Shown here piece after piece: positions 1-64,000 of a stretch of DNA of 64,000 nt. The notes under the pieces are model-generated. The model was not told the DNA's origin, did not search any database, and was given only the letters and a program-made list of their open reading frames with translations. The DNA is from Bacillus sp. PK3_68. Its GTDB lineage: Bacteria > Bacillota > Bacilli > Bacillales > Domibacillaceae. A program made the position numbers and the translations under genes. Each line of letters starts with the position of its first letter. Positions within the stretch are counted from its first letter, which is position 1. The stretch covers positions 2,312,001-2,376,000 of the forward strand of contig NZ_NQYC01000001.1 in the NCBI RefSeq assembly GCF_003600835.1, read 5' to 3'.

Positions 1-147
1 CTCTGATGTAGCTCGTGTGCGCATCTGTTCTTAAGCTCCTTGATGAAATTTCCTGCATGTTGTTACTTAGGATAAATGTTTTATCGGCCTGTCTCCTCAC
101 ATTTAAAGTAGTTTTATCAAGGAATGAAAAATAAGAATTTTCTATAC

Positions 148-187
148 AAGGCAAAGAATCTTTCTTGCCTTAATTATTTTTTTTAAA
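148..187 (+). terminator. possible rho-independent terminator at the left edge
   Basis: Arms AAGGCAA (148-154) and TTGCCTT (165-171) are followed by an A/T stretch ending in eight T on the plus strand. The stop codon of the minus-strand lipoprotein gene lies inside the hairpin, so it would best end a plus-strand transcript coming from outside the window. I see no coding sequence in bases 1-147. Confidence 0.35.
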
Positions 188-2005
188 GGACTTTTTAAAT
201 TCCAAATATTGATCTTTGTATTCTTCATATGTGTCCCAGCTGTGAAACTTCAGCCCTACGATTACTTGTGAGCCGTCGGGATATACTGTTCGCTCATAGA
301 CACGCGTGTATGATTGGTCGTTTGCATCTATTCGATACCACTGAACGTGAGCCTTTTCCGTTTTTTCATTCTTTACATCACTTAATGTCTCCAGTGATGG
401 ATTTAACGCTATTTCCTCGGGATCTTTTTCTGCTGATCCTGCGAAAGCGAAGAAGGAAACCGGTGAATGTTCTGCCACAAACGTAACCATTTCAAAACCC
501 GAGCCTTCGTCATTTTCATACGGATAAGAAGGCTCTGCTTGGAAATGTTCAGGACAGTCAATCGAAAAATAACCGGCATCAAATTGTGTGCCTCCTTCTG
601 AGGTAACGACTCTTGAATCGGTATCGCCCCTCTCTACTGCTGACTCCTCTTCCCTATCCATAATGTTTTGATACTCTCCTGTATAAGGATTAAAATCAAA
701 GAAGCCGTACGTCGCAGTATGTCCTTCTCCTGTTTTTGAATCGTCAATAACAAACTCATGAACCCAAAAGCGGTAGTTTCCCTTTTCTGTCATTCCTTCA
801 AAATAAACTTTATATTTAGACTCAGCTAATCTAAACTCTTGATAAAGCCGTGTTGCCGCTTCTTCTTTGCTGATCGGTTCTTGCTCCTTTGTCTTTTCTG
901 ACGGCAAGTCGCTTAGTTTAATTACATATTTCCCTTTAGAATTAATGTAACCTGTGTTTTGTCCGACTGTTACTTCTGCCAATCCTCCTCGAAAGGGCTC
1001 AGCACTTGTAAATTGAGGAGAGATCACCATTTCTCCTGCCTCATTTGCATACCCCCATCTTCCGTCTATCTTTACTGCTGCTAACCCATCCGAGAAAGTG
1101 GAGGCTGATTCAAATGCCGGCTCTTTAATCCACTCGCCTTTTTTGTTGATGATCCCCCAGGAACCGCCTGATTGAGCAAGGCTCGCCTGATTGCCAAATT
1201 CAAGTGCATCATCATACTGAAAAGGTATCGCTTTTTCTCCTTGCTTATCAATATAGCCCCAGTGCTCCTCACCTGTAGCTTCATCTAGAATCATCGCTGG
1301 AGCTAAGCCGTTGTGGAATGATTGAATGACTTGGTAGGTGTCTTGGGAAAGGATTTTCCCCTCTTTATCTATTAAATAAGCGTGGGCATACTGGCTTGGA
1401 AGAATAACGGCCCGCCCTTCACTAAAAGGCAAAACAGTCGTTGTATTTCCTGCAGACAGGTTCGGCAGCTTTTTCATATTTCCATTCGTATCAATCAAAT
1501 GGACCTCCCACTCTTCCTCGGCATCATTAGGATACACTCCAAGAGCGAGCCCTTCCGAAAAAGAGGAAGCAGTAAAGTATACTGGATGAATCTGAAGATT
1601 CCCCTTCTTATCTATATATCCATAACGGGGCATCGTCTCATCTTTACCGGCATTTGCTGAAATGAGCGCATAGCCATTAGAAAAAGGTTCAACTGCCTCA
1701 TACTTGGACGTGAAAACTTCATCTCCTTTCTTATTAATAAAGTACGTATCTCCCCCTTTCGATACTTGAGCCAGTCCGTTCGAAAACGGAGCGGCAGAGT
1801 CAAATGGCCCCGATATGGCGATTTTGCCGTTTCCATTCACATAATGATTTCCTGTATCTAATTGCACGGGAACAGGCAGCCGTTCTGCTCCCGCTCTGTC
1901 CTGTTCACCTTTCACTTGACTGCCTGAATGAGAAGCGCTCGATCCCTCTTCTCCACATCCTCCCAGTAGCAGAAAAGCTCCTAATGCTACATACAACCGT
2001 TTCAT
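170..2005 (-). CDS. WG-repeat lipoprotein
   Basis: Predicted secreted lipoprotein of unknown role, attached to the outer face of the membrane. The N-terminus (MKRLYVALGAFLLLGGCGEE) is a short lipoprotein signal with lipobox LLGGC, so the mature protein starts at Cys16. Residues about 45-370 hold around eight WG-type repeats, seen as recurring Y/WGYIDKKG-like turns followed by PF-SNGLA segments. The last 240 residues form a separate domain I do not recognise. An in-frame start lies four codons upstream (2017), but the lipoprotein signal begins at 2005 and GGGATG just upstream gives a plausible ribosome site. It is transcribed away from the SH3b gene behind it and may be monocistronic. WG repeats are usually taken as ligand-binding scaffolds; no substrate can be deduced here. 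Confidence 0.8.
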   Translation of the reverse strand: MKRLYVALGAFLLLGGCGEEGSSASHSGSQVKGEQDRAGAERLPVPVQLDTGNHYVNGNGKIAISGPFDSAAPFSNGLAQVSKGGDTYFINKKGDEVFTSKYEAVEPFSNGYALISANAGKDETMPRYGYIDKKGNLQIHPVYFTASSFSEGLALGVYPNDAEEEWEVHLIDTNGNMKKLPNLSAGNTTTVLPFSEGRAVILPSQYAHAYLIDKEGKILSQDTYQVIQSFHNGLAPAMILDEATGEEHWGYIDKQGEKAIPFQYDDALEFGNQASLAQSGGSWGIINKKGEWIKEPAFESASTFSDGLAAVKIDGRWGYANEAGEMVISPQFTSAEPFRGGLAEVTVGQNTGYINSKGKYVIKLSDLPSEKTKEQEPISKEEAATRLYQEFRLAESKYKVYFEGMTEKGNYRFWVHEFVIDDSKTGEGHTATYGFFDFNPYTGEYQNIMDREEESAVERGDTDSRVVTSEGGTQFDAGYFSIDCPEHFQAEPSYPYENDEGSGFEMVTFVAEHSPVSFFAFAGSAEKDPEEIALNPSLETLSDVKNEKTEKAHVQWYRIDANDQSYTRVYERTVYPDGSQVIVGLKFHSWDTYEEYKDQYLEFKKSFKKNN

Positions 2006-2150
2006 TTCATCCCACATCCTATTTTTTACTTAAAGCGGTGAACCAGAAGAATTCTCTGCTTTGCTGTCCTTGTATACTTTGGCGTAAAGTATGATCCTTT
2101 AAAAGCTTGATTCTTTCCATTCGATGTCTTTCAAATTGATTTCATACGCT

Positions 2151-2181
2151 AAACAAGCGGAGGGAGTCCCTCCGCTTGTTT
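2151..2181. terminator. perfect 15-bp hairpin between the lipoprotein and SH3b genes
   Basis: AAACAAGCGGAGGGA (2151-2165) and its exact complement (2167-2181) leave a one-base centre. It lies directly downstream of the minus-strand SH3b gene and upstream of the WG-repeat gene. Only three T follow on either strand, so termination is likely but may be weak. Confidence 0.6.
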
Positions 2182-2231
2182 CTCAGCAACCCATTATCGG
2201 CTATCCTTTTCTCTACAGGCTGCTATACTAC

Positions 2232-2954
2232 TTACCACTGGTAACTATATATTTTCCAGCTCGATTTCGAATATTGTTTAATCAAAAAGAGCTTTTGCTC
2301 GTATTCGTACATATCATCTTCGCTATTTTGATACACATTTAAGTATTGAGCGCCATTTTTTGTGTAATATGTAACGGTTGGAGGTTTGGGTGCGTCTTGA
2401 GCATACCAGTCAAATCCCCATATTCTGAAGGCTGGAAAGTCTGTAGCAATCCATTCATATAAAGGGTTGCCATATTTATCTTTTTTGCCTGTCGGCCACA
2501 TGTCGTATTTAATCAGTGCATCAATATAAGAAGCCGTGTAGCTAGTGGCTAGAACAGAATGGATTTGCTTTCTCGTGTAAGAGCGCTCATAGCTCAGTTT
2601 GTCCATTGTGCCAATAGCCCGGTCTGTAATCCGTTTTGCCTCTTGATTAGACATCTGACTATAAAAACGCAAATATCCGGTGGAAACATACCCTTTCTTG
2701 TTATTCACCCTTGTTTCTGACCAACCATTCTTTGTTTGTGAATAGATCGTCAGCTTCGTGTTATTTTTTAAGGTTGCTATTACTTTGTAACTGCCGCCTG
2801 GACCGCTGCGAACATTGAGAACCCCTGATTTAATATCCACATACCCTGTTTTTGTCCCCGCTGCTTCTACATTAGATGAAAATATAATTGAGAAAGCCAA
2901 GGCAGTCATCAGCATAGCCAGAACTGCTCGCTTTATTTGTTTGCTTATCCCCAT
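2232..2954 (-). CDS. secreted SH3b-domain protein
   Basis: A 240-residue exported protein. Residues 1-31 are a Sec signal peptide ending in VEA-AG. Residues about 37-98 form a bacterial SH3 (SH3_3) domain with the hallmark segment GVLNVRSGPGGSYKVIATL, which in this family binds peptidoglycan or other wall polymers. The rest (100-240) is rich in Tyr and Trp and matches no catalytic motif I know; a Tyr-rich stretch lies near residues 195-215. The ribosome site AAGGGGGAGAGAG precedes ATG. The neighbourhood is all cell-surface genes, so a wall-associated role is likely. It has no SLH domain, so SH3b itself would provide wall retention. The upstream region shares a 16-base segment with the comK-like promoter region (see findings). 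Confidence 0.75.
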   Translation of the reverse strand: MGISKQIKRAVLAMLMTALAFSIIFSSNVEAAGTKTGYVDIKSGVLNVRSGPGGSYKVIATLKNNTKLTIYSQTKNGWSETRVNNKKGYVSTGYLRFYSQMSNQEAKRITDRAIGTMDKLSYERSYTRKQIHSVLATSYTASYIDALIKYDMWPTGKKDKYGNPLYEWIATDFPAFRIWGFDWYAQDAPKPPTVTYYTKNGAQYLNVYQNSEDDMYEYEQKLFLIKQYSKSSWKIYSYQW

Positions 2955-2998
2955 TCTCTCTCCCCCTTAAAATTAATAATTCTATTTTACTAGTACTA

Positions 2999-3016
2999 AT
3001 TATCTAAGTAAATATT
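2999..3016 (-). promoter_or_regulatory. 16-base element shared with the comK-like upstream region
   Basis: Reading the minus strand, ATATTTACTTAGATAA ends about 45 bases before the SH3b start and is followed by TTAGTACTAGTAAAATAG. The identical 16 bases occur at about 5396-5411 on the plus strand, upstream of the comK-like gene, where TACTAGTAAAA also follows further downstream. It may be a shared operator or promoter part. The AT-rich context makes this tentative. Confidence 0.35.
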
Positions 3017-3207
3017 AATCTTTCTTTATTTTCACGCTTTTTAGTTTTCGATTCATTATCTTTTCACTTGCCTTTGAAAAAGGCTCCGTTATATTTGTTT
3101 ATTGATTTTCTCTGCAGGCTAACGCCTTTTGCTACAACCAACTAGTGAAAAACAATATTCTTCTTTAACAAAGTTTGACACAACATTAGATTTTGTCCCC
3201 CTTTGTA

Positions 3208-3381
3208 TTAGTCATGGGTTAACGCCCATACGAGCGATACGACCCAGCCAACAAGAGACCAGCCAAGGAAAAAATTTAATGCGAAGATCGCTACTTTGTT
3301 TCGCTTGTTTCTTATAAAAGCGATAATCGTAGGAATTAAATAAAAGCATAAAGCAATGAATGCAACAAGAAATAACGACAT
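3208..3381 (-). CDS. small superinfection-immunity (T4 Imm-like) family membrane protein
   Basis: A 57-codon gene lying between two surface-protein genes. The start ATG at 3381 has GAGGGAG six to seven bases upstream. The protein opens with a hydrophobic helix (about 2-22, FLVAFIALCFYLIPTIIAF), a basic turn RNKRNK (24-29), and a second hydrophobic helix (30-54) containing LNFFLGWSLVGW and VVSLVWAL. This helix-NKR-helix layout with Asn-Phe-Phe-Leu-Gly-Trp is the pattern of the superinfection immunity protein family (PF14373), named after phage T4 Imm, which blocks DNA injection by related phages. Bacterial copies are common and their role is not established. No phage genes are nearby. The call rests on motif recall; the reading frame itself is well supported. 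Confidence 0.72.
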   Translation of the reverse strand: MSLFLVAFIALCFYLIPTIIAFIRNKRNKVAIFALNFFLGWSLVGWVVSLVWALTHD

Positions 3382-3423
3382 GATTCTATCTCCCTCAACC
3401 TATTTATTTGACTAGCCTTACTA

Positions 3424-3473
3424 AAAAAGGGCTGTTCAAAGTCAGGGATTAACTGACTTCAAACAGTCCTTTC
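3424..3473 (-). terminator. terminator of the PPC-SLH gene
   Basis: A long interrupted hairpin pairs GCTGTTcAAAGTCAG with CTGACTTcAAACAG (about 3430-3468). On the minus strand it is followed by six T (the A run at 3423-3428). It starts 14 bases past the stop of the minus-strand gene ending at 3487. Confidence 0.8.
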
Positions 3474-3486
3474 TAATCCTTATGCA

Positions 3487-5121
3487 TTATTTTGTTGATA
3501 AACGGTACAGAAAAATCGCTAACTGGCCGCGTGTTAATTTTTGGGACACACCGAAGGATCTAGCAGAAATACCATTTGTCACTTTATTAGCTACAAGGGC
3601 ATCTACTGCGTCTCTGTACCGGTCAGATACATCCGTAAAAGAAGAAGAGCCGTTTCCGGACAGCTGATACGCTCGCTGTAAGATAATTGCAATTTCACCG
3701 CGTGTTAACGAATCATACGCGCCAAATCTCGTGTCTGTTTTTCCGCCAACAATGCCTTCTTCTTTCAAAGCATTTACCGCGCCAACGGCTCTTGCTGGCA
3801 CATCAGCAAACCCTGAGTCTCTAGCTGTTTCTGTATTTAAATTCAACGCTTTTGCCAACCAGACAGCCGCATCTGCACGGCTGATGTTTTTGGAAACACC
3901 GAATTCTGTTTTAGACAGGCCATTTGTAATTTGGTGGCGGACTAAATAATCAACAGCTGGCCGATAAGCAGAAGAGACATCCTTAAACTGAACTGTCACC
4001 GGCTTTAATTCAGGAATGTCTAGTGTATAGACTCCTTGAGAATTTGAATAGTAGCCGCCGACGCTCACAAAATAATCTTTATTAGGTGTCAGGCTATACG
4101 TGATAATTTGTGTATGAGGATTGTCTTCCTCTCCATTATACGTAGTTACCCGGTCGAGCTGTTTTCCATTTTCGTCAAGCAGCAACACTTCCGAATAGAA
4201 AAATGCACTTGCTTTGATATTTACTTTCGTAGGGGATTTTACGCGCAATTTGTAATAATCAGCGCGGTCGTTCCAGCTGATCAGCCCTTTTACCGTACCG
4301 GTACTTGGAAATGGCTGGGCAGTCACTGTCCCGTTGTTCCCTTCCGTTTCTGTATTGCCGGCTGCTGTGTGCGAGACCTTTAATTTGTATTTCCCTGTGT
4401 AGCTGGATGAATACTTGCTCACTTTCGCGTAATACTTGCCTGGCTCAAGATAAACTGTGAAAAATTCCTTTTTAGGTGTTTCCGGTTTTCCTTCCCGAAC
4501 GCTCGCATTATCCCACACTCTTTGATCTGTTGTGTGATTGATTAGGCTGAAGGAAACCGCTTCAAGATAAGAATCTAGCTGAATGGTTACTTTCCCAGCC
4601 TGTTTTACGTCAAATTCATAATAATCCTCAGCATCATTCCAGCTAAGAAAGCCAGTAACCGGCTCATGAGGCAACGTAATTTTTTGGGCAGCCTCTGTTC
4701 CATTATTAGGCTCCATTTCATTCGCTTGTGAGCTTACAAAATCAGCCGTGACTCGATAGCTTCCGTTATAGGAAGAAGAGTATCGTTCAACAATAACGGT
4801 GTAGCTCCCCTCTTCTAAATCGACAGCATAATTTTCCTTAGCTGGATTATCAGGTTTTCCACCGCGCACGCTGTGAGAAAATACTTCTTTGTTATTTTCA
4901 TCTACTACTTCGATAGACACCGCTCCAAGATAAGATTGCAAATCGATCGTAAACGTACCCGAATGGGTCAATGTATATGTATAGCGATCCTCGGTATTCG
5001 TATCTGCAAGCGTTCCGCTGTATGCCTGTCCAAATTCATTCTGGGCTGCAGAAACGGGCCCTGCCTGAAAAAGCACAACCATAAACAATAAAGCAAAAAA
5101 AACAGCAAAATTTCTTTTCAT
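3487..5121 (-). CDS. secreted protein with three PPC domains and three SLH domains
   Basis: A 544-residue surface protein. Residues 1-25 are a signal peptide (cleavage near VSA-AQ). Three pre-peptidase C-terminal (PPC) beta-sandwich repeats follow at about 27-130, 135-250 and 255-367. They are marked by recurring EDRYTYTLT / AEDYYEFDV / RADYYKLRV strands and by EAxxFS or GAVSIEV strands. Residues about 372-544 are three SLH domains (FKDVSSAYRPAVDYLV, FADVPARAVGAVNALK, FTDVSDRYRDAVDALV) with the TRGE-type motifs that bind pyruvylated wall polysaccharide. PPC domains normally trail secreted peptidases, but no peptidase domain is present, so this looks like a stand-alone adhesin or binding scaffold. 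GGGAGGGATACG precedes ATG. It is divergent from the comK-like gene, with 395 bases between them. Confidence 0.85.
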   Translation of the reverse strand: MKRNFAVFFALLFMVVLFQAGPVSAAQNEFGQAYSGTLADTNTEDRYTYTLTHSGTFTIDLQSYLGAVSIEVVDENNKEVFSHSVRGGKPDNPAKENYAVDLEEGSYTVIVERYSSSYNGSYRVTADFVSSQANEMEPNNGTEAAQKITLPHEPVTGFLSWNDAEDYYEFDVKQAGKVTIQLDSYLEAVSFSLINHTTDQRVWDNASVREGKPETPKKEFFTVYLEPGKYYAKVSKYSSSYTGKYKLKVSHTAAGNTETEGNNGTVTAQPFPSTGTVKGLISWNDRADYYKLRVKSPTKVNIKASAFFYSEVLLLDENGKQLDRVTTYNGEEDNPHTQIITYSLTPNKDYFVSVGGYYSNSQGVYTLDIPELKPVTVQFKDVSSAYRPAVDYLVRHQITNGLSKTEFGVSKNISRADAAVWLAKALNLNTETARDSGFADVPARAVGAVNALKEEGIVGGKTDTRFGAYDSLTRGEIAIILQRAYQLSGNGSSSFTDVSDRYRDAVDALVANKVTNGISARSFGVSQKLTRGQLAIFLYRLSTK

Positions 5122-5360
5122 CGTATCCCTCCCGAACTTTTATACTAGTTCTTTTTAACTAACAAGATTATTTTACATTAGTAGGGATATTTTGCAATAC
5201 GAAATATTTTGAGGATTTGCATCGAATATTCTTCCTAATGAAATGAAAAAAGTTTCAACATAAATCAACAAGATGAGCAAATGCCTTCTATTTCTTACCA
5301 TTATTTTCTTTAAAATGATAAACTTTTACACCAATAAAAGAAAAAGAGCTATTTAACTGC

Positions 5361-5420
5361 TAATTTGCTATGATGTCGAAATAAAAAGAATACGTATATT
5401 TACTTAGATAAAAGTATTTT
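5361..5420. promoter_or_regulatory. shared regulatory modules between the PPC-SLH and comK-like genes
   Basis: The 395-base divergent spacer is very AT-rich. Bases 5361-5384 match 37297-37320 (upstream of the SLH amidase gene) at 21 of 24 positions, and include ATGTCGAAA, close to a Spo0A box. Bases 5404-5420 (TTAGATAAAAGTATTTT) match 37274-37290 at 16 of 17. The two modules lie in the opposite order at the two loci. A TATAAT at 5478-5483 could be the comK-like -10 box, but I find no good -35 at the usual distance. Confidence 0.4.
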
Positions 5421-5516
5421 ATGTATTTTTTTCAAAATATTTGATGTTTTTATACTAGTAAAAATATACCAGTTTGTTATAATGAAGAGGATATTGTTAA
5501 GAAGGGGGTTATATTG

Positions 5517-5984
5517 ATGAATATAATGAAAAATTATGAGATTTCAATGAACACCATGGCTCTCGTCGAAGAATATCATCTAGAGTACAACACGATTATT
5601 TATGATGTAAACGGCATTTATTACACAAAGCAGACCGTCAAGTCCTTGCTTGAAGAGGCTTGTATTAAGAGATTCTCCACTTATGAAGGCCGGCTGAAGC
5701 CCGTCCGCAAGCTGCTTGATTACGTCCAAAAGACACCTTTGCTTATTTGCCCCAACCAGCGCATTTGTGCTTTTCCAATCACATCGCCACAAAAATACGG
5801 CTGCCCCTGGATCCTGCCCTACCACGTACAATCCTATGAAATGAAGAACGGCAAACTGATCGTGACCTTCAATAATGGCATACAGCTGCCACTTAACTGT
5901 TCACTGCGGATCTTCAAAAATCAGCTGGAACGGACCGCTAATTGTCTTAATTACTATCAGCGGATGACAGCTACTCTTTTTTAA
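5517..5984 (+). CDS. ComK family competence transcription factor, short paralogue
   Basis: A 155-residue cytosolic protein recognised as a ComK relative, the minor-groove DNA-binding master regulator of competence that acts on AT boxes. Alignable landmarks recalled from B. subtilis ComK include ICPNQRICAFPITSP, then YGCPWILPYHVQSYE, then VTFNNGIQLPLNCS and FKNQLERTAN. The B. subtilis protein has 192 residues; this one stops soon after the NQ-RTA helix and lacks roughly the last 35-40 residues, a region reported to be needed for transcription activation. It may therefore bind DNA without activating, or be a ComK2-type paralogue. GAAGGGGG (5501-5508) lies eight bases before ATG 5517; an in-frame TTG at 5514 is less likely. 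It is the only plus-strand gene in the left 19 kb. Late competence gene ssbB is far away at 42.8 kb. Confidence 0.8.
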   Translation: MNIMKNYEISMNTMALVEEYHLEYNTIIYDVNGIYYTKQTVKSLLEEACIKRFSTYEGRLKPVRKLLDYVQKTPLLICPNQRICAFPITSPQKYGCPWILPYHVQSYEMKNGKLIVTFNNGIQLPLNCSLRIFKNQLERTANCLNYYQRMTATLF

Positions 5985-6413
5985 TGAAATAAGTTGGTGT
6001 AAAAATAGAATTGGAGAGTGATTATCTTGTTAGCCGATATCCATCACAAAATTTCGCAATCCTGCTTGTATGAAAGACAAACTAAGAGAATTTTTTGACT
6101 CTATTTGCCTGTTCAGCAAGAATTAAAATATATCCTTTCAAAGACCACGTTCATTCATACATACAAAACACTTTGAAGAAAGGAAAATCGCTTTAATTAT
6201 TGAATACCTTTATACTCTTGGAATATCAAAGCAAATATTTAGTCGGCCTCTCTTCAGTCGATAGTGAGAAAGAATAGTTTATTAACCATAAAAAAACACT
6301 CCTGTATTCATTCAATACAGGAATGTTTTTTTACTTTATACCACTCATTTTCCTTCTCATCAATCTTCCCTTATTAGAAGATAAAAAGTGTTCTATCTGA
6401 TTGATTTTTATAC
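5985..6413. other. gene-free stretch with a possible coding remnant
   Basis: No intact gene. A plus-strand open stretch at about 6150-6265 reads RSFIHTKHFEERKIALIIEY and then a Leu/Ile-rich tail to a stop. It has no start codon or ribosome site, so it could be the tail of a decayed gene that I do not recognise. The terminator at 6291-6333 follows. Confidence 0.25.
6291..6333. terminator. bidirectional terminator
   Basis: CCTGTATT and AATACAGG pair around CATTC. Seven T follow on the plus strand, and an A run (T run on the minus strand) precedes it. It can end the minus-strand mosaic SLH gene (stop at 6414) and any transcript from the comK-like side. Confidence 0.8.
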
Positions 6414-9400
6414 TTATGGAACAAGAATCTCTTTTCCATCTTTGTTTATTTGATACTTGTGGTTTGTCGCAGCTTCCTCAATTTCTTTGAATGCCCAATG
6501 ATCCATTTTCACATCTTTAAACGTTTGTTTTTTGACCTCATGCAGTGGGCCGCGTTTAAATAGCCGGTTGAGCATTATTACAATTTGCGCACGTGTGATG
6601 GGTTGTTCGGGCTTAAAGAAACCATTGCTAAACCCATTGATGATACCAATTTTACTGGCATGGCCAATCGCTTTTGCTGCCCAGTGATCCGCTGGCACAT
6701 CTTTAAAGTTTATAGCCGGTTTTGTTGGATGACACAGTGTCGAATCTGTTTCTTTTTTACACATTTGATCTACCCAACGGCTGGCAATAGCCGCCATCTG
6801 TGCACGTGTGATGGGCTGCTCTGGACGGAAGGTTCCATCCTTGAAACCAAAAATAATCCCCGCCTCGCGAGCCATTTCAATTTCTTTGAATGCAAATGAC
6901 CCTTTTGTATCTGTATAAGATGATGTTCCATTATATGTTTTATCCAAATTACGTACCAGCATGGCTGCGGTTTGCGCACGTGTCACGGTTTCATCAGGAC
7001 GGAAGGTTCCATCCTTGAAACCATGAATATATAATTCATGTTCACCTTTTTTATTTGGAGAAAAGTAGTCTGCCGCACCCTCCATATACATCACAGTAAA
7101 TGTTGAGAACTTCTGAACATCAAATTTAATCCCTTGCTTGCCTGGTTTAAATTCAACAAGACTTCCCTGAATCACTTCTTTTGTCCCATCGCTGTGTTCA
7201 ATGAAGATGGCCATATTATTGATGACTTCTTGCGGCAAGTTTGCTGGCAATGGGATCGTAATCGTTACCGGACGATTTTGCATGTTCGTTTCAATCGTCA
7301 TTGGACGACCCAGTATCTTAATCGTTGATACATTGCCATTAGTGATTTCGCGAACGAGTTTTTCCTGCTTTGCCAACTCTTTGATTGCATTATGTCCTGC
7401 TTCATCTTTTACAGGGACCATGTGGAAGAATAAGTCATCCACAAAACCAGAAATCGATGCATCTGGGACAAACAGGCGAGCATTCTCCGTTTGAATTTCT
7501 AAACTTGCTTTTCCGTTTTCTAAGGCTTTCATTGCTAACTGTGGAACATTGATCATTGTTTCAGATACCTGATCATTTAAATCAGGAATAACAATGCGCG
7601 CTGTTTTATCTATTGTATTATTAAGCTTGCTAATAGATTCATCTGCCTTTTCCCTTGTAAACGTTACATCGTCTCTTACAGTTCCATCTGGGGCAGTTGT
7701 TCGTTTGATCGGTGTTTGTACAAGCAGTTTATCACCCGATACAACATCAACTACAATTTCTTCTGTGACTGGAGAAGGAGTTGGATTACCACCACCGCTG
7801 TTTGAAGACCATCGAGCATAGAGCGTCATATCGTCCGTAATTAATGTATCAAAAATAAATTTATTTTTAAATTTTTCATCCTTGTACCAGCCTGCGAAGA
7901 CATAACCAGGACGTTTTGGATCTTTAGGTTTCTCAAGCTTGTTGTTATAAACAACTGAAGAAGACGCTATAGCCGATCCTCCGTTTACATTAAAAGTTAC
8001 CTTGTAAGACTGAATATCCCACTTTGAATATAAAGTTGTATCCTGTGTAATAGTGTCTCTGTCAAAATGATAGGCATCTGTTAACTGAGAATCCTTATAC
8101 CATCCTGCAAATGTATAGCCCGTTTTGCTGGGATCCAGTGGTTTAATCAAAGTCTCTCCATGATTAACTACAGCAGACTCAATAGATGTACCACCATCTA
8201 CATTAAATGTGACCGTATATTGATTAAGTTTCCATTGTGCGTAAAGAGTTATATTTTGCTCAATTGTAAAACTATCGCCAGCTTTGTAGGCTATACCGGT
8301 TCCATCGGATTTTGTATTCCAACCAGTAAATGTATAGCCCGTTTTAATCAGAGAACCTAAGTTTTCCTTAACTGCAACACTTTGAGCTGGATCATATTTT
8401 TCTATCCCCGGCACACTGCCTGAGATAGCTCCGTTCTCATTATATGTGACCGTGTAACCTTCAAGAGTTGGCATTGTCAAAGTGAATACTTTTGTGAGAG
8501 TAGTTTCTCCCTTTGTAATTGTTGCTGTCAGCGTAATCGTTTGATTGCCTTCAGTAAATTTAGGACGTGTGACGATTCCTTGATTGGACATAAAATCAGC
8601 ATGAGAACTTGTCCACTTAATAACAGATCCATTGTCTCCACTTTCCGGCAATGTCACATTTTGCGTTACACTTGTTTGACTATCCCCGTCTCTATAACCG
8701 ATTGAAAGAGAATCTTTATCTCTTTGAGCAAGCTCGGCATCCGATGGGGCTTCTCTCGTAATAATAATTTGATATGTTTTTGTTTCTCCATTTTGCGCTG
8801 TAACGATAATAGTCGCTGTATTAGCCCCTACATTTAGGGGAATAGAAACTGGTGAACTATTATCTGTATGGTTACCATTTACTGTTAAAGTTGCTGTGCT
8901 ATCAGCAGTTGTCGAAGTAAGATCAATAGAATTAACATTATTTTCAACGGTAACTGTATAGGAAGTTATAGAAGATGCAAAATTAGGAGAAAGTTCTCCT
9001 TTGCTAACAGTAAGATTTGATAAATCATTATTACTGCTTGCCGCTCTTGTTACTGTAACACTATATGTTTTTGTTGATATTCCATCTTCCGCTGTTACTA
9101 TCACAGTTATAGTATTTTCACCAACATGAAGAGGTATATTTTTGGCATTTCCACTTGTAGCATTAGATCCATTTATAGTTATTGCTGCCTTGCTATGTGC
9201 GACAGTAGGCATGATATTTATAGATGTTAGACTGTTTGCCACATTCACTGTATAGTTTGTTGTTCCGGAAGAGAATACGGGTGACAACGTTCCGTTGCTA
9301 ACTAGTATGTTAGATAGATCTGCGTTTTTTGACAGCTCTGGTACCCATTTTGCAAACAATATTATATGATTGGTCCCCATCTGAAATGTAGCATCAGGCT

Positions 9401-10874
9401 CATAATCAATGCCACTACCATCAGCCTCTGTATTCCAACCTGCAAATACATAACCATTCTTCGTAAGATTTCCTGTATTGCCTAAAATGGTAACAGATTC
9501 TCCCTCTTCATAAGCGTTGGTATCAACTGGAATAGTGCCATTAGTGTAACCATTTCCATCGTAGCTGACAGTGTGCGTAGCTGCTGCTGGAACTAATCCA
9601 AAATCCTTACTTGTGCCAGTCAAACTGCTAATTTTCTTTAACTCCCCATGCAGCAGTACCATTATAAAGTTACCTTGAGTATCGACTAAATACGTCCACT
9701 CCTCAGCATAATCCTCAACTAAAGCAGGCTGAACTGTCTTATTGCCGACAATCCAATGCTCTCCATCATTTTTCAAGGCAACAAAATAGCCATTTGACCA
9801 GTCCGGCGCCCATGATTCTACTAACCCGTATACATCTGAGCCGCTAGCGTAAAGGTCTAATGAATAAAGTATTCTGTTAGACTCTATATACAAAGGTTCC
9901 CGCTTCCAGCTCCCTGATTTATTTGAATGGATATAAGCGGTAGTCGATTGAAAATTCTCTACTGAATTATAGTTTGGATAATAAGCAAAATAGACATTCC
10001 CACCATCATCTAATGTTAAAGGTGTATAACGATAATCTTTTGCCTCAGAAACTGCATCAACTAACTTTTGTGCTGTCGGAAAGCTTAAATCAGAAACTTT
10101 TTTACTTGTGTAGTAGTAATTGCCATAGTAATCATTCTGATTATCCTCTTTGACATAAGCGATATGCACTGCATCACTTCCATCAATAGCAACATCCGGA
10201 TCATGTATTTCACCAGTTCCCCCAGACCCTTGTGCCAAAGTGTCTATCTTCCAAGAGCCTGTTGAATTTGAGGCGTACTTTAAGTAATGATCATGATTTT
10301 CAGCATAGTCGTATATATAAACTATATGTACTTTGCCAGTATTATCTACCGCAATCGCTGGATCATAAAAATTTTTCCATCCCCTTGAATCGCTATATGC
10401 TTCGATTTCTTGGAACGACCAAGCATTTCCGTCGAATACACCGTATTTTACACCACGATGGCTTTCTACCCCTGACCCTTTCTCATGCTTAAAAACTAAG
10501 TGAAGTTTGCCATCCGAGTCCACAGCTAAATCTAATGAATCACTAAAACTTGTATCCCCTGTTAAAGATGTTGTGACGCTTGTTAAAAGTACCCAGTCAC
10601 TGCCGTTCCACTTTTTAATAGCAATTTCACTAGCGTTTATTTTATGAGCGAGATAAATTTCTCCATTCGGTCCCTTCGCCAACGTATTAAAGGCCCACGT
10701 ATTTTGATCATAAGTGTGAATCATTGTTTCTTTAATCGTATTTTCATCTGATGATGTATGATCAGCACTGTTTGCAGCTGATTGAGCCGGAAAATAACTG
10801 ACTAATTGTATGAGCATAATAAAAACCACAAATATAGCTTTCATAGAAAATGAGCTTTCCTTCTTTCCTTTCAT
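6414..10874 (-). CDS. giant mosaic surface protein: propeller-like repeats, InlB-type and cadherin-like repeats, three SLH
   Basis: A 1486-residue exported wall protein. Residues 1-34 are a signal peptide. About 50-430 holds repeated strands of the type GKLHLVFKHE, GKVHIVYIYD and DAVHIAYVKE with W-bearing linkers, as in beta-propeller or sialidase-like folds. Residues about 435-510 form an InlB B-repeat/Flg_new unit (GYVFAGWNTEADGSGI). Two cadherin-like beta-sandwich repeats follow (about 515-710, each starting LSNL-VSxGxLSPxF). Next is an atrophied Ig domain (about 715-805), then three more InlB-type repeats ending near 1040 (GYTFAGWYKDSQLTDAY and similar). A linker domain starting EEIVVDVVSGDKLL leads to three C-terminal SLH domains (about 1280-1475: GFKDGTFRPDETVTRAQ and two more). 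All modules are binding or spacing modules with no enzyme motif, so an adhesin or matrix protein is likely. AAGGAGAGAG precedes ATG. Confidence 0.85.
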   Translation of the reverse strand: MKGKKESSFSMKAIFVVFIMLIQLVSYFPAQSAANSADHTSSDENTIKETMIHTYDQNTWAFNTLAKGPNGEIYLAHKINASEIAIKKWNGSDWVLLTSVTTSLTGDTSFSDSLDLAVDSDGKLHLVFKHEKGSGVESHRGVKYGVFDGNAWSFQEIEAYSDSRGWKNFYDPAIAVDNTGKVHIVYIYDYAENHDHYLKYASNSTGSWKIDTLAQGSGGTGEIHDPDVAIDGSDAVHIAYVKEDNQNDYYGNYYYTSKKVSDLSFPTAQKLVDAVSEAKDYRYTPLTLDDGGNVYFAYYPNYNSVENFQSTTAYIHSNKSGSWKREPLYIESNRILYSLDLYASGSDVYGLVESWAPDWSNGYFVALKNDGEHWIVGNKTVQPALVEDYAEEWTYLVDTQGNFIMVLLHGELKKISSLTGTSKDFGLVPAAATHTVSYDGNGYTNGTIPVDTNAYEEGESVTILGNTGNLTKNGYVFAGWNTEADGSGIDYEPDATFQMGTNHIILFAKWVPELSKNADLSNILVSNGTLSPVFSSGTTNYTVNVANSLTSINIMPTVAHSKAAITINGSNATSGNAKNIPLHVGENTITVIVTAEDGISTKTYSVTVTRAASSNNDLSNLTVSKGELSPNFASSITSYTVTVENNVNSIDLTSTTADSTATLTVNGNHTDNSSPVSIPLNVGANTATIIVTAQNGETKTYQIIITREAPSDAELAQRDKDSLSIGYRDGDSQTSVTQNVTLPESGDNGSVIKWTSSHADFMSNQGIVTRPKFTEGNQTITLTATITKGETTLTKVFTLTMPTLEGYTVTYNENGAISGSVPGIEKYDPAQSVAVKENLGSLIKTGYTFTGWNTKSDGTGIAYKAGDSFTIEQNITLYAQWKLNQYTVTFNVDGGTSIESAVVNHGETLIKPLDPSKTGYTFAGWYKDSQLTDAYHFDRDTITQDTTLYSKWDIQSYKVTFNVNGGSAIASSSVVYNNKLEKPKDPKRPGYVFAGWYKDEKFKNKFIFDTLITDDMTLYARWSSNSGGGNPTPSPVTEEIVVDVVSGDKLLVQTPIKRTTAPDGTVRDDVTFTREKADESISKLNNTIDKTARIVIPDLNDQVSETMINVPQLAMKALENGKASLEIQTENARLFVPDASISGFVDDLFFHMVPVKDEAGHNAIKELAKQEKLVREITNGNVSTIKILGRPMTIETNMQNRPVTITIPLPANLPQEVINNMAIFIEHSDGTKEVIQGSLVEFKPGKQGIKFDVQKFSTFTVMYMEGAADYFSPNKKGEHELYIHGFKDGTFRPDETVTRAQTAAMLVRNLDKTYNGTSSYTDTKGSFAFKEIEMAREAGIIFGFKDGTFRPEQPITRAQMAAIASRWVDQMCKKETDSTLCHPTKPAINFKDVPADHWAAKAIGHASKIGIINGFSNGFFKPEQPITRAQIVIMLNRLFKRGPLHEVKKQTFKDVKMDHWAFKEIEEAATNHKYQINKDGKEILVP

Positions 10875-11512
10875 TAACTCTCTCCTTTATCTTTTATTAA
10901 TTTCTGCTTAATACTAACTTCCTAATTATTTGGCTACCTCTCGTTCTTCTGATAGATACAATTTAAAATGAGAAAGCGATTTGCCTGGATCACCTCATAC
11001 ACCCGTATTGAATGGATATTTCGCCAAACTTATACATGGATTACTCAAATTTTTGATATTATTATACAACATAAGACCTAATATTTGTGAAAAAAATAAA
11101 TATTCAGAAATTATATTTCCCAATGACTTTATCTATCCTATCCATCCTTTAAGCTATAAATATATGATTTATGTACGCCTTTTATTTTGAAAAAAGGAAT
11201 CCACGTGCCCTCATATAACCTTAAGAGATTTTAAGATTTAAGTTCAACATTTTTCCTTTAAGCGTTTCCGGATTATTAATTTTATTAAAAGGAAAAGAAC
11301 TCACTTATAGAGCTTAATTTTTAATATAAACATTCGAACTAAAAGAATGTTTTCTCCTTACTTTCGAAAGCTCTTCAGCCTATGGATATCTTTTACTATT
11401 AATAAAATAAACGAAATATGGACAAATATCCTACTATTTCCTTGCCTGATCATCTGCTATCCAAAAAAGAAGCCATTTTATAAAATGGCTTCTTTTTATT
11501 TACAAATTCCTC
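10875..11512. other. AT-rich gene-free stretch
   Basis: A 638-base spacer upstream of the mosaic SLH gene and downstream of the subtilase gene. Apart from the terminator at 11463-11496 I see no gene, RNA or repeat. It probably carries the promoter of the minus-strand SLH gene, but no convincing -35/-10 pair stands out. Confidence 0.4.
11463..11496. terminator. bidirectional terminator of the large subtilase gene
   Basis: AAGAAGCCATTTTA pairs exactly with TAAAATGGCTTCTT. A five-T run follows on the plus strand, and the A run at 11463-11468 supplies the minus-strand T run. It starts 17 bases past the stop of the gene ending at 11513. Confidence 0.85.
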
Positions 11513-14500
11513 TTACAAACTTTTCTTTACCGTAACAACTATAGAACTTTTATTTCCTGCCTTGTCCTTTGCTTCCATTGTTATTCTTGTGCCAGCTGCA
11601 TACGCTTTATCCAGCTGGATCGTAAAACTGCCATCTTCATTCGTAGCCGTTTCACCTGCTACGTTGTTATTTACTTTCACTACAACCGTTCCAGGCTCAT
11701 TCAGTTTACCGGAAATGGCCGTCGTTTTCTCGCTTACTACAGGCATAATCAAAAAAACAGGGGCAGCCGTGTCTTTTAATACATTCGTATAGGCTGGTTT
11801 ACTTTCCTGGCCCATTTGATCTTTTGCTTTTACCATCACCTTCGTGTTGACAGGCAGTTCAGTTAGTAAAGAAACGGTGAAATTACCTTCCTCATCTGAT
11901 AATACTTCACCCAGTTCTTCAACAATCTGAAGACGGGTATCAACCCGATAAAGTTTGACTGACGCTCTTTCGGATACCTTACCGCTCACAAAGCTGGATG
12001 TATGGTAAATCGGATTTACTTTTCCCAGAACAGGAGCTGTTTTATCTTGAACAGTGACAACTTCTTCCGTTTTCAACCCGGCATAATCTGTTATAGTAAC
12101 CGTTACGTTTGTTCCAGCCGGTAACTTTCCAACAGTAACTTTAAACTTGCCTTGTCCATCTGTCGCAACCGGTGCTTTCGTAATCGGCAGTGAATTAATC
12201 TGCACATGAATTTTTGCTTCTTCACTCACTTTTCCTTCGAAAAGGGAGCTGGCATCATTCAATTTAATAGTGTCAGCAAGCAGTTGAGGAGCTAATGTAT
12301 CTTTTTCCACTGTGACAGTCACTGGTGCACTTTCCAATGCTTTCGGTTTAGCCAAATCTTTAGCCATTAATGTAATCTGTGTGCCTGGAGCTCTGCGATT
12401 CACTAACATGTTAAATCGTCCGGTCGCATCCGTTTTAACTGTACCGACTACTTTTCCATCAATCAAAGCTGTAACTGTAGCGGCTTCACTCACTTTTCCT
12501 TCTACATATTTAGAAGTTTCATAGATTGGCTGAATAGAGTTTGTTTGAATAACTGGATTGGTTCCATCCGTCACCGTAACCTTTTTCTCAGACTTGGCTG
12601 TGCCGCTGTCCCAGAAGATAAAAGTGATCGGTGTATTAGCAGCCAGCTGTGGCAATGTAACTGTGAAATTTCCGTCTTTATCTGTCGTAACTGATTTAAT
12701 CTTGTTCTCGCCCACCTTTACTTCCACCCGGCCTTCTTCACTTAATTGGCCGGTCATCACTTGCTCACCTTTATCGGTCAAAACAATAGTTTGCGGTGAA
12801 AGCAGCTTAGGCGGAATACGGTCTTCTATTACCGCTGCACTCGTTAATTTGCTTTTATTTTGTGCTGTATCTGTTGCCTCTAAAGAAAGCTTCGTGCCTT
12901 TTGGCAATTTTTCTACAAGTTGAAGTTTAAACGAATTATTTTCACTTGTTGCTGTTCCAAGTGTTTTTTGAACAATTCCTTTTGAATCGACGACAGAAAC
13001 TTTAACTGTCGCTGCTTCATTTACACTGCCTTCAATGTAATTGGAAGTATTGTAGACAGGATTTACTTTTCCGATTACCGGAGCTGTTTCGTCTTTTACT
13101 ACAGTCTCAACGGTTGTTACATTTGGTTCTTTGGCATTATCTTTAATAATAAGTTTAACCTGATCGCCTGCTTTTAACTTGCCGGCTGCTAATTTAAAGT
13201 TGCCATTTGCATCGGTTGCTATTGGTGTTTTCGTCAAAAGCGTACTGCCTATTTGCGCCTGTACTTTTGCTTCTTCACTTACTTGCCCTTCAATCAACGC
13301 CTTTGCATCTGAAGCGAGGACCTTTTGCAATACAGGAGCTACTGTATCTTTTAAAACAGCTACTGTTTTTTCTTCTGTTTGTTTTGTACCAATGGCTGCT
13401 TTCACAGTAACTATTGAGCCAACAGGCAAATAGCCAATTTTAATTTTAAAGTGGCCCGCCGCATCAGTATCCTGGGTAACTACTTTACCAGTACTGTTGA
13501 CTTTCACTGTCACTTTCGCTTTTGCTTTTGCACCGATGTCCCCTTCAACATACTGAGAACTGTCATACAGTTCATTCACTGCGATAATTTCAATAGGCAA
13601 GTAGGCTTCCAATGCTTTCTTGGCGTCAATCAATTTTCCGCTAGCAACATAAGCTCCTCCTGATGTCATCGCCTTGCCAGTTGTTTTTAATGCATTCATT
13701 ATTTCTGCAGGTGTACCGCTGGAATGGACGCCCATCATTAAAGCAGCAACACCTGTGACATGTGGAGCAGCCATTGACGTTCCATTATTGTACTCATATT
13801 CATTAAATCTAATGACTCTCTCTGGATATTCTAAATTCACTTTTGTCGTTGCTGGATTTAGCGAAGAATAAAAATCAGCATAAGGAATAGAACGAACCTG
13901 GTAATTGCTAGATTCATAGGCTGTTCCACTCACGCCTTCTACGTCACCGGCGTAAAACTCATCGATGACATGAATCCCTAACATATCGGTAACAAATGAG
14001 CTTTCTTCATTGCCCCAAATCGCATCACGACCTGAAAGCAGCAAGCTGCCCCCGTCATTCATATACGTTTCCAAGGAATAAGTATCTGTGCTGGTCAAAG
14101 GAAATTCATCAGCTGTCCCATAAGCATCACCGGTAAACCAAATGACTGTTTTATATTTCTTTAACGTGTTGGCATCTGGTCCATTTTCTGATTGATTGAT
14201 TGTTTGAGTTGTATACGTATAACCCAGAGACTTTAATAACTCTTGATAAATAGATAGGTAAGAGCCCATATCCGCATCTGATTCATCATCATCCACTAAC
14301 AGTACTGGAGACGATTTGTCTCCCAAGAAATTCATTGCTTTTTGAAAAGCCGCTTTTCTCTCTGTAAGGCTGGCGATATGTTCAAAACCAAACCCATTGA
14401 CGATGGCTTTGTAATTGCTTCCTTTTACTTCTACTCCTGCTCCGAGGCGGGGCAAAGAAACGGGATCACGATGAGGAACTGTACTTAATATTGATACGCC

Positions 14501-15643
14501 AGGAGCTGACACATCGACTGACGACTTGCCATAGTTAGAAAAGCCCGCTAGTCTCCCTTGATTATCAACCGCTGCTACCGTAAGGATATTTGCACTCTTG
14601 TAACTGGCTGGATAAGAAGGCATCGAATCAATATTGCGCCCATCATTTCCAGCGGCCGCAACAAATAACATTCCTGAATCAGCAATCGCCCGTTCTAATG
14701 CATCTCCCGCAGTGCCATCATCACCACCCCAACTATTGTTGGAAATTTTCACTCCCATACTCTGCGCATATTCAATGGCTTGAATGGCATCAAACGTTGA
14801 CCCGCCATCGGGACCAAGAAATTTAAGCGGCATAATTTTAGCATTCGGCGCAATGCCGGCAACTCCTTGTGCATTATCCATGCTTGCTGCGATGGTGCCG
14901 GATACGTGCGTTCCATGTTCGTCCCCATCTTCTTCATCATAGACAGTATTATCATTATTAAAGAAGTCCCAGCCATGAATATCATCTACATACCCGTTGC
15001 CATCGTCATCGACATGAGGCTGGCCGTTCTTTTCCTTTTCATTCGTCCATATCTTATCGGCCAAATCTGGATGATTAATGTCTGTTCCTGTGTCAATCAC
15101 AGCAACCACTGTTTCCTGCAAATGTTTATCCTTAATGAAATTCCAAGCTTCTGGCAGGTTAATATCCATGTCAGGCTTACCTGTCTGCCCTAAAATTGTC
15201 TGTCCTGTATTATTTAATCCCCATAACTCATTGGAATAAGAATCATTTGTGAATCCCGCTGCCGCATACTGATAGTTAGGCTGCACATGGGCAATCGACT
15301 TATCCTGGGTAAGAGTCTTCATTAGCCCTTTGGCCGTCTGTTTTTTTGCATCAAATGTAACGAGGGCTACATTCTTATTTTTAACCTTCTTATTTACTTT
15401 GAGGCCATGAGTCTTTAAGACACTTTCCGGCTTCATTCCTTTCTTAAACTGAACAATCAACTCTCCCGGAACGCTCTCTTGCTTTTTCTTCTCTCGATCC
15501 GGCAAAGATAAAGAATGCGCGTTTCCTTCTTTTAATTTATCCATTGCTGTGTTCTCTTCTTCTGCTTTGACCGGACTGGCCCCTACAGAAAATGCAGAAA
15601 ACAAAAGTACTCCCGCTAATGCCGCTGAATATATGTTTTTCAC
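11513..15643 (-). CDS. large secreted subtilase (S8) with an inserted domain and a long Ig-like repeat tail
   Basis: A 1376-residue extracellular serine protease. Residues 1-27 are a signal peptide and about 57-127 an inhibitor-type propeptide (PGELIVQFKKG, VQPNYQY). The catalytic triad is Asp184 (VAVIDTGTDINHPDL), His243 (HGTHVSGT) and Ser623 (NGTSMAAPHVTG), with oxyanion Asn333 (AAGNDG). Usually about 100 residues separate Asn and Ser; here about 290 do, because a domain of roughly 225 residues (about 388-612) is inserted. That insert reads like a Rossmann/GATase-type unit (PVLLVDDDESDADMG, YKTVIWFTGDAYG, YMNDGGSLLLSGRDAIWG). Residues about 690-1376 are eight or so Ig-like repeats (Big_6-like) with recurring VSEEAKVQVQI and DTAAPV units. 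No SLH or LPXTG anchor is present. The start is GTG with GAGAGGAAAGG upstream. Confidence 0.88.
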   Translation of the reverse strand: MKNIYSAALAGVLLFSAFSVGASPVKAEEENTAMDKLKEGNAHSLSLPDREKKKQESVPGELIVQFKKGMKPESVLKTHGLKVNKKVKNKNVALVTFDAKKQTAKGLMKTLTQDKSIAHVQPNYQYAAAGFTNDSYSNELWGLNNTGQTILGQTGKPDMDINLPEAWNFIKDKHLQETVVAVIDTGTDINHPDLADKIWTNEKEKNGQPHVDDDGNGYVDDIHGWDFFNNDNTVYDEEDGDEHGTHVSGTIAASMDNAQGVAGIAPNAKIMPLKFLGPDGGSTFDAIQAIEYAQSMGVKISNNSWGGDDGTAGDALERAIADSGMLFVAAAGNDGRNIDSMPSYPASYKSANILTVAAVDNQGRLAGFSNYGKSSVDVSAPGVSILSTVPHRDPVSLPRLGAGVEVKGSNYKAIVNGFGFEHIASLTERKAAFQKAMNFLGDKSSPVLLVDDDESDADMGSYLSIYQELLKSLGYTYTTQTINQSENGPDANTLKKYKTVIWFTGDAYGTADEFPLTSTDTYSLETYMNDGGSLLLSGRDAIWGNEESSFVTDMLGIHVIDEFYAGDVEGVSGTAYESSNYQVRSIPYADFYSSLNPATTKVNLEYPERVIRFNEYEYNNGTSMAAPHVTGVAALMMGVHSSGTPAEIMNALKTTGKAMTSGGAYVASGKLIDAKKALEAYLPIEIIAVNELYDSSQYVEGDIGAKAKAKVTVKVNSTGKVVTQDTDAAGHFKIKIGYLPVGSIVTVKAAIGTKQTEEKTVAVLKDTVAPVLQKVLASDAKALIEGQVSEEAKVQAQIGSTLLTKTPIATDANGNFKLAAGKLKAGDQVKLIIKDNAKEPNVTTVETVVKDETAPVIGKVNPVYNTSNYIEGSVNEAATVKVSVVDSKGIVQKTLGTATSENNSFKLQLVEKLPKGTKLSLEATDTAQNKSKLTSAAVIEDRIPPKLLSPQTIVLTDKGEQVMTGQLSEEGRVEVKVGENKIKSVTTDKDGNFTVTLPQLAANTPITFIFWDSGTAKSEKKVTVTDGTNPVIQTNSIQPIYETSKYVEGKVSEAATVTALIDGKVVGTVKTDATGRFNMLVNRRAPGTQITLMAKDLAKPKALESAPVTVTVEKDTLAPQLLADTIKLNDASSLFEGKVSEEAKIHVQINSLPITKAPVATDGQGKFKVTVGKLPAGTNVTVTITDYAGLKTEEVVTVQDKTAPVLGKVNPIYHTSSFVSGKVSERASVKLYRVDTRLQIVEELGEVLSDEEGNFTVSLLTELPVNTKVMVKAKDQMGQESKPAYTNVLKDTAAPVFLIMPVVSEKTTAISGKLNEPGTVVVKVNNNVAGETATNEDGSFTIQLDKAYAAGTRITMEAKDKAGNKSSIVVTVKKSL

Positions 15644-15747
15644 TGCCTTTCCTCTCTTTCCATTAGGAATAAAAGCTTTAAAGTTACTTATATATCGGCA
15701 TATATATCTATTACTTTTAGCCCTAGTTTCTTTTTATTTAATAAATA

Positions 15748-15756
15748 TTTCGACAA
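15748..15756 (-). promoter_or_regulatory. Spo0A-like box upstream of the subtilase
   Basis: The minus strand reads CTTGTCGAA, eight of nine matches to the Spo0A box TTTGTCRAA, about 105 bases before the subtilase start. Short sites occur by chance, so this is a candidate only. Related TGTCGA-type sites lie upstream of other surface genes (see findings). Confidence 0.35.
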
Positions 15757-15784
15757 GTATATAAAAGAATGGTCATCAATAAAT

Positions 15785-15821
15785 AAAAACAGAGAGCTGA
15801 TAAACAGCTCTCTGTTTTTAA
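15785..15821. terminator. second hairpin terminator downstream of the S-layer gene
   Basis: AAAACAGAGAGCTG pairs exactly with CAGCTCTCTGTTTT around a four-base loop, with T or A runs on both sides. It lies about 150 bases past the first S-layer terminator and may insulate the subtilase promoter from S-layer read-through. Confidence 0.75.
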
Positions 15822-15973
15822 ACTACTATATGAACATACCCAGTTGCTAAATATCTACAGAGTAAACACCTAATTTTCTCTAAATATTTTAACAACTTAT
15901 TTTCATTGAATTTCCTCTTCATCTAAACGATAGGATTTAAAGGGCTCTATTTTTGAGTAAGTAACAATATAAA

Positions 15974-16003
15974 ATAAAGGAGCTGTCCAATGACAGCCCC
16001 CCT
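15974..16003 (-). terminator. terminator of the S-layer gene
   Basis: On the minus strand GGGCTGTC pairs with GACAGCTC around ATTG, followed by TTTATTTTA. It begins about 15 bases past the S-layer stop codon. Confidence 0.8.
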
Positions 16004-16018
16004 ATTTTTAGTCTACCT

Positions 16019-18709
16019 TTACTGAGGTTTCACTCCTGTGATTGTTTGTGATAACGCTTCATTGCCTTTATCGTCTTTCACAAGCACATTAAGGTTCTTA
16101 GTGTATTTTACTTTTACTTTAGCAAGATCTAAATCTGGCTTAAATGTATCAGTTTCATTAAATGTAACAGAGATTAGACCAGTTGATGCAGTTGCTGCAG
16201 TTCCATATGCTGCTTTGCTTGCGTTTTCAACAGTGAATTGAGCAGCTTGTTTATCTGTATCAGTACCTTTGAAGTCCACCGCTTCACTATAAGTAATATC
16301 TAGTGCGTTAGCTGATTTTTTCGTTGCACCGATCATGATAGGATTTGCACGATCAATAATGTTTGCTGGCTTGACATCTGCAGATGAAAGCTCTAATGCA
16401 TTAGCTACACCACTTGATTTGCCTTTAATAGTTTCTGCAGCAACTGTCACTAAATCAGTTACATCACCAGTTACAAATTTTACTTTTGAATTAGCTGGTT
16501 GAATTTTCAACTGATTTCCGCTTACGCTAAACTTAATTTGTGAATCGCCTTGTAATGTTGCATCGGCAGCAAATTTACCATTATCATACAACTCAAAACC
16601 TTTGACTTTAATGTCAGAAGCTCTTAAGTTTTTCGCATCGATATCTTCTGCAAACTCGACAACAATCTCTTCGGCAGAGTTCATACGGATTTTATCAAAT
16701 TCTGGTGCAGAAATGCTTACACCACCAACAGTTGCTTTAAGTTTCTCTTGGTTTGTTTTGGCATCTGTACCAGCATCAGTTTTAACAACACCAGCTTTAA
16801 ATTCAATCGTGTATGATGCACCATCTTCAGGAATGAATGTATCAGTGCCACCAGCTAATGTAAATTTAGATGTTACATCTTTAATCACCACTGTTTTACC
16901 AGTCGTATCACCAGGGTAAACTGCAGCTTCTGGACTAGCATTAAGTTCATAGGTATCGGCACCATCTTTAATAACGATAGCATCGGTTGTAGCCGTGTTT
17001 AACGCAGCAACATCCACACGTTGGTTGAATGTCAGAAGAAGATCTGCTTTGTCTTTATTGTCAACTTGTTGTTGTAACTTAGCTGTCACAGACGTTACTT
17101 CAATATCTTTCTGAGCTTCTGCTTTCAAACCTTTTACTTCTTTATTGGAGGCATTAGCAAAGTATGCATTCTCTACTCCATTTGATGGTAAATCAATTGT
17201 ATAAGTTAAGTCAGCATCTAGTGCGCCAGCATCAAATCCCAAAACAAGTTCTTTAGGACTAGCGTTTTGAGCGATAGACGTAACATTTAGAGTTTGTCCA
17301 CCTGGTTTTTTCACAGTAATTTGTTTTTCATTGAAATGTTCTGTTCCTAAATCTTTGTCAAAAGTAACAACAATTGTGTCGCCAACCACACGAGCTACTT
17401 TAGCTGTTGGTTGAGCTTCAGAAATTGCTGGTGTTTTCACGGTAATTGTACGTTGGCTATCAGATAATTGTTTGCCATCATCAGTTTTAACGGCGTCAGC
17501 TACTTTAATTTTATATGTTTTACCTGCTAAAAGACCTTTAGCGGCAGCTTTATCAAGTTTAAATTCAACGGACTTTTTATCTGTCGGATCAACCCATTCA
17601 CCGTCACCAGTAACTACGTAATCAGATAGAACACCGAGTTTTGTATCGTTTTCGTAAACTTCGTAGTTTGCTACTGTTTTAGCTTCATCAGCCATTTTTG
17701 TTTTAAAGTCAAGAACAACTTTATCTTGATCACCATTTATTGTGAATTCTGGTGTGTCTGCACCTTTTTTAAGTACTTGTGGGCCGAATTTTTCAACAAC
17801 AGACGAAACAGCATTGTTATCTCCATCCATTAAAGCCACTGTATAATTTACATCAGCTTCAAGGGCCGGGGTATCCGCTAAGATCACTTCAGCTTTTGTG
17901 CGCTCTGCATTAAAGCTGATTGTTTTAGATTGAATAATGTTATCGCTTTGAGCTGTTTGTCCGCCGTGGAATACAACAAAGCGCTTACCGCTCTTTTCGA
18001 TTTCCATTGCAAGGTCTTCACTAATTGCTTTTGCAAATGATACTTCAAGTTTAGTATCATTGATTGCTTCAACTTTAGATACACCTGGTTGTGGTGTTTC
18101 ATCCATTGTTTCTAATTTGTAAAGGAAGATTGCAAATTCACCGCGCTTGATCGGATCTTGCGTGCCGAATTTAGAATCTGTTTTACCAGAAGTGATTTTT
18201 TTATCTACAAGCGCTGCTACCGCATCTTTGTATCGGTCAGATACATCTGTGAAATTAACGTTCTTAGCATCGCCTTTAATTTTGTAAGCATTCGCAAACA
18301 TTAACGCTGCTTCACCACGAGTGATTTCGTCGTTTGCTCCAAAGCGAGTGTCAGTTTTACCATTAACAATACCAGCTTCTTTAAGAGCATTTACTTCTTT
18401 CACACCACGACTTGGCACGTCTGTGAAGTTAGAAGCTTTTGCATTATCAATTTGTTGTTGTGTAAGAACTGCTTTCGCTAAAATGATTGCGAAGTCAACA
18501 CGCTTGATTTGTTGATCAACACCGAATTGTGTTTCGTTAATACCTTTTGTAAGGTTATTTTTCACTAAGTAGTCAACTGCTTCTTTGTAACGTGAACCTA
18601 CATCAGTGAAATCTTGTGCTGCAAATGCTGGTGTTACTGCAGATGCTACTAGAGTAGCTGTTGCCGCAGTAGCAACAAATTTACGATAAGACTTTGGTTG
18701 GTAAGCCAT
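16019..18709 (-). CDS. major S-layer protein with three N-terminal SLH domains
   Basis: An 896-residue secreted protein that probably forms the crystalline cell-surface layer. Residues 1-30 are the signal peptide (MAYQPKSYRKFVATAATATL then ASAVTPAFA-A). Three SLH domains follow at about 31-90, 93-150 and 153-212 (FTDVGSRYKEAVDYLV, FTDVPSRGVKEVNALK, FTDVSDRYKDAVAALV), which hold the protein to pyruvylated wall polysaccharide. Residues 220-896 are Ala/Lys/Asp/Thr-rich beta-sandwich, Ig-like segments (repeated VxVTFDKDL and VEVSFAKAI strands), typical of S-layer lattice regions. No cysteine is seen. Codon choice is uniform and AT-ending, as in very highly expressed genes, and AGGAGGAACTATTAC precedes ATG. 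It has a long leader, its own terminator, and a palindrome upstream. The wall-polymer genes begin immediately upstream of it. Confidence 0.9.
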   Translation of the reverse strand: MAYQPKSYRKFVATAATATLVASAVTPAFAAQDFTDVGSRYKEAVDYLVKNNLTKGINETQFGVDQQIKRVDFAIILAKAVLTQQQIDNAKASNFTDVPSRGVKEVNALKEAGIVNGKTDTRFGANDEITRGEAALMFANAYKIKGDAKNVNFTDVSDRYKDAVAALVDKKITSGKTDSKFGTQDPIKRGEFAIFLYKLETMDETPQPGVSKVEAINDTKLEVSFAKAISEDLAMEIEKSGKRFVVFHGGQTAQSDNIIQSKTISFNAERTKAEVILADTPALEADVNYTVALMDGDNNAVSSVVEKFGPQVLKKGADTPEFTINGDQDKVVLDFKTKMADEAKTVANYEVYENDTKLGVLSDYVVTGDGEWVDPTDKKSVEFKLDKAAAKGLLAGKTYKIKVADAVKTDDGKQLSDSQRTITVKTPAISEAQPTAKVARVVGDTIVVTFDKDLGTEHFNEKQITVKKPGGQTLNVTSIAQNASPKELVLGFDAGALDADLTYTIDLPSNGVENAYFANASNKEVKGLKAEAQKDIEVTSVTAKLQQQVDNKDKADLLLTFNQRVDVAALNTATTDAIVIKDGADTYELNASPEAAVYPGDTTGKTVVIKDVTSKFTLAGGTDTFIPEDGASYTIEFKAGVVKTDAGTDAKTNQEKLKATVGGVSISAPEFDKIRMNSAEEIVVEFAEDIDAKNLRASDIKVKGFELYDNGKFAADATLQGDSQIKFSVSGNQLKIQPANSKVKFVTGDVTDLVTVAAETIKGKSSGVANALELSSADVKPANIIDRANPIMIGATKKSANALDITYSEAVDFKGTDTDKQAAQFTVENASKAAYGTAATASTGLISVTFNETDTFKPDLDLAKVKVKYTKNLNVLVKDDKGNEALSQTITGVKPQ

Positions 18710-18827
18710 GTAATAGTTCCTCCTGTTTTGTAAAATATTCTTTAAATTTATGAAACCAACTAGCCATAAAACCAGTTGTTCATTACATCGGTTGATGTCG
18801 AGAAATCTTTAGTCCCAACTTAACAAT

Positions 18828-18846
18828 ATTACGTAATTTACGTAAT
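18828..18846. promoter_or_regulatory. perfect 19-bp palindrome upstream of the S-layer gene
   Basis: ATTACGTAA, one T, TTACGTAAT. The arms are exact reverse complements, and each contains the self-complementary octamer TTACGTAA. It lies about 120-140 bases before the S-layer start. It looks like a dimeric repressor or activator operator; no known regulator is assigned. Confidence 0.5.
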
Positions 18847-19164
18847 GTTTGTATTGGTTGGAAGATTTAAACTCAAAATCTATTCTACCAAAGTGCTGTT
18901 GTTTTTCAACCGTTTTTTTGCTATTTCCATATTTTAATAAAATTGTTACATTTGATATAAATATGAAAATAACTCGCCTGTTTTTGGCGATTCTTGTAGA
19001 TAAAATTATAATTTGTGGTATGAAAAACCATAGCTTTCTCATTATATACCAATTAAGCAGGAAATTGAAAGGATTTTTACCAATAATTTTGTCTCTTTTC
19101 TGTTACAGTTGTAGAAAACTTGGAAAGAAAAGCGTTTTTTTGGCGCTATCTTTCTTAAAAAATC

Positions 19165-19198
19165 ACAAAAAAAAACCTGAAAGGATGTCTTTCAGGTT
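19165..19198 (-). terminator. terminator of the GT4 gene
   Basis: AACCTGAAAG and CTTTCAGGTT pair around five bases. The A run at 19166-19175 gives at least nine T on the minus strand. It begins ten bases after the stop codon at 19208. Confidence 0.88.
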
Positions 19199-19207
19199 AC
19201 GTTTATT

Positions 19208-20317
19208 TCACTTTTGCCGGGCTGCTAGCTTTGTATACAACGCCCGGGTTTGCTGTTCGAGCTGCTCTAAGGAGTAATGGCTGGACGCATATTGATATAA
19301 TATTTCACCCATTGCAACGAGCTGCCCTTCCGCTTGGCGATTCATTGCCTGGCGCAGGGCCTCGGCATAGGCCGATGGGTCCCCTACCGGCACGATCCAG
19401 CCTGTCTTCCCCTCCTCGACTAGTTCTTTCACCCCGCCGACATCCGTCGTCACGATCGGTACGTGCTGATTGGCTGCTTCCAGAAGAGCGAGCGGAAAGC
19501 TCTCGCTGTAGGAAGCGAGCAGCGCCAGATTGGAGGCGGCGTAGATTTGATCCACGTCGGAACGAAAGCCGAGAAAGTGAACATGGCTATTCAGCTGCCG
19601 CTTCTCCACTTCTTGTTCCAGTTCTTGTTTGATCGGCCCGTCCCCTACAAGCAGCAGGTGCGGACGCTTGGCTGCTTCCATTTTTTGCATTGCGTCAAAG
19701 ACAACGGTGTGGCCCTTGATCGGGTGCAGGCGGGCAACCATTGTCATGACGAAGTCCTCATCGGTCAGCCCCCACTCTGTGCGTGGAATCGGCTGGGCCG
19801 TTTCTTTCGTAAAATGGATGCCGTTGTAAACAGTGTGGATTTTATGGCCCTCAATGCCAAGATTCATCAGGTTCTGCTTAAATCGCTCGGATACGGCAAA
19901 GTAGCTGTCCATTCTCTTGACCGCATACATGCTGAGCGCTGTAAAAACCTTCCCCTTTACTCCGGACTTCACAAAATCAAGGGACGGGTCGCTATGGACG
20001 GTCGTCACCCAGCGGATGCCGGTTTTCTTTTTTAAGTAAATGCCGAACAGGTTGGCGCGCGGGCCGTGTGTATGTAAAATTGTGAACTTCTCTGATTGAA
20101 TGAATTGGACAAGCTTTTTCAAAATGGAGAGATCGTAACGAGAGCTCTGGGTAAACACTACCGTACGGATTCCCTTCGCTCTCGCTTCCTCCGCAAACGG
20201 ACCCTCCTGCATGAGCGCCAGAACCGCTTCCTCTTGAGCGAATTGCTCCAGCAGCGTAATGACATGCTTGCGCGAGCCGCCTGTTTCGGCTCCTGTAATA
20301 AGATGGAGTACTTTCAT
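19208..20317 (-). CDS. GT4-family glycosyltransferase (probable SCWP assembly)
   Basis: A 369-residue cytosolic, membrane-associated retaining glycosyltransferase of the GT-B fold. The N-terminal acceptor domain opens MKVLHLITGAETGGSRKHV with the glycine-rich loop typical of GT4. The C-terminal donor domain has VARLHPIKG, then LLLVGDGP, then the YSESFPLALLEAANQHVPIV segment carrying the E-x7-E nucleotide-sugar site, then TTDVGGVKELVEEGKTGWIV. The open frame extends 49 codons further upstream, but ATG 20317 follows AAGGAGGCATGTC and matches family starts. It lies after tagA and the UDP-sugar dehydrogenase on the same strand, separated from tagA by a terminator. Context suggests it extends the secondary cell wall polysaccharide. 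The exact sugar is unknown. The base composition is richer in G+C than in the S-layer genes. Confidence 0.85.
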   Translation of the reverse strand: MKVLHLITGAETGGSRKHVITLLEQFAQEEAVLALMQEGPFAEEARAKGIRTVVFTQSSRYDLSILKKLVQFIQSEKFTILHTHGPRANLFGIYLKKKTGIRWVTTVHSDPSLDFVKSGVKGKVFTALSMYAVKRMDSYFAVSERFKQNLMNLGIEGHKIHTVYNGIHFTKETAQPIPRTEWGLTDEDFVMTMVARLHPIKGHTVVFDAMQKMEAAKRPHLLLVGDGPIKQELEQEVEKRQLNSHVHFLGFRSDVDQIYAASNLALLASYSESFPLALLEAANQHVPIVTTDVGGVKELVEEGKTGWIVPVGDPSAYAEALRQAMNRQAEGQLVAMGEILYQYASSHYSLEQLEQQTRALYTKLAARQK

Positions 20318-20330
20318 GACATGCCTCCTT

Positions 20331-20370
20331 AAAAAAAGTGCCTGGCCTCTGGAGAGATGCCGGGCACTTT
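20331..20370 (-). terminator. terminator between tagA and the GT4 gene
   Basis: AAAGTGCC and GGCACTTT flank an 18-20 base loop with partial pairing. On the minus strand the hairpin is followed by seven T. It starts four bases after the tagA stop and could attenuate transcription into the GT4 gene, whose start is only 56 bases on. Confidence 0.75.
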
Positions 20371-20373
20371 GTA

Positions 20374-21098
20374 TTATTTTTGAAATAAAATTTTGAGCAA
20401 AAACTGCGGCAACGCCATTTGACGCTTGAGCCGCTTCGGCTCTTTCATGAGACGATACAGCCACTCCAGGCCGAATTTGCGGTAAAAAGCGGGTGCCCGC
20501 TTGACCCTGCCGGAATAGACATCGAAGCTGCCGCCGACGCCCTGGAAGACCTTCACGTTCGGCAGCTTCGGCATGTTCTCTTTAATCCATAGCTCCTGGC
20601 GCGGACTGCCGAGTGCAACAAATAACAGAGCTGCGCCGGATTCACGGATTTGCTTCACGAGGGCTTCCTGGTCCTGTACGTAGCCATTGGCATAGCCAGC
20701 TACACGCAAGGAAGGAATTTTCTCTTCCAGCTTTTCTTTCGCTGTCCGAACGACCTCTTCCTTTGCCCCGTAAAAAAGACACTATGCCCTTCATCGGCGG
20801 CAAATTGCAGAAGGCGCCCCATCATATCCACGCCAGTCACCCGCTCACGCAGCTGGCCCTTTTTCAGCTTGGAAGCGATGATCATGCCGATCCCGTCAGC
20901 AATCTGGTAGGTAGAATTGTTAATCAATTCTTTAACGAGCGGATCGCGGCCGGCGGTCATCACCTTTTCTGGATTCACCGCAATGACCGTAGACTGCTCC
21001 CCGTTTGCTATTCTCTTTTTCAAATCAGCGATAATCTGCTCATACGTGTAGGGCGAGACAGACACGCCTAAATATTGTTCTTTTTCCATTCCAGACAT
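20374..21098 (-). pseudogene. tagA: WecG/TagA/CpsF glycosyltransferase, frameshifted
   Basis: N-acetylmannosamine(uronic acid)-transferase family, GT26, which adds the second sugar to lipid-linked GlcNAc at the inner membrane face. The first segment (21098 to about 20770) has the substrate motifs AVNPEKVMTA and YQIADGIGMI, including the Asp of the ADGIG motif. The second (about 20775 to 20374) has RVAGYANGYV, LFVALGSPRQELWI and VFQGVGGSFDVYSGRVKRAP. They are in different frames. Moving back one base at the T6 run (plus positions 20772-20777) turns the end of HSVFF into YGAKEEVVRTAKEKLEEK, which joins both halves exactly. Thus one T is missing, or a -1 slip is needed. The start ATG overlaps the upstream operon closely, two bases after the dehydrogenase stop. 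Without correction the product lacks its C-terminal half. A sequencing error is quite possible. Confidence 0.85.
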
Positions 21099-21100
21099 CC

Positions 21101-22396
21101 TCAGCTATTGATTGGCTTAACCGCAATGGCTTGCAGGCCAGTCACGTCACCGATGCGATAGACCGTAAGCCCTTCTTCCTGCTCCAGGTTCGTGCAGTTC
21201 TTCGTATCGAAGACAACCGCCGTCTCCATTTCGGACAGCAGGACATTTTTGTCCATCTGTTTGAATTCATTGTGATCCGTTAATACGACGAGCAGATTCG
21301 CCCCTTTCACCGCTTCTTCGAAGGAAACGAGCGGGAACGGCACTTGTTCTTCTCTGACGTGCGGATCATGAACGCGCACATCATAGCGCGGGTTGGCCAG
21401 CACTTTTTCCACGATTTCAATCGCCGGGCTTTCGCGCACATCATCAATATTGCCTTTGTACGTTAAGCCGAACAGCGCAATTTTTGGCTCCTTCAATTCA
21501 GACGTCAGCTTGATAATCTGCTCGATCACAAAGTCCGGCATCGAATTATTAATATCGCGGGAAAGCTGGATCATCAGCGCTTCTTCTGGTGCTTTTTCCA
21601 CGATAAAATACGGGTCAACAGCAAGACAGTGGCCGCCGACGCCTGGTCCCGGCTGGTGAATATTCACGCGTGGATGCTTATTGGCAAGCTCAATGACTTT
21701 ATGGGCATCGACACCAAGGCGGGCCGAAATCTTCGCCAATTCATTAGCAAGCGCAATGTTCACATCGCGGAACGTATTTTCCATCAGCTTTGACATTTCC
21801 GCTGTCACCGCTTCTGTTTCAATGACATCGCCTGTGACGATTTGACGGTACACATTCGCTGCCTTTGTTGCGGCTTCCGGTGTAAGGCCGCCGACGATGC
21901 GTGTATTTTCTACCAGCTCAATTAAAATCCGGCCCGGCAATACGCGTTCCGGACAGTGGGCAATCGCCACATCTTCTTTCGGATTAAAACCGGCCGCTTC
22001 GATGATCGGCGCTACTACATCATCCATGGTGCGCGGTGGAATCGTGGATTCGACGATAACGACGTTCCCTTTTTTCAAGTAAGGAACCACGGCTTCTGTC
22101 GCACTCCGAACATAGTCCACGTTTGCCGTGCAGTCCTCATGAATCGGCGTCGGTACAGAAATAATGAAGGCATCTGCTTCCTCCGGTTCCAGAGAAGCAC
22201 GCAGCTTGCCGGAGTCCACTACCTCTTTCACCACTTCTGGAAGGCCGACCTCCTCAATAATAATCTCACCTTTATTTAAACGCTCAACAACTTGTTTGTT
22301 GACGTCTACTCCTACGACCGAAAAACCGGCACGCGCAAAAACAGCCGCTGTCGGCAGACCAATATATCCTAATCCAATGACGCAAATTTTTTGCAT
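21101..22396 (-). CDS. wecC: UDP-N-acetyl-D-mannosamine dehydrogenase (nucleotide-sugar dehydrogenase)
   Basis: A 431-residue cytosolic NAD-dependent enzyme oxidising UDP-ManNAc (or a related UDP-sugar) to the uronic acid in two steps. The N-terminal Rossmann domain starts with ICVIGLGYIGLPTAAVFARA and has SVPTPI and ESTIPP. The catalytic Cys is in GPGVGGHCLAVDPYF, with Lys/Asn helpers upstream (ELAKISARLGVDAHKVI). The C-terminal UDP-binding domain contains FGLTYKGNIDDVRESPA. The motif set fits WecC/TuaD-type dehydrogenases; WecC is favoured because tagA (ManNAc/ManNAcA transferase) follows two bases away and mnaA is in the same window. Product use in secondary cell wall polysaccharide is inferred. 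It is divergent from csaB, with a 269-base spacer. Length is normal and all motifs are present. Confidence 0.82.
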   Translation of the reverse strand: MQKICVIGLGYIGLPTAAVFARAGFSVVGVDVNKQVVERLNKGEIIIEEVGLPEVVKEVVDSGKLRASLEPEEADAFIISVPTPIHEDCTANVDYVRSATEAVVPYLKKGNVVIVESTIPPRTMDDVVAPIIEAAGFNPKEDVAIAHCPERVLPGRILIELVENTRIVGGLTPEAATKAANVYRQIVTGDVIETEAVTAEMSKLMENTFRDVNIALANELAKISARLGVDAHKVIELANKHPRVNIHQPGPGVGGHCLAVDPYFIVEKAPEEALMIQLSRDINNSMPDFVIEQIIKLTSELKEPKIALFGLTYKGNIDDVRESPAIEIVEKVLANPRYDVRVHDPHVREEQVPFPLVSFEEAVKGANLLVVLTDHNEFKQMDKNVLLSEMETAVVFDTKNCTNLEQEEGLTVYRIGDVTGLQAIAVKPINS

Positions 22397-22592
22397 GTGA
22401 AAAAATCCTTTCTAACAGAAGTTGTTCAAAACGGGCGGATTACTATGAATAGTTCCCCTGTATTCCTACAGCCATCGCTAATTGCTTGAATTTCTTTTCC
22501 TGCCGTTTTGAACGTCTATCCTATGCCAGTATAATTGAATTTCATTGCTTCCAATAGTATAGCAAATTCACTTTCAGCTTGCACTAATTTCA

Positions 22593-22621
22593 TTGAATGT
22601 CCTTGCTATCAATGATAGAAT
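22593..22621 (+). promoter_or_regulatory. sigma-A promoter for csaB
   Basis: TTGAAT (22593-22598), exactly 17 bases, then TAGAAT (22616-22621): each box is one mismatch from consensus. The predicted start is about 40 bases before the csaB TTG start. Confidence 0.7.
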
Positions 22622-22665
22622 GATCTGTAGCTTTTTAAGCATTTGATTTGAAGGAGGACATCCGT

Positions 22666-23772
22666 TTGAAGGTTGTGATTTCGGGATTTTATGGATTAGG
22701 CAATACCGGTGATGAAGCGATCCTGGAAGCGATTGTAGATAATTTACGAAATGAGATAAAAGACATAGATATTACTGTGTTTTCCTTGTCGCCGGAGCAG
22801 ACGGCAAAAGAGCACAATGTCAAGACCGTCTACCGCGGCTGGCGCCATGATAACAAAGGAAAAATCCGGGCGCTGCGGCAAGCGGATCTATTGATCAGCG
22901 GCGGCGGCGGCTTGCTGCAGGATACATATCCGACGAAGTTTTTGTTCGGCCCGCTTCCTTATTATTTGCTTATCGCTTTTTTAGCAAAGCTGTGCGGAGC
23001 GAAGGTCATGTTCTTTTCACAGGGCATTGGACCCGTCACTTCGACATGGGGCAAAATTCTAATGAAAGTGTTCGCCAACCGTGCTGATTTCGTGACAGTG
23101 CGCGACCAGTACTCCAAAGATTACTTGCATAACCTCGGCGTGAAGCGGCCGGAAACGGTTGTAACAGCGGATATCGTTTTTGCTTTCCAAAAGAAGCCGG
23201 ACGATTCTTGCTTGAAGAGCCTGTCGCTGAAGGGCCATGAAAAGCTTGTAGCCGTATCGACACGGCCTTGGTTTGAACACGATGATTATTATGGCAAGCT
23301 CGCTGAAGTGCTAGATGAACTCATTGCGACAGAAGGCATCACCCCGGTATTCGTGCCGATGGAAGGCCACCATGATGTGGATGCGTCCAAGCGCGTCATG
23401 CAGATGATGACACGGGCGGATGACTGCTTCCTGCTCGGCGGGGACTTTACGCCGAACCAGTATTTGAATTTTATCGGCGAATGCGAAATGACGATTGGCC
23501 TGCGCCTGCATTCCTTGATCTTCTCGGCGCTTTCCCATGTGCCTCATATCGGCATCAGCTATGATAAAAAAGTGGAAAGCCTCTTAAAGCGCTCCGGCAT
23601 GTGGGAATATTCTTTCCCTTTAGAAGCATTTGATCCGGCAAAAATGAAAGAAAATGCCCGTTACGTGCTTGCCAATCGCAGTGAGCTCAGTAAAGTGGTG
23701 GCCGGCAATGCAGCTGAAATGCGCAGAGAGGCCTTGGAAAATATCGAACTATTAAAGAAAAAATTTATGTGA
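22666..23772 (+). CDS. csaB: polysaccharide pyruvyl transferase CsaB
   Basis: A 368-residue enzyme that transfers a pyruvyl ketal from phosphoenolpyruvate to ManNAc of the secondary cell wall polysaccharide, creating the ligand for SLH domains. The N-terminus VVISGFYGLGNTGDEAILEA is the family signature. Others are LISGGGGLLQD, FFSQGIGPV, TVRDQYSKDYL, and near the C-terminus MTIGLRLHSLIFS with the conserved Arg-Leu-His, then GISYDKKVESLL. AAGGAGG (22651-22657) lies eight bases before TTG 22666, which fixes a TTG start; the longer frame would bury the ribosome site. The next glycosyltransferase starts 14 bases after the stop. Seven SLH proteins in this window depend on its product, so it is the functional hub of the locus. 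Confidence 0.93.
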   Translation: MKVVISGFYGLGNTGDEAILEAIVDNLRNEIKDIDITVFSLSPEQTAKEHNVKTVYRGWRHDNKGKIRALRQADLLISGGGGLLQDTYPTKFLFGPLPYYLLIAFLAKLCGAKVMFFSQGIGPVTSTWGKILMKVFANRADFVTVRDQYSKDYLHNLGVKRPETVVTADIVFAFQKKPDDSCLKSLSLKGHEKLVAVSTRPWFEHDDYYGKLAEVLDELIATEGITPVFVPMEGHHDVDASKRVMQMMTRADDCFLLGGDFTPNQYLNFIGECEMTIGLRLHSLIFSALSHVPHIGISYDKKVESLLKRSGMWEYSFPLEAFDPAKMKENARYVLANRSELSKVVAGNAAEMRREALENIELLKKKFM

Positions 23773-23786
23773 AGCGAGGGTTTTTG

Positions 23787-24953
23787 ATGAAGATTTTGCT
23801 TGCGACGGTCTACCATTATCCACATACAGGCGGCTTGTCGGTTCACGTGGCAACGCTGAAAGCCGGGTTAGAGGCGCGCGGCCATGAAGTGGATATTCTT
23901 TCTTTTTCTGATATACCCGAGTTTGAACAAAAAGCGAAGGTGCGCGGACCGGGCTTTTTAATGAATAAACTATCTAAAGGAAAAGGCTTTGTGTACGGCT
24001 TGAAAGCACGGAAAAAAATGCTGCAAAAGCTGATGGAACAAGTGAAGCACAAAAATTACGACATCGTGAACGCCCAGGAAGTATATGCGACATTCGCAGC
24101 GCTCGATGCCGGTCTTCCAGTTGTATCCACAGTACACGGCTACCTAACATATGAGGCGCTCAGTGCCGGCAACATTTTAAAGGGTAGCCCGGAAGAACGC
24201 TTTTTAATGGAAGAAGAAGTAAAAGCTTACCGCAGTACGCGTGCGATCATTACGGTGGATACGCGCATTAAAGAATATGTAGAACGGGAAGCAGGCGTGA
24301 CGGGTACCGCCATCCGCAACTTCATTAATGTAGACGACTTCCGCCCGGACACAGAAAACAAAGCGGCCTACCGCAAGAAGCACGGTGTATCCGACGACGC
24401 TCCTGTCTTTTTCGTGCCGCGGCGATTAACGAAGAAAAACGGCGTCATCTATCCGATTCTCTCCTTGCCGGCTGTATTGGAGAAATACCCGAACGCCCAG
24501 TTGATCTACGCGGGAACCGGTGAAGCAATGGATGAAATGAAGCGCTTGATCGCTGAAAGAAAGATTGAAAACAATGTGACATTGCTCGGAGCGATTCCGC
24601 ATGATGTCATTAAAGAGTATTACGCACTGGCAGATGTTATTTTAGTGCCGAGTGTTCACTCTGCCGGCGTGGAAGAAGCCACATCGATTTCCGCCCTGGA
24701 AGCCATGGGCTCCGGCCAGCCACTTATCGCCTGTGCTGTCGGCGGCTTAAAGGAAATCGTCGATCATAACGTGGACGGCCTTCTCGTCGAGGAAAAAAAT
24801 GTGGAAGAGTTATCCGCTGCTATGGTTGAGCTGCTGGATGACCCAGAAAAAGGACGACAGCTCGCTGAACGGGCCCGTGCGAAGATTGAAGCTGAATACT
24901 CGCACCTTGCAGCTGCTGAAAAATATGAACAAATTTACCTTGGAGCAAAATAA
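23787..24953 (+). CDS. GT4-family glycosyltransferase in the csaB operon
   Basis: A 388-residue retaining glycosyltransferase with a GT-B fold. The N-terminal domain opens MKILLATVYHYPHTGGLSVH, containing the HTGG loop of GT4. The donor domain carries FVPRRLTKKNGVIY, LIYAGTGEAMDEM, ALADVILVPSVHSAGVEEAT, then SALEAMGSGQPLIACAVGG with the E-x7-E-type pair. ATG 23787 follows GCGAGGG six to seven bases upstream; a GTG six codons earlier overlaps the csaB stop and is less likely. It is co-transcribed with csaB. It probably adds a residue to the polymer that CsaB pyruvylates, though the donor sugar cannot be told. It is followed by a strong terminator. Confidence 0.87.
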   Translation: MKILLATVYHYPHTGGLSVHVATLKAGLEARGHEVDILSFSDIPEFEQKAKVRGPGFLMNKLSKGKGFVYGLKARKKMLQKLMEQVKHKNYDIVNAQEVYATFAALDAGLPVVSTVHGYLTYEALSAGNILKGSPEERFLMEEEVKAYRSTRAIITVDTRIKEYVEREAGVTGTAIRNFINVDDFRPDTENKAAYRKKHGVSDDAPVFFVPRRLTKKNGVIYPILSLPAVLEKYPNAQLIYAGTGEAMDEMKRLIAERKIENNVTLLGAIPHDVIKEYYALADVILVPSVHSAGVEEATSISALEAMGSGQPLIACAVGGLKEIVDHNVDGLLVEEKNVEELSAAMVELLDDPEKGRQLAERARAKIEAEYSHLAAAEKYEQIYLGAK

Positions 24954-24958
24954 TGAAT

Positions 24959-24992
24959 CCCCCGCGCCGATTGGCCGCGGGGGGTTTTCTTT
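24959..24992 (+). terminator. terminator of the csaB operon
   Basis: CCCCCGCG pairs with CGCGGGGG around a short loop, followed by TTTTCTTT. It lies five bases past the stop of the second GT4 gene. Confidence 0.88.
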
Positions 24993-25104
24993 AGTTCGTC
25001 CCTTTTCTAATAAAAAGGAAGCATGTTGTATAGCCAGGCTTCCAGCTTTTGAACCTTCAGCGGGATGACCCGCTTTTTATGATCGTTTTTTACTCTTTTC
25101 CTAT

Positions 25105-25138
25105 AGAAAGAGCTCCGAAAGATCTCTCTTCCGGAGCT
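25105..25138 (-). terminator. terminator of the rsbRD-like gene
   Basis: AGCTCCG (25111-25117) and CGGAGCT (25132-25138) form the stem. The minus-strand tail reads CTTTC, a weak T tract. It starts seven bases past the stop at 25145. Confidence 0.6.
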
Positions 25139-25144
25139 TGATGT

Positions 25145-25969
25145 TTAAAAATTAATCGCTCGTGCTAATGTGCTAACCGTATGAATAGCCTCAAAATCAA
25201 GCCCCAGCTGGACAGCTGTCTGAGCAATTTCTGGACGGATGCCAGATAGAGTGGATTTGACTCCAATCAAATTTAGGGCCTCAATCAATTGGAACAGCTG
25301 GTAAGCCACCATCGTGTCGATCATGACCACACCAGAGATATCAATCAGCAGGTGACTCACTCGCAGCTTCGCACACTGCTTTAATGTATTTTCTAAAATA
25401 AACTTGGCTCGTTGCGTGTCAATGTCACCGACTAGCGGCAACAGAGCTGTTCCACCTTTTAGCATAATGACCGGCGAGCTAAGTTCATTAATCATTTCTC
25501 GCTGAGCCTTAAGCATTTTTGATTGATACATATACGTTTCTTCAGTAAATTTGAGGATAACGTTATCAAACGCTTTGACGAACTTATCCTTCCACTGATC
25601 CACAAGCTCATCGCTGACATCCTCATTGTTTCTGGCGAATTCATGGATAAATTCCATATAGAGAAGGCGCACCCTCATAAACTCGCGGATAATAAAGTGA
25701 ATCGGTGTATTGAGGTGTTCCTTGCTTCGGGATACTTCAAAAATCCAGTCATCAAACTTCTTATAAAAAACAGATTCCTCTTCAATGAGGAGATTGCACA
25801 AATAGCCATGGAACTTAAAATTTTGTTCCTTTAACTCAGCAATCACATCAGGGTCATTGGAAGCGTACACACCGGATGGATCACTTTTATCTAGCGAATC
25901 ATACCATTCTTCTGTCAGTTGTTTCGCCTTTCCTGTTAAGAAATCATACATTCTTTTATTTAATTCCAC
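25145..25969 (-). CDS. RsbR-type stressosome protein, closest to RsbRD/YqhA
   Basis: A 274-residue cytosolic co-antagonist of the stressosome, the complex that sequesters RsbT and triggers general stress sigma-B. The N-terminal half is an all-helical RsbRD_N-like domain rather than a globin. The C-terminal STAS domain (about 150-270) is very close to B. subtilis RsbR proteins (PLVGDIDTQRAKFILENTL, LLIDISGVVMIDTMVA, LSGIRPEIAQTAVQLGLDF). Both phosphorylatable threonines are kept: Thr185 in DIDT and Thr219 in DTMVA, 34 apart as in RsbRA (171 and 205). The start is GTG 25969 with AGGGGGGAAACGA upstream; an upstream ATG at 26008 is less likely. RsbS, RsbT and sigB are not in the window. It is divergent from tspO, with about 130 bases between. 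Confidence 0.85.
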   Translation of the reverse strand: MELNKRMYDFLTGKAKQLTEEWYDSLDKSDPSGVYASNDPDVIAELKEQNFKFHGYLCNLLIEEESVFYKKFDDWIFEVSRSKEHLNTPIHFIIREFMRVRLLYMEFIHEFARNNEDVSDELVDQWKDKFVKAFDNVILKFTEETYMYQSKMLKAQREMINELSSPVIMLKGGTALLPLVGDIDTQRAKFILENTLKQCAKLRVSHLLIDISGVVMIDTMVAYQLFQLIEALNLIGVKSTLSGIRPEIAQTAVQLGLDFEAIHTVSTLARAINF

Positions 25970-26098
25970 TCGTTTCCCCCCTAACCGGCATATTTCTCTA
26001 TCGTTCATTATATATCAATTAAAAAGACGAAACCAAAGAAAAGTTTAAACAGGCCAAAAGAAAGAAATAGATAGAGTAACAACTGTAGGAGGGACTGT

Positions 26099-26581
26099 AT
26101 GGAATTGTTAAAGGTAGACGGAAAAGTGAACGTGGGAAAACTAGCATCGAGTGTCCTATTGCCTGTGGTCGGCGGATCCATCGTCGGTTTTCTGGCGACA
26201 AGAAACGCCAAAAAAGAATATAAAAGCTTAAAAAAGCCAAGCTTTGCTCCTCCATCGTGGGTATTCCCAGCAGCCTGGACAGGGTTATACACAACGATGG
26301 GCATTGCGCGTTACCGGGCGTCAGCAAAGGTAGAACAGAAAGAGCGTCTTCTCCCCTACGATATCCAGCTCGGTCTGAACTTTCTCTGGTCGTTCTTGTT
26401 CTTTAAATGGGAACTGCGCGGAGCCGCTTTTGCAGAAATTGCACTGCTCCTCGGGATGATCACGTTAACCGCCTATGAGTTTTACCAATTGGACCACACT
26501 GCCGGAAATTTAATGATCCCTTATGCCGCCTGGGTCGCATTTGCCCTCAGCTTAAATTATTCTATGTGGAAAATGAACTAA
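26099..26581 (+). CDS. tspO: TspO/MBR family tryptophan-rich sensory protein
   Basis: A 160-residue integral membrane protein binding porphyrins or related ligands; bacterial TspO has been linked to stress and tetrapyrrole handling. Five transmembrane helices fit the family. Landmarks are LKKPSFAPPSWVFPAAWTGLYTTMGIA, given here in parts: the motif KPSFAPPSWVFPAAWT, the residue pattern near QLGLNFLWSFLFF, and the C-terminal AWVAFALSLNYSMWKMN. The N-terminus is longer than usual by about ten residues (MELLKVDGKVN). AGGAGGGACTGT precedes ATG. It stands alone with its own terminator overlapping the stop codon. Confidence 0.88.
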   Translation: MELLKVDGKVNVGKLASSVLLPVVGGSIVGFLATRNAKKEYKSLKKPSFAPPSWVFPAAWTGLYTTMGIARYRASAKVEQKERLLPYDIQLGLNFLWSFLFFKWELRGAAFAEIALLLGMITLTAYEFYQLDHTAGNLMIPYAAWVAFALSLNYSMWKMN

Positions 26582-26605
26582 AACGCCGCGCCATGCGGCG
26601 TTTTA
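26581..26605 (+). terminator. terminator of tspO
   Basis: AACGCCGC, GCCAT, GCGGCGTT, then TTAG. The same stem-loop (AACGCCGC GCCAT GCGGC) recurs at 26854-26880, 273 bases downstream. Confidence 0.75.
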
Positions 26606-26624
26606 GTTTGTCGACAAAAGGGGG

Positions 26625-26785
26625 GCGGAATAAGATCGTTCCAAACCCTGTTGGTTGGAATGGAAGGCGCAAAGACTCCTGCGGGATCAGCGGGACAGGT
26701 GAGACCCCGCAGGCACTTTCGCGGCGAGGAGGCTCATCACCTGCCCCGCGGAAAGCGAAGCGCCTGGAACGAAAATCAACAGCCC
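26625..26785. repeat. structured intergenic repeat, GACTCCTGCGGG type
   Basis: A G+C-rich non-coding block. CTCCTGCGGG pairs with the CCCCGCAGG that follows GTGAGA, ACAGGTGA pairs with TCACCTG further on, and GGCGC near the left end pairs with GCGCC near the right end. From memory, blocks with these words are dispersed in many Bacillaceae genomes; I could not search. Both strands are open over about 300 bases but encode low-complexity Arg-rich peptides, so it is not a gene. Confidence 0.65.
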
Positions 26786-26807
26786 GATTCACAAGCAAAA
26801 TAAAAAC

Positions 26808-26851
26808 GACTGCAGACAAACTCTCGAATTTCATTGAGTTTGTCTGCAGTC
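26808..26851. terminator. strong 16-bp hairpin
   Basis: GACTGCAGACAAACTC (26808-26823) and its exact complement (26836-26851) enclose a 12-base loop. No T run follows directly, but the duplicated tspO-type terminator starts three bases on. It probably insulates the next operon. Confidence 0.6.
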
Positions 26852-26853
26852 TG

Positions 26854-26880
26854 AAACGCCGCGCCATGCGGCTTTTTTTA
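26854..26880 (+). terminator. duplicated copy of the tspO terminator
   Basis: AACGCCGC GCCAT GCGGC followed by seven T. It has the same stem and loop as 26581-26605, which suggests the intervening repeat was inserted within, or duplicated with, the terminator. Confidence 0.75.
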
Positions 26881-27033
26881 TGAACGGCCACCAGGAATGA
26901 AGATGCATTCTTTTGTTCATTATGAGCGAATCGATCTACTTGATGATCACAGCAGACGCTTAACTTCCCAGCTGATTTACGGTATTATTAAGTATTGGGT
27001 TTTTCATTCCTATTTTATATTGAGGTGGGTTTT

Positions 27034-28560
27034 GTGTCGTTGAAAAAGACGGCTCTCTGGCTTGGTTTGCTTGCGCTTGTTGTCAAGCTTTCCGGCTTTT
27101 TGAGAGAGAGTATTATTGCAAGGGAGTTTGGAGCCAGTCATTATACAGATGGATACTTGCTGGCATTTTCATTTATCACGCTTGTGATTGCTATGATTTC
27201 CGGCGGATTTAATAATGTGTTTTTGCCTATGTATGTCAAAAACCGGAAGGACGAGCCCGAGAAAACAGAACGAAACGCAAACGCGATCATGAACTTGACC
27301 GTTCTGCTCTTCCTTGTCATTTCTGTTGTCGGGTGGCTGCTGGCCCCTTACCTTGTGCCGGTCATCTATGGCAAAATGCCGCCGGCTACAGCTGAAATTG
27401 CCATTTCAGTTACCCGTTTCTTCTTCCTGTTTATGAGTGCGATCGCGCTCAACGGAATTCTCGATTCTTATTTGCAAGGACGGCGGATTTTTGTGCCTTC
27501 CCAAATCTCCAAGCTGTCCGCTACACTGATGGGTGCCATCTTTGCTTTGCTCTTTTCCGATCAGTGGGGCATTAACAGCCTGGCATACGGATTTATTTTC
27601 GGTACAGTTCTCGGTATTCTCATTCAGCTCTTCTTCCTTTGGAAAAAAGGCTGGCGCTGGCATCCTGCATTGAAAGTCGAGGAGCAATTTCAGCGGGCTT
27701 TTCTCGTATTGCTCGTTCCTTCTTTGCTTAATTCAGTAGTTGGCCAGATTAATATGTTTGTCAATAAATCGTTTGCTGTTAGTACCATTCCTGGGGCAGC
27801 CACTTATTTAAATAACGCGTCCCTGATTACGAGTATTCCGCACACGATTTATGGAACAACGATTGCGGTTATTATTTTTACCTTATTGTCTGAACAAGTC
27901 GATGAGCAGAAAAAATTCCAAAATACCTTTTTTATGGGCATGCAAGTTTCCCTGCTCACTTTAGCCCCTATCGCAGCCGGGTTGTTTTTAGTCGGACAGG
28001 AAGCCATTTCTTTCATCTTTGAGCGAGGAAAGTTTACCGCTCAGGATTCGTATAACACGTATCTCGCTCTCGTGTACTACTTGCCGACCATTGTTACTCA
28101 AGGACTTCAGTACATTGTGTCGAAATCAATGTATGCACGCGGGAAGACAAAAGTGGTTTTCCGGATTAGTGTAACGACCATCGCTTTGAACGCGCTTTTA
28201 AACTGGCTGTTCGTCGGTCCTTTCGGCTATCCTGGACTGGCGCTGACAGGATCGTTTGTATCGATTTATTATTTAGTTGTCAGTACGATATTCGTATACA
28301 AAGACTTTGAGAAAAATGAAGCAGCACGGCTGCTCGGTCTCGTTGTTCGCGTGCTGATTGTGACAGCCTTCATGGTCATTCCGCTATATGTATTAAAAAT
28401 ATTTACGCCGATTTCCCAATTGTATTCACTCTGGCAGCTCGCTATTATCGTTCCGCTCGGCGCGCTACTTTATATAGTCGGTCTCTTCCTCTTCTATAAG
28501 GAAGGATTTAATCAATTACTGAACCTTCTCAAGCGAAAAACACGTGCACAAGGCAGGTGA
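27034..28560 (+). CDS. MurJ/MviN-family lipid-linked polymer flippase
   Basis: A 508-residue polytopic membrane protein of the MOP superfamily that flips lipid-linked glycan precursors. It opens SLKKTALWLGLLALVVKLSG, then FLRESIIAREFGASHYTDGY, the MviN/MurJ N-terminal signature with the conserved Arg and the FG-S--TD motif. About 13-14 hydrophobic helices are visible. NNVFLPMYV, ILDSYLQGRRIF, VVGQINMFVNKSFA and RGKFTAQDSYNTY match MurJ motifs. The start is GTG 27034 with TGAGGTGGG upstream; the 13 upstream residues are likely untranslated. The lipoprotein gene downstream starts within five bases, so they form one operon. It could be MurJ itself (lipid II) or an SCWP-dedicated flippase; the location near csaB favours the second, without proof. 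Confidence 0.83.
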   Translation: MSLKKTALWLGLLALVVKLSGFLRESIIAREFGASHYTDGYLLAFSFITLVIAMISGGFNNVFLPMYVKNRKDEPEKTERNANAIMNLTVLLFLVISVVGWLLAPYLVPVIYGKMPPATAEIAISVTRFFFLFMSAIALNGILDSYLQGRRIFVPSQISKLSATLMGAIFALLFSDQWGINSLAYGFIFGTVLGILIQLFFLWKKGWRWHPALKVEEQFQRAFLVLLVPSLLNSVVGQINMFVNKSFAVSTIPGAATYLNNASLITSIPHTIYGTTIAVIIFTLLSEQVDEQKKFQNTFFMGMQVSLLTLAPIAAGLFLVGQEAISFIFERGKFTAQDSYNTYLALVYYLPTIVTQGLQYIVSKSMYARGKTKVVFRISVTTIALNALLNWLFVGPFGYPGLALTGSFVSIYYLVVSTIFVYKDFEKNEAARLLGLVVRVLIVTAFMVIPLYVLKIFTPISQLYSLWQLAIIVPLGALLYIVGLFLFYKEGFNQLLNLLKRKTRAQGR

Positions 28561-28565
28561 ACAAA

Positions 28566-30077
28566 ATGAAAGGTTGGATGTTGGCGGCCTTTGCAGTCAT
28601 TCTCCTGCTAGCAGGCTGCTCGGAAGAAGACAACAGCAGCCAGGCTGCAGCGACGGTGACTGTGCCGCTCGGCGAGTTGAATCTCATTCTCGCTCAACAT
28701 TTACCACTGCAAAATAAGAAAGAATCCAGCCTCTCTTCCTTTTATAAAGATGTGCTTTACACTTATAATTGGGGGGATCGCGGCCAGTTAAGGGTGAAGG
28801 TGCGCACGCTTAACAACGGGGATCGCTTCGTGATGATGCAGCTGAGGAATATGTCGAACGCACCGCTTTCCCTGGAGTCCAAGGTGAAAGACCCTCGGGC
28901 TGACGATTACTACTTTATCAATTGGCACCGGGAGATAAAAGCGCGAAAGCATGATCCAGTGATCGGCAACGATGTGACAACCCCTCCTTCCGGCCTGCTT
29001 CGTTACTCAGTGGATGGCGACTTTTTATATGAGGCAGTCGTCAGTAAACAATATCATTCAAGGACCAAAACACAGTTGTATGATAATGGGGAACAAAGCG
29101 TCGTGCGGGAACTGACAGCCGAAAAAGAAGCCCTTCAGCATGATGCATCTGGTTTCTCTTTTTCACTGGAAGCACCGCCGAAGCAAATGGCAGAGCAATG
29201 GTTCTTACTGGCGAAAGAACCTTTATTTAAAGCCGGGGATCACTTAAGCAGCTGGATTGACTTCCAGCATGTTCATTATAAAGAAGTGAATAACTGGTTC
29301 ACAGTCAACGGAGCCATGAAAAAACTCCCGTGGTCGATTGAGCCTTTTACAAAGAAAGGCTATGGCCGCCACCTCGGTACGCTAATTGAAAAAGAAGCGA
29401 TTGATCGCTATTTTAAATTCGGGGATCGCTATTTTTATGATTTGATGGTCCAATCAACGGCTAATTTGCTCGAGTACCGCCAAGAGCAAAAAAGCTCGGT
29501 CTGGAAAACAGAATACACGAGCACTTGGCTGAAACAAAAGTATGATATTACTTCTTCTTATGTAGATACACGTCATAATGAATTAATCTCTTTGTACTTA
29601 TACCGGATCGGCAAAGAATTTGATGAAAAAGAACTAATGAAGGCTTTGCCAACTTATGCAGATTACTTGTTGAACTTAATTGCGATTAAGAATATTGTTC
29701 CTACTACAGAAGGCTATTTGCCTGCTGATTACTATTCGCCACACCAGGGCAAGCAATTTATCCATACATCGCTTAATCACGCACTCGGTGAAGCAAATAT
29801 GTTTATCGACGCGTATAAAGCGACGGGCAATAAAAAATACTTGCTCGCTGCCCGTGAAATCCGCCTGGGCATTGAATCACTCGGCACGAAATGGATTCGG
29901 CCTAACGGAGATCTATGGTACCAGGTCAATCGTGATCTTACCTTTGATGGCAATGATTATGAGCAACTGACGTTAGACGATCTTGAACGCCACGAGAAAA
30001 GGTGGCAGGCGCTCGGCGGTAACAAGAGCCCTGTTCTGCAAAAATTAATAAAAAGCAAACGAAAAGCCATCCGGTAA
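28566..30077 (+). CDS. lipoprotein with an epimerase-like helical domain
   Basis: A 503-residue lipoprotein translationally linked to the MurJ-like gene. The signal is MKGWMLAAFAVILLLAGCSE, with lipobox LLAGC. Residues about 40-240 form a beta-rich region of unknown type. Residues about 260-500 are helical with Trp, Tyr and Asp-rich turns (KTEYTSTWLKQKYDI, YVDTRHNELISLYLYRIG, EGYLPADYYSP, HTSLNHALGEANMFIDAY, RPNGDLWYQVN). This resembles the (alpha/alpha) toroid of D-glucuronyl C5-epimerases and related glycan enzymes. If correct it might modify uronic acid residues of a wall polymer after export, which would suit the WecC-type dehydrogenase at 21-22 kb. That assignment is inference; the lipoprotein nature is clear. 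ATG 28566 is preferred over GTG 28557. Confidence 0.7.
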   Translation: MKGWMLAAFAVILLLAGCSEEDNSSQAAATVTVPLGELNLILAQHLPLQNKKESSLSSFYKDVLYTYNWGDRGQLRVKVRTLNNGDRFVMMQLRNMSNAPLSLESKVKDPRADDYYFINWHREIKARKHDPVIGNDVTTPPSGLLRYSVDGDFLYEAVVSKQYHSRTKTQLYDNGEQSVVRELTAEKEALQHDASGFSFSLEAPPKQMAEQWFLLAKEPLFKAGDHLSSWIDFQHVHYKEVNNWFTVNGAMKKLPWSIEPFTKKGYGRHLGTLIEKEAIDRYFKFGDRYFYDLMVQSTANLLEYRQEQKSSVWKTEYTSTWLKQKYDITSSYVDTRHNELISLYLYRIGKEFDEKELMKALPTYADYLLNLIAIKNIVPTTEGYLPADYYSPHQGKQFIHTSLNHALGEANMFIDAYKATGNKKYLLAAREIRLGIESLGTKWIRPNGDLWYQVNRDLTFDGNDYEQLTLDDLERHEKRWQALGGNKSPVLQKLIKSKRKAIR

Positions 30078-30096
30078 TTTCCGGATGGCTTTCTTT
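30062..30096 (+). terminator. terminator of the flippase-lipoprotein operon
   Basis: AAAGCCATCCGG pairs with CCGGATGGCTTT around TAATTT, followed by CTTT. Confidence 0.85.
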
Positions 30097-30142
30097 GATG
30101 AGTGCCCCCTGTTTTTATGCACAAGGCTTTAGGCATACAAAT

Positions 30143-30166
30143 CCCCCTCCAAAGTGATGGAGGGGG
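30143..30166 (-). terminator. terminator of the SLH glucosaminidase gene
   Basis: CCCCCTCC and GGAGGGGG enclose eight bases, nine bases past the minus-strand stop at 30175. The minus-strand tail is ATTTG, so the T tract is poor. Confidence 0.55.
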
Positions 30167-30174
30167 GATGTCAT

Positions 30175-32163
30175 TTATTTGGCAATTGGCAGCGGCGTCA
30201 CGTATTGAGAGAACACATAAGCCTCTTTATATCGCAATTCGTCAGAAATGATCTTTTGCCATCCAGAAGCAGGAGCACCGATCATAACGACCGGCATACC
30301 AGCTTCTCTATACTTGAATTGGATCGCACCGTTCGGAGTAGAACGAACGTTTAATCCTTCGACATTCGTTAAGCCAATTTGGTATTTTCCGAAGTCTTTT
30401 TTCCCTAAGGCTTGGTCGATACGATACATGTGGCCGGCAACTTTTCCGCCCCATGCAATATCAGATGCATATTTCACATTAATACCGACACCTTTATTCC
30501 CGGCGGCCGCACCGTTGGAAACACTTTGTTTCCAAGCTCCCACAGGGTTCGGCACAACATAGCGGTCATTCAGATAGCCATCGGCTAAATGGTTAACACT
30601 GGCTACCGGAGATGGGAACGACTTTCCTTCTTCTGGCTTGCTGTCATAGACGGCAATGCCGAACAAGTTATTATTTACTTGTGCATGTCGGCTCATGCCG
30701 TAATCACTTTCATGAATGGCCATCGCCAAGACTAACAAGGCATTGATACGTTTTTCGGCTTCTACCTTCTTAAGCGTAGCGCCAAGGCCGATTAATTTGC
30801 TCTTTTTCGTTGCGTCCTTATATTTGGCAAGCCCTGTCGCTTGTCTTTCTGCTAGAGCTTTTTTGATATAGCTATCAAGCTGTGCAGCTGTATAATTTGT
30901 TGTTGTGCGGGCGGATAAAAATTGGAAATATTGATAAGCCGTACCGGCTACCCGTCCTTGATCATTATAGAAAGTGGCGTTATCCCAGCTATAGTATTTC
31001 TGATTAGCATTCAGGAAGCTCGGTGCTTTTCCAGCCACATAAGATACATAGCTTTTCGATGCAGGCTGATACATGAAATGCTGCAATTCTCCATTGCTCA
31101 CCCGATAATAACTGCGGCCCGGTGCTCCTTCAAAAGGAACAAGCGTGCTATCGCTGTGCTTCATGTAATAGTCTCTGCCTCCGAGCGACGCTTTTACATA
31201 GCTGTCGGTTGAAGTAATATATTTTAGTTCGGCTCCTTTGACAGCATAAGACCGAGCTGTAACGAAACCTGGTTCACTGTACAGGTTAACGGTTGCACCG
31301 CTGTTGCCAGCAAACACCATGCCGCCATTTGTCGGCATATAGATGATTTTTTTATTCTTCAAGACCAACTCTTGTCCCCGTTGCTCCATCACTTGTTTAG
31401 CCGCAGCGAAGGTGCTGTACGAACCGGAAGCATAGGTCAGCTTGCCGCTCGCATCAATGGTCGCCACCTGATAAGCTCCCGTTGGTGATGGTGTTGGCTC
31501 TTCTTTCGGAGGGTCAGGCGTTGGAACAGGCGGTGGCGTTGGTTCCGGTGAAGGATCCGGCTCCGTGCTGCCCGATGTTTTCTTTGCTTCTAACAGGCGG
31601 TAAATAAAGGCGGCCGCATGATCACGTCTCGCGTTTTCCATAGGATTAAACGTGGTCGCGGAATAACCGCGAATAATATTCAACACATAGTTTTTGCCAA
31701 TTGCTACTTTATGGGCGGAGCTTAAATCCTTAATATCGGTAAAAGGGGCCGCCGTGTATTTCACATCCATTTTTAAATAGTCCAACGCATTGCTGATCAT
31801 TAAAGCCATGTCTTTTCTTGTAATTAAATCGTCTGGATGGAACCGTCCATCTGATCCGCCGTTGACAATTTTCGCAGCGGCGGCCGCATTAATGCCAGCG
31901 GAAAGCTTTAATGAAGGCGATACGTCTTTAAAGACCGATGGACCTGAAGGCAAGTCAAGTGCTCTCGTTAAAAATGTCGCAAACTCTGCCCTTGTTACGC
32001 TTTGATGCGGTCTAAAATCCCCGTCCTGATAACCTTGCATAATTCCCTGGTCAATCATTGCTTGTATTTCATCCTTCATGGCCGCTTGCGGGTTTAAAGG
32101 CGCGATAGCCGGGAATAATAAACTTAATGATATAGCTAAAGCAATCGCTTTTTTCTTTTTCAA
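30175..32163 (-). CDS. SLH-anchored endo-beta-N-acetylglucosaminidase
   Basis: A 662-residue surface autolysin that cleaves the glycan strands of peptidoglycan. A signal peptide (1-27) is followed by three SLH domains (about 28-200: QGIMQGYQDGDFRPHQSVTR, IVNGGSDGRFHPDDLITR, IIRGYSATTFNPMENARR). A Pro-rich linker (about 203-235) leads to a middle region with Tyr-rich turns. The GH73-type glucosaminidase domain (about 440-590) contains INALLVLAMAIHESDYGMSR, with the catalytic Glu in AIHES, and NNLFGIAVYDSKP. The C-terminus (about 595-655) is SH3b-like (VEGLNVRSTPNGAIQFKY). The start is TTG with AAAGGAG upstream. It is the first of four consecutive minus-strand SLH enzymes. The second SLH lacks a canonical acidic start, but all three TR-type motifs are present. 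Confidence 0.87.
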   Translation of the reverse strand: MKKKKAIALAISLSLLFPAIAPLNPQAAMKDEIQAMIDQGIMQGYQDGDFRPHQSVTRAEFATFLTRALDLPSGPSVFKDVSPSLKLSAGINAAAAAKIVNGGSDGRFHPDDLITRKDMALMISNALDYLKMDVKYTAAPFTDIKDLSSAHKVAIGKNYVLNIIRGYSATTFNPMENARRDHAAAFIYRLLEAKKTSGSTEPDPSPEPTPPPVPTPDPPKEEPTPSPTGAYQVATIDASGKLTYASGSYSTFAAAKQVMEQRGQELVLKNKKIIYMPTNGGMVFAGNSGATVNLYSEPGFVTARSYAVKGAELKYITSTDSYVKASLGGRDYYMKHSDSTLVPFEGAPGRSYYRVSNGELQHFMYQPASKSYVSYVAGKAPSFLNANQKYYSWDNATFYNDQGRVAGTAYQYFQFLSARTTTNYTAAQLDSYIKKALAERQATGLAKYKDATKKSKLIGLGATLKKVEAEKRINALLVLAMAIHESDYGMSRHAQVNNNLFGIAVYDSKPEEGKSFPSPVASVNHLADGYLNDRYVVPNPVGAWKQSVSNGAAAGNKGVGINVKYASDIAWGGKVAGHMYRIDQALGKKDFGKYQIGLTNVEGLNVRSTPNGAIQFKYREAGMPVVMIGAPASGWQKIISDELRYKEAYVFSQYVTPLPIAK

Positions 32164-32266
32164 AGTAATACTCCTTTCTAGAAACTAGTCTTTTGCACTC
32201 TCTTATTCTATCGGTCTCATTCAAGAATTTAATAGAATAAATGGATAATTTTTATAGAATGCTGAT

Positions 32267-32300
32267 TAAAAAATAGCCCCGGAATAATTTCCAAGGCTAT
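32267..32300 (-). terminator. terminator of the NlpC-SLH gene
   Basis: ATAGCC and GGCTAT with inner GG/CC pairing; the minus strand ends in six T. Confidence 0.75.
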
Positions 32301-32310
32301 GATTCTTCTA

Positions 32311-33332
32311 TTATTTTGCATTCATCGCATTATAGATAGCAGCTGAGAATGCCTCACGAGTTGCACGGTGATCGCCATAGTATTTTTCAGTTTTAAAGAT
32401 ACCTGTTTTATCGATCACGCTCATTGTCACAATTGGTTCATATGCCCAGTAACCGCTTTTAATTTCAGCGTATGGATTAGAGGCAGCAGCTGCATTGCCA
32501 AGCTTTAATTCAAAAGCTTTTTGGACAATAACGGCCATCTCTGTCCGGCTCATGTAAGCTTCTGGACGGAATGTTTTATCAGGGTAACCATTGATGATGC
32601 CAGCTTCACGAATAGCGGCAATGTCTACTGCAAAGCGGTTAGATTTCGGTACATCTTTGAAATGGCTCATAATTTCCGGCTTGCCCTTCAATACACGGTT
32701 GATAATGGCTGCGGCTTGTCCGCGTGTAACCGGCTCATCTGGTCTGAATGTATAATCATCAAATCCTTGGATGATATTTTGATCTGTCAACGTTGTAATG
32801 GCATCGTACGTAAGAGCTGTTTTTGGTACATCCTTGAAACCGTCAAAATACTCAACAACACGTTTTGAGCCCGCATATTTTGGACCCCAATAGTTATCAT
32901 TTAAAGAAACTAAAGCAATTCCTTTACTAGAGGTTGCATTTAATACCATATTGTTTCCTGCATAAATACCAACGTGGGAAATCCCCGCTCTGTAAGTATT
33001 TTGAAGAAAACTAGATCTCCAGGTACTAACTCGCTCTTTGAAACAGCTGTACCGATTTTATATTGTTGATCTGTTGTTCTTGGAATAGAAATGCCAGCTG
33101 AGTGCTTATATACATATTGAGTGAAGCCGGAACAATCAAATCCTCTTGGCGTTGTTCCACCAAATACATAAGGGACACCCATGAATTTCTTTCCGTACTC
33201 TACTAATGATGCTCCAATTGACGTTGCTGCTTGTGCTTCTGTATGTGAAAGTGCTGGTATGGCGACTGGTGCGGTTGTCATTAACATAAACGAAGCTAAT
33301 CCACTTGCTACGATTTTTTTAAATTTACCCAC
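32311..33332 (-). pseudogene. NlpC/P60 peptidase with SLH domains, frameshifted
   Basis: A cell-wall D,L-endopeptidase with SLH anchoring. The first frame (33332 to about 33000) gives a signal peptide (cleavage AQA-AT, about residue 36) and the NlpC/P60 core with catalytic Cys67 in RGFDCSGFTQYVY, then SELVPGDLVFF. The second frame (from about 33000 to 32311) restores the core (NTYRAGISHVGIYAGNNMVL, carrying the catalytic His) and continues into three SLH-type repeats (FDGFKDVPKTALTYDAITTL, GIINGYPDKTFRPEAYMSR and a third). The join needs a -1 shift at the A4 run on the minus strand (plus T4 at 32999-33002); one extra A would give a full 340-residue protein. As written, the first product ends before the catalytic His. 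Start is GTG with GGGGG upstream. Sequencing error or true pseudogene: see findings. Confidence 0.85.
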
Positions 33333-33669
33333 TGTAAACCCCCTGCATAGTTTAAAAAGTTTTGTCTTTTTTTCCTGTTTTTTCTCACTGAGGCTATTGT
33401 AACAAATATAAGTCTGCTATTCTTTTACGTTTGCATTACATTCATATGTTCCTATGTAACTCGCAAAAACACTGGTTTTACAACGCTTCCAAACTCTCCA
33501 TATTTAGGAATTCAACAAGTTTGCAGGAAAACGGCTATTTTTCAGCAAAATATACATATTTGCGTAACATTGAAATATTCATGTAATAAAACTGATTATT
33601 CAGTCGTTTAATTAGTGACTTCTTTTTAAGAGCGGATGTCTAATAAATGAATTGTATTCCCTCCCAACT
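33333..33669. other. upstream region of the NlpC-SLH gene
   Basis: AT-rich non-coding stretch probably holding the promoter and leader of the minus-strand NlpC-SLH gene. I see no gene or repeat in it. No promoter pair is clear. Confidence 0.4.
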
Positions 33670-33704
33670 GGAAAAGCTGCTTGTCGATGACAAGCAGCTT
33701 TTCT
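33670..33704. terminator. terminator of the SLH subtilase gene
   Basis: AAAAGCTGCTTGTC pairs exactly with GACAAGCAGCTTTT around GAT. It lies 13 bases past the minus-strand stop at 33717. Confidence 0.82.
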
Positions 33705-33716
33705 GAAGGGCCTTCT

Positions 33717-35654
33717 TTATCTAAGTTGTTCATTTGTCGTCTTGGCCAGGAAGGCGGCAAAGCCAGCCCGATTAATGGCTGTAGATGGCCGGAATGTACC
33801 GTCTTCGAAGCCGCTAATAATCTTCTTGGCGGCAAGGCCGTTAATATACTCATAACCCGTCACCTTTGAATTAATGTCTTTGAAAGGACCTGTTTGCTCG
33901 CCGGCAATATGATAGGCCTTTGCAATTAAAATGGCCATTTCTGCCCGGGTAACCGGCTCATTTGGTCGAAACGTGCCGTCCGGAAAACCGGAGATAATCT
34001 TTGCTTCAGCTAGTGACTCAATGTAGCCAGATGAGCTGACAGCAGCCGTCACATCTTTAAAGCGAGTATCCTTTTTGGTGCCGTCCAGCCCCAAGGCACC
34101 GCCAAGCAAAATGGCTGCCTCGCTTCGTAAAATGGAACGCTCAGGCCGTATTTCTCCGTTCGAATATCCTTTCATCACACCTTCGTGGTACAAATACGTA
34201 ATAAAGCGGTTATACCATTTATCCAGCGCAACATCTTGTAACACGGGGGCTGGGTTTTCGACCCGCAGGGAAAGAAAATCAGAACTTTCCTTGCCATTCA
34301 CAACTGGGTGGAAGTAATACTGTACAGAGCCTTTTGTGGCGTAATCCGTCAGCTCTGAAGCCGTTACTTCCTTACTTATTAGCGTATCAAAGCGATACAC
34401 ATTATAAGTAGTGAATTTAGCAGCGGCTGCGCTTGTGTCGATGGTAATTTTCCCCTTGCCATCTGTACTGTAAGGTAACGCGACAGCTGAATCAACTGCA
34501 TTTTTGTCCGTCCGTGCAAGGCCGTAACCATAGAAGTCATCTTTGCCAGGTGCACCGAGATCTAATGCATTTTTCTGTAGCAACAGGCGAATATGTTTGT
34601 TCGACATGTCCGGATATTTTTCTTTATACAAGGCAGCAAGGCCGACGACATAAGGCGAGGCCATCGAAGTGCCTGAAAGTGTCTTGTATCCGGTTGGCTC
34701 ATTGGTTCTTATAGTAGTTGGATATGTACTATAAATCTTTTCGCCTGGTGCCGCCAGCTCTACTTCTTTGCCGATGGAAGCCAGTGCGCCGTGACTTTTA
34801 TTCTCGTCCACTGAAGAAACAGCAATAACTTCTGGGAACTTAGCCGGGTATTGAACGGATGAAAGTTCACCGGTTAAAGGCTTTCCTTCATTTCCTGCAG
34901 CAGCGACAACAAGAATGCCGCTATCATAGGCGCGCTTGATCATGCGGTGAAGATATTCGTCCTCATAAGGTGACGTGATACTAATATTGATAATGTCCAT
35001 TTTATTTTTAATGGCCCACTCCACTCCGGCCATCATCGTCGACGTGGTGCCCTCACCTAATTTATCGAGCACTTTCACTGAATAGATTTGAGCATTAGGA
35101 GCAATACCTACGACTCCAATGGAATTATCCTTTGCTGCAATAACGCCAGCGACATGAGTACCGTGCCCGTTATCGTCGTTATAAGAATTTTTACAGCCAT
35201 CGATCCTCAGCACCGTCATCAGACAGGCTCCGCCGGCTACTTGAAGATCGGGGTGTTTCGTATCAACGCCTGAGTCGAGAATTCCGACTTTTACCCCTTT
35301 GCCAGTTAATGTACTAGGAACGCGCTTATCCGCCTCTATGGCCTTATAGCCCCATTCTACGCGCTGCGCACTTTTTTGTACTGGCTTGTCGTATTCGATC
35401 GAATGAATGCCCGGATAAAACTCTAGCAACTTCTTCTGAGCATCTGTTAATTCGACAGTCGCCGCTGGCAATTCGTTAAATACATAATTTACGTCCACCG
35501 TGTATTTTTCCAGCAGCTGTCGATCGACTTTCTCATTAAACAAAATAATAGCTCTCTTTTTCTCAAGCACGTTTGCATTTGCATCTGTAGGAAAAACATG
35601 AAGAAAGAGAAGCGCAGCAAACAATAGAAGAGAGTATTTTATCGTCTTACTCAA
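33717..35654 (-). CDS. SLH-anchored subtilase (S8)
   Basis: A cell-surface serine protease of about 645 residues. A signal peptide (to about residue 27, DANA-NV) is followed by an inhibitor-type propeptide (RAIILFNEKVDRQLL, IHSIEYDKPVQ). Numbering from the GTG three codons upstream of the chosen start, the triad is Asp130 (VGILDSGVDTKHPDL), His167 (NGHGTHVAGV) and Ser333 (LSGTSMASPYVVG), with Asn258 in AAAGNEG; the spacing is normal. A short beta domain (about 395-470) separates the catalytic unit from three C-terminal SLH domains (GVMKGYSNGEIRPERSILR, IISGFPDGTFRPNEPVTR, IISGFEDGTFRPSTAINR). TTG 35654 lies five bases after GAGGTGG and is preferred over the GTG at 35663, which overlaps that site. 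It may process neighbouring surface proteins; this is inference from position. Confidence 0.87.
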   Translation of the reverse strand: MSKTIKYSLLLFAALLFLHVFPTDANANVLEKKRAIILFNEKVDRQLLEKYTVDVNYVFNELPAATVELTDAQKKLLEFYPGIHSIEYDKPVQKSAQRVEWGYKAIEADKRVPSTLTGKGVKVGILDSGVDTKHPDLQVAGGACLMTVLRIDGCKNSYNDDNGHGTHVAGVIAAKDNSIGVVGIAPNAQIYSVKVLDKLGEGTTSTMMAGVEWAIKNKMDIINISITSPYEDEYLHRMIKRAYDSGILVVAAAGNEGKPLTGELSSVQYPAKFPEVIAVSSVDENKSHGALASIGKEVELAAPGEKIYSTYPTTIRTNEPTGYKTLSGTSMASPYVVGLAALYKEKYPDMSNKHIRLLLQKNALDLGAPGKDDFYGYGLARTDKNAVDSAVALPYSTDGKGKITIDTSAAAAKFTTYNVYRFDTLISKEVTASELTDYATKGSVQYYFHPVVNGKESSDFLSLRVENPAPVLQDVALDKWYNRFITYLYHEGVMKGYSNGEIRPERSILRSEAAILLGGALGLDGTKKDTRFKDVTAAVSSSGYIESLAEAKIISGFPDGTFRPNEPVTRAEMAILIAKAYHIAGEQTGPFKDINSKVTGYEYINGLAAKKIISGFEDGTFRPSTAINRAGFAAFLAKTTNEQLR

Positions 35655-35681
35655 AGCGACCACCTCTCTTTTTGCAGAAAT

Positions 35682-35712
35682 AAAATAAAGGAGACAGCAA
35701 GCTGTCTCCCCT
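35682..35712 (-). terminator. terminator of the SLH amidase gene
   Basis: GGAGACAG, CAAG, CTGTCTCC; the minus strand then reads TTTATTTTATTT. It lies between the amidase stop (35756) and the subtilase start (35654), so the two genes are separate units. Confidence 0.82.
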
Positions 35713-35755
35713 AATTGTAACTTTTATTTTGATAGAATTCTATTTTATAAATTTC

Positions 35756-37165
35756 CTATTTTGCCACATCGTACAATGGATCAACTTGGTAACCTTTGGC
35801 TTTATAGTAGTCCAAAGTCCCGTAATAGATCGCTTTGGCAGCTGCGTTTCTCCAGTAATCAGAACGAAGCATATCGTTGTCCTTTTTCGTGTCAATGAAG
35901 CCAAGCTCCACCAAAACGGCAGGCATGGTATTTTCACGAATAACGTGGAAATTACCATTTTTCACGCCGCGGTTTGCTAAATTCCATGCCGCAACCATAC
36001 GGGCTTGAATCTTGGATGCTAGCAGCTTGCTGTCTGTAACATTTGGATTCTTGTAAGCGGAATAATAATAAGTTTCTGATCCTGTACCGCCGCCGGCATT
36101 CGCATGAATGCTAATGAAAGTATTCGCACCGGCAGATTTTGCAAAGCTCACACGATCTCTTAATTCGACAAATTTGTCTGTCGAACGTGTCATTTTCACT
36201 TGGAAAGGTGTTTTCTTAAATAAATTGTTGAGCTTTAATCCTGTGTCAAGCACGACATTTTTTTCATAAATTCCAAATCCAGTAGCACCGGAATCATGTC
36301 CCCCATGGCCTGGATCAAGAACAATGACTTGCTTGGCAATACGCGGATCCACATTGCCGGCATTCGTTGCTTCAGCCGTGTTACGCAAATAAGAACCATG
36401 CACAAATCCTTCAAGAGAGCCATATTTAATGTAATTCCATGAACCCACTTTATAAGCGCTCTTCACTTGTTCATCCTGTTTAACTGCTCCCACTTTCGGA
36501 TAAGCATCGCTTGGTCCTGTACGGACATTTAAGCTGTCTACGTTAATCCAGCGGGCATCTTTAAACGTCACTGTGTTGTCGACTAAACGGAATTGCGGAT
36601 TAATAGCGCGCGCCAAAAAGACGGAGAAGTCCGCACGAATAATCAGTTCATCCGCACCAAAAGAGCCATCTGCTTTCCCTTGAGCAATGCCGCGAGATTT
36701 CAGGGCATTTGCTGCACCAGACAGCTTGTTGCCATACTCATATCCAAACGCTTTGCTAATCATTACCGCCATTTCACCGCGGGATACTTCTTGGTAAGGA
36801 TGGAACGATTTGTCGCTGTACCCGGCAAGGATGCCTTTGTCAGCAGCAGATTGGATATAGCCTGAAGCAAACATTCCAGAACCGACATCTTTAAAAGAAG
36901 TTGGCCGTTTCGTACCATTCAGCTGAAGCGCACGTCCGATCAGCGTAGCCGCCTCTGCTCGAGTCATCCGTTTATTCGGACTGAACTGAGTAGCCGAAGC
37001 CCCTTGAGCAATTCCACCTTGCGCCAAATAGTAAATTTCTTTTGCCGCCCGGTGGGAAGCACCTACATCTGTAAAATTCGTTGCAGCCTGAGCTGTATTA
37101 TTAACTCCGAATAGAGGAATGACCAATAGAAATGACAAAAAGACTAAAAAAGCACTTTTTTTCAC
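35756..37165 (-). CDS. SLH-anchored N-acetylmuramoyl-L-alanine amidase
   Basis: A 469-residue surface autolysin that removes stem peptides from peptidoglycan. Signal peptide to about residue 28 (AQA-AT), then three SLH domains (about 29-200: NFTDVGASHRAAKEIYYLA, SFKDVGSGMFASGYIQSA, and a third with GKADGSFGADELIIR). An SH3b domain follows (about 205-262, VDSLNVRTGPSDAYPKVGAV). The Amidase_3 domain (about 280-455) has the zinc ligands in IVLDPGHGGHDSG (His), YEKNVVLD (Glu) and ISIHANAG (His), and the catalytic Glu in VELGFID. GTG 37165 lies seven bases after AAAGGAGG; an upstream ATG at 37195 would read through the ribosome site. Its upstream region shares two sequence modules with the PPC-SLH/comK-like spacer. 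Confidence 0.9.
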   Translation of the reverse strand: MKKSAFLVFLSFLLVIPLFGVNNTAQAATNFTDVGASHRAAKEIYYLAQGGIAQGASATQFSPNKRMTRAEAATLIGRALQLNGTKRPTSFKDVGSGMFASGYIQSAADKGILAGYSDKSFHPYQEVSRGEMAVMISKAFGYEYGNKLSGAANALKSRGIAQGKADGSFGADELIIRADFSVFLARAINPQFRLVDNTVTFKDARWINVDSLNVRTGPSDAYPKVGAVKQDEQVKSAYKVGSWNYIKYGSLEGFVHGSYLRNTAEATNAGNVDPRIAKQVIVLDPGHGGHDSGATGFGIYEKNVVLDTGLKLNNLFKKTPFQVKMTRSTDKFVELRDRVSFAKSAGANTFISIHANAGGGTGSETYYYSAYKNPNVTDSKLLASKIQARMVAAWNLANRGVKNGNFHVIRENTMPAVLVELGFIDTKKDNDMLRSDYWRNAAAKAIYYGTLDYYKAKGYQVDPLYDVAK

Positions 37166-37273
37166 ACCTCTACCTCCTTTCTTATTTTTTTCCATTTTAA
37201 CATATTCATTTTAAAACAAACGCCAATCTCAAAATCTACTTTTTAAAATTCATTGAACAATATTACTATCAAA

Positions 37274-37320
37274 TTAAATAAAAGTATTTTCACCCTTAAT
37301 TTGCCATAATGTCGTAATAA
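37274..37320. promoter_or_regulatory. regulatory modules shared with the comK-like/PPC-SLH spacer
   Basis: 37274-37290 reads TTAAATAAAAGTATTTT and 37297-37320 starts TAATTTGCCATAATGTCG. They match 5404-5420 and 5361-5384 respectively with one and three mismatches. They lie 110-155 bases upstream of the amidase start. Confidence 0.4.
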
Positions 37321-37524
37321 CTGTAATTATGTTGAAAAAATACTAAATATTCTACCTGTTACCCATTCATCTATTTTCTTGCAAGAAAACCTCTATTCTC
37401 CTGCATAGACATTCCAATTTCTCTCAAGATTAAAGAACTATTCTCCAGGGTATAGAGTCATATATTCGTTGGCTGTATATCGTTTATCAGTTGATTTTCT
37501 TAAAAAATTTGTAACAATCCCTGC

Positions 37525-37970
37525 TAGTTCGCACGGGGGTTTCGCTCTCTGTCGGAGTTTGACGAGCGGTTCTTCCACATGCCCCCATGCTGGACAGCGG
37601 ACTTCCTGCTCCTCCTTCCGATCAGTCAACATCGAATCGCTGTCGCTCTTCGTGTTTCCTTTATCGCATATGGAGCCGTCCAGTCTCTACGCCGCTGAAC
37701 AAGCGCCTTCCGCTTTTCTTTGGCCAGCTATGAGCACCATCGGCTCGAGGTCATAAGCCCATCCCGTTAGAAGGTTACAGGACAACCTTCTACCCGGCTC
37801 GTCTTATGCTTGTCGCCGATAGGCGGGTGCTCTCCGCTTTTCTTTTGGCCAGCTACAGGTGCTAGCGTGTACGGCGGTTTCGCTCTCTCCGTCGGAGTCT
37901 AAAGAACGACTCCTTGTCGAGCCCTCCAACCTCCTATCACGCTAAACAAGCACCTTTCGCTTTTCTTAAA
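37525..37970. repeat. tandem array of three modular intergenic repeats
   Basis: Three units in a row, each ending in TCCGCTTTTCTT or TTTCGCTTTTCTT, the last two starting GGCCAGCT. Unit 1 (about 37525-37722) has a core matching 56620-56749 and a degenerate left end. Unit 2 (37722-37845) has the core of the copy at 60629-60747. Unit 3 (37847-37967) has the core of the copy at 56748-56867. Units 2 and 3 close with a 7+6 bp stem interrupted by a five-base bulge (see findings). Confidence 0.8.
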
Positions 37971-38107
37971 CCATCTTTTTTCTGTTGCTTTTTTGTTTTA
38001 TAATGAAAAGATATGAAATTTCTATGAGAGCGTCTTTATAATAAAGATTTTTTCCTGTTTCTTGTAGAAAGAACCCTAGTTTTCCTAGGGTTAAGGAGGT
38101 CTCAAAT

Positions 38108-39745
38108 ATGGCGGTTGAGTTAGAAACATTGAAGGGTCAACTGGATGCTTTCGGCGCAGAATTAAAGATAGAATTGAGCTCTGCTCAATCTAAGGATCAA
38201 GAAATTATGGAAGCGGGGTTCCGTCAATATTCAAACGAGCAGGTGGCGCTCAATCACCTGTCCACCGGCCTCATCAGTGGTTCGGTCGCACAGCCTGATG
38301 GCGAATCATTTCAAGTACACCTCGATCTCTCGTCCCCTCATTTAAGCAGCTGCACCTGCTCCCAAGACGGCTGGTGCGCTCACCAACTGGCAATTTTCTT
38401 CGAAGCTCGCCAGGAGACGGCAAAGTCTGCTTATGACTTTTTACGTGACTGGCAAACAGTAAAGCCTGATCCGGCTGCGATTCCTGGTGTGATGCGGGCC
38501 AGCGATTTATTAAAAACAACGATGGCGGCCAATGATGGACCAGAAGCTTGGATGAAGCGTATAGAACACGCAGCAGAGGAGCGTCTGGCGGCCCGTTCTG
38601 TTCATAAAAACCCCTATATTGTTGAATATGAAGGGAAGCAATTATATGAGTATTTATTAAAGCAGCGGCCAGCGAAAAGAGAATGGCAGCCGCTCTATGA
38701 ATTGTATGTAAGCTTTGGATTGCTGACCTTTACCACAAAGTTGTTTAGCGGAACGACACTTTCTAAAGAATTGTTGCAGCGCTCCTGTTCCTCTTTTTTA
38801 TTTTATATTGTAGAAGAAGCAGCCGATGCGGCTGAAGATATCGGGATGCACGCTCTGCCGTTTGAATTCGATCCATATATTCATTACTTGCGTAAGGAAA
38901 CGGCTTCCCTTCTGGCTTCCGAGAGCACGGTGTTTACTGCCCAGCGCATCGATCTGTACCGTCAGTTATGGACTACTCTTTTCAAACGAGAAGCGTGGCG
39001 AAACGAAGAGCGCCAGCGACTGCAATCGCTGCTTCAGGAAAAGCAAGAGCTGACCGTATCTATTGGCTACTTGCACCACCTTTATTTGGCAGACGAGCTG
39101 GATGCCTTTATGGCCTTTGCTAAACGTTTGCCTGATACAGGAGTCGATTTATACCTTTTCTGGCTCATGGAAGCATCCAATGGCAAATACTATGAAAAGG
39201 CACGAATGCTGATCAAAATTATCGATCAAAAACTGGAAGGCTATTTGCAGCAGCTTGAACAAAGCGGCAGCATACAGAGCCGGCGATTTGTCCATTGGTT
39301 TTTAACCTATATCGATTCTGATTGGCTCATCGAAAAAGAACCTGTGCTGTATAAAAGCCTGCTGGAACGCATGCTTCCCTACAGCTATTCAGAGCTCAGC
39401 TTCTATTTCATTCAGACCGAACGATACAGAGAATGGGTAGAGTTACAATTATGGATGGATAGTGAGCTGCCGGATCTTGACCGCAACGGGCTAAAGGAAG
39501 CAGCTAAGCAGGCGCCACAGGAGGTATTGCCGCTTTATCATCATGGTATTCTTCGTTTAATTGAAGAGCGCAATCGCGCCAGCTACAAAAAAGCGGTTCG
39601 CTATTTAAAACGGCTGCGGACATTATATAAAAAGTTAAAACGTTCCGATCGCTGGGACGTCTACATTCATCTCTTACTGGAAAAGAAAAAACGGCTGCGG
39701 GCTTTCCAGGAAGAATGCAGAAAGGGTCAGTTAACGGATGCTTAA
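38108..39745 (+). CDS. ywqB: SWIM zinc-finger protein YwqB
   Basis: A 545-residue cytosolic protein. The SWIM motif CxCx(n)CxH lies at about residues 79-88 (CTCSQDGWCAH), a zinc site found with nucleic-acid enzymes. The rest is a long helical region of TPR-like appearance (many Leu/Tyr/Arg helices, DLYLFWLMEASNGKYYEKA, RAVRYLKRLRTLYKKLK type). In B. subtilis the same gene lies beside the SNF2 helicase gene ywqA, and the pair is thought to work together; the biochemical role is unknown. GGTTAAGGAGGTCTCAAAT precedes ATG. The stop overlaps the ywqA start by eight bases, giving translational coupling. Confidence 0.85.
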   Translation: MAVELETLKGQLDAFGAELKIELSSAQSKDQEIMEAGFRQYSNEQVALNHLSTGLISGSVAQPDGESFQVHLDLSSPHLSSCTCSQDGWCAHQLAIFFEARQETAKSAYDFLRDWQTVKPDPAAIPGVMRASDLLKTTMAANDGPEAWMKRIEHAAEERLAARSVHKNPYIVEYEGKQLYEYLLKQRPAKREWQPLYELYVSFGLLTFTTKLFSGTTLSKELLQRSCSSFLFYIVEEAADAAEDIGMHALPFEFDPYIHYLRKETASLLASESTVFTAQRIDLYRQLWTTLFKREAWRNEERQRLQSLLQEKQELTVSIGYLHHLYLADELDAFMAFAKRLPDTGVDLYLFWLMEASNGKYYEKARMLIKIIDQKLEGYLQQLEQSGSIQSRRFVHWFLTYIDSDWLIEKEPVLYKSLLERMLPYSYSELSFYFIQTERYREWVELQLWMDSELPDLDRNGLKEAAKQAPQEVLPLYHHGILRLIEERNRASYKKAVRYLKRLRTLYKKLKRSDRWDVYIHLLLEKKKRLRAFQEECRKGQLTDA

Positions 39746-42527
39746 AACGAGAAAAATCATAATTCATATGGAATGGCTTGAGGATAAACATTTTTTTCTC
39801 CGGGCAGCCGCGGAAAATGGCCGCCCTCTCCCTCCCTCTGAGTGGGTAAAGCAACTGTTTCTCAGTCATGAAGAGAGCTTTTATGGTTCTCTGCTTGAGG
39901 AGGCTTCTTACCATGGGGAAGCAGGGATTCTTCTCTCTTCCTGGCAATGGGTCACCCTATTTAAAAATGAACAATTCAACCGCTTTATCCGTTGGGAATG
40001 GGATGAAGTGGGGGATTTCAGCCTTGCTGCCGCTCCGGCTATCTATGAAGCGATTACCGATGGGAGTTTCGTGCCTCACTTTACAGAAGAGGGCCTCTCT
40101 TTTCAAGTGCCGGACTCCGTTTGGGAAGAATTCGCCCCTGACTTTTGGGAGGAAGCGGTTGTAGGAATAAGCAATCGCGAGCTGGTCGCTGTACTTTTTC
40201 AAGCGTGTGCGGAACAAGCATTTAAAGAAGCCGGTGGCGCTCAGGCAAAAGTCAGCCGGCTAGCTGGCGGAAAATTGACACCGGAGGAGCTAAACCGCTA
40301 TTTCGATGCAGACCGCTGGCAGGAATGGCTGAACATGGAGGACAGCGCCACTCCGTTCTCTGCCGGTCTGCGTTTGACAGAACCCGAAAATGATCATGAT
40401 CATTGGACGCTTGAGTGTGTGCTCATTAGTCGGAAAAACAATGAAAAAATTTATCCTCTGGTTGGAAAGATCCCAAAGAGCTGGCAACTTTATCTTTCAG
40501 AAGCCGAGGAAGAACAAGCACGCTGGCTGCGGCTCTTCCCTTGGTTGGAGGAAGAAGGATCACTTTGTTCGAGCTTGTCGGAAGAGCTGGCTTTTCTCTT
40601 TCTGACGGAAGCAAGTGAAAAATTGATCCAGCTTGGCATTCCGATTCTTTTGCCTTCTTGGTGGGAGTCCATCCGGAATACATCTTTGTCATTATCCGCA
40701 AAAGTGTCTACCACAGCAACGAGCAGGCCATCATTTGTGGGCTTGCAGGCTATTCTTGACTTTAACTGGCGCCTGTCGATGAACGGCGCTGATTTATCTG
40801 AGGAAGAATTTATGGAGCTGGCTGCGAACAATCGCCGGCTGGTAAAAGTAAATGGAGAATGGATTCAGTTAGACCCGGAAATGGTGCGCAAGATTCAAGG
40901 GCTAATGAAAAGAGCCAAAAAGGAAGGCTTGCGGCTGCAAGATTTGCTGGAGCAAGAGTTCGTTCCTGAAGAAGAGCCAACTGATGACTGGAGCGATCCA
41001 CGGCTATTTGCTCATATTCAAATTGAACTGAACCGGTCATTCCGTAAAATGATGGCCCAGTTAAAAGACACGTCTTCTATTCCGCTCATGTCTGTCCCTG
41101 CTGATTTACACGCTGAATTGCGGCCATACCAACAGTTTGGCATGAGCTGGCTGTTGTTCTTGCGCTCATGCGGATTTGGCGCAGTACTCGCAGACGATAT
41201 GGGTCTTGGTAAGACCATCCAGCTCATTTCTTACTTGCTTCATGTCAAAAGCCAAGAACAGCCTACAGCTCCGGCGCTGATTGTTTGTCCAACCTCTGTT
41301 CTTGGCAACTGGCAAAAAGAGCTGGAGCGTTTTGCACCAAATCTACGGGTCATACTTCACTATGGAAACAGTCGGAAGCAGGGAGAAAGCTTTGAACAGC
41401 TCGCCAGTGAAACAGACGTAGTTTTAACCACATACAGCCTGTCTCACCTCGATTTTGAAACCTTGTCAGCCATTGAATGGAATACCGTAGCGCTCGATGA
41501 AGCTCAAAATATAAAAAATGCCCAAACAAAACAATCCCGTGCTGTGCGCAAACTAAAAGGCCGACATCATATTGCATTAACCGGGACACCAATGGAAAAT
41601 CGACTCGCTGAACTGTGGTCCATCTTTGACTTCACAAATCATGGTTATTTAAACAGTCTCGCTCACTTTCAGAAACATTATATTGTACCGATCGAAAAAG
41701 ATGGGTTAAAAACTAGAATTGAACAGCTCCAAGCAAAAATTCGCCCATTTTTATTGCGGCGGACGAAAAATGACCCGGATGTTGAATTGAATCTTCCTGA
41801 AAAGCTGGAGCAAAAAGAATATTGCCCGCTTACAACTGAGCAAGCGGTGCTATATGAACAGCTCGTTAATGAAACAATGGAAGAAATCCGAAGACTGGCG
41901 GCTTTTGAACGCCGAGGGCTCATTTTGCAAATGCTCAATAAAATTAAACAGCTGTGCAATCATCCAGCACTTTATTTGAAAGAACAGGAGCCGGCACATA
42001 TTGTAGAACGTTCAGAAAAGATGAATAAGCTGATCGAGCTGACGGGAAATATTATTGAACGTCAGGAAGCCTGTCTGGTTTTCACTCAATACATTGGCAT
42101 GGGGGAAATGATCAAGCAAGAGCTTGAAAAGCAATTTGCAATTACTGTTCCTTTCCTGAGTGGAAGCACGTCCAAGGATCAGCGTGACCGCCTCGTTGCC
42201 GAGTTTCAAGAAGGCCGCTTCCCAGTCTTTTTACTTTCGTTGAAAGCAGGTGGCACTGGACTGAATTTAACTGCCGCCAATCACGTCATCCATTTTGACC
42301 GCTGGTGGAATCCAGCCGTTGAAAACCAGGCAACCGACCGAGCTTACCGGATCGGCCAAAGCCGGTTCGTTCACGTGCATAAGATGATCACAACGGGAAC
42401 GCTGGAAGAAAAGATTGATGCCATGCTAGAGAAAAAACAAGCACTGAATGATGAAATTATTAGCAGCGACCAGTGGATCACAGAAATGACTGATAATCAA
42501 TTGAAGGAACTTTTAGAATTGAGATAG
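39738..42527 (+). CDS. ywqA: SNF2-family DNA helicase/translocase YwqA
   Basis: A 929-residue ATPase of the Swi2/Snf2 (HepA/RapA-like) superfamily. Residues 1-400 are the bacterial SNF2 N-terminal region. The helicase core begins LRPYQQFGMSWLLFL, with Walker A ADDMGLGKTIQ (Lys492), motif Ia VCPTSVLGNWQKEL, motif II DEAQ at 587-590 and motif III ALTGTPMENRL. The second RecA lobe has VFTQYIGMGEMI, LLSLKAGGTGLNL and the arginine-finger motif QATDRAYRIGQ. These enzymes translocate on duplex DNA and remodel protein-DNA complexes. Start ATG overlaps ywqB; no separate ribosome site is obvious, so expression is probably coupled. Length and motifs are complete. Confidence 0.93.
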   Translation: MLKTRKIIIHMEWLEDKHFFLRAAAENGRPLPPSEWVKQLFLSHEESFYGSLLEEASYHGEAGILLSSWQWVTLFKNEQFNRFIRWEWDEVGDFSLAAAPAIYEAITDGSFVPHFTEEGLSFQVPDSVWEEFAPDFWEEAVVGISNRELVAVLFQACAEQAFKEAGGAQAKVSRLAGGKLTPEELNRYFDADRWQEWLNMEDSATPFSAGLRLTEPENDHDHWTLECVLISRKNNEKIYPLVGKIPKSWQLYLSEAEEEQARWLRLFPWLEEEGSLCSSLSEELAFLFLTEASEKLIQLGIPILLPSWWESIRNTSLSLSAKVSTTATSRPSFVGLQAILDFNWRLSMNGADLSEEEFMELAANNRRLVKVNGEWIQLDPEMVRKIQGLMKRAKKEGLRLQDLLEQEFVPEEEPTDDWSDPRLFAHIQIELNRSFRKMMAQLKDTSSIPLMSVPADLHAELRPYQQFGMSWLLFLRSCGFGAVLADDMGLGKTIQLISYLLHVKSQEQPTAPALIVCPTSVLGNWQKELERFAPNLRVILHYGNSRKQGESFEQLASETDVVLTTYSLSHLDFETLSAIEWNTVALDEAQNIKNAQTKQSRAVRKLKGRHHIALTGTPMENRLAELWSIFDFTNHGYLNSLAHFQKHYIVPIEKDGLKTRIEQLQAKIRPFLLRRTKNDPDVELNLPEKLEQKEYCPLTTEQAVLYEQLVNETMEEIRRLAAFERRGLILQMLNKIKQLCNHPALYLKEQEPAHIVERSEKMNKLIELTGNIIERQEACLVFTQYIGMGEMIKQELEKQFAITVPFLSGSTSKDQRDRLVAEFQEGRFPVFLLSLKAGGTGLNLTAANHVIHFDRWWNPAVENQATDRAYRIGQSRFVHVHKMITTGTLEEKIDAMLEKKQALNDEIISSDQWITEMTDNQLKELLELR

Positions 42528-42535
42528 CCCATGCG

Positions 42536-42571
42536 AAAGAGCCAGCTCTGAGGAAGAGCTGGCTCTTTTAT
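42536..42571 (+). terminator. terminator of ywqBA
   Basis: AAAGAGCCAGCTCT pairs with AGAGCTGGCTCTTT around GAGGA, followed by TTA. Confidence 0.85.
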
Positions 42572-42660
42572 GAAGGACTATTTCGAGGATTCGTTATGCG
42601 TAGAGCCTGTTCGGCTAAATTGAATGGATGATTGAGGTATCATCTACAACGGATCATGGA

Positions 42661-42810
42661 TCATTGTGCAGCCGGCTGTGGATTTTTCTGAAGGTGCTGA
42701 TGTTCTAAACGTTTTAGTTTTTCTTCAACGACGCGGAGTCTGGCAAGGGTTTTGCCGAGGCAGTAGGTTACTTCTTCTAATCTTTTTTCCAGGCGTTCAT
42801 TTGAAATCAT
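42661..42810 (-). CDS. small coiled-coil protein downstream of ssbB
   Basis: A 49-residue protein not recognised. ATG 42810 has GAGGGAG nine bases upstream. The sequence is one amphipathic helix (about 2-42: ERLEKRLEEVTYCLGKTLAR, RVVEEKLKRLEHQH), rich in Glu, Lys, Arg and Leu with heptad spacing, and a Pro/Gln-rich tail. It begins 26 bases past the ssbB stop, on the same strand, so it is probably co-transcribed with ssbB. Similar short helical proteins are frequent in Bacillales. No function is assigned. Confidence 0.65.
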   Translation of the reverse strand: MISNERLEKRLEEVTYCLGKTLARLRVVEEKLKRLEHQHLQKNPQPAAQ

Positions 42811-42836
42811 TCTTTTCTCCCTCTTCTCTTTTCCAT

Positions 42837-43202
42837 CTAAGGTATAGGCAAAATCGGCAGGAGCTCGGAAGAAGTGCCGGAGCGTTTCTTATCCATAAAT
42901 CGGACGGTATGAACGCTTACTTCTGTTACATACACCTTTTTCCCATCCTTATTTTCATAATTCCGTGTCTGAATGGTACCAAGCACACCGATTAACGATC
43001 CTTTTTGACAGTACTTGGCCGTATTCTCCGCTGAATGGTTCCAAACCGTACAATAGATAAAATCGGTTTCTGCTATCCCCTCTTGATTGCGGTACGGGCG
43101 GCTTACCGCCACCGTCATATTTAAGAATGGACGGCCATCCGCCGTATATTTTACTTGGGGATCTTTCGTCAGCCTGCCAACGAGTGTCACTTGGTTAATC
43201 AA
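42837..43202 (-). CDS. ssbB: single-stranded DNA-binding protein SsbB
   Basis: A 121-residue OB-fold protein that coats single-stranded DNA. MINQVTLVGRLTKDPQVKYT is the usual SSB start; FIYCTVWNHSAENTAKYCQKG and GVLGTIQTRNYE carry the DNA-contacting strands and aromatic residues. The tail is short and ends LLPILPIP, not the acidic DDDIPF tip of SsbA, which with the position next to ywpF identifies the competence paralogue SsbB (YwpH), protecting incoming DNA. In B. subtilis it needs ComK. Upstream on the minus strand, GAAATGTCGTTTT resembles one half of a ComK AT box (AAAA-N5-TTTT) with one mismatch; a second half is not clear. AAAGGAGGG precedes ATG. Confidence 0.88.
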   Translation of the reverse strand: MINQVTLVGRLTKDPQVKYTADGRPFLNMTVAVSRPYRNQEGIAETDFIYCTVWNHSAENTAKYCQKGSLIGVLGTIQTRNYENKDGKKVYVTEVSVHTVRFMDKKRSGTSSELLPILPIP

Positions 43203-43441
43203 CCCTGTCCCTCCTTTCTGTTAAGATGCTTTTATCATAATCAAGCGGGCACGAAGAGTAAAAACGACATTTCAGATATAAGCATCCATATTTTACAAAT
43301 AATTGACGTTTATCTGCAAAAAGAGACAAATGCTTCTTTAGAACGTAAAAAACCCACCCATTCAAGTTTGTATGGTTCTTTATGGGAACGTGCTATACTT
43401 TCTATTAGGAAGCCATTGAAAAGGAAGGGAGCGTTATTTGC

Positions 43442-43876
43442 ATGAAAACCTTTAAAATTGCCGGCTTTTATCTTGCCGGGCAAAACGAAGCCCAAGAAAT
43501 CGAGTTACTAGATGGGTTGATCATTAATAGAGAAGATGACAAGCGTTCCTGGCTGATTGAACTATTTGTTCATCCAAAGTACGAAGAAGTATTCCATCAA
43601 TGTAAAAAACAAGAAGACGAGCTAAAGGTTGAGGTGCTGATTACTCATCCGAATAATGACCCAGCACTCTTTTTCGCCCAAGTGAGAGGATTAAACCATT
43701 TAGAGGGCGGTCTCAGCATCCTCCTTGAAGGACGGCTTCGGCAAATGAGAAATGAATACGCTAAGCAGGTTCTTTCCGATCTTGTACACAAAGGATTAAG
43801 CGGGGAAGATCTAATCGATTCATTTAATACTTGCTTGAAGCAGAGAAAAAATGCTCCATCCGTGAAAAAAACCTAA
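43442..43876 (+). CDS. ywpF: YwpF-like protein
   Basis: A 144-residue cytosolic protein of the YwpF family (PF14183), function unknown. MKTFKIAGFYLAGQNEAQEI followed by ELLDGLIINREDDKRSWLIE is the family pattern, an antiparallel beta core with a helical C-terminus (MRNEYAKQVLSDLVHKGLSG). The position beside ssbB and fabZ repeats the B. subtilis order. GGAAGGGAG lies about ten bases before ATG. It is divergent from ssbB, so the 239-base spacer holds both promoters; TATACT at about 43394 may be a -10 for ywpF. Confidence 0.8.
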   Translation: MKTFKIAGFYLAGQNEAQEIELLDGLIINREDDKRSWLIELFVHPKYEEVFHQCKKQEDELKVEVLITHPNNDPALFFAQVRGLNHLEGGLSILLEGRLRQMRNEYAKQVLSDLVHKGLSGEDLIDSFNTCLKQRKNAPSVKKT

Positions 43877-43914
43877 AAGCCATCCGGCCTGATTATCAGA
43901 CCGGATGGCTTTTT
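43875..43914 (+). terminator. terminator of ywpF
   Basis: AAAAGCCATCCGG and CCGGATGGCTTTTT enclose 12 bases. The stem is nearly identical to the terminator at 30062-30096. Confidence 0.85.
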
Positions 43915-43966
43915 CTATTGACCCGGCTCATAATTGGTCCTCTGAGTGTGGACGAGCAGAAGGCTA

Positions 43967-44002
43967 TAAAAAAAGAGCTGGCTTTTCTGCAGCCGCTCTT
44001 TA
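43967..44002 (-). terminator. terminator of the 44.0-44.6 kb gene pair
   Basis: AAAGAGC...GC and GC...GCTCTTT form the stem; the minus strand ends in seven T. It overlaps the stop codon of the small gene ending at 44000. Confidence 0.75.
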
Positions 44003-44173
44003 GTGGATAAGGCCAGACTCAAGGTCATTCTGGCCAGTATCGATTGTATGATAGAGTTTTTGGATTATATATTGAATGTCCTGCTTTCGATAGGCGCGGA
44101 CCGGTAATTCTTTCTCATAGACCTGATAATAAAGAATGGCAGCAAGAGATAGCTCTAATTCATTAGCTGGCAT
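44000..44173 (-). CDS. small protein of unknown function, overlapping its upstream gene
   Basis: A 57-residue protein not recognised. ATG 44173 lies inside the last codons of the upstream gene (stop at 44163), in another frame, and AGAAGAG seven to eight bases upstream can act as ribosome site. The sequence is acidic-helical (PANELELSLAAILYYQVYEK) then QDIQYIIQKLYHTIDTG. It looks soluble and helical. Overlap and the shared terminator make co-translation with the upstream gene likely, and the two may act together. No relative in B. subtilis comes to mind. Confidence 0.6.
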   Translation of the reverse strand: MPANELELSLAAILYYQVYEKELPVRAYRKQDIQYIIQKLYHTIDTGQNDLESGLIH

Positions 44174-44570
44174 CAGCTGCTCTTCTTTTTTTTAGCTGAT
44201 CAGTTAAAAGCTCAATATAAAACTTTGCTTCTGATCGGCAAGAAAAGTCAAAATCAGTACCCATTTTCTTTTGCAAAACAGCAAGTTCTTGGAGCTGCTC
44301 TGCTGTAGGCTCTTCCGAAAAGACTTTTTCAATGACTTCATTAATCTTTGCAGCCAGCTCTTCATGGAACTCGGGGCTTGATTTCATTTCGCTGTCCACC
44401 TTGCTATACCAAGAGGAGCTTGTATGAATGTAAGTTCTCCACTCATCCATGAAATCTTCAAAGCGATATGCTTTTTCATCCCATGAAATTTTAGCCATAT
44501 ATTGTTCAAATGCTATTTTAATTGAACGAGTGATACTTATTTTTATACCTTGCGATAAACTGCTCAACAT
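44163..44570 (-). CDS. conserved-looking helical protein of unknown function
   Basis: A 135-residue soluble protein that I do not recognise. It is mostly helical, rich in Glu, Lys, Ser and aromatic residues (EQYMAKISWDEKAYRFEDFM, EWRTYIHTSSSWYSKV, KINEVIEKVFSEEPTAEQLQ), with a single Cys near residue 111. AGGAGG lies 12 bases before ATG, rather far; a later ATG at MAKISW is possible. It sits between ywpF and fabZ, where B. subtilis carries other small ywp genes. The overlapping downstream gene suggests a two-gene operon ended by the hairpin at 43967-44002. Confidence 0.6.
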   Translation of the reverse strand: MLSSLSQGIKISITRSIKIAFEQYMAKISWDEKAYRFEDFMDEWRTYIHTSSSWYSKVDSEMKSSPEFHEELAAKINEVIEKVFSEEPTAEQLQELAVLQKKMGTDFDFSCRSEAKFYIELLTDQLKKRRAADAS

Positions 44571-44786
44571 TTACAACAAGTACCTCCTAGAGAGTCTTGA
44601 TGAAACCCTGTGAAAATGGTAACATCTATTACTTTATCACATCTATACAGGATTTGACAAAGTTTTTTCAAAAAAACAAATGTAGGAAAATCTTAATGGC
44701 TTTCAGGAAAAAGGGCTGGCTCGGCTATAGTGCTGCCTGCCTATAATCTTTAAACTATCATATCATTCTCTTATATAAATGCCAAA

Positions 44787-44823
44787 AAATAAAAACAGAG
44801 AGCAAGAGTCTCTCTGTTTTTTT
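44787..44823 (-). terminator. terminator of the fabZ operon
   Basis: AAAACAGAGAG and CTCTCTGTTTT flank a seven-base loop; the minus strand continues with TTTTTATTTTTT. It starts three bases past the fabZ stop. Confidence 0.85.
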
Positions 44824-44825
44824 AC

Positions 44826-45248
44826 TTATTTTAAGGCAAATGTAATTTCAGCTTCACAAGCAAGTTCACCATTTACTGTTGCAACAGCTTTCCCTTTTCC
44901 AACAGGCCCCCGCAAGCGCGTCATTTCCACTTCAAGGCGCAGCTGATCACCAGGTACTACTTGGCGTTTGAAGCGGCAACTGTCAATGCCTCCAAAGAAA
45001 GCAAGCTTGCCACGGTTCTCTTCTTTCATTAACATGGCCACCGCTCCCACTTGGGCGAGAGCTTCAACAATTAACACGCCGGGCATCACCGGATAGTCCG
45101 GAAAGTGGCCATTAAAGAACTCTTCATTGGCTGTTACATTTTTTATACCGACCGCTCTCTTTCCTTCTTCTACTTCAAGGACTTTATCAACAAGCAAAAA
45201 TGGATAGCGGTGCGGGATAATTTCTTTAATCTGTTGAATATCTAGCAT
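44826..45248 (-). CDS. fabZ: 3-hydroxyacyl-ACP dehydratase FabZ
   Basis: A 140-residue cytosolic hot-dog-fold enzyme that dehydrates beta-hydroxyacyl-ACP in fatty acid elongation. The catalytic pair is His48 ([15 protein letters not shown]) and Glu62 ([10 protein letters not shown]). [14 protein letters not shown] at the N-terminus and [14 protein letters not shown] are family landmarks. ATG 45248 follows GGAGGAAAAAG; an upstream in-frame ATG overlaps that site. It follows the epuA-like gene by 14 bases and is the last gene of the flhO-flhP cluster, as in B. subtilis. Confidence 0.94.
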
Positions 45249-45262
45249 CTTTTTCCTCCAGG

Positions 45263-45472
45263 TCATAATAAGCTATTTACCAGTACCTCTACTAAGTGTA
45301 TCCATGTTGCGGGCAGAAAAACCTCAAGCGGGTTTCCATTCCCGACGACACTATAGCCCACTATGGCTCCTACTGTTGCAAAGAGTGCGAGCAAAAACAA
45401 ATTCACGACAAACCGGCCAAGAGGTGTGAGCCTGGTACGCTTTTTTTTCTTTCTTTGCAAATCTTCAGTCAC
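45263..45472 (-). CDS. EpuA-like / DNA-directed RNA polymerase subunit beta family small membrane protein
   Basis: A 69-residue protein of the EpuA family (PF11772), often labelled DNA-directed RNA polymerase subunit beta in databases although that name is misleading. A basic N-terminus ([18 protein letters not shown]) precedes one transmembrane helix (about 22-42, [20 protein letters not shown]), then a short outer segment. GTG 45472 follows AGAGGGGAC. It sits between flhP and fabZ, where Bacillales commonly keep this gene. The role is unknown. Confidence 0.7.
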
Positions 45473-45487
45473 ATTGTTTCGTCCCCT

Positions 45488-46306
45488 CTAGCGTACGCCG
45501 TTAATCAGCCCCATCATTTGGTCGGCCAGAGAGATTGAGCGGGACTGAAACTGATAGGCCCGCTGCACGTTTGTCAAATCTGCCATTTCCTTTGCAAAAT
45601 CAACATTCGATTTCTCGAGTGCACTTTGCTGGAGGGCAACATTTGTCCGATTAGCTGCGGTTACTTCCTGTACAATTTCATTTTCTGGGACAGCCGGATT
45701 ATCAGGCATCGTCAATAAATTCGACCCTACCTGCGTTAGAAATTGCGGCCGTCTGACTTCTACTACTCCAATGTTAAATGCTTGTCCACCAACACGCAAC
45801 CTGCCGCCCGCCTCAAGCGTAATATCCCCATTATTCGGATTGAAAGTAATTGGTTGATTGTCTTCTCCGAGAACAGGATGGCCTTCTTTAGTCACAAGCA
45901 TGACTTCGTTGTTATTAACGGGAGTAACTGCAAATGATCCATCACGCGTATAATGAACTTTGCCTTGTCCATTTTCCTGAACGAGTACTTTAAAAAACTG
46001 ATTTTCTTTTGTGAAAGCAAAGTCTAGTTTGCGGCCAGTCTGCGCTATACTCCCCTGCACACCCACTAATTGTGACTGGCTAATCTTTGCGCCGGTTCCG
46101 ACACGAATACCATTTGGTGTTAAACGGCCACCCTCTGCGTCTGTGCGCAGCATATTGTTTACATTCTGGTTTATCAGATCTGTAAAAGAGGCTTCTCGGC
46201 GCTTGTATCCGTTTGTATCAAGATTGGCAATATTATGGCTTAGTATATCGAGCTTTTGCTGCAACTGACCTAATGTATTAGCAGATGTAATTAATGTTTG
46301 ATTCAT
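45488..46306 (-). CDS. flhP: flagellar hook-basal body protein FlhP
   Basis: A 272-residue FlgG/FlgF-type rod protein exported by the flagellar apparatus. The N-terminal rod motif is LGQLQQKLDILSHNIANLDT with NGYKR, and the C-terminal helix is NVDFAKEMADLTNVQRAYQF then SRSISLADQMMGLIN. The middle is the beta-rich domain (VHYTRDGSFAV). In B. subtilis FlhP and FlhO form the distal rod beneath the hook. CGGGAGAGGA precedes ATG. It begins 21 bases after flhO and is in the same operon. Confidence 0.9.
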   Translation of the reverse strand: MNQTLITSANTLGQLQQKLDILSHNIANLDTNGYKRREASFTDLINQNVNNMLRTDAEGGRLTPNGIRVGTGAKISQSQLVGVQGSIAQTGRKLDFAFTKENQFFKVLVQENGQGKVHYTRDGSFAVTPVNNNEVMLVTKEGHPVLGEDNQPITFNPNNGDITLEAGGRLRVGGQAFNIGVVEVRRPQFLTQVGSNLLTMPDNPAVPENEIVQEVTAANRTNVALQQSALEKSNVDFAKEMADLTNVQRAYQFQSRSISLADQMMGLINGVR

Positions 46307-46327
46307 TCAGTATCCTCTCCCGGAAGA

Positions 46328-47164
46328 TTAATTCACTCGGCCGATTTCATTAGCGGCCTTTTCCATGCTGCGATCATAAGCAGCTAATACTTTTTGGTTC
46401 GCTTCAAATGTCCGGTAGGCAGACATCATATCCGTCATCGTCCGGGCAGTGTCTATATTGGAGCCTTCCAGAAACCCCTGCTGCATGCGGAATTGCACAT
46501 CATTACGGGCATCCACTTCAGGAAGCGTGCCATTCTCCAAACGCAGCAGGCCGTTTCCCTCTTTTATTAAAAGATTAGGATTTTCCGCAAAAGCCAGGCC
46601 GATCCGGCCAACTGGTGCCCCTTCTTCTGTAATCTGGCCATTTTCATCAATCATTATATTGTCTGAATTTAGCTGAATACGGTTTCCAGCTGGATCAAGA
46701 ACATAATGACCACCCGCTGTTGTTAGAAAACCGGCGTTATCCAATGTAAAATTGCCATTTCGCGTATAACGCTGAACGCCGTCTTGACCTTGTATTTTAA
46801 AGAATGTCATTCCCTTTTGTCCAGTATCTTCGTTCACAGGTACATTGACATCTAAAAGAGCTACATCCGTCTTTAAGCCTGTTTCCCGTAAATCTCCCTG
46901 AGAAAAGTCAGGCATCGTTTCCTGCATATATACTCCAGTATTCAAGGAACCTATTTGCTGGTGAAGCGGGAGATTCAACTGTTTCTGAGTAGGCACAGAT
47001 CCTTGATCGATCCGCTGCAAGAGCATTTCCGGAAAAGCGCGCAAGGAAGAACGATCCGCTTTATAGCCGGGAGTATTGGCATTTGACATATTATTAGAAA
47101 GCATTTCAGTTCGCCGCTGCTGGGCAATCATACCCGAAGCTGCTGTATAAAATCCGCGAAACAT
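46328..47164 (-). CDS. flhO: flagellar hook-basal body protein FlhO
   Basis: A 278-residue FlgG/FlgF-family rod protein. MFRGFYTAASGMIAQQRRTE then MLSNNMSNANTPGYKADRSS is the rod-protein N-terminus. The centre has VQRYTRNGNFTLD, and the C-terminal helix is SNIDTARTMTDMMSAYRTFE then ANQKVLAAYDRSMEKAANEI. AGGTGG lies seven bases before ATG. It is the first gene of the flhO-flhP-epuA-fabZ group, behind a sigma-D-like promoter. No other flagellar genes are in the window, as in B. subtilis where this pair lies apart from the main fla/che operon. Confidence 0.9.
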   Translation of the reverse strand: MFRGFYTAASGMIAQQRRTEMLSNNMSNANTPGYKADRSSLRAFPEMLLQRIDQGSVPTQKQLNLPLHQQIGSLNTGVYMQETMPDFSQGDLRETGLKTDVALLDVNVPVNEDTGQKGMTFFKIQGQDGVQRYTRNGNFTLDNAGFLTTAGGHYVLDPAGNRIQLNSDNIMIDENGQITEEGAPVGRIGLAFAENPNLLIKEGNGLLRLENGTLPEVDARNDVQFRMQQGFLEGSNIDTARTMTDMMSAYRTFEANQKVLAAYDRSMEKAANEIGRVN

Positions 47165-47304
47165 ATATCCACCTCATCAAAAATAAGATCTTCTCTTGAC
47201 ATTGACATTCCAGAAACTGTGAAGCAACTCGCAAGTGCTGATCTTTCTTCTATATAACTTCCATCTCAGTCTATCTACTTAATTTTTAGTCCTATGTTTG
47301 CTTT

Positions 47305-47347
47305 ATTATATCACTCTTTTTCATCGGCCAAAAACTAGAAAAAGTTA
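47305..47347 (-). promoter_or_regulatory. sigma-D-like promoter, overlapped by a sigma-A-like -10, before flhO
   Basis: The minus strand has TAAC (47344-47347), exactly 15 bases, then GCCGATGA (47321-47328), against sigma-D TAAA-N15-GCCGATAT. A TATAAT (47305-47310) lies 13 bases on. The site is about 160 bases upstream of flhO. In B. subtilis flhO-flhP is known to use sigma-D. Confidence 0.6.
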
Positions 47348-47376
47348 ATAACATTTGCTCATTTAAATAAAAATTT

Positions 47377-47407
47377 GAAAAAACGAGATGAGCCGCTCAT
47401 CTCGTTT
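47377..47407 (-). terminator. terminator of mbl
   Basis: AAACGAGATGAGC, C, GCTCATCTCGTTT, with the stop codon of mbl at its base and six or more T on the minus strand. Confidence 0.85.
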
Positions 47408-48407
47408 ATGCTAACTTTACTTTTGACAATTTATCTATGTTATCAAGCATGATGCCCGTTCCTACTGCTACGCTATCCATTGGGTTTTCTGCAATAAATA
47501 CCGGCACCTTCAACTCTTCGGCCAATAGCTGATCAATGCCGTGAAGCAACGCACCGCCCCCGGTTAAAATCACGCCGCGGTCAATAATGTCAGCGGATAA
47601 CTCAGGCGGCGTCTTTTCAAGCACATCTTTTGCCGCTTTCACAATTACAGCTATCGACTCTCTAAGAGCTCCTTCAATTTCCTCCGAATTAACCACTAAC
47701 AGGCGCGGAAGACCAGAAACCATATCACGGCCGCGAATTTCCATCTCTTCGCTGCGTCCGCCTGGATAGACGCTGCCGATTGTAATTTTAATGTCTTCAG
47801 CTGTGCGTTCCCCGATTAACAATTTATACTCTTTCTTAATGTAATTTAAAATTTCATTGTTAAAATTGTCACCGGCCATTTTAATAGAAGCAGCTGTCAC
47901 GATCGAACCCATGGAAAGAACAGCGACATCCGTCGTACCGCCGCCGATATCAACCACCATGTTGCCACTCGGTTCGAATATATCCATTCCTGCTCCAATC
48001 GCTGCTACTTTCGGCTCTTCTTCTAAATACACAATTTTCCCGCCGCTTTTTTCGGCCGCTTCACGGATCGCTTTTTGCTCCACACTTGTAATGTTCGTCG
48101 GACAGCAGATCAAGATGCGCGGCTTTGAAAGCAAACCTTTTAAGTTCAGCTTGTTCATAAAATGCTTTAGCATCGATTCAGTTACGTCAAAATCGGCGAT
48201 CACCCCATCCTTTAGTGGACGGATAGCTATAATGTTCCCTGGCGTTCTACCGACCATACGGTGTGCCTCTTCGCCTACAGCAAGGACCTTATTCGTATTT
48301 TTATCAATGGCCACGACTGAAGGCTCGTTTAATACAATTCCTTGGCCTTTCACGTGAATCAATACATTTGCTGTCCCCAAATCAATTCCAATGTCCTTTG
48401 AAATCAT
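47406..48407 (-). CDS. mbl: actin-like rod-shape protein Mbl
   Basis: A 333-residue MreB-family ATPase that forms membrane filaments and guides lateral wall synthesis. Nucleotide motifs are IGIDLGTANVLIHVKGQGIV (phosphate 1), MVVDIGGGTTDVAVLSMG (phosphate 2) and GVILTGGGALLHGID (adenosine). The position directly upstream of flhO and downstream of spoIIID identifies Mbl rather than MreB or MreBH. GGGGGC lies about eight bases before ATG. It probably has its own promoter and ends at its own terminator. Confidence 0.93.
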   Translation of the reverse strand: MISKDIGIDLGTANVLIHVKGQGIVLNEPSVVAIDKNTNKVLAVGEEAHRMVGRTPGNIIAIRPLKDGVIADFDVTESMLKHFMNKLNLKGLLSKPRILICCPTNITSVEQKAIREAAEKSGGKIVYLEEEPKVAAIGAGMDIFEPSGNMVVDIGGGTTDVAVLSMGSIVTAASIKMAGDNFNNEILNYIKKEYKLLIGERTAEDIKITIGSVYPGGRSEEMEIRGRDMVSGLPRLLVVNSEEIEGALRESIAVIVKAAKDVLEKTPPELSADIIDRGVILTGGGALLHGIDQLLAEELKVPVFIAENPMDSVAVGTGIMLDNIDKLSKVKLA

Positions 48408-48563
48408 TAGAGCAGCCCCCTTTTTTTATTAAATAGTTTTTATTTATTTCCATCTTTTTATGTCTATTTTCATATGAATCAGAAAGAGTTCCCAATTTTT
48501 TATTCTACCATACTTGACATGAAAAAGCCGGATTATTTGTAAATTTTCTCATTTCTTCACACG

Positions 48564-48591
48564 CAAAAAAATCCGCCCCACGAGGCAGATT
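48564..48591 (-). terminator. terminator of spoIIID
   Basis: ATCCGCC (48571-48577) and GGCAGAT (48584-48590) with a G-C/A gap; the minus strand ends in seven T. Confidence 0.7.
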
Positions 48592-48614
48592 TCCTTTTTT
48601 ATTTATGCGAATGA

Positions 48615-48896
48615 TCATACTTCAGCTCCTGAACCACTTGCTTTTCTTAACGCGTCTGAATACTTTTTCTTTGTCGCTTCACCCCCGCGCAGGTGACGAA
48701 TAGATTTGTGATAATCCAGAATTTCTTTCACCTGCTGAGCAAGTTCTGGGTTCACTTCCGGCAGCCGCTCCGTCAGATCTTTATGCACAGTACTTTTCGA
48801 TACTCCAAACTCTTTTGCGATCACCCGCACGGTTTTCCTTGTCTCCACGATATACTTACCAATTCTGATTGTCCTCTCTTTGATGTAATCGTGCAC
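48615..48896 (-). CDS. spoIIID: sporulation transcriptional regulator SpoIIID
   Basis: A 93-residue mother-cell DNA-binding protein that switches sigma-E genes on or off and prepares for sigma-K. VHDYIKERTIRIGKYIVETR is the usual start; the helix-turn-helix is VRVIAKEFGVSKSTVHKDLT. A basic C-terminus (YHKSIRHLRGGEATKKKYSD) is the second DNA contact. The start is GTG 48896 with GAAGGAGGCGAGCG upstream; the frame continues 32 codons upstream without homology. Its place between spoIIQ and mbl is conserved in Bacillus. Confidence 0.94.
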   Translation of the reverse strand: MHDYIKERTIRIGKYIVETRKTVRVIAKEFGVSKSTVHKDLTERLPEVNPELAQQVKEILDYHKSIRHLRGGEATKKKYSDALRKASGSGAEV

Positions 48897-49199
48897 ACCG
48901 CTCGCCTCCTTCATTGGATGTGAGACGTGTGAAATGAGACTCGCTTTCGCTTGAATGAAATAATATAAACCCGCATGCAGCAGTGCCTGCACACGGAAAG
49001 AAAGCTCTCACTTTCTTCTCTTCGGCAACTAGACTGCTCTTGTTATCATCAGGTATTTGTTCGTCTAACGACTCCTCACCTCAAACCATCCCTTTTTCTT
49101 TATACAGGTTTTATTATTACTATATTGGGGTTGGCAGGAAAATATGTACAGGAGTAGGGAATTTTAATTAAAAATGGCCAGGTTCCATTTGCATAGAAT
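48897..49199. other. spacer upstream of spoIIID
   Basis: About 300 bases between spoIIQ and spoIIID. It should carry the sigma-E promoter of spoIIID, but I find no close match to the consensus. No gene or repeat is visible. Confidence 0.4.
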
Positions 49200-49232
49200 A
49201 AATAAAAACAGCAGCCCATTATGAGCTGCTGT
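49200..49232 (-). terminator. terminator of spoIIQ
   Basis: ACAGCAGC (49208-49215) and GCTGCTGT (49225-49232) flank nine bases that include the stop codon; the minus strand continues TTTTTATTTATT. Confidence 0.8.
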
Positions 49233-50133
49233 CATCCTTTTCAATCGTGCTGCTATTCTGTTCTTGACTAGAAGGACTTTCTTCTGTTTCTTCAACTGAC
49301 TCTTCTGTCGCATTGTCAGTGGATTCCTCTGTCGTACTGTCGGTAGATCCCTCTGTTGCACTGTCAGTGGACTCCTCTGTCGTACTGTCGGTAGATTCCT
49401 CTGTTGCACTGTCAGTGGATTTTTCTGCTTGTACCGGCTTAATTGATTCTTCAATCGCCGCTACCGTTTTATTAAAACATTCAAGTGGGTTGATAGCTAC
49501 ATTATCTTTGCGCACTTCAAAGTGCAAATGAGTGCCTGCTTTTTCGTTAAAGAGACTTTTACCAGCTTTTGCGATAACATCCCCTTGGGAAACTTGATCG
49601 CCTTCTGCTACTTTAATATCTTTTACTGATTGATACTGCGTGACAAAACCATCAGCATGTTCAATCACAATAACGTTGCCCAGCAAAGCATCGTTTTCCT
49701 GTACCTTTGTTACTTTTCCGCTTAAAGCGGCTGTAACATTAAATGTTTTGCCTTCTTTTGTTGCATAATCAATTCCTGTGTTTGGCTGGTACGTATTATT
49801 ATAGACTACAAGAGCTTCTTCTTGTTGTTTTTCAGAGGCCTTCTCATCATAAAAGTTGGTTTTGATGACTGCTTTGTCTTCATCTTTTAAAGGCAAAGCC
49901 ATTTGCTCCACAGATGAATTGACTTCTTCCGCCGGCTGATTAAACATTTCCTCATCTACAGCACTTTCTTTCGGGCCTTTCACTTGCTCTTTCCCCGGGC
50001 CTGCCATTTGGTACCAGACAATGCCTGAAATTAAAATTGCGGCACTCATTAAGTAGATAGCAGGGAACACCCAGCGGTTTTTAAAGATTTTTTTCAGTTT
50101 TTGAGAAGTGTTTTTCTTTTCTCCCTCTCTCAT
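49219..50133 (-). CDS. spoIIQ: stage II sporulation protein Q
   Basis: A 304-residue forespore membrane protein that meets SpoIIIAH in the intermembrane space, forming a zipper for engulfment and the feeding-tube channel. Cytosolic residues 1-22 are basic, one transmembrane helix follows (about 23-42, VFPAIYLMSAAILISGIVWY), then the LytM/M23 domain (about 100-225). The HxH motif THLHFEV is kept, but the usual first-metal His is Asn (QPNTGID), as expected for a catalytically degenerate SpoIIQ. The C-terminal 70 residues are acidic, including five 8-residue STDxATEE repeats. ATG 50133 lies eight bases after GAGG; an ATG two codons earlier overlaps that site. A sigma-F-like promoter lies just upstream. 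Confidence 0.92.
   Translation of the reverse strand: MREGEKKNTSQKLKKIFKNRWVFPAIYLMSAAILISGIVWYQMAGPGKEQVKGPKESAVDEEMFNQPAEEVNSSVEQMALPLKDEDKAVIKTNFYDEKASEKQQEEALVVYNNTYQPNTGIDYATKEGKTFNVTAALSGKVTKVQENDALLGNVIVIEHADGFVTQYQSVKDIKVAEGDQVSQGDVIAKAGKSLFNEKAGTHLHFEVRKDNVAINPLECFNKTVAAIEESIKPVQAEKSTDSATEESTDSTTEESTDSATEGSTDSTTEESTDNATEESVEETEESPSSQEQNSSTIEKDDSSS
49304..49423. repeat. five tandem 24-bp repeats inside spoIIQ
   Basis: Units of the form TCTGTYGYAYTGTCRGTRGA plus four bases encode STD(S/N)(A/T)TE(E/G). Alternate units are more alike (units 2 and 4, units 3 and 5), so the last expansion step copied 48 bases. The repeat number may vary between strains by slippage. Confidence 0.85.
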
Positions 50134-50151
50134 GTTCATCACCTCAGCAAC

Positions 50152-50181
50152 CAGTGTGAACACTTTCCAATGAATCTATAC
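50152..50181 (-). promoter_or_regulatory. sigma-F-like promoter of spoIIQ
   Basis: On the minus strand GTATA (50177-50181), exactly 15 bases, then GTTCACACTG (50152-50161), against sigma-F GTATA-N15-GGNNANANTR with one mismatch. The transcription start would fall just before the ribosome site, giving a very short leader. Confidence 0.55.
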
Positions 50182-50308
50182 CTCCATTTGGAAAAATTTT
50201 CGTTTTTGAAAAAAACGTTATAAATATGCCACAAAACCGAAAATGAGAGAGTGACAAATCATGATAGAATGGGATAAATCTTATAATCAGTTAAGGTGGT
50301 GTATCTAT

Positions 50309-50743
50309 TTGAAAAGATTGGCAAAAAGCTTGTCCACTATTGCTCCTTTTCTCTATATGGCAGCCGTATGGATGATGTCTAGTATGCCGGATAATGTGAT
50401 CATTGAACTCCCTCAAAGTGAGGTAGACCGCTTTTTTAAAGAATCCCTACATTTAATTGAATTTGCGATTTTATATAGTTTAATTGTTAATGCTTTTTTA
50501 GCCCATGGGCGCTTCACAAGCACCGTTCACTTGGCGGCCGCTTTAATTGCCTGCTTCTATGGATTTATTGATGAAATTCATCAGGCGTTTGTTCCGTCGC
50601 GTTCCGCTACGGTCATTGACGCAGTAAAAGACGTGACAGGAGTACTCGTCTGCTTTTTTATCGTTCAATTTACGTATTTTCAGCGGCCGGACAGTTTAAT
50701 CAGTCGTCTAATGAACAAGTTCACTCATTGGGCAAGCTCCTAA
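50309..50743 (+). CDS. VanZ-family membrane protein
   Basis: A 144-residue protein of the VanZ family. Four transmembrane helices are visible (about 4-24, 53-72, 78-97 and 111-131). The family core is KESLHLIEFAILYSLIV, then FYGFIDEIHQAFVPSRSATVIDAVKDVTGV, of which GFIDEIHQAFVPSR and DAVKDVTG are the signature parts. The start is TTG 50309 with AAGGTGGTG upstream; an ATG 16 codons earlier (50261) lacks a good site. VanZ proteins are linked to low-level teicoplanin resistance, but their biochemical role is unsettled. It is plus-strand between two minus-strand sporulation genes and shares a terminator with spoIID. Confidence 0.82.
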   Translation: MKRLAKSLSTIAPFLYMAAVWMMSSMPDNVIIELPQSEVDRFFKESLHLIEFAILYSLIVNAFLAHGRFTSTVHLAAALIACFYGFIDEIHQAFVPSRSATVIDAVKDVTGVLVCFFIVQFTYFQRPDSLISRLMNKFTHWASS

Positions 50744-50777
50744 CTCCTTGTGTCAGATAACAAGGAGTTATTTTTTT
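50741..50777. terminator. shared terminator of the vanZ-like gene and spoIID
   Basis: AACTCCTTGT and ACAAGGAGTT flank eight bases, followed by ATTTTTTT on the plus strand. It overlaps the end of spoIID. Confidence 0.82.
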
Positions 50778-51778
50778 GCTGTCACTTTTTCTTTCACAAA
50801 GCTTTCGGCGCTCTCTATTTTCGTCTGCTGATAATAGTGAGCGATAATTTGTTTGTAGTTTTTCCCTTCTTTTGCCATGCCATTTGCGCCGTATTGGCTC
50901 ATTCCCACTCCATGTCCATAGCCTTTCGTCGTAATAATCATATTCCCCGACTTCATGACCCAGCTGAAATCAGACGAAGCTAGTCCGAGTTTTTCACGTA
51001 CTTCCCTTCCCGAAAACTCTTTTCCGCCAATCTTTACTGAGGCAATGCGTTTTCCTGGAGTACGAGCAGTAATTGTACCCGCCTCTGCTGTTTCTTTTAC
51101 AGATACCCCCAGTTTCCTTTCAAACTCGGCGAGCGGCATCACCTTTTTAGAACTATATTCAGGAGAAGCTTTATCCCAAGGACTTGCTACACTCTTTAAA
51201 TAAGGAAGCGGCTCATTCCAGTAGTCTTCTGAGTTCTCTGTGTAGCCGTTACTCGTTGAAAAGAAGGAAGCGGTAATCGGGGTGCCATTGTGCGTGATAA
51301 TTTGTCCTGCTGTTTCTTGTACAGCCTCATCAATTTTTTCGGATTTCCATGTAAAATCATTCCCCCAGACTTTCTTTAACTCTTCCTTTGTTTTAAATAC
51401 TTGGTGAGCAACAGTGTCTGTCACATTTGCCTGGCCATTGACTTGACTGCCACTCATGATCTGCTTGATCACAAATGTTCTCGCTGTTAAAGCTTGGGCT
51501 TTTAGTGCTTCCTTTTCAAATGAAGCTGGCATTTCTGCCGCCACTACCCCGGCTACATATTCCTCAAGCGGAAAAGTTTCCGTCTGCTTAGTATTTGAGC
51601 GAAATACTGCTACTTCTACAGCCGGCTCCTGCAAAGCTGCTTCAGGTGTTTTTTTCTTGGTTGTTTCGGCTGCTTCCTCTTCTTCTGATGAAAACAAAAT
51701 AACGAGTAGCGAGGGAACAATAACAGCAACTGCAATGAGTCCAGCAAGGAGAAAGGAGATAGAGTGTCGTTTTTTCAT
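50768..51778 (-). CDS. spoIID: stage II sporulation protein D
   Basis: A 336-residue lytic transglycosylase of the SpoIID/LytB family that acts with SpoIIP and SpoIIM to thin septal peptidoglycan during engulfment. An N-terminal membrane anchor (about 9-28, LLAGLIAVAVIVPSLLVILF) is followed by the amidase-enhancer domain: FPLEEYVAGVVAAEMPASFE (with the catalytic Glu of the AAEMP motif), LKAQALTARTFVIK, TSNGYTENSEDYW and GYGHGVGMSQYGANGMAKEG. ATG 51778 follows GGAGGCCTC; the 40 upstream codons in frame are untranslated. It sits upstream of murA's terminator side, as in B. subtilis, with its own sigma-E-like site. Confidence 0.93.
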   Translation of the reverse strand: MKKRHSISFLLAGLIAVAVIVPSLLVILFSSEEEEAAETTKKKTPEAALQEPAVEVAVFRSNTKQTETFPLEEYVAGVVAAEMPASFEKEALKAQALTARTFVIKQIMSGSQVNGQANVTDTVAHQVFKTKEELKKVWGNDFTWKSEKIDEAVQETAGQIITHNGTPITASFFSTSNGYTENSEDYWNEPLPYLKSVASPWDKASPEYSSKKVMPLAEFERKLGVSVKETAEAGTITARTPGKRIASVKIGGKEFSGREVREKLGLASSDFSWVMKSGNMIITTKGYGHGVGMSQYGANGMAKEGKNYKQIIAHYYQQTKIESAESFVKEKVTAKK

Positions 51779-51813
51779 CAAAAAGAGGCCTCCATTTATA
51801 GTATTGAGCACAA

Positions 51814-51838
51814 AGTGAATGCTCACATTTAAGAATAT
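51814..51838 (-). promoter_or_regulatory. possible sigma-E promoter of spoIID
   Basis: On the minus strand ATATT (51834-51838), 12 bases, then CATTCACT (51814-51821), which has one mismatch to CATACANT. The spacing is a base or two short of the usual range. It lies about 36-60 bases before the start codon. Confidence 0.35.
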
Positions 51839-52008
51839 GGCAGGCACTGTATCGATATGACTTTTTTCTTTCTCCCTTACTTTCTGATGTTGGATCAAGG
51901 CTTTTGCTTGCTGTTTCTATCCGCATCATACATCCACATAGATCCGCTTGGCCAAATGGTTCATGTATTAGGTAAGTAGTAGTCACCTTTTGCTGCAAAA
52001 TGAATAAA

Positions 52009-52048
52009 TAAAAAGAAGCTGCTCTGCAAACTAGCAGAACAGCCTCTT
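52009..52048 (-). terminator. terminator of the murA-ywmB unit
   Basis: AAGAAGCTGCTCTGC and GCAGAACAGCCTCTT (two mismatches) form the stem; the minus strand ends TTTTTATTTATT. It starts seven bases past the murA stop. Confidence 0.78.
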
Positions 52049-52054
52049 TGAAAA

Positions 52055-53371
52055 TTAAGCATTAATATCTGTAATGATTTTTTCAGAAGATGAAGTCGGC
52101 ATTTCTTCCTCTTCTTCCTTTACTCGAATAATATCTGCGCCGAGAGCGGCCAACTTGCCGTGGAAATTAACATATCCACGATCAAGGTGCTTCAGCTCTG
52201 TTACGCGTGTATAACCTTCTCCAACAAGGCCTGCTAGAATTAACGCAGCGGCTGCACGCAGATCAGTGGCTGCCACCTCTGCACCTTGAATGTCTGCCGG
52301 GCCGTTAATGATGACCGAACGGCCTTCAATTTTAATATTGACGTTCATGCGGCGAAACTCTTCTACGTGCATAAAACGATTTTCAAATACCGTTTCAGTA
52401 ATCATGCTCGTGCCTTGTGCTTTTAGCAGTAGAGCCATCATCTGCGATTGCATATCTGTCGGGAATCCTGGATGAGGCATTGTTTTAATGTCAACGGCCT
52501 TCAAAGCTTCAGGACCAACCACGCGCACACCGTTTTCTTCTTCTGTAATTTGCACGCCCATTTCCTTCAGCTTGGCAATTAATGAAGACATATGTTCAGG
52601 CACAGCCCCCTGAACAAGTACATTGCCGCCTGTAATAGCAGCAGCTACCATAAAGGTTCCAGCTTCAATACGGTCAGGAATGATTGTATGGTCAGCTCCC
52701 TGAAGCTCATTGACACCTTCAATTCGAATCGTTTCCGTACCGGCACCGACTACTTTTCCGCCCATCGCATTCAGCAGGTTAGCAAGGTCTACAATTTCCG
52801 GTTCTTTAGCTGCATTTTCAAGTACAGTCGTGCCGTCAGCTAAAGCAGCGGCCATCATAATGTTTTCCGTGGCCCCTACGCTTGGAAAGTCAAGATAGAT
52901 TTTTGCTCCTTTTAATCGTGTTGTCACTTCAGCCTCAATGAAACCATTTTCTACTCGTACAACCGCACCCATCGCTTCAAATCCCTTTAAATGCTGATCG
53001 ATTGGGCGCGAGCCGATGGCACAGCCGCCTGGCAAAGCCACTCTTGCTTTTCCTGTACGTGCAAGCAATGAACCCATGACAAGAACAGACGCCCGCATTT
53101 TGCGTACATACTCAAATGGCGCCTCAACGAACAACTCTTCAGATGCGTCTACGGTTACTGTATTATTTTCAAAGTGAACCTGACAGTTTAGATGACGAAG
53201 TACTTCATTTATTGTATATACATCAGAGAGAGTCGGTACATCCCGAATCACACTCTTCCCTTTACTGGCTAATAATGTAGCGGCGATGACCGGCAGAACT
53301 GAATTTTTTGCGCCTTCTACTTTCACAGTTCCGCTTAATTTATGACCGCCGCGGACGATAATTTTTTCCAA
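52055..53371 (-). CDS. murA: UDP-N-acetylglucosamine 1-carboxyvinyltransferase MurA
   Basis: A 438-residue cytosolic enzyme that transfers enolpyruvate from PEP to UDP-GlcNAc, the first committed step of peptidoglycan synthesis and the target of fosfomycin. The catalytic Cys117 is in [56 protein letters not shown] and [16 protein letters not shown] are family landmarks. The start is TTG 53371 ([14 protein letters not shown]) with GGAGGGG six bases upstream, matching B. subtilis MurAA. It is the murAA type by synteny with ywmB and spoIID. It follows ywmB closely (29 bases). Confidence 0.95.
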
Positions 53372-53400
53372 ACTTTTCCCCTCCGCGTCCAATTTATATA

Positions 53401-54120
53401 TTAATATTCAATCGTAATGAGAGGCGTGCCTATCACAAAATTCGTCTCAGTGCCTCTCTGTTTTTTTCTTAATCCAACTTGTACATTCATTTCATGATCC
53501 GAGAGCGGAAGATTGCTCGTGAAACGCTCCGAATAAATAGATAAAGAGTAGAAGTCCGTTTCAGAAACAGCTTCTCTTTTTTCAGCTTTCCAGTTCGATA
53601 GTAATTTATCAAGTTGATTTGACAAAACTTCTTCAAGTGTACCATCAAACTTCCCTTTGATACAAGTAAAAACCTGTGGCGTTCTATGGAAAATCTGTGA
53701 ATATGTAGATTGAAACTCTTTTGCCAAGAAGGATCTAATCTCCTTTTCATCGGCTGCAGTGACAGAATAGAGCATGTAGGCAACACCTCCGGCTGTGTCA
53801 GAAGAAATCACTTGGATCCTCTGTTGAACGGTTCCTTGTGTGTGTTCAAAAAGATAGCCATGAGTATTTGCCGTATCAAGAGACGTAACTTTCCATTCGG
53901 TTAAGAAGGCTTGAAGTCTGTGAGCCGCCACATCCGGCTCTTCTGTCAAGCGTTCGCGAGTATGTAAGGTCCATTCTTCGATCGATCCATTCACACCATT
54001 CACACTGTCAGTTAAGAGCAGCAAAGAACTGCCTTCGCCACTTGCAGTTGTGTTATTCCCCATTAAAAATACAATGAAACAAACTATTAACAGATAATAT
54101 CTACTTTTTAATAGATTCAT
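53401..54120 (-). CDS. ywmB: YwmB family protein
   Basis: A 239-residue secreted or membrane-anchored protein of the YwmB/TATA-box-binding-like family (PF08680), role unknown. The N-terminal hydrophobic segment (about 5-27, [20 protein letters not shown]) is a signal peptide or anchor. The remaining two repeated alpha/beta halves ([40 protein letters not shown]) match the family. ATG 54120 follows GGGAGAGG; the frame extends 31 codons further without homology. It is co-transcribed with murA. A palindromic TTGTCGACAA lies about 80 bases upstream (54198-54207), which also contains a Spo0A-like TTGTCGA. Confidence 0.82.
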
Positions 54121-54330
54121 TGATATCCTCTCCCTTACTACCAGTGTGACCTGGGTGGGAAAAGATAAACAGGGAAAAACACGACAAATTACATGCTTTG
54201 TCGACAATGCCAATTGTTCAAATATTCACTTGTGTTTATATAGAAGCCTTGAGAGATATAAATCTCCCTAAAGAAATAATATACAAAATAGAAAAAAATA
54301 CAAGCATGTAAGAAGAACTATTTTCAAATT

Positions 54331-54567
54331 TTATTGGAATAAAAGCGGCAATTGGCGGGACCACATGAAGTAATCAAGGAAGAAATTGCTGACCGATGAA
54401 CCGATCGCAATGGATAACACTATAAATAACAGGCGCGCTTGGAACACATGGTTGGCTTTAATCAATTGATCCAACCGAATAGCCTGCAGTGCCCAAAAGG
54501 ATAAACCGATAAAGACAAGATGTGACAAGATACTGAACAATGCATCCTGCCCAAAATTTGCCATCAT
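54331..54567 (-). CDS. ywzB: DUF1146 membrane protein YwzB
   Basis: A 78-residue two-helix membrane protein of the DUF1146 family, function unknown. Helix one (about 9-28, LFSILSHLVFIGLSFWALQA) is followed by IRLDQLIKANH, then helix two (about 44-63, ARLLFIVLSIAIGSSVSNFF) and a tail with FLDYFMWS. Start ATG 54567 lies directly after GGAGGGGTGCAA. The gene sits downstream of atpC as in B. subtilis, behind the atp terminator, and probably has its own promoter. Confidence 0.85.
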   Translation of the reverse strand: MMANFGQDALFSILSHLVFIGLSFWALQAIRLDQLIKANHVFQARLLFIVLSIAIGSSVSNFFLDYFMWSRQLPLLFQ

Positions 54568-54652
54568 TTGCACCCCTCCCTCATTGACTAGATTTATAAC
54601 AATTTTATATTAACGATGAGAAGAGCAGATAACTTTCCTTCTCTTTTAGAGG

Positions 54653-54681
54653 AAAAACCTCCCGTTTCCGGAAGGTTTTTC
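54653..54681 (-). terminator. terminator of the atp operon
   Basis: AAAAACCTCCCG and CGGAAGGTTTTT form an interrupted stem; the minus strand reads GGTTTTTCC. It starts a few bases past the atpC stop. Confidence 0.75.
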
Positions 54682-54685
54682 ATTG

Positions 54686-55096
<411 letters not shown>

Positions 55097-55115
55097 TTAA
55101 CCCCCTGGTCCCTTA

Positions 55116-56558
<1,443 letters not shown>

Positions 56559-56594
56559 TCAATCTATCATGTTGTGATCATTCATTACATGTAA

Positions 56595-56870
56595 TATTGT
56601 CTAGCTGCAGGCGCTTAGCGGCTAGTGGACTTCCTGCTCCTTCTTGCGATAAGTCAACATCGGATCGCTCACGCTCTTCGTGTTTCCTTTATCTCATGCG
56701 GAGCTGTCCAGTCCATACGCCGCTGGATAAGCACCTTCCGCTTTTCTGGTCTAGCTGCAGCGGCCAGCCCGTACGGCAGTTTCGGTCTCTCTGTCGGAGT
56801 CTGAAGAACGACTCCTTATCGAGCCCTCCAACCTCCTATCGGGCTGATCAGGCCGCTTTCGCTTTTCAAG
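56595..56870. repeat. two modular repeats inside the atp operon (atpG-atpD spacer)
   Basis: Copy 1 (about 56599-56746) starts GTCTAGCTGCAGGCGC and ends CCGCTTTTCT. Copy 2 (56748-56867) starts GGTCTAGCTGCAGCGGCC and ends GGCCGCTTTCGCTTTTC. Their cores match units 1 and 3 of the 37.5 kb array. The region is transcribed as part of the operon and ends only one base from the atpG stop codon. No gene is present. Confidence 0.8.
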
Positions 56871-56871
56871 A

Positions 56872-57738
<867 letters not shown>

Positions 57739-57823
57739 TCACCACCCTTTTTTATGTTAGAAATTTACCTAGAAAGAGGGAAGGATCATTTCGACCCACT
57801 CCCGCTTTTGACTATCTGGATAA

Positions 57824-59344
<1,521 letters not shown>

Positions 59345-59408
59345 TCATATAATTGTAGTAGTTGTATTCGAACAAGAAACAAAATACAGATATTTTGCTT
59401 TTCATTCG

Positions 59409-59947
59409 TTATTTTGCTATTAATTGTTTTTCAAGCCGATCTAATTTCCCACGCAGGCTACCATCAAAAATACGGTTGCCAATGCGCACCTTTAAGCCGC
59501 CAAGTAACTGCGGATTGATGATATTCGTAATTTCCAGAGCTTGTTTGCCCACTTTCTTGGCAAATTGAGTGGAAATTTGCTTCGTCTCTTCGTCTGTTAA
59601 AGGACGTACAGACTCAACAGTTGCTTCAGCGAGACCTTGCTCTTCATGAGCTAGATTCGTATACGCATCAACTACGGCAATAATATCTCCTTCACGATGA
59701 CGCGAGATTAAAAGCATTAATATGTTAGTCACATAAGTAGAAGCCTCTGAAAAAGCATTCTTTATCAGTGCTTGTTTTTCTTCAATTGTTAGCTTCGGAG
59801 AGTCAAGTAGAGGAAGCAAGTTTTTGTTTTCCTGAAAAACGGCTTTCACTACCTGCAGCTCTTCTCCGATCTGCTGAAGTTGCTGATGTTCTTTGGCAAT
59901 TTTGAAAAGAGCCAGCGCATAGCGTTTTGCCACTACGGAATCACTCA

Positions 59948-59948
<1 letters not shown>
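59409..59948 (-). CDS. atpH: ATP synthase delta subunit
   Basis: A 179-residue peripheral stalk protein joining F1 to subunit b. SVVAKRYALALFKIAKEH is the family start; LLISRHREGDIIAVVDAYTN and INPQLLGGLKVRIGNRIFDGS are the signature segments. Its ATG overlaps the atpF stop in TGATG, giving translational coupling. A single normal-length protein. Confidence 0.94.
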
Positions 59949-61017
<1,069 letters not shown>

Positions 61018-61040
61018 TCATTAGATGAACTGGGTATATT

Positions 61041-61772
<732 letters not shown>

Positions 61773-62161
61773 TCACCTCTCTTCCCCGGTTTTTCTTTTT
61801 ATTAGAAAATGAATAAAAAAATCTATCATAATGACAATATAGGATGCCATTAATCCCAAAACTGTACTGATAATGTTGAAATGATCCGGATAACGAAGGG
61901 CAATGAGAGCAGCTGCGCCAGCGGATGCCATTCGTGACATCGTGCCTAGCGATTGGACTTTATTGCCGCGCTCAAGTGCGGTGTTGAAACGTTGCATCCG
62001 CTTCAACATTAACCAGTGGTTGAACAAGCTAAAAGCTGTTCCAAGAATGAGGCCGCCGAAAATCGCCTTGTAAGGCATAATTCCCCAGCAGAAAACAAAG
62101 ATGGCGAGCAAATATAATAAATACTTTCGATGTCTGGAAAGTGAGTGCTGGAGTTCCCCAT
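61773..62161 (-). pseudogene. atpI: ATP synthase subunit I, start codon out of frame by one base
   Basis: A membrane protein of about 128 residues thought to assist c-ring assembly. Four hydrophobic helices are visible (KYLLYLLAIFVFCWGIM, AIFGGLILGTAFSLFN, AGAAALIALRYP region, LGLMASYIVIMIDFFIHFLI). The homologous reading frame extends upstream through QHSLSRHRKYLLYLLAIF, similar to recalled B. subtilis AtpI, but has no start codon there. The ATG with a fine GGAGG site (62161) is one base out of frame. One more G in the G4 run (plus C4 at 62156-62159) would give MGELQHSLSRHRKYLL. Otherwise translation must begin at TTG 62111, losing the first helix. Sequencing error is the simplest view. Confidence 0.75.
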
Positions 62162-62167
62162 AATTTA

Positions 62168-62386
62168 TTAATCCTCCGAATTGAAGTGGTTAACCGTCTT
62201 AAGCATAGAAAAAACGCCCGCAGTTAATCCTAAGAGCAGTCCGATGATTAAAAAAAGTGGTTCAGTTTTCCATTTTTCATCAAGCCAGCGTCCGGCAAAA
62301 ATCCCGATGAGAATAGATCCTGTCAACTGTGCCAAAACTGCACTGTACAAACTCATCGCCTTAAACGCACTTTTACGGCTCTTCAT
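62168..62386 (-). CDS. atpZ: AtpZ/AtpI-family membrane protein
   Basis: A 72-residue two-helix protein (PF09527) at the head of the operon. Helix one about 14-34 (LYSAVLAQLTGSILIGIFAG), then RWLDEKWKTEPLF, helix two about 45-64 (LIIGLLLGLTAGVFSMLKTV). Family members work with AtpI in ATP synthase assembly or as small ion channels. ATG 62386 follows AGGAGTGTTTTAC; a GTG three codons before overlaps the site. It is six bases from the atpI ATG, whose ribosome site lies at its stop codon. Confidence 0.85.
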   Translation of the reverse strand: MKSRKSAFKAMSLYSAVLAQLTGSILIGIFAGRWLDEKWKTEPLFLIIGLLLGLTAGVFSMLKTVNHFNSED

Positions 62387-62471
62387 GTAAAACACTCCTG
62401 CCCACCGTGGGTTCTACCTAAAAAAAAAGCGTTTACGCTCAGTTCATAGTATTTGCTCTTTTCCCTTTGTA

Positions 62472-62500
62472 AGCATACAATAGGGGTATTTTAATGTCAA
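62472..62500 (-). promoter_or_regulatory. sigma-A promoter of the atp operon
   Basis: On the minus strand TTGACA (62495-62500), exactly 17 bases, TATGCT (62472-62477): a perfect -35 and a 4/6 -10. It is about 85 bases upstream of atpZ. Confidence 0.78.
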
Positions 62501-62733
62501 CGCATACTAAAAAAAACCTCAAAAATTGTATGTTACATTTCACAAATTGATCAAAATTTAAATCTTTCCATAAGAATTACTTATCACAGGTGATAAGTAA
62601 AAAATAATTGTAAAATCAGACCCTTTTCTGAATAAAAATTTCTTTTCTTTCCCTCGGAAGTTCATTTGATTTCGGCTTATTCTCCATTGCCAATCCTCAA
62701 GTCTACCAAAGATCTGCCGATTGGCCATTAAAT

Positions 62734-62767
62734 AAAAAAAGGAACTGTCAGGGCAGTTCCTTTTTTA
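62734..62767 (-). terminator. terminator of mnaA
   Basis: AAAAAAGGAACTG and CAGTTCCTTTTTT pair around TCAGGG with T runs on both strands. Confidence 0.85.
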
Positions 62768-62912
62768 TTTAAGTTTCTGTTAATGATAAGCGTTGATTTG
62801 CACTCGTCTTCTACTGGCTCCCCTCCCCCACATGATGAAACTATACGAATGTAAGATGGAGGAGCCTTTGCGACTTTCGCTTCAATCAACATAGACCTTT
62901 AACAGAGCCTCT

Positions 62913-64000
62913 TTAAAAACGGTCCGGCTTTTGATCCGTTGCTTTAAAATGATAAAGGATCGCTTCGCAAATGCGACGGGAAGCTTCCCCATCTCCATAT
63001 GGATTGGAGGCCTTAGACATTCTCTCATATTCAGCCTGATCGTTCAGCAATTCAGTCGCCATCCGATAAATGGCTTCTTCATCTACACCGGCAAGCTTTA
63101 ATGTACCGGCTTTAATTCCTTCTGGACGTTCAGTGGTATCGCGAAGGACAAGAACAGGCACACCAAGAGAAGGCGCTTCTTCCTGCACGCCGCCAGAGTC
63201 AGTTAAAATCAAGTGTGCTCTCGCCGCAAAGTTATGGAAGTCGATTACGTCAAGCGGTTCGATAAGATGGATGCGCGGATCATTGCCGAGAATTTCACCA
63301 GCAATTTCACGGACGACCGGATTCATATGCATCGGGTAGACCACTTGAATATCGTTGTTTTCTTCAACGAGTCGCTTGATTGCACGGAACATGCTGCGCA
63401 TCGGCTCACCAAGATTTTCACGGCGGTGAGCAGTCATTAAGACAAGGCGATCGCTGCCAAGCTTATCCAGCACTTCATTGCTGTAGCTCTCTTTCACTGT
63501 TGTTTTTAGCGCATCAATGGCTGTGTTGCCTGTTACAAAGATGGTTTCTGCTTTTTTTCCTTCATTAAGTAAGTTCTCTTCCGCTTCATCTGTAGGTGAG
63601 AAATGAAGATCAGCCATGACTCCTGTTAATTGACGGTTCATCTCCTCCGGAAACGGAGAGTATTTATTCCATGTGCGCAATCCTGCTTCAACATGGCCAA
63701 CGGCAATTTGATTATAGAAAGCAGCGAGACTTGCAACAAATGTAGTCGTTGTATCTCCGTGTACGAGCACAATATCTGGCTTAACTTCTTTCATTATTCC
63801 GTCAAGCCCTTCCAATCCACGCGTCGTTACATCAATAAGTGTCTGACGATCCTTCATAATATTTAAATCGTAGTCTGGAGTGATGTTAAAGATCTCAAGC
63901 ACCTGATCGAGCATTTGCCGATGCTGCGCCGTTACAGTGACAATAGATTCAAACTGCTCAGGATATTTCTGCAATTCCAGAACGAGCGGAGCCATTTTAA
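62913..64000 (-). CDS. mnaA: UDP-N-acetylglucosamine 2-epimerase, 5' end outside the window
   Basis: A non-hydrolysing epimerase that interconverts UDP-GlcNAc and UDP-ManNAc in the cytosol. 360 residues from MAPLVLEL are visible; homologues have about 18 more at the N-terminus (a segment with FGTRPEAIKMAP), and the window edge cuts there (the last codons read IKMAPL). Landmarks include VLVHGDTTTTFVASLAAFY, VGHVEAGLRTWNKYSPFPEE, LMTAHRRENLG and LTDSGGVQEEAPSLGVPVLV. It supplies UDP-ManNAc for the tagA and wecC steps of the wall polymer at 20-22 kb. Position upstream of atp matches B. subtilis. Confidence 0.94.
   Translation of the reverse strand, partial: KMAPLVLELQKYPEQFESIVTVTAQHRQMLDQVLEIFNITPDYDLNIMKDRQTLIDVTTRGLEGLDGIMKEVKPDIVLVHGDTTTTFVASLAAFYNQIAVGHVEAGLRTWNKYSPFPEEMNRQLTGVMADLHFSPTDEAEENLLNEGKKAETIFVTGNTAIDALKTTVKESYSNEVLDKLGSDRLVLMTAHRRENLGEPMRSMFRAIKRLVEENNDIQVVYPMHMNPVVREIAGEILGNDPRIHLIEPLDVIDFHNFAARAHLILTDSGGVQEEAPSLGVPVLVLRDTTERPEGIKAGTLKLAGVDEEAIYRMATELLNDQAEYERMSKASNPYGDGEASRRICEAILYHFKATDQKPDRF

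Follow-up and report, generated by a model that had tools for sequence, protein, structure and literature searches.

The folded repeats that lie between genes of Bacillus sp. PK3_68, including within its atp operon, are best read as members of an order-wide family of mobile hairpins with a selected fold. The units combine several core types with common ends, fold into a hairpin whose stems covary, have moved among related genomes, nest within one another, and leave truncated copies of one polarity. We consider it likely that they are small, non-autonomous mobile elements that function like REP or MITE repeats. Their fold would be under selection, probably because the folded strand is handled by machinery that searches for two enzyme families did not reveal.

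Architecture of the units

The window (the whole stretch of DNA analyzed, 64,000 nt) contains five complete units and one truncated unit, with core types A, B, and the longer C all present (Table 1). A first-pass annotation had listed five copies in which different sequences pair at the same positions. All of these paired segments were found where it had placed them, and all five copies were matched in the window by covariance models of 122 positions, R1 for type B and R2 for type A. The low R2 score of the unit at 56598 is expected, since its core is of another type than that of R2; one extra T separates the two 5′ helices of this copy. Although the structure stood, the extents of the repeats had to be corrected: the two units at 37721 and 37846 are about 122 nt long, the one at 56598 is longer, and the stem continues outward. 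The truncated unit belongs to the same array as the two units that follow it and lies beyond the coordinates first reported. As judged from its letters, the array around 37520-37967 has at least three members and probably four. A degenerate type-B-like stretch was seen by eye upstream of the truncated unit (window 37520-37720).

Table 1. Repeat units in the window, with stems and bulges in plus-strand letters
Position	Strand	Unit	Model match	Outer stem	Inner stem	Bulge	Remarks
about 37583..37720	(-)	truncated long type C, without GACA end					37596-37719 87% identical to 56624-56747
37721..37844	(-)	core type A	R2, 110.8 bits (unit used in building R2)	GAGCACC 37732-37738/GGTGCTC 37826-37832	ATCGGC 37739-37744/GCCGAT 37815-37820	AGGCG 37821-37825	folds; foot AGC/GCT; AAAAGC end is the right side
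37846..37967	(-)	core type B	R1, 139.9 bits (unit used in building R1)	AGGTGCT 37857-37863/AGCACCT 37949-37955	AGCGTG 37864-37869/CACGCT 37938-37943	AAACA 37944-37948	fold z -3.66; foot AGC 37851-37853/GCT 37959-37961
56598..56748	(-)	long type C (~150 nt)	R2, 34.2 bits (weak)	AGGCGCT 56609-56615/AGCACCT 56730-56736 (one mismatch)	AGCGGC 56617-56622/GCCGCT 56719-56724	GGATA 56725-56729	first of two in atpG-atpD spacer
56748..56869	(-)	type B	R1, 136.1 bits (unit used in building R1)	AGCGGCC 56759-56765/GGCCGCT 56851-56857	AGCCCG 56766-56771/CGGGCT 56840-56845	GATCA 56846-56850	second in atpG-atpD spacer
60628..60749	(-)	type A	R2, 126.6 bits (unit used in building R2)	AGCGCCT 60639-60645/AGGCGCT 60731-60737	AGCCGC 60646-60651/GCGGCT 60721-60726	GGAC 60727-60730	atpE-atpF spacer; AAAAGC end directly at atpE stop codon (atpE is the open frame 60748-60960, named from its translation)

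The letters are written here on the top strand, opposite to the one folded in the first-pass annotation, because the mismatch evidence given below points there. On this strand the consensus is NNAG-AAAAGC-GGA-outer stem-bulge-inner stem-core-inner stem-outer stem-GCA-GC-TRGACA. Almost no change is seen in the GC foot or in the two tips, AAAAGC and TRGACA; the stem sequences differ among copies and covary. Beyond a 3x3 internal loop (GGA against GCA), the stem extends outward to the AGC/GCT foot. Most units are about 122 nt long, forms of about 37 nt and about 150 nt also exist, and a further core type, D, is common in the stretches fetched from one relative (G001). Four of the five window units were folded, and all four gave the described hairpin. 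Out of 200 shuffles for each unit, 0, 3, 3, and 20 folded as well (z -3.66 to -1.45), so the unit at 60628-60749 is not exceptional by folding energy alone.

The bulge between the two helices, which had been described as fixed and asymmetric, measures 5 nt in four window copies and 4 nt in one. Among 75 parsed, non-redundant copies, retained only where the stems pair and hence not used for testing covariation, 50 have a bulge of 5 nt and 25 one of 4 nt, in agreement with that description. On the top strand it reads YGNYY, with G as the second base in 49 and T or C as the fourth base in 48 of the 50 five-base bulges. Conservation of the bulge sequence between changing helices would fit a role in binding. 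Pairing of the bulge with the tail as a guide was also considered; the two are complementary in the consensus, without covariation, and we do not claim it.

On the strand folded in the first-pass annotation, the last arm can form a small terminator-like hairpin before a T-rich tail (window 37821-37839 and 37701-37715); judged by eye, this pairing is not preserved in every copy. A 24-nt tandem repeat lies elsewhere in the window (49280-49423).

Covariation and the folded strand

Units were aligned by similarity and end motifs, not by pairing, into two sets, one of 20 type B units (A1) and one of 14 type A units (A2). RNAalifold predicted one hairpin for each, with 31 and 26 pairs, respectively. 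As seen in A1, 16 of the 31 pairs carry changes on both sides, compared with 10.1 in shuffles (reached by 0 of 500), and 93.3% of cells pair, compared with 30.5 to 47.5% when the partner is slid. Compensated changes occur in 16 of the 26 A2 pairs. Pair counts exceeded all 500 shuffles on every measure except the A2 pair types (74 of 500 reach it), and in both sets they were far above the slid-partner controls.

Covariation was then scored with our own simplified version of R-scape, which applies a G-test with average-product correction and reshuffles substitutions along a FastTree tree. Among the pairs of the structure itself, 5 of 31 (A1) and 6 of 26 (A2) were significant; judged over all column pairs, none was in A1 and one was in A2, and none lay outside the structure. 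A larger set was assembled from the arms of 95 units, selected by tips and length alone without a stem-pairing filter and reduced to 78 after removal of near-duplicates; since the tips were required, the GC foot was required as well. In these 78 copies, 5 of 1,275 column pairs (at least 4 apart, 54 columns) were significant, all of them in the outer stem. The two remaining outer-stem pairs fell below the all-pairs threshold, and two foot pairs never vary. The claim that the closing stems are kept by compensatory changes stands and is strengthened against a tree-based null in this simplified tree-aware test, in the end-selected set through outer-stem pairs only. The first-pass annotation had proposed building covariance models, searching this genome and its relatives, and testing covariation statistically; this was done, with a significant result, and the free breaking of stems in more copies, which it had named as fatal to the claim, was not seen.

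What reads as a G-T pair on one strand becomes an A-C clash on its complement, and the mismatches are unevenly divided. On the top strand, the outer stem has 13 G-T against 2 A-C in 106 copies and 12 against 3 in the 75 non-redundant copies (one-sided P 0.018). Over all pairs of A1 and A2, with one near-invariant A2 pair left out, the counts are 35 against 17 (P 0.009); they are 35 against 30 once that pair, which has the opposite sign in 13 sequences, is restored. These P values are optimistic, since the copies are related. The pattern of mismatches modestly favors the top strand as the folded one. The idea of a selected folded form is supported, but the particular strand on which it had been drawn is modestly disfavored. 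G-T pairing is compatible with single-stranded DNA too, and the folded form may act as RNA, as single-stranded DNA, or as both.

Distribution, mobility, and genomic context

In the genome of origin (G000), R1 gave 49 matches and R2 gave 48, many of them common to both; merged by hand, they represent at least 62 copies in 36 clusters. At an E value of 1e-5, R2 matched 53 of 61 genomes (this one and 60 others drawn from its genus, family, and order), and units occur in 35 of the 42 sampled genera of the order. The first-pass annotation had pointed to similar elements in other Bacillaceae, and the relatives do carry the family. Counts per genome are lower bounds, no more than 58 candidates having been scored in any one, with at least 31 scored copies in G000, 42 in G003, 58 in G009, and 46 in G015. 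In a phylum-wide draw of 149 genomes, only the genome of origin was matched; there was no match in the 148 others, one of which is listed as belonging to the same order, and the draw serves as a useful negative control. Of 80 named atp loci, 31 had at least one match at an E value of 0.01, partial matches included; the nearest relative among the listed loci is Bacillus wudalianchiensis, with an AtpG 98% identical. Plasmids and phages gave no match to type-B queries at an E value of 1e-5, and two other query sequences at 1e-3 found only one partial match of 47 nt, on a Geobacillus plasmid; this near-absence holds for the queries tried at that sensitivity. On contig 1 of the genome of origin, the stretches 0-0.96 Mb and 3.03-4.03 Mb are free of R1 and R2 matches, and other stretches are rich in them.

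The units are mobile. The atpG-atpD spacer carries a unit in Bacillus sp. ISL-55 (L057) and is empty in Cytobacillus oceanisediminis (L055) and Bacillus sp. ISL-37 (L058), with flanks 98 to 99% identical to those of the filled site. Two units of Neobacillus niacini PL-B1 (L100) are absent from N. niacini MER TA 87 (L099). The tRNA-Glu/tRNA-Asp spacer, whose flanks are 93 to 97% identical between relatives, holds different units in G000, G001, and G003 and is empty in G002, where the genes are 4 nt apart. At further sites (e.g., 1228449), the same position is occupied by different core types in different species. In G001, an identical 123-nt unit occurs in L169 and L170 with differing flanks, and in L170 it is nested within a type D unit in opposite orientation. 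Nested composites were found at six places of this genome (L170, L171, L172, L176, L177, and L178). Compared with the uninterrupted type D unit of L169, the nested insertions gained a small number of letters beside the AAAAGC end, without clear duplication. In L147 of G015, a type A unit interrupts a type C unit in its conserved core, and the insertion duplicated no more than one base. In the genome of origin, the best other copy found with one DNA query was 86% identical and the near-identical neighbors are tandem copies, so recent dispersal within this genome lacks support. In L143 of G003, seven near-identical type A units follow one another every 123 nt, which points to a recent expansion through unequal exchange or copying. 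Beyond the GACA/GACG end, the composites L172, L177, and L178 have further common sequence (AGACCCGCTC...), suggesting a larger moving unit. Two mini-units of 37 nt, rare among the loci seen, consist only of the two ends and the outer stem (L030:2829-2865 and L083:6860-6896) and may be deletion products.

Junctions were inspected for target duplication. Singletons had a duplication of at least 4 nt in 7 cases against 3.8 expected, which is not significant (P 0.07). The best candidate is the L083 mini-unit, flanked on both sides by GACCG. Junction triplets matched their own flank in 33 of 61 cases against 10.9 when flanks were shuffled between arrays, a shuffle that overstates the signal, since L143 alone gives 8 identical junctions and the usual letters differ between genomes. 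Duplication at insertion was dropped as a reading of these triplets because the nested copy shows that such letters travel with the unit. In 47 of 67 array junctions, AG precedes AAAAGC. One array of the genome of origin (L116, near 1310261) joins units of unlike type that are all preceded by CTT, not AG; two relatives that carry other units at this site have similar letters there (L158 and L159). GAAAA is present at some empty sites where the end of the unit would sit (L055/L058, L091, and L031/L035), and other empty sites are without it (L099 and the G002 tRNA spacer). Upstream of atpE in related species, a small inverted repeat (GTTCTTA/TAAGAAC and GTTCAT/ATGAAC) brackets each of two insertions (L100:2552-2674 and L102:2732-2855).

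Truncation is polar. Around 63 well-formed arrays or single units, the AAAAGC-end motif recurred within 25 nt after the array in 25 cases (by chance, 38 of 1,870 control windows), whereas the GACA-end motif preceded it in 3. Stubs retaining the AAAAGC end followed 16 of the 63 arrays, and stubs retaining the GACA end preceded none. The 16 remain from 20 flagged followers after reinspection, which removed a complete 182-nt unit (L030), two nest-interrupted units (L147 and L170), and a complete degenerate unit (L134); of those kept, three are supported by weak matches of some ten letters (L103, L140, and L143), and some from related species (L034 and L036) probably have one origin. Nine stubs were measured; they resemble a full unit for 17 to 40 nt, up to a point inside the first arm or shortly beyond it. 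Arrays may grow at the AAAAGC side as older copies decay at the opposite one, or copying may begin at the AAAAGC end and halt early. The arrays come from stricter catalogues that replaced an initial end-motif list of 868 candidates, mostly chance matches: sets of 96 units, 291 elements in 224 arrays (partly noise), 63 well-formed arrays, 85 units reduced to 75, and 95 reduced to 78. A stem-pairing filter was applied to the 291-element, 63-array, and 75-unit sets. A separate list of orphan ends proved noisy and entered none of the counts.

Units often lie on A-rich sequence at gene ends, and their NNAG start is often part of a TAA or TAG stop codon. In 16 of 22 arrays with a gene reading toward the AAAAGC end, the stop codon of that gene is at most 5 nt away, compared with 1 of 21 at the other end. 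By simple open-reading-frame calls on the genome of origin, whose frames were not annotated, 13 arrays are codirectional with genes reading into the AAAAGC end, 12 are codirectional in the opposite sense, 9 are convergent, and 2 are divergent. Within the atp operons of the loci compared, the mRNA carries the AAAAGC...GACA (top) strand in 27 of 33 clusters (P 0.00016, uncorrected for shared ancestry), or in 9 against 2 when counted by 150-nt position bins. All seven clusters just outside the operon have the other orientation, with the T-rich tail; related species have six of these seven at a single location.

Candidate machinery and known repeat systems

Two enzyme families, PF01797 (Y1) and PF00078 (RVT_1), were searched as possible mobilizers. 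Y1 gave no match in G000, G002, or G003; it matched in 48 of 61 genomes, including copy-rich G001, and the matches were sorted by size and score into IS200-like and RAYT-like. G009 and G015 had only strong IS200-like matches. The surroundings of Y1 genes in relatives, 50 loci of which 20 had been chosen for a RAYT-like gene (183 kb), contained no unit at an E value of 0.01. RVT_1 was absent from G000 and present in 31 of the 61 genomes; the 30 without it include copy-rich G005, G032, G041, and G042. The mobilizing enzyme may have been lost from the genome of origin, be foreign to it, or belong to a family other than Y1 and RVT_1. Perhaps it is a chromosomal host function, an idea suggested by the abundance of units in genomes without Y1 or RVT_1 matches and their near-absence from the plasmid and phage searches. 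Folding may be needed for movement. Trans-acting machinery would recognize the folded strand by its foot, internal loop, and bulge rather than by stem sequence. New copies, or the moved unit itself, would land between genes, often at gene ends and next to older copies, so that arrays would form.

Other explanations were weighed against this one. Ordinary intergenic palindromes or terminators that became alike by convergence could account for a hairpin with a T-rich tail, and terminator-like matches number 3 in the region against a mean of 0.7 in shuffles. However, the common ends and cores over about 120 nt, the absence of matches in the 148 wider-phylum genomes, and the identical copies at different places refute convergence for the family as a whole, and we regard it as extremely improbable. 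That the units are structured mRNA elements of untranslated regions, acting in stability, processing, or termination, selected for RNA function and merely spread by mobility, would agree with the strand bias inside the atp operon, with the seven T-tailed clusters just outside it, and with the stop codons close to the AAAAGC end. Such an origin is nevertheless quite unlikely, given that the genome of origin has no overall orientation bias (13 against 12 codirectional arrays), that close relatives have other units, or none, at a shared site, and that no Rfam match was above threshold.

An HUH (Y1) transposase, lost or external, that would cleave and rejoin the folded strand next to the hairpin in a REP-like or IS200/IS605-like manner is unlikely. 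The imperfect hairpin, conserved bulge, favored strand, intergenic arrays, and lack of clear target duplication resemble such systems, as far as excerpts of one account describe them (PMC8266576), Y1 genes are widespread in the order (G001 included), and GAAAA occurs at some empty sites. Against this stand the empty Y1 loci, the lack of Y1 in G000 and G003 despite their many copies and in G002, the presence of strong IS200-like matches only in G009 and G015, which also have many scored copies, a hairpin without the GTAG motif, the empty sites that lack GAAAA, and the bulge and tail that are complementary in the consensus without covarying. In an RNA-templated, SINE-like process, which we hold to be very unlikely, a transcript of the strand folded in the first-pass annotation, ending in CGCUUUUC, would be reverse transcribed into a nick, and incomplete copies would keep the AAAAGC end. 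The polar stubs, their stops after 17 to 40 nt, and the A-rich gene-end sites are as it would predict. One-sided addition of units with erosion of old ones also yields polar stubs, though, the mismatch asymmetry favors the opposite strand, and half of the genomes searched, including copy-rich ones, lack RVT_1. A mobile hairpin family with a selected fold remains our preferred reading.

The known systems share parts of this description. In REP/BIME repeats with RAYT (TnpA-REP), short noncoding intergenic palindromes with a bulged imperfect stem are likewise numerous and arranged in arrays. According to excerpts of PMC8266576, what is recognized there is a single folded strand that contains a bulge and carries a GTAG tag; a strand preference of the present units has modest support. 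REP palindromes measure 20-40 nt in the excerpted account of PMC3733652, compared with about 122 nt and several interchangeable cores here. The present stem has no GTAG/CGTC tag and is bordered by AAAAGC, mostly after AG, and by TRGACA, and no RAYT gene was found near the units. With respect to IS200/IS605, target duplication is not significant, nested insertions show no clear duplication, and GAAAA occurs at some empty sites only. Like MITEs, the units are small, non-autonomous, intergenic foldback elements; unlike MITEs, they have outermost tips (AAAAGC and TRGACA) that form no inverted repeat, target duplication is not consistent, and searches with PF01797 and PF00078 revealed no parent insertion sequence. 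Integron attC sites, at which recombination takes place, are conserved in the folded structure of one strand and its unpaired bases and not in sequence. The present units are alike in this respect, but no attC core letters were noticed by eye in them and no cassettes were seen.

By description, the nearest Bacillaceae repeats found are bcr1-bcr18, which measure 100-400 bp and of which bcr1-bcr3 are described as MITE-like. Excerpts of PMC6542083 and PMC3446304 present them as confined to the B. cereus group and linked to TTTAT repeats. They too are intergenic, with mobile features, and often lie in untranslated regions or operon spacers; the present family is set apart, on those descriptions, by its occurrence in 35 of 42 genera and by junctions that are mostly AG and not TTTAT. 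Stem-loop families Bhal-1 and Bhal-2 of B. halodurans are listed in the excerpt of PMC2267715. No description of these units was found among article titles and abstract openings, and their sequence strings matched papers unrelated by title. Rfam had no match in the window above its gathering threshold; at E values up to 5, there was one chance-level match (12.5 bits against 80).

Overall, these repeats lie between genes, including within the atp operon, across much of one bacterial order. That they make up an order-wide class of mobile element, defined by a structure-selected single-strand hairpin, a YGNYY bulge, swappable cores, and an enzyme that is neither Y1 nor RVT_1, is conceivable and on balance doubtful. 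If one-strand structure is what keeps the units mobile, they would be a new natural example, beyond the well-studied REP and IS200/IS605 cases, of mobility through single-strand DNA (or templated by RNA). The units also place strong hairpins into conserved mRNAs, and the filled and empty copies of the same spot in close relatives are natural experiments on mRNA processing.
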